32,664 bases of DNA, taken from the NCBI GenBank assembly GCA_009840525.1, contig VXNP01000048.1:1-32664 (forward strand), given 5' to 3'. How positions within the stretch are numbered: position 1 is the first letter of the stretch; every line of letters starts with the position of its first letter. This stretch comes from Gammaproteobacteria bacterium. Its GTDB lineage: Bacteria; Gemmatimonadota; Gemmatimonadetes; Longimicrobiales; Gaopeijiaceae. Below are positions 1 through 32,664 of the stretch, one piece after another. The notes under the pieces were generated by a model. It was not told the origin of the DNA. It did no database searches and saw nothing but the letters and a program-made list of their open reading frames with translations. Both the position numbers and the translations under genes were made by a program.

Positions 1-977
1 GGGTGGCGGTCCAGGATGAAGTGCTCGTCGGGGCTGGTGGTGAACATGCACGCCACCATGCGGCGGGTGGGGCCGTTCGCCTCCGGGAAGTAGGCGGCGA
101 CTCCTTCGCGCACGCCGGCTTCGTCCTCCGGGGAGATTTCCCGGTCCAGGCGATCGGGGTCGGGCACGGGCTGCACGCGAAGATGGTACTTGCCGATCTT
201 GAATCCCTCGCCGCGGTCGCTGGGGAAGCCGTAGTAGCGTCCCAGCGGGGCCTGCAGGACGAAGATCGGGAACCGCTCCGGCTCGAACGGCGCCGCGTTC
301 AGGGGTTCCGTCCAGAGCATCGTCTGGCGCTCGGGCTGGCACAGGGGCGCGAGTTCCGGCACCAGTCGGCCCGCCCACGCGCCGGCGGTGAACACCAGTT
401 GCCTGGCCTCGTAGGTGCCGCTCGCCGTCTCCACGCGGAAGCCCGACGCGCGCTTCTCCCACCCGCGCACCGGCGACTCGGTCACGATCTCGGCGCCCAG
501 GTCGCGCGCCGCGGCGGCATGCGCCCGGATCGCCACCTCCGAGCGCACGTAGCCGGCGTCCGCCTGGTAGATGGCCCGCAGCGATTCGGGGACCCGGTAG
601 CCGGGGAAGCGCCGGTTGACCTCCGCGCCGTCGAGTTCCTCGAAGGGAATGCCGTGCTCGAGGCACGAGCGCCGGGAGTTCTCGACCTTGGGGCTGTCGG
701 GCGGCCCGATGTCGAGACCGCCGGTCACCACCAGGATCGACTCGCCCGAGACCTCCTCCAGCTCCCGCCAGTATCGATACGCGGCCCGGAGCAGCGGCAC
801 GTACTGCGGCCCCTCGGAGTACGCCAGGCGGATGATGCGCGTGGACCCGTGCGAGGAGCCGAACGCGTGCGGGACCGTGAACTGCTCCAGGCCCAGCACC
901 CTTCGGCCGCTCCGCGCGAGCTGGTAGACCGTGGCGCTGCCCATCCCGCCCACGCCGATCACGATGACGTCGTACAT
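1..977 (-). CDS. FAD-dependent N-methyl amino-acid oxidase (MSOX/MTOX family), 3' end cut by window edge
   Basis: Flavoenzyme that by family oxidises secondary amino acids such as sarcosine or N-methyltryptophan to the imine with release of H2O2; probably cytoplasmic. The 325 visible residues begin MYDVIVIGVGGMGSA, the Rossmann dinucleotide-binding motif (GxGxxG) at the extreme N-terminus. The following HGSTRIIRLAY segment is typical of monomeric sarcosine oxidase and N-methyltryptophan oxidase. Cys310 in ACMFTTSPDEHF lies where these enzymes bind FAD covalently. Family members are about 370-390 aa, so roughly 50 C-terminal residues lie outside the window. The ATG is preceded by a purine-rich GGGAAAGGGAAAGA ribosome-binding site. 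It is divergent from the SDR gene. The exact substrate cannot be told from sequence; other DAO-family oxidases are the main alternative. Confidence 0.9.
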   Translation of the reverse strand, partial: MYDVIVIGVGGMGSATVYQLARSGRRVLGLEQFTVPHAFGSSHGSTRIIRLAYSEGPQYVPLLRAAYRYWRELEEVSGESILVVTGGLDIGPPDSPKVENSRRSCLEHGIPFEELDGAEVNRRFPGYRVPESLRAIYQADAGYVRSEVAIRAHAAAARDLGAEIVTESPVRGWEKRASGFRVETASGTYEARQLVFTAGAWAGRLVPELAPLCQPERQTMLWTEPLNAAPFEPERFPIFVLQAPLGRYYGFPSDRGEGFKIGKYHLRVQPVPDPDRLDREISPEDEAGVREGVAAYFPEANGPTRRMVACMFTTSPDEHFILDRH

Positions 978-1030
978 TCTTTCCCTTTCCCCTCATGGGG
1001 GCTCCGAGACGCGCACGGCACGCGAAACTG

Positions 1031-2140
1031 ATGATGGCGAAGATGCACTCCCCTCTGCGGCGGCAACAGTCCGGCGAACCCATCCCGGATCCGGCCCTGG
1101 TCACGGGCGCCAACGGCTACGTCGCGTCGTGGGTGGTCCGGCGGCTCCTCGAACGCGGCTTCGACGTCCGCGCCACCGTGCGCGATCCCGCGGATCCCCG
1201 CAAGACGGAACACCTGCTGGCGATGGCCGGGGAGCTTCCCGGCACGCTGTCGCTCTTCCGGGCGGATCTGATGGAGCGCGGCGGGTTCGACCGGGCCATG
1301 GCGGGATGCGCCCTCGTCTTCCACTCCGCCTCGCCCGTCGTCGTGCGCGGAGTCGAGGATCCGGTGCGCCAGCTCATCGAGCCCGCGACGCGGGGCACCC
1401 GCCACGTGCTGGAGGCGGCCAACCGGACCCCGTCGGTGCGGCGCGTCGTCCTCACCTCCAGCGTCTCGGCCATCTATGGAGACACGAGGGACCTCGGGCG
1501 CATCGAGGCGGACCGCTTTGACGAGAGCCACTGGAACGAGACCAGCAGCGAACGCCATCTGCCGTACTCGTACGCCAAGACCGAGGCCGAGCGCCTGGCC
1601 TGGCGCATCGCCGGCAAGCAGGACCGATGGGACCTGGTCGTCGTCAACCCCGGGCTGGTGCTCGGGCCATCCCTCGACCCGCACTCTAGCCCGGAGAGCG
1701 TCCAGCTCATGCGCGAACTCGGCAACGGCAGCCTGCGCCTGGGCGTGGCCCACGTCGAATTCGGGATCGTGGACGTGCGCGACGTCGCCGAGGGCCACCT
1801 GCGCGCGGGGCTGATCCCGGAAGCGAGCGGGCGCCACATCCTGGTCAGCGAAACGATGGGCCTCCCGGAAGTCGTCCAGATCCTGCGGAGCCATTTCGGC
1901 AGCCGCTTCCCCTTCCCGCGCTTCACCGCTCCCAGGGTGGTGGCCGCGCTGTTCTCGCCTCTGCTGGGGGTCCCGCGGAAGCTGGTGTGGCGCAACGCGG
2001 GCCATCCGCTGCGCTTCGACAACGCGTACGCGAAGTCGGATCTGGGGATGAGCTTCCGGCCGGCGGAGGAGTCCATCGTGGATCACTTCCGGCAGTTGCT
2101 GGATGATGGGTTGGTGGAGGAGCCGGGGCGGGGACGGTGA
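1031..2140 (+). CDS. Extended short-chain dehydrogenase/reductase, dihydroflavonol-4-reductase-like
   Basis: NAD(P)-dependent reductase of the extended SDR type, resembling bacterial dihydroflavonol-reductase-like or aldehyde-reductase-like proteins. Visible features are the nucleotide-binding TGANGYVASW near the N-terminus, DLMERGGFDRAMAGC, the HSASP segment, VVLTSSVSAIYG with the catalytic Ser, and the YSYAK (YxxxK) active site. VVVNPGLVLGPSL follows, as usual in this family. The start is uncertain: in-frame ATGs occur at 995, 1031, 1034 and 1043, none with a clear Shine-Dalgarno site. 1031 is used here because 995 lies inside the leader of the divergent oxidase gene. The length, about 365 aa, is normal. 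The natural substrate is unknown; divergent placement beside an amino-acid oxidase does not by itself define a pathway. Confidence 0.88.
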   Translation: MMAKMHSPLRRQQSGEPIPDPALVTGANGYVASWVVRRLLERGFDVRATVRDPADPRKTEHLLAMAGELPGTLSLFRADLMERGGFDRAMAGCALVFHSASPVVVRGVEDPVRQLIEPATRGTRHVLEAANRTPSVRRVVLTSSVSAIYGDTRDLGRIEADRFDESHWNETSSERHLPYSYAKTEAERLAWRIAGKQDRWDLVVVNPGLVLGPSLDPHSSPESVQLMRELGNGSLRLGVAHVEFGIVDVRDVAEGHLRAGLIPEASGRHILVSETMGLPEVVQILRSHFGSRFPFPRFTAPRVVAALFSPLLGVPRKLVWRNAGHPLRFDNAYAKSDLGMSFRPAEESIVDHFRQLLDDGLVEEPGRGR

Positions 2141-2142
2141 GG

Positions 2143-2174
2143 TGTCGGTTACGCATGCGGCTATGTGTCGGTTA
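2143..2174 (+). repeat. Left part of 23-bp tandem repeat array, interrupted by the transposon
   Basis: A unit starting TGTCGGTTA occupies 2143-2165, and a second begins at 2166 and is broken at 2174/2175 by the transposon. It continues at 8545-8566, and a third unit begins at 8567 (TGTCGGTT). Removing the transposon and one copy of the duplication restores two full 23-bp units and part of a third. The units share TGTCGGTT and a terminal ATG; their middles differ. Confidence 0.75.
2167..2174. repeat. Left target-site duplication (GTCGGTTA)
   Basis: The 8 bases directly outside the left inverted repeat are GTCGGTTA and are repeated exactly at 8545-8552 outside the right inverted repeat. An 8-bp duplication is the length known for IS1595-family insertion. 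Confidence 0.92.
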
Positions 2175-2199
2175 GGGAATTATACGCCTAGCTTGATTT
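2175..2199 (+). repeat. Left terminal inverted repeat of the transposon
   Basis: 25 bp beginning GGGAATTATACG and ending CTTGATTT; it is the exact reverse complement of 8520-8544. It is the left transposase-recognition end. Confidence 0.93.
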
Positions 2200-2234
2200 C
2201 GGGTTCCATGCCGTAGCGGCTCCCGCATGCTAAT

Positions 2235-2271
2235 TTTGATGTCCGGGGGAGCCGGGCCCCCCCTCATCAAA
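2235..2271. other. GC-rich hairpin near the left transposon end
   Basis: TTTGATG (2235-2241) pairs with CATCAAA (2265-2271), and the inner GGGGG (2245-2249) can pair with the run of C at 2257-2263. It lies 17 bp upstream of the possible start at 2289 and downstream of the leftward cluster. No U-tract follows on either strand, so it is not a classical terminator. It could limit read-through across the end or act in the leader of the 2289 frame. Confidence 0.5.
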
Positions 2272-2288
2272 CCTTCGGGAGGGAAGAT

Positions 2289-2489
2289 ATGGCAATCAAC
2301 GGAAACACGACAGGCAAGATCGAGGCGAGCTGGTGGCAAGGCGGGTTGTTCCTGGCACCGGCCACCCGCGAGCAGGCTGACGCCTTGGAAGTGCTGCGTC
2401 GAGACCTAAAGCTTGTTGGGGTCGTAGAGGAGATTCATGCTGGCCCAGCCGCTTCCGTCCAAACAGGTGACAAGCAACCGGTCGCCTGA
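2289..2489 (+). CDS. Possible small protein at left end of transposon, unknown function
   Basis: A 66-aa frame starting MAINGNTTGKIEASWW. In its favour is a very good ribosome-binding site, GGGAGG, six bases before the ATG, and a plausible protein-like first half (WWQGGLFLAPATREQADALE). Against it, the last 28 codons lie antisense to the 3' end of the Cas2-like gene, and no family is recognised. If real it would be the only rightward gene at this end of the element, convergent with the leftward cluster and overlapping it by 84 bp. Confidence 0.4.
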   Translation: MAINGNTTGKIEASWWQGGLFLAPATREQADALEVLRRDLKLVGVVEEIHAGPAASVQTGDKQPVA

Positions 2490-2663
2490 TTCCATGTATT
2501 GCCAGAAGTGATCTCGCAACGCCACCGCCGTGGTGTTGTGGCGACGAAGGCACCACTGCGATCTTAGCAGACGTTTGGCACCTGCTTGTCGGAGCGCATC
2601 CCAAAGCGATTCGTAGTCTTCGCTCGTTCCGTTTACCAGGTCGTAGCTGATGACGTATCTCAT
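2406..2663 (-). CDS. Orphan Cas2/SinR-like small protein
   Basis: 85 aa beginning MRYVISYDLVNG. A hydrophobic first strand ending in YDL, with Asp at position 8, is the hallmark of the Cas2/VapD-like ferredoxin fold. The LWDALRQAGAKRLLRSQW helix-strand, the SGDRLLVTCLDGSGWASMN segment and the total length match the SinR-like branch of the Cas2 superfamily, which occurs outside CRISPR loci. Cas2 of adaptation modules is a structural dimer that binds DNA with Cas1; VapD and SinR-like members may be nucleases or toxins. No cas1, other cas gene or CRISPR array is visible here. The ATG has GGGAAGA upstream. It is the last gene of the leftward cluster, separated by 160 bp from the previous one, so it may have its own promoter. 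Confidence 0.7.
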   Translation of the reverse strand: MRYVISYDLVNGTSEDYESLWDALRQAGAKRLLRSQWCLRRHNTTAVALRDHFWQYMESGDRLLVTCLDGSGWASMNLLYDPNKL

Positions 2664-2823
2664 GCCGGTCTTCCCGTACGTTGGGTTAAGGGGTTTGTGA
2701 CAACCCTGAAGCCTAACGCCGGGACGGTCAGACGGCCAGAGCCAGAAGGCCGAGGCGGCGTCACCCTCCGGTTTTCCTCATTTCCACACCGTTTTCACCA
2801 TTCTCCGGCTTCTGCTCGCCCCA

Positions 2824-3078
2824 TCAGATCAGCCCCCGGTCGTCAAGCGACGTGAACACGTGGTCCACACGTTCCTTCACGTCCTTCAAGTCGGCATCTA
2901 TCCGGTCGAGGTGATCGCCGATCTCGGCGAAGCCCCTTTCCATATCCTTGCGGATGCCGGAGAGTTGCCCGTTCAGCTTTGCGGCCACTGCGTCCGTCAT
3001 CCGCTGAACCAGCCGATCATCGGTGGCGAGCCGGTCCGTCACCGCCTCCGCGAATTGTGCGATCTGTTCGTTGCTCAT
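2824..3078 (-). CDS. Small coiled-coil protein, paralogue of the gene at 4052-4240
   Basis: 84 aa, starting MSNEQIAQFAEAVTDRL. It is mostly predicted helix. Residues from about 40 onwards (GIRKDMERGFAEIGDHLDRI, then DADLKDVKERVDHVF) show heptad spacing of I, L, F and V, suggesting a coiled coil. The N-terminal half (EAVTDRLATDD, DAVAAKLNGQLSGIR) matches DAVADRLETSD and DAVAAKLGGQLHEIR in the gene at 4052-4240, so the two are diverged copies. Start: ATG with AGGAAG upstream. No signal peptide, membrane segment or known domain is visible; the function is unknown. It is part of the leftward small-gene run. Confidence 0.7.
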   Translation of the reverse strand: MSNEQIAQFAEAVTDRLATDDRLVQRMTDAVAAKLNGQLSGIRKDMERGFAEIGDHLDRIDADLKDVKERVDHVFTSLDDRGLI

Positions 3079-3142
3079 TGCTGTCTTCCTTTGCTCGTGA
3101 GTTGAAGTTTGGTGCGGAGATATGCCATTCCCCGGTCGCCCT

Positions 3143-3304
3143 TCACCCCTTCTTCTCCCAACGCTCCGCCAGCTTGTCCCGCACCTTCGGCTTGACGAGC
3201 GCGCGCACGACGTCGCTCGCCATAGCGCCCTGGTAGCGCGGGTTGACGGCCCGGAAATCCGGCACCGTTTGCGGGTCGCGGGTCACCTTCTTCGTCTCGC
3301 TCAT
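3143..3304 (-). CDS. Small basic protein, unknown function
   Basis: 53 aa from MSETKKVTRDPQTV to ERWEKKG. The ATG overlaps the TGA of the upstream gene (ATGA at 3301-3304), and GGAGAAGAAG, inside the end of that gene, serves as ribosome-binding site, so translation is probably coupled. A longer frame reaching to 3400 exists but would run through the upstream gene in another frame and is not preferred. The NPRYQGAMASDVVRALVK segment looks like a compact helical motif, and the protein ends in a charged tail. No known family is recognised. Confidence 0.68.
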   Translation of the reverse strand: MSETKKVTRDPQTVPDFRAVNPRYQGAMASDVVRALVKPKVRDKLAERWEKKG

Positions 3305-3492
3305 GCGGCTTCTTCTCCTTCGAGCTTCGTCACTCGCTTGTCCAGATCGTCTTGATCCTTCACGACGGTGGCGAGCAGCACCGTGATCTTCGGCACCCAC
3401 TCATCGAGCAGTTTCTCGATGTTTCCCAGCCTTGCGAGCACGAGCTTGCGAAAATCCTGCTCCCCCACGTGTCCGCTGTTCGGCTTGCTCAT
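3301..3492 (-). CDS. Small coiled-coil protein, unknown function
   Basis: 63 aa starting MSKPNSGHVGEQDF. Residues 14-60 (KLVLARLGNIEKLLDEW, then VPKITVLLATVVKDQDDL and DKRVTKLEGEE) have regular hydrophobic spacing consistent with a coiled coil, with no charged-to-hydrophobic membrane pattern. AAGGAG lies nine bases before the ATG. Its stop overlaps the start of the following 53-aa gene, and it lies 12 bp after the 3505 gene, so it belongs to the tight leftward run. Function unknown. Confidence 0.7.
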   Translation of the reverse strand: MSKPNSGHVGEQDFRKLVLARLGNIEKLLDEWVPKITVLLATVVKDQDDLDKRVTKLEGEEAA

Positions 3493-3504
3493 GCGGCTGA
3501 CTCC

Positions 3505-3771
3505 TTAGTTGGTTGTTGTCGGTTTCGGGAATCCGAGCATCTCGCTGTCGATCACGGCCCCATCGTTAGCGCGCGGTATGATGTAGGCCGCTATCGACTC
3601 CCGGTTGTCGGCGTAATGCTTGTTCATGATTCTGATCGCGTTCCGCGTGATCTTGTACCGCCGGCATATCGGGCAGTTGTACTCGAACACGTCCCACCTG
3701 ATTCCACCGTCTTCGGCCTTCGCATGAGAGTACCGCCGCTTTGCCCCGCGGCGTTCAGGCAGACTTGGCAT
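3505..3771 (-). CDS. Small CxxC protein, unknown function
   Basis: 88 aa from the ATG at 3771 (MPSLPERRGAKRRYSHAK); GTG codons at 3786 and 3789 would add five or six residues and cannot be excluded. The N-terminus is very basic. WDVFEYNCPICRRYKITRN contains one CxxC knuckle of the kind seen at the start of zinc ribbons (CPxCxxYxIT), but no second CxxC follows, so zinc would need other ligands or a partner molecule. The C-terminal half (MNKHYADNRESIAAYIIP) is mixed helix and strand. It lies between two coiled-coil genes with gaps of 12-30 bp. Function unknown. Confidence 0.62.
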   Translation of the reverse strand: MPSLPERRGAKRRYSHAKAEDGGIRWDVFEYNCPICRRYKITRNAIRIMNKHYADNRESIAAYIIPRANDGAVIDSEMLGFPKPTTTN

Positions 3772-3802
3772 GTGGCCATCCGTCACCACGTCCTGAGCAA
3801 CA

Positions 3803-4036
3803 TCACAATGATTGTGAGGTTGGAGCGCCCTTCTTCACCTTCACCAACCGCTTCTTGACGCCCTTCGCGATGTGTGATTCAACGCCCGGAACGGTGCCGG
3901 GGAAATGCTCCGACATGAAGATGAGCGCGTCCCACATCCCATCGATTTTCCCTTCGATGTCGTCAAGCTGGTCGTGGACGGGATCCAGTGCTGTGTCGAT
4001 TTCTTCTCGGACGATCCTTCGGACGATTCCCAGCAT
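3803..4036 (-). CDS. Small helical protein with basic tail, unknown function
   Basis: 77 aa starting MLGIVRRIVREEIDTALDP. Residues 1-45 (DQLDDIEGKIDGMWDALIF) look like a long amphipathic helix or coiled coil. The C-terminus is strongly basic (KGVKKRLVKVKKG). The ATG is preceded by GGAG at a spacing of eight bases. The gaps to both neighbours are about 15 and 13-31 bp. A palindrome TCACAATGATTGTGA covers the stop codon (3803-3817). No family recognised. Confidence 0.65.
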   Translation of the reverse strand: MLGIVRRIVREEIDTALDPVHDQLDDIEGKIDGMWDALIFMSEHFPGTVPGVESHIAKGVKKRLVKVKKGAPTSQSL

Positions 4037-4051
4037 CGCGCTAGCTCCGGG

Positions 4052-4240
4052 TTACAGTGTTTTCCCCGACAAGGCATCCAGTCGCTCGGCAAGCTCCTTC
4101 ATCTGGTAGCTGATCCCCAAGAGCTGCCCCCGAATTTCGTGAAGCTGACCGCCTAGCTTCGCCGCCACCGCGTCCGCCAGCAAATCGCTCGTCTCCAGAC
4201 GGTCCGCCACCGCGTCAGCTAATCCTGTCGGTTTGCCCAA
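4052..4240 (-). CDS. Small coiled-coil protein, paralogue of the gene at 2824-3078
   Basis: 62 aa if translation starts at TTG 4240; an in-frame GTG about 11 codons later has AGGA upstream and could be the true start. The protein repeats the DAVADRLETSD and ADAVAAKLGGQL pattern of the 84-aa protein at 2824-3078, then has its own short coiled coil (ISYQMKELAERLDALSGK). Duplication within one operon suggests subunits of one complex or successive rounds of cargo change, but that is inference. Gaps of 18 and 15 bp separate it from its neighbours. Function unknown. Confidence 0.6.
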   Translation of the reverse strand: MGKPTGLADAVADRLETSDLLADAVAAKLGGQLHEIRGQLLGISYQMKELAERLDALSGKTL

Positions 4241-4258
4241 CGTGATCCGGTCTCGAGA

Positions 4259-4468
4259 TCATTTCATCCCTGTGAACCGTAGCCGAATCTCGTTGCCGTT
4301 TGTTTCGAGCTTGACGCTCTGCTCGATCTCATCACCAAGCTCGATGCAGATCAAGCAGGTGCTATCAACCGTCATGTAGGTTTCCCGATCACCGGACATG
4401 ACCGATATCCTCACCGTTCCGGTGGCTGGTTCTTCCTGACGCTTCCTCCATCTTCCACCGATCTTCAT
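4259..4468 (-). CDS. Small beta-rich protein, unknown function
   Basis: 69 aa from the ATG at 4468 (MKIGGRWRKRQEEP); a TTG at 4519 would give 17 more residues. After a basic start, the protein alternates short strands (TVRISVMSG, ETYMTVDSTCLICIELG, QSVKLETNGNEIRLRF) and has one CxxC (CLIC). This differs from the helical proteins that follow. It is the first gene of the tight run reading towards the left end; the tRNA-like gene lies about 165 bp upstream. I do not recognise a family. Confidence 0.6.
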   Translation of the reverse strand: MKIGGRWRKRQEEPATGTVRISVMSGDRETYMTVDSTCLICIELGDEIEQSVKLETNGNEIRLRFTGMK

Positions 4469-4633
4469 GCTCCGAACAAGACGTTTTCCGGGATCAGGCC
4501 GATGTGTTTTCAGCGGCAAAACTCTGCCTGCACAGAATTTGCGGGATCCGGGCCAAATGCGCTAGGGTCTGGTTCAGGCGCTTGCCGGGGGGTTCTTGTC
4601 ACGCCTTCCACTAACCTGCTAGCTTCTGAAAAG

Positions 4634-4704
4634 AGTGCCGACCCGGATTCGAACCGGGAATCGCTCCTTGCGGGGAAGCTGCCTTACCGTTTGGCTACCG
4701 GCAC
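4634..4704 (-). tRNA. tRNA-like gene, CGC at the anticodon position, isotype uncertain
   Basis: A 71-nt cloverleaf on the minus strand. Acceptor GTGCCGG pairs with TCGGCAC, with one G-U at the inner end. The D arm is GCC...GGC with a GG in the loop, the anticodon stem GCTTC/GGAGC has one G-U, the variable loop is four bases and the T arm is CCCGG-TTCGAAT-CCGGG. The loop is CCCGCAA, which puts CGC (4670-4672) at positions 34-36, formally alanine. However, position 33 is C instead of the nearly universal U, the G3-U70 pair of tRNA-Ala is absent, and the discriminator is U, as in Cys or Gly tRNAs. No CCA is encoded. The body looks most like tRNA-Cys or Gln. It may be a repurposed or decaying tRNA. 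Confidence 0.75.
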
Positions 4705-4709
4705 TCGAC

Positions 4710-4737
4710 GAGCCACCGGGCCCTAACCCGGTGGCTC
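4710..4737. terminator. 11-bp perfect hairpin just upstream of the tRNA-like gene
   Basis: GAGCCACCGGG (4710-4720) and CCCGGTGGCTC (4727-4737) enclose the loop CCCTAA. On the plus strand it is followed by CCTTTCTTG, a weak T-rich stretch; on the minus strand it ends five bases before the tRNA-like 5' end. It may separate the upstream leftward transcript from the tRNA or mark a processing site. It is not a typical intrinsic terminator. Confidence 0.45.
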
Positions 4738-4805
4738 CCTTTCTTGTCCCCAATCTACTCGCGCCGTCGCGTGGCGGTCGCGGGATGACCGCCTCCGCTG
4801 TTACC

Positions 4806-4913
4806 TTACCCAAAGGTCGAAGGGGGCGAAGCGAGCTTGATGGAATGCACCGTCCACACGATGCCAAGCTGCTTCTCCCCCTTCTGCCCCTCCCCGGCCA
4901 CCAGCCGGATCAT
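4806..4913 (-). CDS. Possible 35-aa protein after the zinc-knuckle gene
   Basis: Short frame MIRLVAGEGQKGEKQL to SIKLASPPSTFG. It starts 17 bp after the stop of the zinc-knuckle gene on the same strand and ends before the hairpin. The sequence is protein-like (QLGIVWTVHSIKL) but no convincing ribosome-binding site precedes it, and a longer frame covers the same codons up to 5060 antisense to nothing but inside the upstream gene. Treat as tentative; no family recognised. Confidence 0.3.
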   Translation of the reverse strand: MIRLVAGEGQKGEKQLGIVWTVHSIKLASPPSTFG

Positions 4914-4930
4914 CAGGCGCTGACAGCAAC

Positions 4931-5362
4931 CTAACACCCGCAGCGCGTCCCGACGAGCCCCCCAGGCCGGTACGTGCCGTTCTTGATCGCGCACTCGCGG
5001 CATGGCTCTTGGGGTGAGCACCGGCTGTTCCGGTGGCCGAAGCGGATCATGCCGTCCCACCTGCCGAGCCTGCGGTCATCCAGCGGGGTCAGGCTCTTGC
5101 CCTTTCGCCGCTGGTTGTAGTGGCCCGTGCAGAGCCCCCGCGCCCTGACCGGCTTCGAGCACCCGTCGAAGCTGCACTCCTTCTCCGCGTGGGGGTCATA
5201 GGGACGGAGAGGTCTCCGCAACCGCTCGCCACGGTCTCCGCGAAGCCATCGCTGGTTGTGGGCGGAACACATCCGCCTGCTCCGCGAGCCGTGCTTCGTG
5301 ACTTCCTTGCCGCAGCCGGGAATCCGACAGGCGATCACCCGCGCCACTTGGCGCGTTTTCAT
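4931..5362 (-). CDS. Cys/His zinc-knuckle protein, phage or homing-endonuclease style
   Basis: 143 aa from the ATG at 5362, chosen because GGAGG lies seven bases upstream; a frame reaching 5479 lacks such a site. Two similar modules have the pattern C-x4-C-x(9-14)-C-x2-H: C12, C17, C32, H35 and C63, C68, C78, H81 (CSFDGCSKPVRARGLCTGHY). A third Cys cluster follows (C115, C121, C124, C141, C143). Such modules are common in small phage and HNH-associated DNA-binding proteins, but no HNH catalytic motif is present here. The linkers are very basic, consistent with nucleic-acid binding. It is the first leftward cargo gene, divergent from the M8 peptidase. DNA binding is inference. Confidence 0.72.
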   Translation of the reverse strand: MKTRQVARVIACRIPGCGKEVTKHGSRSRRMCSAHNQRWLRGDRGERLRRPLRPYDPHAEKECSFDGCSKPVRARGLCTGHYNQRRKGKSLTPLDDRRLGRWDGMIRFGHRNSRCSPQEPCRECAIKNGTYRPGGLVGTRCGC

Positions 5363-5411
5363 GGCATCCTCCGGGGGTTGCGTTTTCCCGAACCTACCCC
5401 ATATGCTTCGG

Positions 5412-5567
5412 GTTGCAAGCTTGGACGCACAGGTGGCCGACTTCTCCGAGTCGGGTCGCCTGTCGAATACAACAGCCACGACACGAGACAGGGTTAGCTA
5501 CCCGGCGCTCTCGGGGCGAATAGACAGGGGCACACCGCCTTTTCTCCTGTGCGGACAAGCTTGCAAC
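5412..5567. promoter_or_regulatory. Divergent control region with a 12-bp separated inverted repeat
   Basis: GTTGCAAGCTTG at 5412-5423 is the exact reverse complement of CAAGCTTGCAAC at 5556-5567, with 132 bp between the arms. The region separates the leftward zinc-knuckle gene (start 5362) from the rightward peptidase gene (start 5620) and contains no gene. The arms could bind one regulator or pair in the peptidase leader RNA. No promoter boxes are clear enough to place. Confidence 0.45.
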
Positions 5568-5615
5568 GGCCCGGCCACGGGCCCACCGCAAGCAACGTTC
5601 GGAAAACAGGAGAAA
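5541..5615 (+). promoter_or_regulatory. Leader able to sequester the peptidase ribosome-binding site
   Basis: TTTCTCCTGT (5541-5550) is the exact complement of ACAGGAGAAA (5606-5615), which is the Shine-Dalgarno site of the gene starting at 5620. If both lie in the mRNA, they can form a 10-bp stem that hides the site. A competing pairing is possible through 5556-5567 with 5412-5423. Confidence 0.4.
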
Positions 5616-5619
5616 CGTC

Positions 5620-6738
5620 ATGACCCCGCGCCGCTTGGCACCAGCGGCTCCCGCACTGCTCGCGCTCGCGTCTGGCTGCGTGTCTGACCCGGCGCGAGTG
5701 GACGAGACGGTGGGAGTGTCGGTTCGGGAGGCGGAGGTTGGGGATACGTCGTCTGCGGGCTGGACGTGGGAGAAGGAGCCGTACCGGATCGAAGTCGAGT
5801 ACAGGTACGAGGATTGGCCGGGCGAGCGCGTCCGGCGCATCATCGAGGAGTCGGCGGATGCGTGGCAGCGCATCTTGGCGGACACGTACCTGGGGCCGTC
5901 CGAGTGCGAGCCGTACCTGAACGGACTCGTCGTCGAAATCGCGCTCGTGCAGGATGTCCTGCTCCTGCCGACCGGGCTCGGCGTCGCGCAGGTCGTGTGT
6001 CCGCCGATCCGGCCCGGTCGCGGGCTCGGCTGGAACGAGCTGCCGCGCCATAGCCGCGTCGGGCTCCAGCCCGACATCGCCGACAAGATCGAGCAATGGT
6101 CGGAGGCGTTCGTACGCGCCATCGTCGTGCACGAGTTCGGACACGCGCTCGGTCTAGGCCCGGTAACCGACCCGGCCATGTATCCGCCGCCCGACAGCCT
6201 GATCGGCGGCGAGCGCGTGTACCGCTACGAGTGCGAGTACGCGGTCCCGTCAGGCGAGATCCGGCGCATGGTGCCGTGGGGCTTCAACGAGCGCGACTTC
6301 CCCGCCGCCGTCGCCGACTACGAACGGCTCGACGGGCTGACCGAGGGCTTCGTGCCCGGCGGGCGCGAGGGGCACACGCACCCGAGCCTCGGCGGCATCA
6401 TGGGCACGAGCCCGCAGTTCTCTAGCAACGTGCGCATGAAGCGCGAGCCGCAGCCGACGAGCGTCAGCGCGGCGCTGCTCGCGGGCATCGGCTACAGCGT
6501 TGACACGACCGGCGTGCTCGACACGCGCATCATCCCGAACCCGTTCGGCGACACCGGCTGGCAGGCCGCTTGGCGCATCGCCAGAAACGCCGAGCGCGAG
6601 AACTCATACTGCGGACACTTCGCTTGGGACGACCCCGACTTCGACCCCTATGTCGGCGGCATCATCAGGACCGTGCCCCATCCAAACCCCGCAATCGGAC
6701 ACGTCAACGTCGTCGCCCAACTCATACGCAACTGGTGA
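5620..6738 (+). CDS. Leishmanolysin-like (M8-type) zinc metallopeptidase lipoprotein, transposon cargo
   Basis: 372 aa. The N-terminus (RRLAPAAPALLALASGC) is a lipoprotein signal with lipobox Cys20, so export and membrane anchoring are expected. The catalytic motif VVHEFGHALGLG places zinc ligands H171 and H175 and the base E172. The usual metzincin third His is absent at +6, as in M8 peptidases, where it comes after an insertion: H252 or H254 in GHTHPSLGGIMG, followed by Met261 as a likely Met-turn. SVSAALLAGIGYSVD matches the conserved C-terminal part of that family. Ribosome-binding site AGGAGA. The protein is clearly related to residues about 360-560 of the chromosomal lipoprotein at 21767-23674, but lacks its Ig-like region. 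Substrate unknown. A second lipoprotein gene follows after 37 bp. Confidence 0.82.
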   Translation: MTPRRLAPAAPALLALASGCVSDPARVDETVGVSVREAEVGDTSSAGWTWEKEPYRIEVEYRYEDWPGERVRRIIEESADAWQRILADTYLGPSECEPYLNGLVVEIALVQDVLLLPTGLGVAQVVCPPIRPGRGLGWNELPRHSRVGLQPDIADKIEQWSEAFVRAIVVHEFGHALGLGPVTDPAMYPPPDSLIGGERVYRYECEYAVPSGEIRRMVPWGFNERDFPAAVADYERLDGLTEGFVPGGREGHTHPSLGGIMGTSPQFSSNVRMKREPQPTSVSAALLAGIGYSVDTTGVLDTRIIPNPFGDTGWQAAWRIARNAERENSYCGHFAWDDPDFDPYVGGIIRTVPHPNPAIGHVNVVAQLIRNW

Positions 6739-6775
6739 GAACACACCCTCGCAAGAATTTACGGAGAAAACAGCC

Positions 6776-7174
6776 ATGCGTTTCACCGCCCTCGCTTCCA
6801 TCGTTCTCGCCGCTTGCTTCATCCCCTCGCCGTCACAAGAAGCCGAGACAGCACCCGCCGCACAGCCATCCGACAACTGCGATGTGCTGCGAAGCGTGTT
6901 CATGCTGGCTTCGCTCAAGAGCGGCCAGAGCCTCACTCGCTCGGAGGTTTGGAACGCATCACCGCTCTACGCGGGCGTGGAGAACAGCGATGACCCCGAG
7001 TTTCTCCAGGAAGCGATAGACCAGATCGACGAGCGATTGGCCGATCTCACGAGGTCCGAGGACCTGCTCATTTCGGTCAACGATGCCTATACGGAATCGT
7101 GCCCGGAGGAAGCCAAGCTCGTGCATGAAATCATGCGAGAGGTCGTGGTTGACACATCCGCGCCATCCCGGTAG
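6776..7174 (+). CDS. Small lipoprotein, unknown function, partner of the M8 peptidase gene
   Basis: 132 aa from the ATG at 6776, which is preceded by ACGGAG. MRFTALASIVLAACF is a lipoprotein signal with lipobox LAAC (Cys14). The mature part is helical and acidic (DQIDERLADLTRSEDL), with Cys residues in DNCDVL and ESCPEE that could form a disulfide. No known domain is visible. The 37-bp gap to the peptidase gene and shared export suggest joint transcription and possibly a partner, inhibitor or activator role; that is inference from position only. Confidence 0.72.
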   Translation: MRFTALASIVLAACFIPSPSQEAETAPAAQPSDNCDVLRSVFMLASLKSGQSLTRSEVWNASPLYAGVENSDDPEFLQEAIDQIDERLADLTRSEDLLISVNDAYTESCPEEAKLVHEIMREVVVDTSAPSR

Positions 7175-7194
7175 CGTGTTTCCACTCACATGCG

Positions 7195-7356
7195 TTAGGC
7201 CGTCATCCCGACTCCGCTACGCCATGCCCGCCGCAGCTTGGTGAGCAACATGTCGTGCTTCCGAATCGGCGCACTCTTGGCTTCAGCGCGTTGCCGGTCC
7301 TTTCGGCACCGTGGGGGGCTTGCCGTACTCTCGCAGGGCTGGTAGTATTCAGACAT
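7195..7356 (-). CDS. Small basic protein beside the transposase, unknown function
   Basis: 53 aa starting MSEYYQPCESTASPPRCRK and ending in AWRSGVGMTA. AAAGGGG lies six bases upstream of the ATG. The middle (RQRAEAKSAPIRKHDMLL) is rich in Arg and Lys, suggesting nucleic-acid binding. It is convergent with the small lipoprotein gene, with a 20-bp gap, and downstream of the transposase on the same strand. The frame is too short for confident assignment, but start, site and composition agree. No family recognised. Confidence 0.5.
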   Translation of the reverse strand: MSEYYQPCESTASPPRCRKDRQRAEAKSAPIRKHDMLLTKLRRAWRSGVGMTA

Positions 7357-7368
7357 AATGGCCCCTTT

Positions 7369-7385
7369 CCCGCCTCGCTAGCGGG
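7369..7385. other. Short hairpin in the leader of the 53-aa gene
   Basis: CCCGC (7369-7373) and GCGGG (7381-7385) can pair. On the minus strand it lies just upstream of the ribosome-binding site of the gene at 7195-7356; on the plus strand it is followed by GGGCTTGTTGTT. It may add to the terminator that follows on the plus strand. Confidence 0.35.
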
Positions 7386-7398
7386 GGCTTGTTGTTCG

Positions 7399-7437
7399 GA
7401 GACCCGACGGTTGCCGCCGTCGGGTCTCACCGTTTTT
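7399..7437 (+). terminator. Intrinsic terminator
   Basis: A 12-bp perfect stem, GAGACCCGACGG (7399-7410) and CCGTCGGGTCTC (7417-7428), has a six-base loop and is followed by ACCGTTTTT on the plus strand. It would stop rightward transcripts of the lipoprotein pair before the transposase gene. The stem could also act on leftward transcripts, but no U-tract follows there. Confidence 0.78.
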
Positions 7438-7475
7438 GCTGTCTCCTGAATCTAACCTGCTGGCGTGATTCGACG

Positions 7476-8465
7476 CTAGCGCGCCATCGCCGACCGCCCG
7501 TTGTCGGCGATCAGGTCCCGGTACATGAGCCGCTGCCCGACCATCGCCGCGACCACGTGCTGCATCTGCGCGAGCGTGTCCATCTCGCGCACGTTCTGAC
7601 GGCCCGCCATCATGTTGATGTAGGCCTGAAGGTGCTTCGGGCTCAGGCGATGGTAGACGCCCTTGTGGGAGCGCTTGAGCATGCTCCAGAAGGATTCCAC
7701 GCCGTTCGTGTGGATCGTCTCGCCAGCCAGGTAGCGGACGTATTCCTGCGCGCTGTGCTTGACCGACTTGCGCTCGTTCGGGAGCCCCTTGTACGCGCTG
7801 GTGTCATCCGTGTAGACCTTGGTATCGTCCTTCACATGCCCCTGCACGAAGCCCTGTAGCGTCTTGCTGTCCGTCGAATCGACGACCTTTGCGGCAACCT
7901 TCTTCGTGACGCGATCCTTGATCCCGACAACCGCCGTCTTGCCGACCGGGCCGCGACCAGCCTTCAGCTTCTTCTTCTCATGCTTGTTCTTCTCGAGCCC
8001 GCCCACGTAGGTCTCGTCAACCTCAACCGGGCCATCGAAGACGAGCTTGACGCCGTTGAACGCATGGCGGATGCGGTGGAGCATGAACCACGCGGAGGCC
8101 TGCCGGATGCCGAGATCGCGGTGCAGCTTCATGCTCGACACGCCCTTCAGGTTCGTCAGCTCGAGGTAGATCGCCCAGCCCCAAAGCCGGAGCGGGAGCT
8201 TCGATGCGCCCATCGCCGTGTTCGTGCGGAGGGAGAAGTACTGCTTGCAATCGCGGCAGCGATACGGCATCGGCTTCGCATTCCTGACGCGGTAGGCGTC
8301 CAGGCTCCCGCACTTCAGGCACGCGATCTCGCCGTCGGGCCAGAGCCACGCCTCAAACCACTTGATCGCCTTCGCTTCCGTGGCGAACATGTTCGCGATC
8401 TCCGGCATCGAGATGCCCTTCCGATGCGCCTTGCCCGGTCCCTTGACCTTGGCTACCTTCTCCAT
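7476..8465 (-). CDS. IS1595/ISXO2-type transposase
   Basis: 329 aa. It cuts and joins the transposon ends. The ATG at 8465 is chosen because GGGGAG lies upstream; a GTG at 8513 would add 16 residues. The N-terminal zinc ribbon has C49-x2-C52 and C70-x2-C73 (CLKCGS, CRDCKQYF). The DDE-type core has D150 in VEVDETYVGG, D220 or D221 in VYTDDTSAYKG and HTNGVESFW, in which E257 (or N254) supplies the third catalytic position. These are the landmarks of ISXO2-like enzymes. The frame is open and full length, so the enzyme is probably active. It reads away from the right inverted repeat, about 55 bp inside it. Confidence 0.95.
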   Translation of the reverse strand: MEKVAKVKGPGKAHRKGISMPEIANMFATEAKAIKWFEAWLWPDGEIACLKCGSLDAYRVRNAKPMPYRCRDCKQYFSLRTNTAMGASKLPLRLWGWAIYLELTNLKGVSSMKLHRDLGIRQASAWFMLHRIRHAFNGVKLVFDGPVEVDETYVGGLEKNKHEKKKLKAGRGPVGKTAVVGIKDRVTKKVAAKVVDSTDSKTLQGFVQGHVKDDTKVYTDDTSAYKGLPNERKSVKHSAQEYVRYLAGETIHTNGVESFWSMLKRSHKGVYHRLSPKHLQAYINMMAGRQNVREMDTLAQMQHVVAAMVGQRLMYRDLIADNGRSAMAR

Positions 8466-8519
8466 GTCGTTCTCCCCGTTGACTTTCCCGTACATGAAAT
8501 CTAACGGGATCACCGGGGA

Positions 8520-8544
8520 AAATCAAGCTAGGCGTATAATTCCC
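8520..8544 (-). repeat. Right terminal inverted repeat of the transposon
   Basis: Exact reverse complement of 2175-2199, over 25 bp; the next base inward differs. It is the right transposase-recognition end and may include or adjoin the transposase promoter. Confidence 0.93.
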
Positions 8545-8552
8545 GTCGGTTA
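8545..8552. repeat. Right target-site duplication (GTCGGTTA)
   Basis: Identical to 2167-2174 and directly outside the right inverted repeat. It is followed by the rest of the interrupted 23-bp repeat unit (to 8566) and the beginning of another (8567). Confidence 0.92.
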
Positions 8553-8641
8553 GGCACGCGTCCATGTGTCGGTTGGCCGGCCTTGTGGAGGCCGCGGGTT
8601 GAGCCTTTCCAAGCCTTCCAGGGGGCGGTTATCGTCGGGCG

Positions 8642-10144
8642 ATGGTCGACTTCCGCAAGCTCAACCGCCCGCCCACCGGCGATCCCGACGTTCCTGCGCA
8701 TACTGTCCGGATATCGAAGTTGTCCCAGACTCTCGCCGTAGCCGCGACGCAGCTCAGCCTCATGTGGCGCGAGCGGCGCTTGCTCTGGCTCGCGCTCTCG
8801 GTCCTGCTCCTCGCCGGCGCTTCGGTCGCCACGAACGCGGCTCGTCTGTCCTCCCAGGCCGAGGAGCGACGCGCCGTCGCCGAGGAGGAGGCTTTGCTCT
8901 GGGACAGCCAGGGCGTGATCGATCCTCACGACGCCGCCCATGTGGGCCGCGCAGTGCCCGCACCGGTGCGGTCGCTGGCCGCCTTCGATCCGGGACTGTC
9001 CGACTTCGTCGGTACATCGGTGTTCATCGAGGCCCACGCGCAGAACCCGGCCCGGCACAGGCCGATCGAGGGAGGCGCCGCCCTCAGCCGCTTTGGCGGA
9101 TTCTCGGCGGCCTGGACGCTGCAGATCGTCGCGCCCCTGCTCATCATTCTCGCCGGCTTCGCCACCATGTCCGGCGCAGTCGCCCGGGAACGGCTTCGCC
9201 AGGAACTCGCCGCCGGGGCCTCGGCCTCGGTGCTGGTCGGCGGACGACTGGTCGCCTTGGCAGTAGCGGCAGGGCTGCTGGCGCTCGTGATGATCGGCGT
9301 GAGCCTTCCGGCGATATTCCTGCAGGGCGTGAGCGAGACCGAGGTGGCGGGGCTTGCGGCCATCGGCGGCGCCTATGCGCTCTACCTGCTGATGTTCTGC
9401 GCCTTCACCGTTGCCGCCTCGGGCCTGTTCGCTTCAGCGCGGGCGTCGCTGGTCGTCCTGCTTGGCTTCTGGGCGGTATCGACCCTGCTCGTGCCGCGTG
9501 TCGCGCCCGCTGTGGCCGAGAGCCTGGAGCCCACGCCCTCCGCCCCCGCGTTCAGAGCGGCCGTCACCGAGGAGGCGGAGAATGGCGTCGACGGTCACGA
9601 TCCCGCCGACGAGCGGCTGAATGCCATCAGGGACGAGCTATTGGCGCGCTATCAGGTCGGCGATGTCGAGGATCTGCCGGTCAACTTCCGAGGCGTCTCG
9701 CTGGAGTTTGCCGAGGAGAACTCCACTGAGACCTACAACCGGCATTTCGAGCAGCTCTATGCCGTATATCACCGGCAGGAGGTCGTGCAGCGCGCATTCG
9801 CCGTCATCTCGCCGGCCGTGGCCCTGCAACCCTGGTCGCGCGCCTTTGCCGGCACCGATTTCCGAGCCCACCTGGCCTACCTGCGCGGCGTCGAGGACTA
9901 TCGTTACCGGCTGATTCAGACACTGAACCACGAGGTTGCGGCCAACAAGCCGCCGCCCGGCGAGCGATACCACCTCGCCGATATTGCGACCATCACGCGT
10001 GATGTCGTCTATGAGCCGCGCACGGAGCGCCCGTCCGAGCTTGCGCGGGCGCAGGCGCCCAACTTGGCAATCCTGCTGGTCTGGACCGTGCTTGCCATCG
10101 GCCTGGCTGCCGCCTCGGCCCTGCGTCTGGGCCGCCGTTCGTGA
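8642..10144 (+). CDS. ABC-2-type permease, DUF3526-like, first of a pair
   Basis: 500 aa membrane protein. A first membrane segment lies near residues 48-66 (LLWLALSVLLLAGASVAT). A long non-membrane part follows, then about five more segments (for example LQIVAPLLIILAGFATMSG, LVALAVAAGLLALVMIGVSL) and a last one near the C-terminus (LAILLVWTVLAIGLAAASAL). The MSGAVARERLRQELAAG turn is typical of ABC-2 permeases, and the large extracytoplasmic part between the first two segments fits DUF3526 proteins. It probably forms a transporter with the next gene; the substrate is unknown. The gene overlaps its partner by four bases (GTGA). The start is uncertain: the first 25 residues before the hydrophobic region look little like family members. 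Confidence 0.82.
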   Translation: MVDFRKLNRPPTGDPDVPAHTVRISKLSQTLAVAATQLSLMWRERRLLWLALSVLLLAGASVATNAARLSSQAEERRAVAEEEALLWDSQGVIDPHDAAHVGRAVPAPVRSLAAFDPGLSDFVGTSVFIEAHAQNPARHRPIEGGAALSRFGGFSAAWTLQIVAPLLIILAGFATMSGAVARERLRQELAAGASASVLVGGRLVALAVAAGLLALVMIGVSLPAIFLQGVSETEVAGLAAIGGAYALYLLMFCAFTVAASGLFASARASLVVLLGFWAVSTLLVPRVAPAVAESLEPTPSAPAFRAAVTEEAENGVDGHDPADERLNAIRDELLARYQVGDVEDLPVNFRGVSLEFAEENSTETYNRHFEQLYAVYHRQEVVQRAFAVISPAVALQPWSRAFAGTDFRAHLAYLRGVEDYRYRLIQTLNHEVAANKPPPGERYHLADIATITRDVVYEPRTERPSELARAQAPNLAILLVWTVLAIGLAAASALRLGRRS

Positions 10145-11505
10145 CCAGCCTCGCCATCGCGAGCTATGAGGTCCGCCGCCTTCTTCGCGACCGCGCCCTG
10201 CCGGCGCTGCTGATTCTGCTGTCGGGGTTGAGCGTCTATGCGGCATGGAATGGCGCCGACTGGGTCAAGGAGCGCGAAGCGGCCATCGGTCTGATCAGGG
10301 CGGGGGACCAGGCGTCGCTGGCAGACGGTCGCCGGTTCGTCGTCGAGTCCTACCCATCGGTGATCCTGCCGATAACGCAGCCCGTGCTGCCGCCCACAGC
10401 GATGGCGGCGGTATCGGTCGGTCAGGCGGATGCCTACCCTTTTACTGCCGAAACCTTTCCGCTGGGTGACTACACGTATCTCTTCAGGCGCGTGTGGGCG
10501 GATATCGGCAGTCCGACCGTGCGCGCCGCAGGCCGATTCGACCTGGCCTTTGTTGTGGTATTCCTGCTGCCGCTGGTCATCCTCGCCACCACCTTTGACC
10601 TGTGGTCGCGCGAGCGCGAGCGCGGCGTCGCCGCGATGGTACTGTCACAGCCCGTCGCCGTCGGGCCGCTGATCGCCGCGAAGGCGCTGGCGCGCGGCTT
10701 GGTGGTGCTGCTCCCCTCGACGGCCATCATCCTCGCTGTCGCCGCCTGGGCAGGGGCACGAGAGCCGATCGGCCTCACGGCGCTGGCGCTGGCGGTGCTG
10801 GCCTATGGCGGCTTCTGGCTGGCGGTTGCAGCGATCATCAGCCTCGTTGCCGGACGCTCGACCGAAGCGGCGATCGCCGCCGGCGCCGTCTGGCTGCTGG
10901 TCGTGGTCATGGCGCCGTCGCTGACGTTGGCAGCCGTTGATCTGGCCGCACCGCCACCATCGGAGATGCGGTTCGCCACCGACCTGAAGGCCCGAATCAC
11001 CGAGATTACCGAGCGCCAGCGCCTCCATCGCGAGGCCAATCCGACGCCGGTACGAGTGCCGGCGCCCACGATTCCCGACAGGCTGCGTGGCGTCTACGCC
11101 GACCGCGTCGCCCTCGACCGCGAAGTTGCGCCGATGATCGCGGCACATCACCAGGCGAGGGACGCGCGGCGTCGACTGCTCGACACGGTGCGATTCTTCC
11201 TGCCGTCAGTTGCCATTCAGGATGCGCTCGACCGCATCGCGGGCTCGGATGCCGATCGCGCGCTCGCCTTCGAGAACCAGGCGCGCGCGGCCCAATCGGA
11301 ACTGCGGCTCATATACAAGGGCTATCTGGATCGCGATGCCCTGGTAACGCTAACCGAATACGACAACATGCCGGGCTTCCGGTTTCGCGAGTCGGGCAGA
11401 GCCTTCCAGTCGGGCGTACTGGCAGACCTCGCGGCGCTGGTCGCCGCCACCCTTCTCATTCTGGTGACCGCCTGGGCCCTGCGCGGCCAGGCAGCGGCCC
11501 TCTAA
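10141..11505 (+). CDS. ABC-2-type permease, DUF3526-like, second of a pair
   Basis: 454 aa from GTG, overlapping the previous stop, so translation is probably coupled. Same plan as its partner: a first membrane segment (LPALLILLSGLSVYAAW), a long soluble loop, then FDLAFVVVFLLPLVILATTFDLWSRERERG (given as two halves: helix and RERERG turn), further helices, a second soluble region (residues about 270-410) and a final helix (ALVAATLLILVTAWAL). The two are diverged copies forming a likely heterodimer. ABC-2 permeases need an ATP-binding subunit, which is not in the window; see findings. It ends 47 bp before the convergent Asp-box protein gene. Confidence 0.82.
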   Translation: MTSLAIASYEVRRLLRDRALPALLILLSGLSVYAAWNGADWVKEREAAIGLIRAGDQASLADGRRFVVESYPSVILPITQPVLPPTAMAAVSVGQADAYPFTAETFPLGDYTYLFRRVWADIGSPTVRAAGRFDLAFVVVFLLPLVILATTFDLWSRERERGVAAMVLSQPVAVGPLIAAKALARGLVVLLPSTAIILAVAAWAGAREPIGLTALALAVLAYGGFWLAVAAIISLVAGRSTEAAIAAGAVWLLVVVMAPSLTLAAVDLAAPPPSEMRFATDLKARITEITERQRLHREANPTPVRVPAPTIPDRLRGVYADRVALDREVAPMIAAHHQARDARRRLLDTVRFFLPSVAIQDALDRIAGSDADRALAFENQARAAQSELRLIYKGYLDRDALVTLTEYDNMPGFRFRESGRAFQSGVLADLAALVAATLLILVTAWALRGQAAAL

Positions 11506-11531
11506 GCGACTTCCAGGGCTGCCGTCGACGT

Positions 11532-11549
11532 CCCACTGACTTCCGTGGG
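11532..11549. terminator. Weak hairpin between convergent genes
   Basis: CCCAC (11532-11536) and GTGGG (11545-11549) can pair in the 47-bp gap between convergent genes. There is no U-tract, so it is only a possible bidirectional stop signal. Confidence 0.25.
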
Positions 11550-11552
11550 TTG

Positions 11553-14500
11553 CTACCTCCCCGGCATCTCCACGGCATCCCCCGCATCCGGCCGCACTCC
11601 CGCCGCGTAGAGCTGCGCGTTCAGCGCGGGCACCCGCGTCTCGATCAGCGCGTTCAGCTCGGGGACCGTCTCGCCCATCACCTCCCAGGCGTGGTCGACC
11701 TGCCACATGTGGTCTTCGGTCGGATGCGTCGATGACTGCTGGATGGCTCTGGCCACGCCTGCGTTCTGGCGGGCCTCCGACACGTCGTCCTCGATCTCCT
11801 CCAGCGCTTCGCGGATGGCCGCCAGCTCCTCCTCGATGCCCTCGGGGGGATCGTCGGCGCCGTCGATGAGTTCCTCGGCGTCGTCAAGCTGGCCCTCCAG
11901 GCGGCTGATGGCCTGGGTCGCCTTGTGGATCGGCACGGCGAGCCGGTGCAGGCTCATCAGTGCGTCCTGGCGGGCCGCGCGGTCGGCCATGGTCATGGGG
12001 CGCCGCGGGTCGGCCTGGACTTCGATCGTTGACGAGAACATCTCGCCGCCGACGTCCATGCTCACCGTGTAGACTCCGGGAAGCGCGACCGGTCCCTGGG
12101 GCGTGCCGCCTCCGAAGAATCCGCCACCTCCCCCGCCCTGCTGGCCATCGGCCTCGTAGGGAGCGTCGAAGCGCCAGTCCCAAACGACCTCGTTGATGCC
12201 GGGCTCGCTCGGAGCCTCGAGGGTGCGCACGTGGTTGCCTTGGGCATCTGTGATGGTCAGGGCGAAGGCCGCTTCCTCGTCGTCATCCGAAGCCTGTCCC
12301 GAATCCGCATCCGAGCGCCCGGCACCGTCACCGCCGTCATCCGCGTCCTGTCCCGAATCCCCATCCCCGGACCCATTGCCGTTCCCGTTCCCTCCTTCCT
12401 CGTCGTCCTCAGCCGCCATCGGTGCTTCCCACTCGTCGCGCAGGTAATACCGGATGAGCGACCCGCGCGGAGGATTGGGGGCCGAGTACGTTGCTCCCTG
12501 GAAGGGCCAGTCGCCCCGCTCCGCCCACATGATCGTCGGCCGCGCCTCCGGGAACACCCGACCCGCCTCGGCGAGCATCGTCTCGGACAGATTTTCCAGC
12601 GGGGTCACGTCGGCCAGGATGTAGAACGAGCGGCCGTGGGTGCCCACCAGCAGGTCGTTGTCGCGCGGGTGCACGAGGATGTCGTCGACCGGCACCGTCG
12701 GCAGGTTGTTCTTGAGCTGGACCCACTCCCCGCCCCGGTCCACCGACACGAACACGCCCGTCTCGTTGCCCGCGAAGAGCAGGTTGGGGGCGCGGTGATG
12801 CTCGGTTACGACGTTCACCGACCAGCCGTCCGGCAGACCGTTCGTGATGCGCGACCAGTTCTGCCCGTAATCCTCGCTCACGTACACGTAGGCCGCGTAG
12901 TCGGAGTTGCGGTGCCCGTCGAAACTTGCATAGACGCGCCCCTCGACGTGGTGCGAAGGCTCGACCCGGCTCACGTAGGTGCGCTCGGGCAGCCCGGGAA
13001 TCCGGTCGGCCACGTTGGTCCAGGTCGCGCCGTCGTCGCGGCTCACCTGCAGGTTGCCGTCGTCGGTGCCCACGTAGAGCAGCCCCGGCGCGAGTTCCGA
13101 TTCCGCGAAGCTGGTGATGTTGCCGTACGTCGAGATGCCGTCGTTCACCGACATCTGCGGCTCCGACCCGAGGACGCCCATGATTTCGAGCTCCTCGCGG
13201 TCGATCTGCTTCGTGAGATCGACGCCCCCGACTTCCTCCCACGACATGCCGTAGTCCCGCGAGCGCATGAGAAAGTTGGCCCCCAGGTAGACTGTCGCCG
13301 GATCGTGGGGTGAGAGCTGCAGCGGCGAGTTCCAGTTGTAGCGGTAGGTCTTGGCGGTGTCGCCGTTCTCGCGCGGGCCGGTGATGGGCCGCATGGGAAT
13401 CTTCTCGCCGGTGTTCAGGTCGTACCGGTTCATGTTCCCGTGCTGCGACTCGGCGTAGACGATGGTCGAGTCGGTGGGATCGACGATCGCAAAGAAGCCG
13501 TCCCCGTACGCCACCTCGTACCAGTCCTCATGGCGGATGCCGTGGAACGAGCGGGTGTTCGAGGGCCCGCACCAGGCGTCGTTGTCCTGCAGCCCCCCGC
13601 ACACGAAGTACGGATCGCGCATGTCGTGGCCGATGGCGTAGAACTGCCCGAGCGGCAGGTTGTCGAACATGCGCCAGTGTCCGGTGCCGTCCCAGCTCGC
13701 GGACACGCCGCCGTCGCTTCCCAGAATCAGGTGGTCGGGGTCGGCGGGGTTGATCCAGAGGTCGTGATGATCGACGTGCACCTGGGTGGCGCCGTCGCTG
13801 CGGAAGGTGCGCCCGCCGTCGTCCGACACCATGAGGGGGCTTCCGAGCACGTAGATGCGGTCCACGTTCGTCGGGTCGATGCGTACGTGGGAATAGTACA
13901 TCGGGCGCGGGTTGGTGTCCGACATCTTCTCCCAGGTGTTGCCGCGGTCGAGCGAACGGAAAAGGCCGCTCCGGGACGGCCCTCCGCCCCCTCCGAAGCC
14001 CTGCCCCGGACTCCGCGGCTCGGCCTCGATCAGCGCGTAGACGATGTTCCCGTCCCCGCGGAAAACATCCACCCCGATGCGTCCCTTGTCGCCATCGGGG
14101 AGTCCCTCGGTCAGTTCCGTCCAGGTGTCGCCCCCGTCCAGGGTGCGGTAGAGGCCGCTCCCGGGACCGCCCCCGTTGAAGCCCCAGCCCGTGCGCCGCC
14201 GCTGGTACATCCCCGCGAAAACGGTGTTGGGGTCGCTCGGGTCCATCGCCATGTCGATGGCGCCGGTGTCCTCATCGATGTAGAGGACCTTCTCCCAGCT
14301 CTCGCCCCCGTCCTGCGTCCGGAAGACCCCGCGCTCCTCGTTGGGTCCCCACAGATCCCCGACCGCCGCGACGTACACGACATCCGGGTTGCGCGGATGG
14401 ATGAGGATGCGCCCGACGTGCTTGCTCCCCTCGAGCCCCATGTGCTGCCACGTCCTGCCTCCGTCGACCGATTTGTACACGCCGTTGCCCCAGCCCGACG

Positions 14501-14894
14501 ACTGCCGGTTCTGCGGCTCCCCGGTCCCGACCCAGACCAGGTTGGGGTTCGACTGGTCGAGCGTGACGGCTCCGATGGAGCTCGTGGGCTGATCGTCGAA
14601 GAGCGGCGTCCACGAGGTGCCGTGGTTCTCGGTCTTCCACACGCCTCCCGTGCCGGTGCCGACGTAGAAGATCTGCGGCTTCGACTCCACCACCGCGATG
14701 TCCGCGATGCGCCCGCCCATGAGCGCGGGCCCTAGCTCGCGATACTCGAGATGCGAGATGGCCGTCTCGAGCGCGGACTGAGCATGCGCGTGCCCGGCGA
14801 CGAGCAGGGCGGCTCCCGCGATCATGGCGCTGGTGAGCGGGTAGGAGAGAAGGCCGCGTCGGCTTCTCGTGGTTGAGCTGCGCTGGGTCTTCAT
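11553..14894 (-). CDS. Secreted Asp-box (BNR/sortilin-like) beta-propeller protein
   Basis: 1113 aa from the ATG at 14894; a longer frame to 14996 runs into the promoter region of the P450 gene. A signal peptide ends near AGHAHAQ (residue 39). At least nine Asp-box motifs SxDxGxTW are readable, including SVDGGRTW, TQDGGESW, TLDGGDTW, SLDRGNTW, SRDDGATW, SEDYGQNW and SVDRGGEW. They suggest two beta-propellers, as in sortilin/VPS10 and BNR-glycosidase-like proteins. Residues about 830-870 form a Gly/Asp-rich acidic low-complexity stretch. A FlgD-like Ig fold may follow (TLEAPSEPGINEVVWDW), then a helical end. Catalytic activity cannot be shown. Divergent from the P450, with 57 bp between starts. 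Confidence 0.85.
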   Translation of the reverse strand: MKTQRSSTTRSRRGLLSYPLTSAMIAGAALLVAGHAHAQSALETAISHLEYRELGPALMGGRIADIAVVESKPQIFYVGTGTGGVWKTENHGTSWTPLFDDQPTSSIGAVTLDQSNPNLVWVGTGEPQNRQSSGWGNGVYKSVDGGRTWQHMGLEGSKHVGRILIHPRNPDVVYVAAVGDLWGPNEERGVFRTQDGGESWEKVLYIDEDTGAIDMAMDPSDPNTVFAGMYQRRRTGWGFNGGGPGSGLYRTLDGGDTWTELTEGLPDGDKGRIGVDVFRGDGNIVYALIEAEPRSPGQGFGGGGGPSRSGLFRSLDRGNTWEKMSDTNPRPMYYSHVRIDPTNVDRIYVLGSPLMVSDDGGRTFRSDGATQVHVDHHDLWINPADPDHLILGSDGGVSASWDGTGHWRMFDNLPLGQFYAIGHDMRDPYFVCGGLQDNDAWCGPSNTRSFHGIRHEDWYEVAYGDGFFAIVDPTDSTIVYAESQHGNMNRYDLNTGEKIPMRPITGPRENGDTAKTYRYNWNSPLQLSPHDPATVYLGANFLMRSRDYGMSWEEVGGVDLTKQIDREELEIMGVLGSEPQMSVNDGISTYGNITSFAESELAPGLLYVGTDDGNLQVSRDDGATWTNVADRIPGLPERTYVSRVEPSHHVEGRVYASFDGHRNSDYAAYVYVSEDYGQNWSRITNGLPDGWSVNVVTEHHRAPNLLFAGNETGVFVSVDRGGEWVQLKNNLPTVPVDDILVHPRDNDLLVGTHGRSFYILADVTPLENLSETMLAEAGRVFPEARPTIMWAERGDWPFQGATYSAPNPPRGSLIRYYLRDEWEAPMAAEDDEEGGNGNGNGSGDGDSGQDADDGGDGAGRSDADSGQASDDDEEAAFALTITDAQGNHVRTLEAPSEPGINEVVWDWRFDAPYEADGQQGGGGGGFFGGGTPQGPVALPGVYTVSMDVGGEMFSSTIEVQADPRRPMTMADRAARQDALMSLHRLAVPIHKATQAISRLEGQLDDAEELIDGADDPPEGIEEELAAIREALEEIEDDVSEARQNAGVARAIQQSSTHPTEDHMWQVDHAWEVMGETVPELNALIETRVPALNAQLYAAGVRPDAGDAVEMPGR

Positions 14895-14951
14895 GACTGG
14901 CTTCCGGCTACTGGAAAAGGCGGCAGACGACAGGGAGAGGGAAGTTACGGA

Positions 14952-16217
14952 ATGGTGCCTCGGAACGCGATTGCACGGGCCGTCTGGGTGGCCCATCTGT
15001 ACATCCGGCTGGCCGGGGAGTGGCTGCGAACCGGGGTCGCCTACCGGCCGCTCTCACCGCGCTTCGTCGCCGATCCCTACCCGCTGTACCGCCAGTTACG
15101 CGACCGCGACCCGATTCACCGCAGCATCTTCGCCGATCAGGTCGTGGTGTCCCGCTACGCCGACATCGACCGCATCCTCCGGGATCACAGGAACTTCGGC
15201 AACGACTTCAGCAAGGTGACCTCCTCGGAGGGCTCCATTGCGACACGGAAGAAGCTCACGCCGAGCATGCTGGCGCAGGACCCGCCCGACCACACCCGCC
15301 TGCGGGCGCTCGTCAACCGCGCCTTCACGCCCCGTCAGGTGGCAAGGATGGAGGATTACATCCGCGCCACCGCGCACACACTCCTCGACAAGATCGGAGA
15401 CGCCCGCGAATTCGACCTCATGAAGGCCTTCGCGGTGCCGCTTCCCACCATCGTGATCGCGAGGATGATCGGCGTTCCGGAGCGCGACCTCGAGCGCTTC
15501 AAGGTCTGGTCCGACGATCTGGCGCGCGCTCTCGAACCGTTCCTTTCTCCGGAAGAGGAAGAGAAGGTGTACCGTGCTGCCCGGCAGTTCGCGGAATACT
15601 TCACCGCCATCATCGAGCAGCGCCGCCGCGAGCCCCGCGACGATCTCGTCTCGCGGCTGGTCGAGGCCGAGGACGCAGGCGACAAGCTGACCGCCAAGGA
15701 AACCAGGGTGATGCTGCGCCTTCTGCTAACGGCCGGCAACGAGACCACCACGAACCTCATCGGGAACGGAGTCCGGGCCCTCCTTCGGCACCCCGATCAG
15801 CTCGCCCTGCTGCGGGAGCGGCCCCAACTGATCCCTTCGGCGGTGGAAGAACTCCTGCGCTACGATCCGCCGGTCCAACTGGACATGCGCGTAGCACTCC
15901 GGGACATGGAACTCGGGGGTCTGGCCGTCAGCGAAGGTACCATGATCACGCTCCTCATCGGATCCGCCAATCACGATCCCGAACGGTTCCCCGAGCCCGA
16001 AGTGCTGGACATCACGAGGTCGGATCACCCGAACATCTCGTTCGGGCGCGGCATCCACCACTGCCTCGGCGCGCCCCTCGCCCGCCTGGAGGGACGGGTC
16101 GCGCTGGAGGTGCTGCTGGAGAGATTCCCCCGGCTCGGCTTCGGCACGCGTCCGCCGAAGTATCGGCCAAGCATCGTCCTGAGGGGGCTGGAGCACCTCG
16201 ACGTGCGGGTGGGCTGA
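14952..16217 (+). CDS. Cytochrome P450 (bacterial, soluble class)
   Basis: 421 aa. Heme monooxygenase that needs separate ferredoxin partners. The heme-binding loop FGRGIHHCLGAPLAR has the axial Cys371. The I-helix has AGNETTTN with acid-alcohol pair E264-T265 for oxygen activation, and ELLR (E300, R303) is the K-helix ExxR. The PPDHTRLRALVNRAFTPR segment is the C-helix of bacterial class I enzymes (for example the CYP107/109 style). There is no membrane anchor, though the first 20 residues are mildly hydrophobic. GGGAGAGGGAAG precedes the ATG. No ferredoxin or ferredoxin reductase gene is near. Its substrate is unknown. Confidence 0.95.
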   Translation: MVPRNAIARAVWVAHLYIRLAGEWLRTGVAYRPLSPRFVADPYPLYRQLRDRDPIHRSIFADQVVVSRYADIDRILRDHRNFGNDFSKVTSSEGSIATRKKLTPSMLAQDPPDHTRLRALVNRAFTPRQVARMEDYIRATAHTLLDKIGDAREFDLMKAFAVPLPTIVIARMIGVPERDLERFKVWSDDLARALEPFLSPEEEEKVYRAARQFAEYFTAIIEQRRREPRDDLVSRLVEAEDAGDKLTAKETRVMLRLLLTAGNETTTNLIGNGVRALLRHPDQLALLRERPQLIPSAVEELLRYDPPVQLDMRVALRDMELGGLAVSEGTMITLLIGSANHDPERFPEPEVLDITRSDHPNISFGRGIHHCLGAPLARLEGRVALEVLLERFPRLGFGTRPPKYRPSIVLRGLEHLDVRVG

Positions 16218-16370
16218 GCGGGCCAGGTTCATCCGCGGAAGCGGCTGGAACCCGATTTGAGCGAGACCCCCGGTCACGACTCCGGCAACGGCGGGTTGGC
16301 GAGACAGGCTGCGGATTGGACGAGATCAGCTGGGGGCTTGAGTATCGTCTGTCTGACCCCTCTGTGGCGT

Positions 16371-16392
16371 GTTGCAAAACACAAAATGCAAC
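16371..16392. promoter_or_regulatory. Palindromic operator 1 upstream of the XRE/ImmA-like gene
   Basis: A 22-bp inverted repeat: GTTGCA, a ten-base spacer, TGCAAC. The second copy follows after five bases. The position between the P450 stop and the regulator start suggests binding by the XRE protein. Confidence 0.6.
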
Positions 16393-16397
16393 AATAT

Positions 16398-16419
16398 GTT
16401 GCCTTTTCGATTTGGCAAC
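16398..16419. promoter_or_regulatory. Palindromic operator 2 upstream of the XRE/ImmA-like gene
   Basis: A 22-bp inverted repeat: GTTGCC, a ten-base spacer, GGCAAC. It has the same outer GTTGC/GCAAC arms and spacing as operator 1. The centres are 27 bp apart, allowing cooperative binding of two dimers. Confidence 0.6.
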
Positions 16420-16583
16420 ACTCTGCAGACGGGCCCGCTGCACAAGAGAAAGCAGCACGGCACCGGCGGCGGATCGGCTGCTTCGGACCCGGCTACAACC
16501 AGTCCTGGCTTGGCTACAGCCAGCCGGCGGCCAACGGGTCCGGGTTGCCCAACATTCCCCGTTCTCCAGGCCCAAGCATCCGA

Positions 16584-17822
16584 ATGCGACCAACTGTCCG
16601 GATTCCCCGCCTGACCTCCCGGATTGCCGCCCGTCTGAGGGCGGCCCGCAAACGAGCCGGGCTGACGCAGTATCAACTGGCGGGAGACCTGGGGCTCAAC
16701 CATCGCCAGGACGTCACCCGCATCGAAGATGGGCAACGCTCCCTCACCGCACAGCAGCTCATCCTGGCGATGGACCTTCTCGGCGTCGATCTGGACTACT
16801 TCACCGACCCGTTCCGCCTGGAGGGTGAAGGGGAATTCACGTTCCGGACGGGTCCGGAGGTGGCGAGCGCGGCCGTCGACGAATTCGAGCGCAGAGCAGG
16901 GGGATGGATCGCGATGTACCGGGAGTTGTCCCGGGAGCTGGGACGCGAGCCTCGATGGCTTGAACTGAAGCTCTCGCTGACGCGCCACTCCTCCTTCAGT
17001 GACGCGCGGGACGCGGGTGCGGCGTTCTCCGAGCGCATGGAACTCGGAGATTGCCCAGCGGCGGCGCTACGGTCGGTGCTGGAAGACCGTCTGGGGATTC
17101 TGGTGCTCGAGGTGGATGCCCCACCCGGAATCGCGAGTGCCGCTGTCCGCGCTCAAGGAATCAAGTGCGTGCTCGTCAACCACCATGAGCCCGAGGGGCA
17201 TCGGAACTACGGCATGGCGCACGGACTGTTCCGCCTCTTGACCTGGGATGCAATCCCGCCCGCCCGAGTGGAATCCGTTCGCCTGCCGCGCCGCGGGAAG
17301 CGATGGCTGGTTGCGCGAGTAGCCGAGAGCTTTGCCACCGCGCTGCTGATGCCCTGGCCCGTTCTGCGGCGGCAGTTGGGATTCGAGCGGGCGCGGGAAG
17401 GCGTCGTGAGCCCGGGAGAGCCGATGCGCATGACCGCAGAGGACATGATCGCACAGGACAGGGGTGAGCGGGAGTGGAGTCGCGTGACGCGATCGCGCGA
17501 TCTCCCCGCTCGTTTGATCGAGGGTGCCGCGCAACTCCGGGTCCCGGTGGAGGTGTACGTGCGCCGCCTCCGCCGCCTCTACCTGCTGTCCCGAGAGCAA
17601 GTCGACGCGCTCGCTGACCGGCTTCCGATCGCGAGTGGTGCGGCGCCGGACAGGGAAGCGGCGATTCCTACGTTCAGTGCGGAATTCGTCCGGTGTGTCG
17701 CCGATGCCCTCGACGCGGGGAATCTCTCCGTGAGGCGAGCCGCCTCCGTGCTGGATCTATCGCTTCCGGAACTGGCATCGCTGCTCACGCGCTACGGTCA
17801 CGAGGCCGATTTCGAGCCGTAG
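16584..17822 (+). CDS. XRE-type regulator with degenerate ImmA/IrrE-like domain
   Basis: 412 aa from the ATG at 16584. The frame is open from 16257, but that part covers the two operators, so it is unlikely to be coding; no strong ribosome-binding site is seen. Residues 15-68 are an XRE helix-turn-helix (RKRAGLTQYQLAGDLGLN, then VTRIEDGQRSLT). Residues about 100-280 resemble ImmA/IrrE metallopeptidases (LGILVLEVD, IKCVLVNHHE, NYGMAHGLFRLLTWD). The expected zinc motif HELFH reads H213-G-L-F-R217, so both the glutamate and the second histidine are lost. The C-terminal part has two predicted helical repeats (VEVYVRRLRRLYLLS; VRRAASVLDLSLPELA). It probably represses its own promoter; the role of the dead protease is unknown. 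Confidence 0.8.
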   Translation: MRPTVRIPRLTSRIAARLRAARKRAGLTQYQLAGDLGLNHRQDVTRIEDGQRSLTAQQLILAMDLLGVDLDYFTDPFRLEGEGEFTFRTGPEVASAAVDEFERRAGGWIAMYRELSRELGREPRWLELKLSLTRHSSFSDARDAGAAFSERMELGDCPAAALRSVLEDRLGILVLEVDAPPGIASAAVRAQGIKCVLVNHHEPEGHRNYGMAHGLFRLLTWDAIPPARVESVRLPRRGKRWLVARVAESFATALLMPWPVLRRQLGFERAREGVVSPGEPMRMTAEDMIAQDRGEREWSRVTRSRDLPARLIEGAAQLRVPVEVYVRRLRRLYLLSREQVDALADRLPIASGAAPDREAAIPTFSAEFVRCVADALDAGNLSVRRAASVLDLSLPELASLLTRYGHEADFEP

Positions 17823-17874
17823 AATCATCCTGCGACCGGGGAAGGCTCTCGGCGTGCGGGCGGGTTAGACGCGG

Positions 17875-19791
17875 TCAGGAGATCGGCTTCATCGGCAGGA
17901 CGATGGCGGACCGGTAGGTCGCGCTCCGCTGAACTGAGAGCACCGGCACGCTTCCGTCCCGCGGATAGCGCAGGAAGGTGTCGGCGTCCGCGCCCGCGAT
18001 GGCGACGCGGATCCGGTGGCCTTCCCGAATCAACACGGATGTGGCCCAGAGGTCGAAGCTGATTTCGGCGACGTCGCCGGGCACGAGCGGCATCGCGTCG
18101 GCGCGCAGCTCGGAGCGGTGTGGACCGTACTTGCGGTAGAGCGGCGGATCGTCGGTGACCACGCGCATCACGGCGCGCAGCTGCCCTTCGGTGATGTAGC
18201 GCACCGTGCCGTCCGGAGCGACATCCTCCAGGTACACGATGAACGCGCCGTCGGACTCGGTCGAGGCGACGTGCAGGGTGACGACCGGGTGGCCCGTGAT
18301 CTCCGTGTCGGCCTCCATCGGGGCGCTGGTGTAGGTGAGCAGCTTCGCATCCTCCTCCCGCCGGTCCCCGTATACCACGTCGCCGCCCCCGCCATTGGTG
18401 TACCAGCGGTTGCGCGTGCCCGTTGTGGCCGTGAAGTCGACGGTGTAGGCGTCCTCGGCGTCGGCGACGGACGGGGCCTCGCGGGTCAGCATCCCCTCCG
18501 CGCTGAAGTACCAGGTGACATCCTCGAACCCCTCGGGCGGCCAGATTTCGGTACGGGTCCACCGGTCCGCGCCGAGCGTGTAGTAGTTGATCTCCGTGGG
18601 CGTCTGTTCGGACCTGCCATCCTTCAGGTGCGCGTCGAAGAATGCGACGAGCTCGGTGAACCGCGCGGCCGCGTCGGGGGCGACCGGGGCGTCGTCCGGC
18701 CGGAAGGGATCGGCGTCGTTGCGCGCCCCGTGGTCCCACGGCCCGATGAAGACGTGCTGGGCGTTGGAGATGGTGTTGTAGCGGCCCAGCGTGCCGTTCA
18801 CGGTGCCGGCGTCCTGCCAGCCGGCCCGAATGAACATCGCCGCGCCCGACTCCTCGATCTGCGGGAGGTGGCCGGATGGGCTCCGCCGGTGCCCGACGTT
18901 GGTCTCGTCGTAACGGCCGAACGGATCGTCGCGGAATTCGTACTCCAGCGCGGCGCCGAAGGGCACCGTGTTGGCCTCGTGTTCGGCCACCGCCGCCGCG
19001 AGGAGAGCGCCGTCCAGGTCCGCGTCCACCGGTTTGACGCCTGTCACCTGGTTGCGGCGCAGTTCATCGCACTCGGGACCGTCCACGCCCGAGAGCCCGC
19101 AGATGTCGTTCAGGTCCTGCATGCGCGTACGGTTCGACCAGCTCTCCAGGAAACCGACGGTGAGCACCCCGCCCGGGAAGACCAGGTGGCCGAAGTTGTC
19201 GAAGTCGTTGAAGAGCGGCGCCACCGCCTTCACAGCCGGGTGCCGGTTGACCGCGAGCATCTCCGCGGTATTGCCCGCGTACGACACCCCATAGGCACCG
19301 ACCCGTCCGTTCGACCAGGGCTGCGCCACGATCCAGTCGACGACCTCCCCGTAGTCGCGCACTTCGTCCTCGGCGAGCTCGAAGCGCCGGATGCCGAAGG
19401 AGGCCCCGCTCCCGCGCGCGTCGATGAGAACCAGCGCGTACCCTGCCCCGTTCCAGCGCTCGGCCTCGTCGAAGTTGGACGCTCGCTCGAGCGGGACATC
19501 GACCAGCTCGCGCGCCCGCCAGTAGCGGGTGGCCCGCACCATCGTCGGCAGGCGCGCGCCCGGCTCGATCCCTTCCGGAAGCCAGATATCGACCGCGATC
19601 CGCACGTCGTCGCGCATGGGGATGTGGAGCGCCTGGTTGCGCTCGAGGGTGCTGGCGGGGCCGGCTTCCCCCGCCCCGCTCGGAGGGGCGTCGCCGCAGG
19701 ACGCGGTGAGTGTGAGGACGGCCAGGCCGAGCATCGAAGAAGCTGCGGTCCGTGCTGGAGAGGCTGCGGTTGGATCGTCTCGTCGTTTCAT
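17875..19791 (-). CDS. CocE/NonD-family serine hydrolase, lipoprotein
   Basis: 638 aa. The signal ends in LTASC (lipobox Cys32), so it is exported and lipid-anchored. The alpha/beta-hydrolase domain has nucleophile S170 in GAYGVSYAG, with catalytic D327 (GWQDAG) and H354 (GPWDHG), the pattern of X-Pro dipeptidyl-peptidase and cocaine-esterase-like enzymes. The C-terminal third is a jelly-roll domain (VTLHVASTESDGAFIVYLED). Such enzymes hydrolyse esters or amides; the substrate cannot be predicted. GGGAG precedes the ATG. The gene is convergent with the regulator gene and divergent from the permease gene. Confidence 0.92.
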   Translation of the reverse strand: MKRRDDPTAASPARTAASSMLGLAVLTLTASCGDAPPSGAGEAGPASTLERNQALHIPMRDDVRIAVDIWLPEGIEPGARLPTMVRATRYWRARELVDVPLERASNFDEAERWNGAGYALVLIDARGSGASFGIRRFELAEDEVRDYGEVVDWIVAQPWSNGRVGAYGVSYAGNTAEMLAVNRHPAVKAVAPLFNDFDNFGHLVFPGGVLTVGFLESWSNRTRMQDLNDICGLSGVDGPECDELRRNQVTGVKPVDADLDGALLAAAVAEHEANTVPFGAALEYEFRDDPFGRYDETNVGHRRSPSGHLPQIEESGAAMFIRAGWQDAGTVNGTLGRYNTISNAQHVFIGPWDHGARNDADPFRPDDAPVAPDAAARFTELVAFFDAHLKDGRSEQTPTEINYYTLGADRWTRTEIWPPEGFEDVTWYFSAEGMLTREAPSVADAEDAYTVDFTATTGTRNRWYTNGGGGDVVYGDRREEDAKLLTYTSAPMEADTEITGHPVVTLHVASTESDGAFIVYLEDVAPDGTVRYITEGQLRAVMRVVTDDPPLYRKYGPHRSELRADAMPLVPGDVAEISFDLWATSVLIREGHRIRVAIAGADADTFLRYPRDGSVPVLSVQRSATYRSAIVLPMKPIS

Positions 19792-19982
19792 GAGGCACTC
19801 CCGAATTCCGGCATGATGCTAAGCGGTAGCACATCGCCTTGAGTCCGGGCAATGCCCCGCCTTGCCATCCCCGCGCCCGCGCCCCGATTATGCCCCCCGT
19901 CTATCCTCCCCGTCGTGACCCTGCGGCGCGCCGCTTGCGACGTTCCCTGCACCGGTCCCCCAAACCCTGAGCGCAACCCACC

Positions 19983-21728
19983 ATGGCTCCCTCCCCTACG
20001 CGGCAGGACCTTCGCTATCAGGCTGACGAAACTCCCGGCTGGGGCGTGTCCTTCGGGCTCGGGTTCCAGTACATCCTGCTCAACATCGCGGGCATCGTCA
20101 TCACGGTGGCGATCGTGGTGCGGGCCGGGGGCGGGAGCGAGACCTATCTGACCTGGGCGGCGTTCGCGGCGCTGATCGTGTGCGGCATCTCGACGATGAT
20201 TCAGGCGCGACCGCTGGGCAGGATCGGGGCGGGATATGTCCTGCTGATGGGCACCTCGGGCGTTTTCATAGCGGTTTCGGTCGCGGCGCTGCAACTGGGC
20301 GGGCCCGCGCTGCTGGCCACCCTGATCGTGGCCTCGTCGCTCTTCCAGTTCCTGATCTCGTCGCGCCTGCCGCTGCTGCGGCGCTTCATTACGCCGACGG
20401 TGGCGGGCACGGTGATCATGCTGATCGCGGTCACGGTCATGCCCATCGGCTTCGACCTGCTCTTCGTGGCGCCGGAGGCGGCTGCGCCGGCCGCCGCTCC
20501 CCTGACTGCCCTGACGACCATCGTGATCACTGTCGTCATCATCCTCCGCGCCAGGGGAGCCCTCCGCCTCTGGGGGTCGGTCATCGGGGCGGTGGGCGGC
20601 TGCCTGGTGGCCGCGGGGTTCGGCACCTACAACATGGAAATCGTGGGAGAGGCGCTCTGGTTCGGGGTACCGGCGGCGGGCTGGCCCGGCTTCGACCTGA
20701 GCCTGAGCGCCGGTTTCTGGGCCATGCTTCCGGCGTTCATCTTCGTCACGCTGGTCGGCGCCATCGAGACCATCGGCGACGGCATGGCGATCCAGCGGGT
20801 TTCGTGGCGCGAGCGGCGGGCGACCGACTTCCGCGCGGTGCAGGGTGCGGTGGCGGCCGACGGGGTGGGCAACCTCCTGTCGGGTCTTCTGGCCACGGTT
20901 CCCAACACCACCTACTCGAACAGCGTCTCGATCGTCGACATCACCGGCATCGCCGCGCGCCGGGTGGGGATGTGCATCGGGCTCATCTTCATCGCCCTGG
21001 CGTTCTTCCCCAAGGCCACGGCGGTGCTGCTCGCCATCCCGGACCCGGTGGTGGGCGCGTACATCATCGTCCTCATCGCCATCCTTTTCGTGCTGGGCGT
21101 CGAGATGGTCACGCAGGAGGGCATCGACTACCGCAAGGCCACCATCATCGGCGTCTCGTTCTGGATCGGGTCCGGTTTCCAGAGCGGCGGCATCCCGGCC
21201 GAGTACTTCGGCTGGGCGGGTTCGCTACTGGAGAACGGGATGACCTCGGGCGGGCTGACCGCGATCCTGCTCTCGGTCTTCATGGAGCTGACCGGGCCGC
21301 CGCGCCGGCGCATGCAAACGAGCCTCGATGTCGAGGCGCTGCCGAAGATCCAGGACTTCCTGGGACGATTCGCGTCCCGTGCCGGAATGGACGCGGAGAT
21401 CGGGCAGCGGCTGGACCTCGCCGCCGAAGAGACCCTGCTGCTCCTGGTCGAGCAGGCGAAGGACGACGACGCGCCGGGCGAGCGGCGGCTGCGCGTCACG
21501 GCCCGTGCCGACGCCGGCGGCGCCGAACTCGAGTTTCTGGCGGTGACCGGCGAGGGCAACCTCGAAGATCGCCTGGCGCTGCTCGGCGGCCTCTCGGCGG
21601 AGCTTCCGGTTGAGCGCGATGTCTCGCTCAGGCTGCTGCGCCACCTGGCCACGTCGGTGCGCCACCAGAAGTACCACGACACGGACATTGTGACAGTGCG
21701 GGTGGACCCGGTGAGGGCTAAGGCCTGA
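19983..21728 (+). CDS. NCS2-family nucleobase permease with extra C-terminal domain
   Basis: 581 aa. Inner-membrane uracil/xanthine-type symporter. Residues about 1-440 have some 12-14 membrane segments. Segments such as GIVITVAIVVRAGGG, VRAGGGSETYLTWAAFAALI, MLPAFIFVTLVGAIETIGDG and NLLSGLLATVPNTTYSNSVS match the conserved NCS2 core (in NCS2 the ETIGD and NTTYS segments help bind substrate). Family members are about 430-480 aa. The extra part from residue 444 (MQTSLDVEALPKIQDFLGRF) is soluble, with RLDLAAEETLLLLVEQA and DTDIVTVRVDP, resembling the start and end of an RsbW-like GHKL ATPase domain, although the N-box Asn is missing. The 190-bp gap before the start holds no gene. Start: ATG without a clear ribosome-binding site. 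Confidence 0.88.
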   Translation: MAPSPTRQDLRYQADETPGWGVSFGLGFQYILLNIAGIVITVAIVVRAGGGSETYLTWAAFAALIVCGISTMIQARPLGRIGAGYVLLMGTSGVFIAVSVAALQLGGPALLATLIVASSLFQFLISSRLPLLRRFITPTVAGTVIMLIAVTVMPIGFDLLFVAPEAAAPAAAPLTALTTIVITVVIILRARGALRLWGSVIGAVGGCLVAAGFGTYNMEIVGEALWFGVPAAGWPGFDLSLSAGFWAMLPAFIFVTLVGAIETIGDGMAIQRVSWRERRATDFRAVQGAVAADGVGNLLSGLLATVPNTTYSNSVSIVDITGIAARRVGMCIGLIFIALAFFPKATAVLLAIPDPVVGAYIIVLIAILFVLGVEMVTQEGIDYRKATIIGVSFWIGSGFQSGGIPAEYFGWAGSLLENGMTSGGLTAILLSVFMELTGPPRRRMQTSLDVEALPKIQDFLGRFASRAGMDAEIGQRLDLAAEETLLLLVEQAKDDDAPGERRLRVTARADAGGAELEFLAVTGEGNLEDRLALLGGLSAELPVERDVSLRLLRHLATSVRHQKYHDTDIVTVRVDPVRAKA

Positions 21729-21766
21729 CGCTGGTCCAGGACCAACACGAAACCGGAGCATCCGCC

Positions 21767-23674
21767 GTGAGAACGACTCTCCGAATCCTCGCCGGCGCCC
21801 TGTTGATGGCTGGTTGCGGCGACGAGACGAGCGCCCCCGACCCGACAAGTCCGCCGACCCCCGATCCGCCACGGCCGGCGACCATCACGGTGAGTCCATC
21901 CACGGCAAGCCTGGACGCCATTGGGGCCAGCGTTCCGTTGAACGCCGCTGTGACTGATCAGAACGGGAATGCGATGGGGCAGGCGCCGGTAACGTGGTCC
22001 AGCAGTGCGCCCAATGTTGCCGCCGTGAGCAGCACGGGGCTCGTCACCGCGGTCGCGAACGGAAGTGCGACGATAACTGCCACGAGCGGGAGCGCACAGG
22101 GTCTGGCGGAGGTCGTCGTAGCACAGGATGCGGCAGCAATCTCGATCGACAGGTTTGCCTATGATGACTATCCGAGTGACCTCGTCGAGTTGGCCGAAGA
22201 TACTGTTGAACTATGGAATATATTGACGCTTGGCGCTACGGTTCACGACAAAGAGGGTCATGAGATGATCCAGCCCATCGAATGGCGGCTGCTGGATTCG
22301 ATCGCGTTTCCCAATGCCGCGGGCCTCACCACCAACGTCGAAGCATGGGCGCCGCGTGGTTATGAGGGCTCTCGTGTGTACCTGAATACCGGGAACAACA
22401 GGCCGGACGATCCGATTTGGGCGCGACTGGTGGCGACGACGGTTCGTGCTTCCGACTCGGTAACGCTTGCCGACACGGTGGTGGTTCTCGTCCTCGCCGA
22501 TCTGGGCTTTATCGAGAGCAGGCGCCGGAGTCTGGATCTTCCCGTCCATGTCGATGTCGGCGGCACGGTGCAGATCGATCTGCGCGGATGGTACGAGAGT
22601 CCTCGCGGGTTGCCGGTAACCTATGAGGTAGCCGTGACTTCGAGCCCGGGCCAGCCACCCGGCCCGGAAGACGTCGCAGAGATCGAGGTGCGCGAGGCCG
22701 GGTTGTTGACCGTCACCGGGCTGGCAGACGGGGTTGCGGGTCTTGTGTTCGCTGTTCGAACCGAGCTTGAGTACGTGGGCAGTTTCTGGCCCGGCGCCCT
22801 GTATGTCGGGGACATCCGGTGTCCCGCTACAGGTGTGCCGCGCGCGCCGCGCGATGCACCGTTCCGCGTCGAGCTCGACTATGCCGATGAACTCTCTCCT
22901 TGCGTGCGGTCCGTCATTGACGGAGCAGTTGGATGGTGGGAACGCGCTTTGGCGGACAACAATCTCTCCGATTCCGAGTCCTGCGGGGTTGCAGCCGGCA
23001 CGCTGGCGGTGAGCGTCGAGACCCGTTTCCAGGAACTGGGTGGGCACTTGGCCGGTGCAACCCCACTTTGTTCGGACGAGATCACCCGTGAAGGATGGAT
23101 GGAACTCTCGGAACAGATGTTCCTGGGGCAGAAGAGGGATCCGAGGTTCCACTCACCGAACATCGGGCTCATGTACGAAGTTGTTCGGCACGAAATCGGC
23201 CACATACTGGGGATGGGCGCCGGTAGTGCGGCATGGGACGGGCTCGTCCAGGATCTCGCCTTCCAGGGACGCAACGCCGTAGCGGCCTTCCTGGACCTTG
23301 GCGGACAAGGGGCGGAGATCCCTCTGGAGGACGACGGTCAACGCTCCCATTGGTCCGAGGCCGAGATGGGTGGCGAACTGATGTCGCCGCGTATCGGAGT
23401 CTCGGAGCGCCCGCCCTTGTCGGCCATCACCCTCGGAGCCCTGGCTGATCTCGGGTGGGTGGTCGACATGTCGGTTGCCGAGGACTACACGGTCGGCGCA
23501 GCCCATGCCAGCGTCTATGCCGACGGGGAGGACTCGGACGACAACTGCCTCATCGACATCCACGGTTCGACCCCGACGCCCGCTGCCGGCCCCGCGCGGC
23601 TTTGGGAGCTTCCCTACCCCCCGTCGCAAGGGTGCGCGCCGAGGCCAGTCAGCTGGCGTTCATGGAGGCGCTGA
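21767..23674 (+). CDS. M8-type (leishmanolysin-like) metallopeptidase lipoprotein with Ig-like domain
   Basis: 635 aa from GTG at 21767, with GGAG upstream. The signal ends in LLMAGC (lipobox Cys17). A proline-rich linker is followed by a BIG2 Ig-like domain at about residues 40-118 (TITVSPSTASLDAIGASVPL, then VTWSSSAPNVAAVSSTGLVT). The peptidase part, from about 360, has HEIGHILGMG with H475, E476 and H479. The third zinc ligand is probably H528 in SHWSEAEMGGELMSP, with Met-turn M539, and LSAITLGALADLGWVVD follows, as in leishmanolysin relatives. It is homologous to the transposon peptidase at 5620-6738. The last 30 residues look unlike a domain and might be affected by a frameshift. It is convergent with the outer-membrane-like gene, with a 14-bp gap. 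Confidence 0.88.
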   Translation: MRTTLRILAGALLMAGCGDETSAPDPTSPPTPDPPRPATITVSPSTASLDAIGASVPLNAAVTDQNGNAMGQAPVTWSSSAPNVAAVSSTGLVTAVANGSATITATSGSAQGLAEVVVAQDAAAISIDRFAYDDYPSDLVELAEDTVELWNILTLGATVHDKEGHEMIQPIEWRLLDSIAFPNAAGLTTNVEAWAPRGYEGSRVYLNTGNNRPDDPIWARLVATTVRASDSVTLADTVVVLVLADLGFIESRRRSLDLPVHVDVGGTVQIDLRGWYESPRGLPVTYEVAVTSSPGQPPGPEDVAEIEVREAGLLTVTGLADGVAGLVFAVRTELEYVGSFWPGALYVGDIRCPATGVPRAPRDAPFRVELDYADELSPCVRSVIDGAVGWWERALADNNLSDSESCGVAAGTLAVSVETRFQELGGHLAGATPLCSDEITREGWMELSEQMFLGQKRDPRFHSPNIGLMYEVVRHEIGHILGMGAGSAAWDGLVQDLAFQGRNAVAAFLDLGGQGAEIPLEDDGQRSHWSEAEMGGELMSPRIGVSERPPLSAITLGALADLGWVVDMSVAEDYTVGAAHASVYADGEDSDDNCLIDIHGSTPTPAAGPARLWELPYPPSQGCAPRPVSWRSWRR

Positions 23675-23688
23675 CAGGAGCCGACGGA

Positions 23689-25104
23689 TCACCAGGCGGC
23701 CGACAGCCGCAGATGGGCGCCCTCGAACCGATCCCGCCCGAAGTGGTCAAGGTCCCAGCGGAGCCCGGCCGTCAACTCGAAGCCGGACCGGAACCGGTGG
23801 CCCGCTTCCGTGATCAGTCCCTGATTCTGCGCGGTGAGCCAGGGCGCCCGGGAGCCCGCATCGCGGTCCAGAAGGACATAGGCCAGGCGGCTCGTCCATC
23901 CCGCTTCCGGATACCGGACGAGGGCCGCCCGCGCGAAGACCCCGCGATCACGGTGCTCGCGGCGAGCGCCCCCTCCCGGCGTGCGCCATTCGGGTCGCCG
24001 CACCCGCGCCAGCTCCGTTTCGACCGCCCATAGCGGGTTCAGGCGGGTCCGCGCGCGGGCGCCCACGGTCACCGTCTGCTCGCGCAGAGTGAAGCCGAGC
24101 CCGCTCGCGAACACCCGCCGCTCGGTGTCCGCCCTCGCCCAGGTACCGTACAGCGCCAGCGTCACGCGCTCGAGCGGTGTCACCTGGAAGAGTGCTCCCA
24201 GGAAGGCGACCTGTTCGAGCTGGGTGAAGGGAGCCGAACCGGTTGCCGGAAAGGTCACCTGCACCTCGCTTCTTCGGCTCGACCCCGCGTGCAGCTCCGC
24301 CAGCCAGCGTGACGCCGCGGCCCTCAGGGTCGTGCGAGCGGCGAGGGGAGCCCCCGCGTAGTCGTAGTGGGCGTGCACGTCGTCCGCCCTCACACCCAGG
24401 CCCTGGAAGATCGCTTCGTTGAAGGCGTCGAGCGCTGCGAGGCGCACCTCCAGCGTCCAGCTCCGGTCTTCCCTGTCTCTCCAGGAACGTGTCAGCGCGA
24501 GCTCCACGTCTGCGGACGGCTTGAAGAAGTGGACGCCGAGCCCCACCTGCACGGTCCACGGCGTTCCGAGCACGTCGCGCCAGCGCACGCCGACCCACGG
24601 GTAGTCGCGCCATGCCGAGAGCGATCGCTCCCGGCGGTAGCGTGCCATCAGGTCCACGGCGCCGGAAATATGGGTCTCCTGGCGCCAGTCCACGACGTTG
24701 AGGATGTGCGGATTGTTGAGCGAGCCCCCGGCAACCCGAAAGCCGTTGGGCAGCTCGGCCCAGCGCGCGTCCTCACCGGGATCGAAGAGGCCCATGCGGA
24801 CATCCAGCTCGTACTCGTGGTCCATTTCAGGATTGAACCGCTGGAAGATGCCCTCCTCCGCCAGACGGCCGTAGTAGGCGCCATCGCGGTCGAGCAGGGA
24901 CAGCCACACCTGATCCGCCCACGCCGCGAGAGTCGCGATAGCCGCCAAGTCGGTCTCGCCCGCAGGGGCAGTCGCGGGTTGCTCCTCACTCGACTGGGCG
25001 TGGAGCGGCGGCACGGCGAGGAGGGAACCTCCGACTAGTACGGCGGTCAGACCCACAGCCTCCACGAAGGCGACCGTGCGCTTGATGGGAGGTTCGCCGC
25101 TCAC
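23689..25104 (-). CDS. Probable outer-membrane beta-barrel protein, unknown function
   Basis: 471 aa starting at GTG 25104; no in-frame ATG is available nearby. A signal peptide ends near PPLHAQS (residue 38). The mature protein alternates polar and hydrophobic residues in long strands (TWTVQVGLGVHF, VTLALYGTWARAD, FELTAGLRWDLDHF) and ends in AHLRLSAAW, a terminal aromatic residue typical of outer-membrane barrels. No named family is recognised. The N-terminal 160 residues (DRDGAYYGRLAEEGIFQRF) may be a separate periplasmic part. It reads the same way as the amidohydrolase gene 100 bp upstream and may share its transcript. Confidence 0.7.
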   Translation of the reverse strand: MSGEPPIKRTVAFVEAVGLTAVLVGGSLLAVPPLHAQSSEEQPATAPAGETDLAAIATLAAWADQVWLSLLDRDGAYYGRLAEEGIFQRFNPEMDHEYELDVRMGLFDPGEDARWAELPNGFRVAGGSLNNPHILNVVDWRQETHISGAVDLMARYRRERSLSAWRDYPWVGVRWRDVLGTPWTVQVGLGVHFFKPSADVELALTRSWRDREDRSWTLEVRLAALDAFNEAIFQGLGVRADDVHAHYDYAGAPLAARTTLRAAASRWLAELHAGSSRRSEVQVTFPATGSAPFTQLEQVAFLGALFQVTPLERVTLALYGTWARADTERRVFASGLGFTLREQTVTVGARARTRLNPLWAVETELARVRRPEWRTPGGGARREHRDRGVFARAALVRYPEAGWTSRLAYVLLDRDAGSRAPWLTAQNQGLITEAGHRFRSGFELTAGLRWDLDHFGRDRFEGAHLRLSAAW

Positions 25105-25203
25105 TGACCAATCGGGAAAATAACCCCGCCCGAGGCCTCTCGGCGTGTCGGACGGGGAGCAAGTATACCGAATGATCGTACACCGTGGACGGCAACCATC
25201 AAC

Positions 25204-26904
25204 CTACCCCGCGCGCTTGAGCAGCCTCCCCGGCAGCGCATCGGTCATCTCACCGTCGTCGATAACCAGCGTACCGTTCACGAACAGGTAGTCCACCCCC
25301 TCCGCGTAGCGCATTGCGTTCGAGCCGAATTCGGCCATGTCGCGGAGTTCGGCCGGGTCGAAGACCACCAGGTCGGCGGCCATCCCCGGCGCCACGATGC
25401 CGCGGTCGTAGAGGCCGAGCCTGCGGGCGGCCAGCGAAGTCATGCGGCGCACCGCTTCCTCAAGGGTGATCACCCCGTCCTCGCGCACGTACTTGGCGAT
25501 CACGCGCGGGAAGGCCCCGAAGGCGCGCGGATGCGAGCTGGCGGTAGATGCGGGATTCACCGGCGAGGCGTCCGTGTCGATCATCACGAACGGCGCCCGG
25601 AACGCGGCCCACTTCTGCTCCTCGTTCATGCTGAGCGGGTTCACGCTCACGCCCCCGGCCTGCACCAGGTCGAAGAAGGCGTTCCAGGGATCCGTCCCCA
25701 GCACCTCCGCAGCCTCGGCCACGGACCGGTTGATGACGCCGGGATCGACTTCGTCCGACGCGGCCACGATGAGGACGTTGTTCCAGTCCATCCCCACGTG
25801 CCGATACCAGTTCTCCCACTCGGAGTCGGTCTCGACCTCGTTCCTCAGTTGCGCGCGCAGCTCGGGGTCGGAGAGCGTCTCGAGGAAGGCCTGGGTGCCA
25901 CGGGCGTAGTGCCGGGGATGCAGGAATGACCCCAGCCCGATCCCGTTTCTGACGTAGGGATAGATGTCGGCCGTGACGTCCATCCCCGCGGTGCGCACGG
26001 AGTCGATGAGGGCGAGCGCCTCATCCATAAGCGGCCAGTTGCGCTGGCCCGCCGCCTTCAGGTGGTAGATGTGCACGGGCACGCCCGCGCCCTCGCCGAT
26101 GGTGATGGCTTCGCGGATGGCCTCGAGCACCGCGTGGCTCTCGTTGCGCATGTGCGTGAAGTAGACGCCGCCGTATTCGCCCGCGACCGAGGTCAGGGCG
26201 ATGAGCTCTTCGGTGCTCGCATAGACGGCGGGCGGATAGATGAGAGAAGTGGACACCCCGACGGCCCCGTCCTCCATCCCCTCGCGCACCAGCTCCCGCA
26301 TTTCCTCGAGCTGCTCGGGCGTCGGCGCGACATCCTCCACGCCCAGGACCACGCGCCGGACCTGGGTGAGACCGACGTCGTGCACCACGTTGATGGGGAT
26401 GCCGTAGCTCTCCATGATCGCGAAGTACTCGGAGTACCTGCGCCAGCGCAGCGTGTCGCCGTCGATGACGGGCGGATTGCGCTGAGTTTCGGCGCTCTGG
26501 GGCGCGGCCGAGCCTCCCTCGCCGGACAGGTAGGTGGTGATGCCCTGGCGGAGCTTGCTCTCGGCGCTCGGGGGATCGGTGATGAGCACTAGGCTGCCCT
26601 GGCCCATCATGTCGACGAAGCCGGGGGTGACGACGCGATCGCGCGCGTCGATGGTCCGTGCGGCGGCGCGGCCCGAGAGGCGGCCCACGGCGGCGATGCG
26701 GTCCCCGCGCACGCCCACGTCCGCCCGGAACCAGGAGTTGCCGGCGCCGTCCACCACGCGTGCGTTGGTGATCAGGACATCGAAAGAAGCGTCGGCGGAG
26801 GAGGACCCGTCCCCGGCTTGCATGCAGGCGCCCGCCGCGATGCTCAGAACCGCGACAAGGGAGGCCCGGCAACGGGATGAGATGCGTTGGCGGCGTTCTT
26901 CCAT
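25204..26904 (-). CDS. D-aminoacylase-like amidohydrolase, lipoprotein
   Basis: 566 aa. Amidohydrolase superfamily, closest in pattern to N-acyl-D-amino-acid deacylases, which release D-amino acids. It has lipobox Cys27 (IAAGAC), so it acts outside the inner membrane. The N-terminal strands (FDVLITNARVVDGAG, RDRVVTPGFVDMMGQGS) are typical. Further landmarks are YFTHMRNES, VPVHIYHLKAAG (metal-binding His region), MIDTDASPVNP (catalytic Asp region) and the C-terminal APGMAADLVVFDP. The usual HxH metal pair after PGF(V/I)D is absent (M99-M100-G101-Q102), as in some lipoprotein relatives. GGAGG lies upstream of the ATG. It is divergent from the sigma factor gene. Confidence 0.88.
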   Translation of the reverse strand: MEERRQRISSRCRASLVAVLSIAAGACMQAGDGSSSADASFDVLITNARVVDGAGNSWFRADVGVRGDRIAAVGRLSGRAAARTIDARDRVVTPGFVDMMGQGSLVLITDPPSAESKLRQGITTYLSGEGGSAAPQSAETQRNPPVIDGDTLRWRRYSEYFAIMESYGIPINVVHDVGLTQVRRVVLGVEDVAPTPEQLEEMRELVREGMEDGAVGVSTSLIYPPAVYASTEELIALTSVAGEYGGVYFTHMRNESHAVLEAIREAITIGEGAGVPVHIYHLKAAGQRNWPLMDEALALIDSVRTAGMDVTADIYPYVRNGIGLGSFLHPRHYARGTQAFLETLSDPELRAQLRNEVETDSEWENWYRHVGMDWNNVLIVAASDEVDPGVINRSVAEAAEVLGTDPWNAFFDLVQAGGVSVNPLSMNEEQKWAAFRAPFVMIDTDASPVNPASTASSHPRAFGAFPRVIAKYVREDGVITLEEAVRRMTSLAARRLGLYDRGIVAPGMAADLVVFDPAELRDMAEFGSNAMRYAEGVDYLFVNGTLVIDDGEMTDALPGRLLKRAG

Positions 26905-27061
26905 CGGATGCCTCCGGCTCGATTGCGTGACCCGGACATCGTAGAGAACGGGCGCGGAGCCAGCCAGACCGGCACGTTGTAGTAGACATCGCTGCGCCGT
27001 GCGCTACTTCTGCAGGAGTCGCCAGCGTGGCCGACCCAAAGTTGACACTATTCGACACCAG
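26905..27061. promoter_or_regulatory. Divergent intergenic control region
   Basis: 157 bp between the amidohydrolase start (leftward) and the sigma-factor start (rightward). It must contain both promoters. Sequences like TTGACA (27042) are present, but no pair of -35/-10 boxes with correct spacing before the ATG is clear. No gene is visible. Confidence 0.3.
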
Positions 27062-27646
27062 ATGTCAGTACCCAGCCCCAACCCGGATTCGGCGCACAAC
27101 GACGTCCTGACGTCGCTGATGGACGAGATCCGCGGGGGATCCGAGCCCGCCCTGGGCCGGTTGATGGACGTGTGCTGGCCCGAACTGGTGCGCTACGCGG
27201 CGAACCAACTGGGCGATCCCGATCTGGCGCGGGACATGGCCCAGGAGGCCTTCATCCAGGTCTGGGAACGGCGGCGCGGATGGCGTCCGCGGGGCTCCGC
27301 GCGGGTCTACCTCTACCGCATCGTCCGCCATCTCGTCATCGATGAGAAACGCCGGCGGGCGGTGCGGCGGCGCTGGCAGGACCGGCAGGGGCGCGACGAT
27401 GCGATGCGGGGCGGTCAGGCGGCGACCCCGGCCGACGTGCTCGACGCCAACCTGCTGGCAGACCGGTTCCGGGCCGCCGTGGCGGCGCTGCCGGACCGCC
27501 GGCGCGAAGTGTTCGAACTCGTCTTTCAGCGGGGCCTTTCCCACGCGGAAGCGGCCGCGGTGATGAACGTTTCGGCGCAGACGGTGGCGAACCAGATGTC
27601 GACCGCGCTCAGGACGGTTCGCCGGGCGGTGGCGGCCGATGGCTGA
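27062..27646 (+). CDS. ECF-type RNA polymerase sigma factor
   Basis: 194 aa from the ATG at 27062; a GTG at 26999 or an ATG at 27119 are alternatives, and no strong ribosome-binding site helps to choose. Region 2 is readable (ALGRLMDVCWPELVRYAANQ, then LARDMAQEAFIQVWERR and YLYRIVRHLVIDEKRR). Region 4 has ALPDRRREVFELVFQRGLS and the helix-turn-helix AEAAAVMNVSAQTVANQMST. The pattern is that of FecI-like sigma factors, controlled by a FecR protein from the next gene and a TonB receptor. It directs RNA polymerase to its target promoters when the receptor senses its ligand. The next gene starts about 100 bp after its stop. Confidence 0.93.
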   Translation: MSVPSPNPDSAHNDVLTSLMDEIRGGSEPALGRLMDVCWPELVRYAANQLGDPDLARDMAQEAFIQVWERRRGWRPRGSARVYLYRIVRHLVIDEKRRRAVRRRWQDRQGRDDAMRGGQAATPADVLDANLLADRFRAAVAALPDRRREVFELVFQRGLSHAEAAAVMNVSAQTVANQMSTALRTVRRAVAADG

Positions 27647-27748
27647 CCTGAGCCCGTGCTCCGTTCGGATAGTAGCTGGCGGCGCGCCGTGCGCTTGTCC
27701 GGTGTAGGACAACGGTTCCCGGCGGGAACCCCGGAAGGATCGAGAGAG

Positions 27749-28768
27749 ATGGACGAACTGCTGCTACAGTATCTGCGCGGCCGGACGACCGACGACGAAA
27801 ATCGGTCGGTCGAGGCGTGGCTCCGCGAGACCCCGGACGCCGAGGAGGAAGTGAACGACCTCCGCCTGCTGGTCGAAGTCGCGCGCGCGGCCGACCTGGA
27901 GGTGGAGCCCGGCGCCCCGCCCTCGACCGACATGGTGGTCCGCGAGGCGGAAGCCCGGAGAGCGGCCGCCATCCGGCGCGCGGACGACCGGGCACGCAAC
28001 CGACCCGCGCGCTCCCGTTTCGGCCTGTTTGCGGGCTGGGCCACCGCGGGCGTCTTCGCGGCGGCGGCCCTTGTCATCTGGAACGAGCGGGAGCCGGCCA
28101 CGAGCGGCGGGGGAGGGGGCAGCCTGGCGTCCCAGGAGTTCATCACGGCGCCCGGCGAGACCGCGATGGTCCGCCTGGGCGACGGCAGCGTGATCCGCCT
28201 GGGTCCCGGCAGCCGGGTCCGCAACGTCGACGGCTCCGCCCGGGCAGTCGTGCTCGAGGGCGAGGCGTTCTTCTCCATCGCCAGCAACCCGGCACAGCCG
28301 TTCCGGGTCACCACCGCGGCGGGCACCGCGCGCGTCCTCGGAACACGCTTTCATCTGACCGCCCAGCTCGACGAACTCCGCCTCGTCGTAGTCGAGGGAA
28401 CGGTCGCGCTCGGAACCGCGACCGAGGAAGTCCAGGTGGGCGCCGGGCAGGCGGCGAGCATCATCGAAGGCCGGCCCGGCCCCGTTACCGAGGCGCCCCC
28501 GATCGAGGAGGCGGCCGCTTGGCTGGAGGGCTTCATCATCTTCCAGGACACGCCGCTGGACCTGGCCATTCGGGAGGTCGAGCAACGGTACGGCGCAGAA
28601 GTTGCGGTCGAGGATGCCGTCCTGCTGGAGCGAACGCTGACCATGTGGTTCACGTCGAAATCCCTGGATGAGGTCATGACCGTGATCTGCAACGTGATCG
28701 ACGCCCAGTGCAGCATCGGCGACGGACGGGTTCGGATGCGGGTGCGCGACGCGGACGAGGGTCGATGA
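27749..28768 (+). CDS. FecR-type anti-sigma regulator with C-terminal STN-like domain
   Basis: 339 aa from the ATG at 27749 (GGAAGGATCGAGAG upstream). Residues 1-90 are the cytoplasmic anti-sigma part. There is one membrane segment at about 94-110 (FAGWATAGVFAAAALVIW). A FecR domain follows, at about 125-235 (FITAPGETAMVRLGDGSV, then VRNVDGSARAVVLEGEAFF and ARVLGTRFHLTAQ). The C-terminus, from about 250 (FQDTPLDLAIREVEQRYG), matches the DUF4974/STN-like fold that contacts receptor plugs. It should hold the preceding sigma factor inactive until the receptor signals. Its stop overlaps the receptor start (ATGA), so the three products are made together. Confidence 0.92.
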   Translation: MDELLLQYLRGRTTDDENRSVEAWLRETPDAEEEVNDLRLLVEVARAADLEVEPGAPPSTDMVVREAEARRAAAIRRADDRARNRPARSRFGLFAGWATAGVFAAAALVIWNEREPATSGGGGGSLASQEFITAPGETAMVRLGDGSVIRLGPGSRVRNVDGSARAVVLEGEAFFSIASNPAQPFRVTTAAGTARVLGTRFHLTAQLDELRLVVVEGTVALGTATEEVQVGAGQAASIIEGRPGPVTEAPPIEEAAAWLEGFIIFQDTPLDLAIREVEQRYGAEVAVEDAVLLERTLTMWFTSKSLDEVMTVICNVIDAQCSIGDGRVRMRVRDADEGR

Positions 28769-31584
28769 TTCCGGAACGGAAGCGCCTGCGGGCGTCCCCG
28801 ACTCCGACCGGATATCGGCTCATCGGCGCGCGGATCAGCGGGGCCTCCGCGACTTCGCAGGCGCGCGGGATGCGCCGGATCACCTCCCCACTGATCCCGG
28901 CCGCACTCGTCCTCATCCCCGCCATCCTCCCCTTCCCCTCCTCCCTGGCCGCCCAGGACACCGAGCTGACGGCGCTCAGGGGCCAGATCGGAGTCGACCC
29001 CGAGCCCGGCACCCTGCTCGCAGCCGCCGCCCGCCTCTCCATCGACCGGATGCCGCTGTCCGAAGCCCTGGTCCAGCTTGCCCAGACTTCCCGGATCCAG
29101 ATCGCCTTCAGCCCCAGCCTGCTCCCGCCGGACCGCGTCGTCGACTGCGCCTGCACAACACAGAACATTGCGCGCACTCTCGACCGGTTGCTCGACGGCA
29201 CGGAGCTGGGGTACGTGGAACTGGGCGCCCAGGTCATCATCGTGCCCCGGGCGGCAAGGGCGGCGTTGCCCCTGGATGCAACCCTCAGCGGCCGGGTGCG
29301 CTCGGAGGTCGAGGTCCCGGTGGCCAGCGCGACCGCCCGCCTCAGGCTGGCCGCGGATTCCACCGTCGAGAGCGTGACCGGCACCGACGCGCTCGGCTTC
29401 TTCGCATTTCGCGATCTCATGGCCGGCCGCTACCGCCTGACCATCGGGCGCATCGGCTACGCCCTCCATGACGAAGAGATCGAACTGGCGCCGGACACGG
29501 ACCTCGAGCTTGAGATCTCGCTCGCGGAGGAGGCGATCGAGCTGGATCCCGTGGTCGTGGAAGCGCGGCGCAGCCGCCAGCGGGCGCGCTTCGAGGAATC
29601 GGCGGGCATCACGGTTCAGGAGCTGAGCGGGGAGGAGCTCAGGAACCTGCCGGGGCTGGCGGAACCGGATCCGGTCCGGGCCGTGAGTATCCTCCCCGGC
29701 GTCACCCGGGTGTCCGACTTCACCGCCGTCCTGAACGTGCGGGGTGGTTCGGGCGATCAGAACCTCTTCCTGATGGACCGCGTGCCGCTGTTTCATCCCT
29801 ACCATCTGATGGGGATATTCTCGGTCTTCAACCCGGACATGGTCGAGCGCGCCGAGCTCCGGTCCGGGGGCTTTCCCGCGGAGTTCGGAGGACGGACATC
29901 GTCCGTGCTGCTCGTGGAGTCCGACGTGGGGGACGGCACGCTGGGCGTCGACGCCGGCCTCGGCCTGATCTCGTCGCGCGTGGCGGTGCGAGGCGGTCTC
30001 GCACCCGGGCTTCGCGACGGCCTCGGGCTCGCCGCGGCACGCTGGAAGGTCTCGGCACGCCGCAGCTACTGGGACCTGGTGACCAGGCTGACCGACTCCG
30101 CATTCCCATACACCCTCGCGGACCTCCAGGCCGTCTTCGAGGGCTGGACCAAGGGGGGCGACCGGGTGCGCATCAACGCGTATTCCGGCCGGGACCGGAT
30201 CGATCTTCGGGAACTCGAATTCCTGTTCACGAGCCTCGAGTCCGTCGCGGATGATCTCGCGGACAATCAGGACCCGGGCTGGAACGTCCGATGGCCCTGG
30301 GGCAACGACGCAGTCGGCGCATCGTGGACCCATCTCATGCCCGGGGGAGGGACGCTCGAGGTCCACGGCGCATATTCCCGCTTCGGCGCCCGGTTCAACT
30401 TCACCGAATATGAAGACACGCGGATCGATACGGAGATCGGCCAGTCTTCGGCCGGGGCCGATCTGGAACTCCGTCCCACGTCGCGCATGCGGTGGAAGTC
30501 GGGAGTCGCGGCCGCCCACCGGGAAAGCCGCAACGTGTCCGAGGGCGTTCCCCCGAACTTCCAGAACAGCGAGAGCAGCGGTTGGGAGTCCAGCGCGTAC
30601 ACACAGTTGACCTGGACCCCGAGCCGCCCGTGGCTGCTCGAGGCCGGGCTCAGGTGGGACGGCTGGCGACCGCGGGCGGGCCCGACTGAGGCGGTGCCGT
30701 CGCCGCGCGTCGCCGTCAAGCGCTTCGTGGGCGACGGCCGCTGGGCGGTGCGCGTGGCGGGAGGACGCCAGACGCAGTTCCTGCACTCGCTGCGCGACGA
30801 GCGGCTGCCGGTCGGCATGGACGCGTGGGTACTGTCGGGCGAACACGTGCCGGCCGTGATCTCCGACCAGGTCCAGGCGGGTGTGGAGGGCTTCTTCGGC
30901 AGCGACCGCGAGTGGTTCGCGTCCGCGGAGGGATACCTCCGCACCTTCGATGGCGTGATCGCCCAGAACTGGGCCGACGATCCGACGGATCCGGCGGACG
31001 ATCTGCTGGCGGGCGACGGCCGCTCCGTCGGGATCGACGCGCTGCTTCGCAAGGACGCGGGAAGGACGCGAGGGTGGGTGTCCGTATCGCTTCTGAAAGC
31101 CACGCGGACGTTCGTGGACACGGATGCGGGCGTGCTGCCCCCGCCGATCATCGAATTCCCGCCCATCTTCGACCGGCGCCTGGAAATCGACGTGGCCATC
31201 CAGCGCGATCTGCCCTGGGGCGTGGAGGCCGGCCTGCGCTGGAACCTGGGCACGGGCACGCCCTACACGGCCCAACTGGCGAGATTCCGCAAGTACGAGC
31301 AGCGGCTGACCGACCTGCGCTATGACTATGCGAGCGTCAGGACCGCGCTGCTCGGACCCAGAAACGGGGCCCGGCTCCCCGCATACCATCGCTTGGACGT
31401 CAGTTTCCGCAAGACGCTGCAAAGAGGCTGGGGCACCCTTTCGCCCTACGTCAGCGTGATCAACCTCTACAACCGCAACAACGTGCTGTGGCGCCAGCGC
31501 CACTACAACCGCGGGAACCTCTCGGCCATTGACAACCACATGCTCCCGATCCTGCCAACCCTCGGCGTGGAGGTGTCGTTCTGA
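28765..31584 (+). CDS. TonB-dependent outer-membrane receptor with STN signalling domain
   Basis: 939 aa from the ATG overlapping the FecR stop; an internal ATG (28870) directly precedes a good signal peptide (MRRITSPLIPAALVLIP to SLAAQ) and could be the true start. Residues about 92-160 are an STN domain (MPLSEALVQLAQTSRIQIAF), which interacts with the FecR protein. Residues about 172-250 are a carboxypeptidase-regulatory-like fold (ATLSGRVRSEVEVPVASA). A plug follows (LPGVTRVSDFTAVLNVRGGS, FPAEFGGRTSSVLLV), and then the beta-barrel, ending in VEVSF. Energised by TonB, it imports an unidentified ligand, perhaps a siderophore or glycan, and reports its presence. The ligand cannot be predicted. 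Confidence 0.94.
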   Translation: MIPERKRLRASPTPTGYRLIGARISGASATSQARGMRRITSPLIPAALVLIPAILPFPSSLAAQDTELTALRGQIGVDPEPGTLLAAAARLSIDRMPLSEALVQLAQTSRIQIAFSPSLLPPDRVVDCACTTQNIARTLDRLLDGTELGYVELGAQVIIVPRAARAALPLDATLSGRVRSEVEVPVASATARLRLAADSTVESVTGTDALGFFAFRDLMAGRYRLTIGRIGYALHDEEIELAPDTDLELEISLAEEAIELDPVVVEARRSRQRARFEESAGITVQELSGEELRNLPGLAEPDPVRAVSILPGVTRVSDFTAVLNVRGGSGDQNLFLMDRVPLFHPYHLMGIFSVFNPDMVERAELRSGGFPAEFGGRTSSVLLVESDVGDGTLGVDAGLGLISSRVAVRGGLAPGLRDGLGLAAARWKVSARRSYWDLVTRLTDSAFPYTLADLQAVFEGWTKGGDRVRINAYSGRDRIDLRELEFLFTSLESVADDLADNQDPGWNVRWPWGNDAVGASWTHLMPGGGTLEVHGAYSRFGARFNFTEYEDTRIDTEIGQSSAGADLELRPTSRMRWKSGVAAAHRESRNVSEGVPPNFQNSESSGWESSAYTQLTWTPSRPWLLEAGLRWDGWRPRAGPTEAVPSPRVAVKRFVGDGRWAVRVAGGRQTQFLHSLRDERLPVGMDAWVLSGEHVPAVISDQVQAGVEGFFGSDREWFASAEGYLRTFDGVIAQNWADDPTDPADDLLAGDGRSVGIDALLRKDAGRTRGWVSVSLLKATRTFVDTDAGVLPPPIIEFPPIFDRRLEIDVAIQRDLPWGVEAGLRWNLGTGTPYTAQLARFRKYEQRLTDLRYDYASVRTALLGPRNGARLPAYHRLDVSFRKTLQRGWGTLSPYVSVINLYNRNNVLWRQRHYNRGNLSAIDNHMLPILPTLGVEVSF

Positions 31585-32651
31585 TGGGCGCCGGGGCGTG
31601 GGATCATGATGCCGGCCGGGCGGCACTCCCGCGGTCGCGGATGCGGACCGGGCGGTCAGCGATGCGCCGTGCCGGGATGCGTCGCCTGCTGACGCTGCTG
31701 GGGATGATGGCCGGTGCTGCCGGCTGCGACGTGACGGAAGTCTCGCCGGGGTCGGGACATAAGACGCTGGTCGCCCTCGCCACGGTCGTGCTCACCATCG
31801 ACCCTGCCGAGCCCTCTCGGATCGACACCCGGGCGGTCGTGGTGGTCAGCGAGGCGTATCAGCAGGCGCTGACGGAAGTGCCGGGCGCGGCAGTGCGCAT
31901 AACCGGCGGGTCGGGGCACTCCCTGCCGCTCGTGGAGGAAGAGGATCCGTTGGGTGCCTGCACGGTGCTGCCCGAGGATCTGTATGGGGAGGACAGGCCC
32001 TTTGGCATGGTCGGTTCCTGCCATACTGCCACTGTGGCGTCCGCCGTGTTCGCGCCCGGCGAAGCGCTCACCCTCGCCGTGACGACGCCGGACGGCAGCG
32101 TGCTGGAGGGGACCAGCCGCATGCCCGACGCGTTCGTTCCGCAGGGTTTCTCGGTCGAGAACGGCCGCTGCCGGGTTGAGCCGGGCACCGGCTATCGCTT
32201 CACCTGGGCCCCCGTCGACGGCGCCTGGGCTCATGTCGGCGAGGCCGAGATCGCCGGACTGAGCCCCGGCCTCTGGTCGTCGTCCGATCCGCTGTACCTG
32301 CCGGTCACCGTGCTCGGCCGGGGACGCGACGTGACCGAAATGGTCTTCCCAAGGGACTTCCTGCTCGAGTTGCTGTCCGACGTCGACAACGTGGAGCTGC
32401 ATCGCACCCTGGACGCGGGGCTTCCCGGGGACGCGCGCGCCGAGGTCACCATCGCGGCCCTGGACCGCAACTGGGCCAACTGGATCCGGGAGGGCCGGCT
32501 GAACATCAACGGGGAGACCGTGGTTCCCTCGGTTTTCGGCGACGGCACCGGGATGTTCGGCACCGCAGTGCGCTGGAAGGTCGAGGTGGAGTCGCGCGCG
32601 GCGGAAGGAGCCGGGGATGTGCCGCTGTGCGGGCCCGGGGTGGCGGGCTGA
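31584..32651 (+). CDS. DUF4249-like lipoprotein, receptor partner
   Basis: 355 aa; the ATG overlaps the receptor stop (TGATG). A lipoprotein signal is readable at MRRLLTLLGMMAGAAGC (Cys48 counted from the first ATG). Internal ATGs at codons 20, 27 and 32 would give a normal signal length, so the true start may be at one of these. The mature part has TIDPAEPSRIDTRAVVVVSE and AAVRITGGSG, resembling DUF4249 proteins, which often follow TonB receptors in this type of operon. It probably sits on the outer membrane and helps the receptor capture its ligand. Cys residues (GACTVL, GSCHTA, GRCRVE) may form disulfides. Family assignment is moderate. Confidence 0.75.
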   Translation: MGAGAWDHDAGRAALPRSRMRTGRSAMRRAGMRRLLTLLGMMAGAAGCDVTEVSPGSGHKTLVALATVVLTIDPAEPSRIDTRAVVVVSEAYQQALTEVPGAAVRITGGSGHSLPLVEEEDPLGACTVLPEDLYGEDRPFGMVGSCHTATVASAVFAPGEALTLAVTTPDGSVLEGTSRMPDAFVPQGFSVENGRCRVEPGTGYRFTWAPVDGAWAHVGEAEIAGLSPGLWSSSDPLYLPVTVLGRGRDVTEMVFPRDFLLELLSDVDNVELHRTLDAGLPGDARAEVTIAALDRNWANWIREGRLNINGETVVPSVFGDGTGMFGTAVRWKVEVESRAAEGAGDVPLCGPGVAG

Positions 32652-32664
32652 TGCGCGGCGGGGG

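Follow-up and report, generated by a model that had tools for sequence, protein, structure and literature searches.

A predicted metzincin-type lipoprotein peptidase with a structured leader RNA as cargo of an IS1595-family transposon in Gemmatimonadota

The window (the whole stretch of DNA that was analysed, 32,664 nucleotides) contains a complete IS1595-family transposon whose passengers include a lipoprotein peptidase gene, preceded by a structured leader RNA and followed by a gene for a small exported protein (Table 1). A transposon had already been assumed in a sequence-only reading of this DNA, and it is real and bigger than that reading implied, with terminal repeats that were located through homology to a second element. 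The transposase matches PF12762 (2e-37, 128.8 bits, cut-off 27) and PF12760 (6e-7, 29.7 bits, cut-off 25.4), and its combination of an IS1595 zinc ribbon with an ISXO2-like DDE catalytic domain, together with terminal inverted repeats of about 25 bp and an 8-bp target-site duplication, places the element in the IS1595 family. Described members of this family have 25-bp repeats and 8-bp duplications and include the passenger-bearing elements tISCpe8 and MTnSag1 (PMC5704250), which the window element resembles in all of these traits. In contrast to those two, the Gemmatimonadota elements carry leader-RNA-preceded lipoproteins or, in relatives of the window element, apparent DNA methyltransferases as passengers, and no mobilisation or antibiotic-resistance gene was recognised in them. 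Sister genomes contain short contiguous matches that span the joined flanks of the element, at a junction that is itself repeated sequence, and no clean empty site for the whole window locus was found in sister species.

Table 1 Features of the transposon, its cargo and the chromosomal lipoprotein gene of the window.
Feature	Position	Strand	Basis or remark
Left copy of 8-bp target-site duplication, GTCGGTTA	2167-2174	.	identical to 8545-8552
Complete IS1595-family transposon, 6370 bp	2175-8544	.	bounded by perfect 25-bp inverted repeats, flanked by 8-bp duplication; encodes IS1595 transposase
Left terminal inverted repeat, GGGAATTATACGCCTAGCTTGATTT, 25 bp	2175-2199	+	
tRNA-Ala(CGC)-like gene in element	4633-4704	-	ARAGORN; Rfam tRNA 51 bits
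Small Cys-rich (zinc-finger-like) cargo ORF	4931-5362	-	zinc-finger match weak, under cut-off
Structured leader RNA	5412-5567	+	P1 arms 5412-5433 and 5546-5567; conserved core 5450-5530; covariance models, covariation
Pseudoknot strand, GUCGGGUC	5450-5457	+	8/8 pairs with 5568-5575
Pseudoknot partner, GGCCCGGC	5568-5575	+	also within alternative hairpin 5568-5583
Ribosome-binding site, AGGAG	5608-5612	+	7 nt 5' of cargo ATG
Cargo lipoprotein, metzincin-type (M8-like) zinc peptidase, 372 aa	5620-6738	+	lipobox; zinc motif HEFGHALGLG; match to family HMM; fold prediction
Small exported partner protein, 132 aa	6776-7174	+	homologue at equivalent place in C75 element
IS1595-family transposase	7476-8513	-	first listed start; ATG at 8466 likelier
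Right terminal inverted repeat, 25 bp	8520-8544	-	
Right copy of 8-bp target-site duplication, GTCGGTTA	8545-8552	.	
Chromosomal lipoprotein	21767-23674	+	lipobox, Big_2 domain, M8-like peptidase domain (residues ~365-577)

Both open reading frames that the sequence-only reading had compared, the cargo gene and a chromosomal lipoprotein gene of the same window, are present where it had placed them. Signal peptides with the lipobox cysteine of bacterial lipoproteins were found in the forms LASGC (cargo, residue 16), LMAGC (chromosomal, residue 13) and LALAC. At its putative active site, the cargo protein has an HExxHxxG motif with a distant third His and a Met-turn; H171, E172, H175, G178 and H252 are invariant among 32 relatives, with M263 nearly so. 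Structurally, the predicted fold of the cargo protein (mean pLDDT 58, the core being better, from an alignment made of relatives) best matched leishmanolysin (1lml, Z 13.8 over 213 residues), followed by matrix metalloproteinases with Z up to 9.9. The earlier label "M8" did not survive at the Pfam cut-off, since PF01457 was not listed for the cargo protein and reached 16.7 bits for the chromosomal one (cut-off 21). Judged from sequence and model, the cargo protein is best described as a predicted metzincin-type, M8-like lipoprotein and not as a member of M8: it shares with leishmanolysin and other metzincins the zinc motif and the later His and Met, and it differs from leishmanolysin in being a bacterial lipoprotein with a short, degenerate third-His region. 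An upstream scan for sigma-70 promoters found none.

Another complete element of 4417 bp lies elsewhere in this genome (contig C75, L004 5972-10388), with 31-bp perfect repeats and a perfect flanking 8-bp duplication (CCAGCAGA); it is inserted near the start of a radical-SAM-type gene, which it interrupts. The transposases of the two elements are 53% identical, and the C75 cargo is a lipoprotein of the same peptidase family whose N-terminus resembles that of the window cargo (58% over residues 5-54). Each element also encodes a version of the small partner protein, the two being 31% identical with a conserved CPEEA segment, and no further homologue was found among 395 genomes of the phylum at E<1e-3, one marginal match aside. 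The pairing of homologous peptidase and partner in both elements indicates that this module has been carried at least twice, by diverged elements. Small inhibitors, the potempins, adjoin secreted peptidases in Tannerella, and the window shows a similar arrangement, in which the gene of a predicted exported metzincin precedes that of a small exported protein; the predicted fold of the window partner is of low confidence and has no match, and no link by sequence was found for it.

Perfect 8-bp duplications likewise flank nine other elements of this kind, which lie in the same genome, in the same genus and in two more distant genomes; their payloads, as judged from translations, include several lipoproteins and apparent DNA methyltransferases, the latter replacing lipoproteins at L029 4974-6560, L036 2510-3828 and L037 978-2606. 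A peptidase sequence at L032 was considered as a third cargo peptidase and rejected, since it belongs to the 3' part of a gene that lies just outside that element; the element itself (L032 3102-7220, with terminal repeats and without a target duplication) abuts the 3' part (7278-7724) of this chromosomal M8-like peptidase gene. At L040 7029-8825 (minus strand), an apparent AAA/OLD-type nuclease gene lies 3' of a leader-RNA lipoprotein gene, beside an IS1595 transposase. Among the smaller passengers, an ORF with an AVNPRYKG/AVNPRYQG motif recurs in three elements (window 3143-3400, minus strand; L030 10206-10409; L032 6138-6323), and small coiled-coil-like ORFs of the window (2824-3078, 3803-4036 and 4052-4240, all on the minus strand) have counterparts in L004, L035 and L036. 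The tRNA-Ala-like gene of the window element has C at position 33 in place of the usual U, and no tRNA was found within the other related elements scanned. A search for defence genes across the cargo ORFs gave no match. Elsewhere in the window, the protein encoded at positions 16257-17822 has a helix-turn-helix and matches IrrE/M78-like peptidases weakly, under the cut-off.

Most interesting at this locus, and not mentioned in the sequence-only reading of the two peptidases, are the leader RNA and the fact that IS1595 transposons carry it. The RNA consists of a long variable stem (P1), a conserved core with the consensus GuCGGGnnnCCnGCcGAAUAcaAnAGCc...GGguaGCuccC...GGcGAAuAgGcnGG, a GAAUACAA/GAAUA loop and a covarying pseudoknot. 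Across 81 distinct leader sequences, nine of the nine scored pairs change on both sides and 96.6% of cells are paired (0 of 500 shuffles), in an alignment that was fitted to the covariance model and therefore favours structure. The outer stem P1 is mostly unrelated in sequence among copies, and 84% pair strongly with their own partner versus 10% with a swapped one. The pseudoknot joins GUCGGGYY at the start of the core to RRCCCGRC just 3' of P1, with 8/8 pairs in 74 of 80 copies and several pair types, as in the covarying variants GUCGGGUC/GACCCGAC, GCCGGGCC/GGCCCGGC and UUCGGGCC/GGCCCGAA. The window copy folds with a z-score of −6.4 against shuffles, and the 3' strand of its pseudoknot can alternatively form a hairpin, GGCCCG-GCCA-CGGGCC (5568-5583), a competition that would permit a switch between the two structures. 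Covariation thus backs a conserved secondary structure. The window copy has no match in Rfam 15 (E up to 5); across 18 leader loci, Rfam 15 returned unrelated tRNAs and matches under the gathering score only. In the literature, we found no description of this leader RNA, nor of M8-like peptidases on IS1595 elements. The folded core, the pseudoknot, the competing hairpin and the site just 5' of the ribosome-binding site recall riboswitches and other 5' leader RNAs, whereas the missing Rfam 15 match, the association with genes for lipoproteins and other exported proteins and not with one pathway, and the transport on transposons set this RNA apart from them.

A first covariance model, built from five transposon-associated copies (window, L004, L030, L035 and L040), matched 33 sequences, its five founders included, across 18 of the 118 related genomes searched. 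A second, built from 32 sequences, raised the count to about 85, spread over 34 of the 395 Gemmatimonadota genomes and within five genera only. Among 83 usable copies, the gene 3' of the leader reads as a lipoprotein gene in 40 cases, and in 11 more its product would be some other protein with a signal peptide or membrane segment (51 in total), versus three lipoproteins and three other exported or membrane proteins (6 of 82) on the divergent side under the same procedure. In some of the leader-preceded chromosomal proteins, Ig-like or leucine-rich repeats occur together with matches to M66-type or reprolysin-like metallopeptidases (one over the Pfam cut-off, the others under); another has a collagen-like repeat fused to a trypsin-like peptidase. 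Since the leader lies mostly before genes for exported proteins, the cargo peptidase fits a broader class of leader-preceded exported proteins. Divergent pairs of leader RNAs, a few hundred bases apart, were also seen at L237 3665-4309, L235 92-545 and L245 11121-11838.

Homology between the cargo and chromosomal peptidases, the central claim of the sequence-only reading, was borne out. Besides the lipobox, both proteins have the zinc motif (HEFGHALGLG, cargo 171; HEIGHILGMG, chromosomal 475) and the final xxGxxVD (GIGYSVD, cargo 289; DLGWVVD, chromosomal 561); the AD..L..SE segment is likewise shared (ADTYLGPSE, cargo 87; ADNNLSDSE, chromosomal 396) but lies about 80 residues N-terminal of HExxH and does not adjoin it, and the third-His/Met region is present in both (GHTHPSLGGIMG, cargo 251; SHWSEAEMGGELM, chromosomal 527), in degenerate form in the cargo protein. 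Compared directly by BLASTP, the two are 28% identical over 127 aa, with E 1e-7 for a single comparison. Against an HMM of the family built from chromosomal relatives only, with cargo sequences excluded to guard against circularity, the cargo protein scored 27.6 bits (E ~1e-5 for 100,000 sequences), versus at most 3.3 bits in 600 shuffles, and the alignment covers 130 residues, N-terminal of HExxH and across it. Convergence on the short zinc-binding motif alone would agree with the failure to reach the Pfam M8 and M10 cut-offs, but an HMM score so far above the shuffles, an alignment of this span and the predicted fold match to leishmanolysin make it extremely improbable, and as judged from the sequences the homology is real but deep. 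Evolutionarily, the chromosomal family is large and widespread in Gemmatimonadota and also occurs in Bacteroidota, Planctomycetota, Actinomycetota, Deinococcota and Pseudomonadota; all detectable relatives of the cargo peptidase within the phylum are chromosomal lipoproteins, and no close relatives were found in plasmids, phages, viral contigs or 84,980 species genomes. The phylogeny that had been proposed as a check places both cargo proteins on very long branches in maximum-likelihood trees (3.75-3.87 changes per site for the end branch of the window cargo); the C75 cargo groups with the window chromosomal peptidase and its relatives (support 99/97, five rows), and the window cargo has no firm sister. 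That the element recently captured the peptidase gene of its host or of a near relative, with divergence afterwards, would suit two lipoproteins of the same genome with the same domain, and by AU tests a grouping of the window cargo with its chromosomal neighbour and the neighbour's orthologue is not rejected (p 0.28), nor is one that unites both cargo proteins (p 0.23). We nevertheless hold such a capture to be very unlikely, given the low identity and the very long cargo branch, a neighbour that has a 91-92% identical orthologue in a sister species, carries a Big_2 domain and has no leader RNA, and a C75 cargo that scores 81.0 bits against the chromosomal family, far above the window cargo. 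With no firm sister, very long branches and AU tests that reject neither clade, recent capture of the neighbour is not supported, and the chromosomal peptidase is a distant relative of the cargo peptidase and most likely not its recent source. What stands of the proposal that the element picked up its gene from a host of this kind is a wider origin: the relatives within the phylum, the leader RNA, the two peptidase-partner modules and the differing similarities of blocks within the elements make it likely, if not proven by the tree, that the cargo peptidase came from the gene pool of these bacteria.

The makeup of the elements and of the leader loci bears on how such genes may move. The leader RNA is present in both the window and C75 elements, whose cargo genes are alike upstream, and elements whose mature proteins are unrelated still share signal-peptide DNA at 87-91% identity; for the window cargo, the identity reaches 91% over 45 bp with an unrelated lipoprotein in a sister-species element, which also shares a 374-bp cargo block (window 4971-5344) at 85.6% identity, versus 71% for the transposase DNA. 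Genome G085 has three copies, 95-97% identical, of a block that spans the leader, the ribosome-binding site and the first codons (about 255 bp), and their payloads differ. Such alike leader and signal-peptide blocks with differing payloads point to an exchange of payloads behind a conserved leader. Near-identical leader and signal-peptide blocks with different payloads lie at three places in one genome, L203 7990-8072 and L210 2688-2770 and 6198-6280. The repeated 255-bp blocks, and an IS1595-type transposase within 22 of 79 fetched leader loci (28%), although 14 leader-bearing genomes hold about three transposase matches each, would also suit a flow in the opposite direction, with leader-RNA lipoprotein genes being primarily transposon genes and the chromosomal ones remnants of past insertions; this is unlikely, since most leader copies have neither transposase nor terminal repeats nearby within the fetched sequence, some of whose contigs are short, and closure by terminal repeats plus duplications was seen for only five copies. 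Alternatively, the near-identical blocks could mean that the structured sequence works at the level of DNA, serving as a site of recombination or insertion for payload swaps in the manner of integron attC, and not as a regulatory RNA. To this we give little credence, because the sequence has one orientation, just 5' of ribosome-binding sites, and because a variable outermost stem around a conserved core, the use of G-U pairs and a covarying pseudoknot form the pattern of a folded RNA.

We posit that, although most leader copies show no transposase nearby, the cargo peptidase is probably one payload of a recurrent leader-RNA and export passenger module moved by IS1595 transposons in this group of Gemmatimonadota, with the leader controlling expression and the chromosomal neighbour being a distant relative. 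In this module, the structured leader RNA would be followed by a ribosome-binding site, the signal peptide of a lipoprotein and an exported payload that varies, which in the window would be the metzincin-type zinc peptidase and then its small exported partner. The terminal repeats and target duplications suggest that the transposase moves the whole unit, and the lipobox and motifs that its product undergoes export and lipidation and has protein targets beyond the cytoplasm. The leader RNA would control the downstream gene, probably through the pseudoknot and the competing hairpin near the ribosome-binding site. More tentatively, and with somewhat less conviction than doubt, we suggest that this is a new class of leader RNA, specific to a few Gemmatimonadota genera, which controls lipoproteins of the cell surface, including several peptidases, and which IS1595 transposons have spread as a plug-in expression-and-export cassette, its payload being swapped behind the conserved leader and signal peptide.

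Transposon passenger genes are usually regarded as bare genes. In the elements described here, the passenger repeatedly comes with a folded leader RNA and an export signal of its own, and this leader recurs before unrelated exported payloads. The finding adds a pseudoknotted RNA family missing from Rfam, with about 85 examples for studies of ligand and mechanism, and leader-bearing transposons offer a testable route by which the mostly uncultured Gemmatimonadota may gain and diversify surface proteins.

Follow-up and report, generated by a model that had tools for sequence, protein, structure and literature searches.

A conserved, catalytically degenerate XRE-M78 regulator and dispersed intergenic elements carrying its putative operator

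Introduction

In the IrrE/DdrO and ImmA/ImmR systems, an active protease acts on a separate repressor, and CapP/CapH likewise consists of two separate proteins, a protease and an HTH repressor. Two kinds of dispersed intergenic sequence are also relevant here: the stoperators of mycobacteriophages, in which a repressor's operator is dispersed in intergenic places of the genome, and the REP/BIME or MITE repeats, which are short inverted repeats between genes, close to gene 3' ends.

The key precedent for an XRE regulator with a degenerate M78 domain is PrpR. In the actinobacterial PrpR/RamB proteins, an XRE HTH is joined to an IrrE-like fold that does not conserve the HEXXH residues, and PrpR is reported to have a 4Fe-4S cluster and CoA in its cavity; the accessible part of the source makes no mention of dispersed operator arrays for PrpR (PMC6765138). 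We analyzed a regulator of the same arrangement, likewise fused and without the conserved HEXXH residues, encoded in a 32,664-nucleotide stretch of DNA (the window, meaning the whole stretch that was analyzed). A DUF2083 region, present in the PrpR/RamB type, was not matched in the window regulator up to E 1 (the HMMER filters drop most hits above about 0.1).

Results and Discussion

The regulator and its predicted fold

The regulator gene and its parts are located as follows.

16584..17822, + strand: XRE-HTH/degenerate M78 regulator of 412 residues, with HGLFR and with Ala244 in place of a conserved Glu (open frame from the ATG at 16584, alignment, AlphaFold2 model)
16623..16808, + strand: XRE HTH, recognition region HRQDVTRIEDG (Pfam PF13560/PF01381, alignment)
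17085..17369, + strand: M78/IrrE-like domain (PF06114 match; residues 132-358 resemble CapP, PrpR and IrrE in fold)
17220..17234, + strand: HGLFR replacing HELFH (alignment, codons)
17313..17315, + strand: Ala244 replacing a conserved Glu, the presumed third metal ligand (alignment)
17370..17483, + strand: clade-specific insertion, about residues 263-300, with low pLDDT in part and pN/pS of about 1

The N-terminal XRE HTH scored above the Pfam cut-offs (PF13560, 36.3 bits; PF01381, 34.2 bits), and the M78/IrrE-like domain (residues 168-262) matched PF06114 at 19.2 bits, below the cut-off of 22. An AlphaFold2 model, built from a 20-sequence alignment, had a mean pLDDT of 83.7 and a pTM of 0.82. 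For residues 132-358, the best fold match was CapP (7t5t, Z 11.2, 166 residues, 2.8 Å), followed by PrpR (6d2s, Z 10.0, 164 residues, 3.5 Å; 6cz6, Z 9.8) and IrrE (3dte, Z 9.8, 160 residues, 3.9 Å), while the HTH matched ImmR (7t8i, Z 10.7), CapH (7t5u, Z 10.2) and many others. These Z values come from VIA-align and count as middling for a model of 412 residues; with Foldseek alone, the model had no match at E ≤ 0.001. The predicted structure retains the M78 fold.

The window regulator thus resembles CapP in its C-terminal half and CapH in its HTH, but it is one fused protein with the active site lost, and a Pfam scan of 13 window proteins showed no CapP/CapH-type family. It shares the M78 fold and an ImmR-like HTH with IrrE/DdrO and ImmA/ImmR, and differs from both in being fused and in having no active-site residues. 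The likeness of the fold to CoA-binding PrpR makes a sensor role plausible.

Loss of the active site

The first-pass annotation described HGLFR in place of HELFH, with the catalytic Glu and the second His lost in an otherwise open frame, and for the window protein this description holds: HGLFR occupies residues 213-217 (codons CAC GGA CTG TTC CGC, 17220-17234). It overlooked a further loss at residue 244, 27 residues past the second His, where Ala stands in 8/8 HGLF proteins and Glu in 11/11 HELFH proteins of our alignment A2; from the spacing in IrrE, we take this Glu to be the third zinc ligand. The window protein accordingly has neither an HExxH motif with its catalytic Glu and two His nor the third-ligand Glu.

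A homologue search of 147 relatives gave matches in 28. The genus comprises 11 genomes, eight of which carry the regulator gene (the window's copy and seven orthologues, 76-93% identity). Two others, G001 and G005, have a HELFH relative instead (59-62% identity), and neither type was found in G007, which is 67% complete. Gly214 is present in all eight HGLF proteins, and the catalytic Glu is gone in all; the codons differ among the orthologues (GGA, GGT and GGC). His213 is retained throughout. Position 217 is Arg in G000 (the window's genome), G006, G008 and G009, and His in G002, G003, G004 and G010. Aligning close homologues, the check proposed with the original description, therefore extends HGLF to all eight proteins but HGLFR to four, so that the loss of the Glu is general and that of the second His is not. 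G004 and G010 are not independent, since they are identical over their 343 shared residues; the G010 copy is in two pieces cut by contig ends. A sequencing error at HGLFR, which had been named as a possible refutation, is excluded because Gly214 recurs in all eight orthologues through three codons and Arg217 in four.

Homologues with both residues intact, named as a second possible refutation, do exist, HELFH and the downstream Glu being kept in 11 of the 12 other proteins in A2, but they form a separate lineage. The exception, G117 (L055; 34% identical), reads RALFR and has none of the four active-site residues, apparently through a separate event. Alignment A2 leaves out the more distant homologues (G137, G100, G104, G118, paralogues of about 30% identity and HTH-only matches). 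The suggested search for an active ImmA paralogue in the window's genome turned up no close one; the regulator had no other match there at E ≤ 0.001, and the single further M78 domain found, with HEAAH intact, belongs to a distant protein (L066; G000:C132:8401-8643). On sequence grounds, the window gene is a conserved pseudoprotease regulator. As a separate observation, the public titles of closely related loci are split between Gammaproteobacteria and Gemmatimonadetes (L031, L032 and L035 versus L033, L034 and L036), and one set must be wrong.

Two lineages in two slots

The HGLF gene lies between a P450 gene and CocE. In G001 and G005, the HELFH gene sits across CocE from this slot, and in G001 it adjoins a permease gene; the order in G006 is P450-HGLF-permease. 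In the window, a xanthine/uracil-permease-like protein is encoded near the regulator (19983-21728, + strand); its C-terminal part resembles HATPase_c_2 (25.3 bits against a cut-off of 27.4), an arrangement that would be an unusual fusion.

Within the genus, dS between HGLF and HELFH genes was 0.92-1.33, compared with 0.16-0.50 for flanking genes in the same genome pairs. This excess, together with the differing slots, led us to reject simple vertical orthology of the two types. We infer that they may be old paralogues, derived from an ancestral tandem pair by differential loss. No convincing remnant of a lost copy was found in either slot; the best match was chance-like (13 aa, E 0.001, 401-base subject).

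A left-flank tree of two neighboring genes, on which the sister relation of G006 and G005 rests, joined these two genomes with a support of 1.000 and then G001 with 0.998. The right-flank tree, in which G005 is missing, joined G006 and G001 (1.000). In the regulator tree, the G006 copy is the nearest among the HGLF proteins to the long branch leading toward HELFH, the position expected if HGLF descends from the ancestor of the genus.

The putative operator

Upstream of the regulator gene, we identified a palindromic double site (16370-16420) within a longer inverted repeat.

16370..16393, no strand: operator 1, TGTTGC-N12-GCAACA (pattern search upstream of the regulator gene)
16397..16420, no strand: operator 2, TGTTGC-N12-GCAACA, 27 bp further on (pattern search upstream of the regulator gene)
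16357..16433, no strand: 77-bp inverted-repeat element holding operators 1 and 2, one of six loci in G000 with exact double sites, ending 150 bp before the start codon (alignment of copies)

Two sites within 2 mismatches arose in 11 of 100 shuffles; the pair in the window is exact and in phase. Among the HELFH relatives checked (10 genomes, G076 left out), all ten have TTGC-N12-GCAA, its start 29-57 bp ahead of the first codon as aligned or assumed, and a third half-site (TTGC) follows the 27-bp phase in five. The motif was not found upstream of the G117 gene, which is not of the HELFH type, or upstream of the eight other XRE-M78 paralogues readable among 17 loci. Of 96 control upstream regions, 10 scored; by their coordinates, these are regulators with other start calls or divergent neighbors sharing the gap. 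TTGC-N12-GCAA is thus very probably the operator of the XRE-M78 family, and we refer to it as putative. Autoregulation through palindromes is described as common in XRE regulators (PMC12565409).

The recognition region reads TRIE, SRIE or ARIE in the genus and mostly ASIE or AAIE in other genera; the site begins with GTTGC in the genus, and the eight other-genus sites with CTTGC or ATTGC. A joint shift of recognition region and site is only suggestive.

A dispersed 77-bp element

Exact double sites occur in all eight HGLF genomes (G000, 6; G002, 10; G003, 22; G004, 16; G006, 17; G008, 16; G009, 16; G010, 16; a 3-unit array scores twice), which rejects the idea that the operator is an oddity of the window's genome alone. 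Of the remaining 139 genomes, G034 alone carries an exact double site, a single one located at the promoter of its regulator, and a reversed control pattern matched in 1 of the 147 genomes. A closely related pattern, with up to 2 mismatches allowed, found nothing in G001, G005 or G007.

The aligned copies define a 77-bp unit, CCCCTCTGCACnGTGTTGC...GCAACACnCTGCAGAGGGG. Its ends read CCCTC...GAGGG, and the flanks show no conservation among 48 two-unit copies. The elements carry 2-4 operators at 27-bp spacing and range from 77 bp (2-unit) to about 130 bp (4-unit); copies with three or four operators keep the same outer arms as the 77-bp unit. Four-operator arrays in the 27-bp phase (L125, L139, L167 and L204) look as if the inner unit had been duplicated in tandem. 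The invariance of the operators in this alignment (A1) arises partly by construction, because the copies were picked by the exact pattern. A profile of 30 copies served as a check less affected by this bias; searched in the genus, with 150 scored per genome out of 160-527 initial candidates, it gave at least 12-45 matches per HGLF genome, both strands counted. Eighteen loci among the profile matches listed were fetched from HGLF genomes; 15 have both sites intact and three have one broken half, two of these being orthologous (L206, which is not a profile match, and L194, taken from the exact-pattern list, are left out of this count). The three element loci scanned had no Rfam match, and we dropped the idea of a known RNA family. 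A second dispersed repeat of about 60-100 bp was observed at L155:4449-4640, with copies in at least 10 of the 11 genomes of the genus, including G001 and G005.

As a dispersed short intergenic inverted repeat near gene 3' ends, the element resembles REP/BIME or MITE repeats, but it carries phased putative operators of a regulator family. As many intergenic copies of one regulator's putative operator, it resembles phage stoperators; unlike these, it is chromosomal and palindromic, consists of phased pairs in a 77-bp inverted repeat, and is tied to a degenerate protease. A literature search, with most subscription journals outside its reach, found no report of the 77-bp element or of an M78 regulator that is catalytically dead and has dispersed sites.

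Genomes lacking the dead regulator

The element profile found one relic each in G001 (43.6 bits) and G005 (52 bits), and in both genomes also the promoter of the HELFH regulator (E 0.012 and 0.001, respectively). At E ≤ 1, it found nothing in G007 or in seven HELFH genomes of other genera, their own promoters included, among the 150 of 160-787 candidates scored per genome; the relic counts are therefore lower bounds. The link between the elements and the promoters of other genera rests on the TTGC-N12-GCAA motif and its phase.

The G005 relic occupies the position of elements in G000, G003, G006 and G009 and has lost one base of phase and one half-site, while the G001 relic, with one half-site broken, sits where G003 and G009 carry 3-unit arrays. 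One intact operator is left in each relic, and neither genome has an intact double site. Since relics lie in both, elements were present in their ancestors; in these two genomes, which lack the dead regulator, most have been lost or disrupted. The co-occurrence of regulator and elements comprises one genus, with eight genomes having both and three without, G004 and G010 being identical over shared residues and G007 being 67% complete. G006, with HGLF and elements, groups in the left-flank tree (1.000) with G005, which has HELFH and no intact element. One old divergent locus that holds an element in G006 contains about 1.4 kb of different DNA in G001 and G005 instead.

Where the elements lie, and alternative explanations

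Gene context was assigned with a home-made gene caller for 59 loci in six genomes; four of the 63 fetched element loci, which have no exact double site (L124, L138, L147 and L162), were left out. Thirty loci lie in convergent gaps, 22 in tandem gaps and five in divergent gaps, with one inside a called gene and one at a contig edge, so that 57 of 59 are intergenic by our own calls. Convergent gaps make up 6,659 of the 54,663 intergenic bases (12%) in the fetched stretches, yet they are 31 of the 65 element gaps; divergent gaps hold 33% of the intergenic bases, but only 5 of the 65. When 85 loci, including the regulator's own, were collapsed to positions, 29 remained (13 convergent, 13 tandem, 2 divergent, 1 unclear), and the binomial probability of at least 13 convergent among 28 classified positions at the 12% background is 8e-6. 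Five of the 29 positions have elements common to 6-8 genomes, and nine are filled in one genome only, among the fetched loci. One divergent position is filled in all eight HGLF genomes; the adjoining gene resembles, by eye, a PQQ-type dehydrogenase. Locus L155 holds the element in G006 and G009 and is empty in G003, G001 and G007. The filled and empty junctions there are strongly diverged, and five other genomes match the left flank only.

We favor, as a guess, that the dead regulator serves as a roadblock or insulator at gene ends; a passive mobile repeat is the main rival. According to the latter explanation, an unknown transposase moves the elements, which are palindromic repeats of a selfish or REP/MITE-like kind; they came to resemble the operator by chance or through hijacking, and the dead regulator plays no part at most of them. 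The 77-bp inverted repeat with its CCCTC...GAGGG ends and without conserved flanks in 48 copies is what such a repeat would look like, and the patchy occupancy agrees with it, for instance at L155, which is occupied in G009 and G006 and empty in G003, a genome that groups with G009. The bias away from divergent gaps and the differences in presence between species also fit a mobile repeat avoiding promoters. Moreover, the element before the dead gene might be one more repeat insertion, since it ends 150 bp upstream and not within 60 bp as in the HELFH relatives. Against this stand the occurrence of the motif at regulator promoters of other genera, often phased by 27 bp as in the elements, the five positions common to 6-8 genomes, and the state of the sites, one of the two operators being broken in the relics of two non-HGLF genomes, compared with 15 of 18 loci intact in HGLF genomes. 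We regard the selfish repeat as rather doubtful.

A classic expanded promoter regulon, in which the regulator would repress or activate the genes adjoining the elements, draws on the autoregulatory-type site in the family and on the two divergent position clusters, one of them filled in 8/8 HGLF genomes. The gene context disfavors it: of the 28 classified clusters, 13 lie between convergent genes, a setting not expected to contain a promoter, and only 2 between divergent ones. We consider a plain promoter regulon improbable.

Selection on the regulator gene

A decaying pseudogene with a drifting M78 domain would be compatible with the pace of change, as the regulator gene evolves faster than its surroundings (pairwise dN/dS 0.22-0.45 versus 0.03-0.22 for five flanking genes, for pairs with G000 or G004 among six HGLF genomes), and with the insertion common to the HGLF proteins near residues 263-300, where the pooled pN/pS is 1.04. 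The corresponding values are 0.28 for the HTH, 0.25 for residues 76-160, 0.28 for the M78 domain and 0.38 for the C-terminus. No premature stop or frameshift was seen in the eight orthologues (the G010 copy being in two contig-end pieces); the in-frame TAGs in G009 and G003 are the genes' own stops, two residues earlier than the window's. These ratios indicate that the M78 domain is kept under purifying selection although the gene changes faster than its neighbors, which makes some relaxation possible. Together with Gly214 maintained through three codons, the intact frames and the M78 value render the pseudogene highly improbable. The first-pass annotation had offered two outcomes, reuse as a sensor or recent inactivation; the latter finds no support, because the loss is common to all eight orthologues, their frames are intact and the M78 pN/pS equals that of the HTH, and reuse is borne out in the sense of a retained non-protease. 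Least probable of all is a metal-dependent protease still working with altered ligands, for although His213 is kept in 8/8 and His217 in 4/8 proteins, Glu is found at 214 or 244 in 0/8, and the grouped genomes G003 and G009 have different residues at position 217 (His and Arg, respectively).

Proposed role and significance

Taken as a whole, a conserved, catalytically dead XRE-M78 regulator that binds multiplied operators between genes is the reading we hold to be reasonably probable, with the roadblock or insulator at gene ends as its weaker part. The family operator TTGC-N12-GCAA would have been multiplied into elements of 77 bp to about 130 bp, often between convergent genes. The dead regulator likely binds these dispersed elements, possibly as dimers on phased sites. 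Presumably its own proteolysis no longer serves to remove it, and binding would then be either constitutive or controlled by a ligand in the M78/GAF-like cavity. The best reading of the protein itself is thus a non-proteolytic, possibly ligand-gated regulator that would occupy dispersed operators at gene ends. Its role there may be that of a protein roadblock or an insulator guarding against read-through or supercoiling, comparable to the stoperators of phages, and not that of a promoter regulon.

In its fullest form, which we put forward tentatively, a retired ImmA/IrrE-type protease-regulator may have become a chromosome-wide architectural protein, its autoregulatory operator having been copied into phased arrays of 2-4 sites at gene ends, with regulator and arrays kept or lost together as a stoperator or insulator system encoded by the host.

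Among XRE regulators, PrpR is a precedent for a degenerate M78 domain. If the operator was indeed multiplied, the genus would serve as a natural experiment on the change from a local switch relieved by a protease to a genome-wide DNA-binding protein, and the pair of G005 (active regulator, no intact elements) and G006 (dead regulator, elements) makes this idea directly testable. If true, one class of bacterial intergenic palindromes would gain a likely binding protein.
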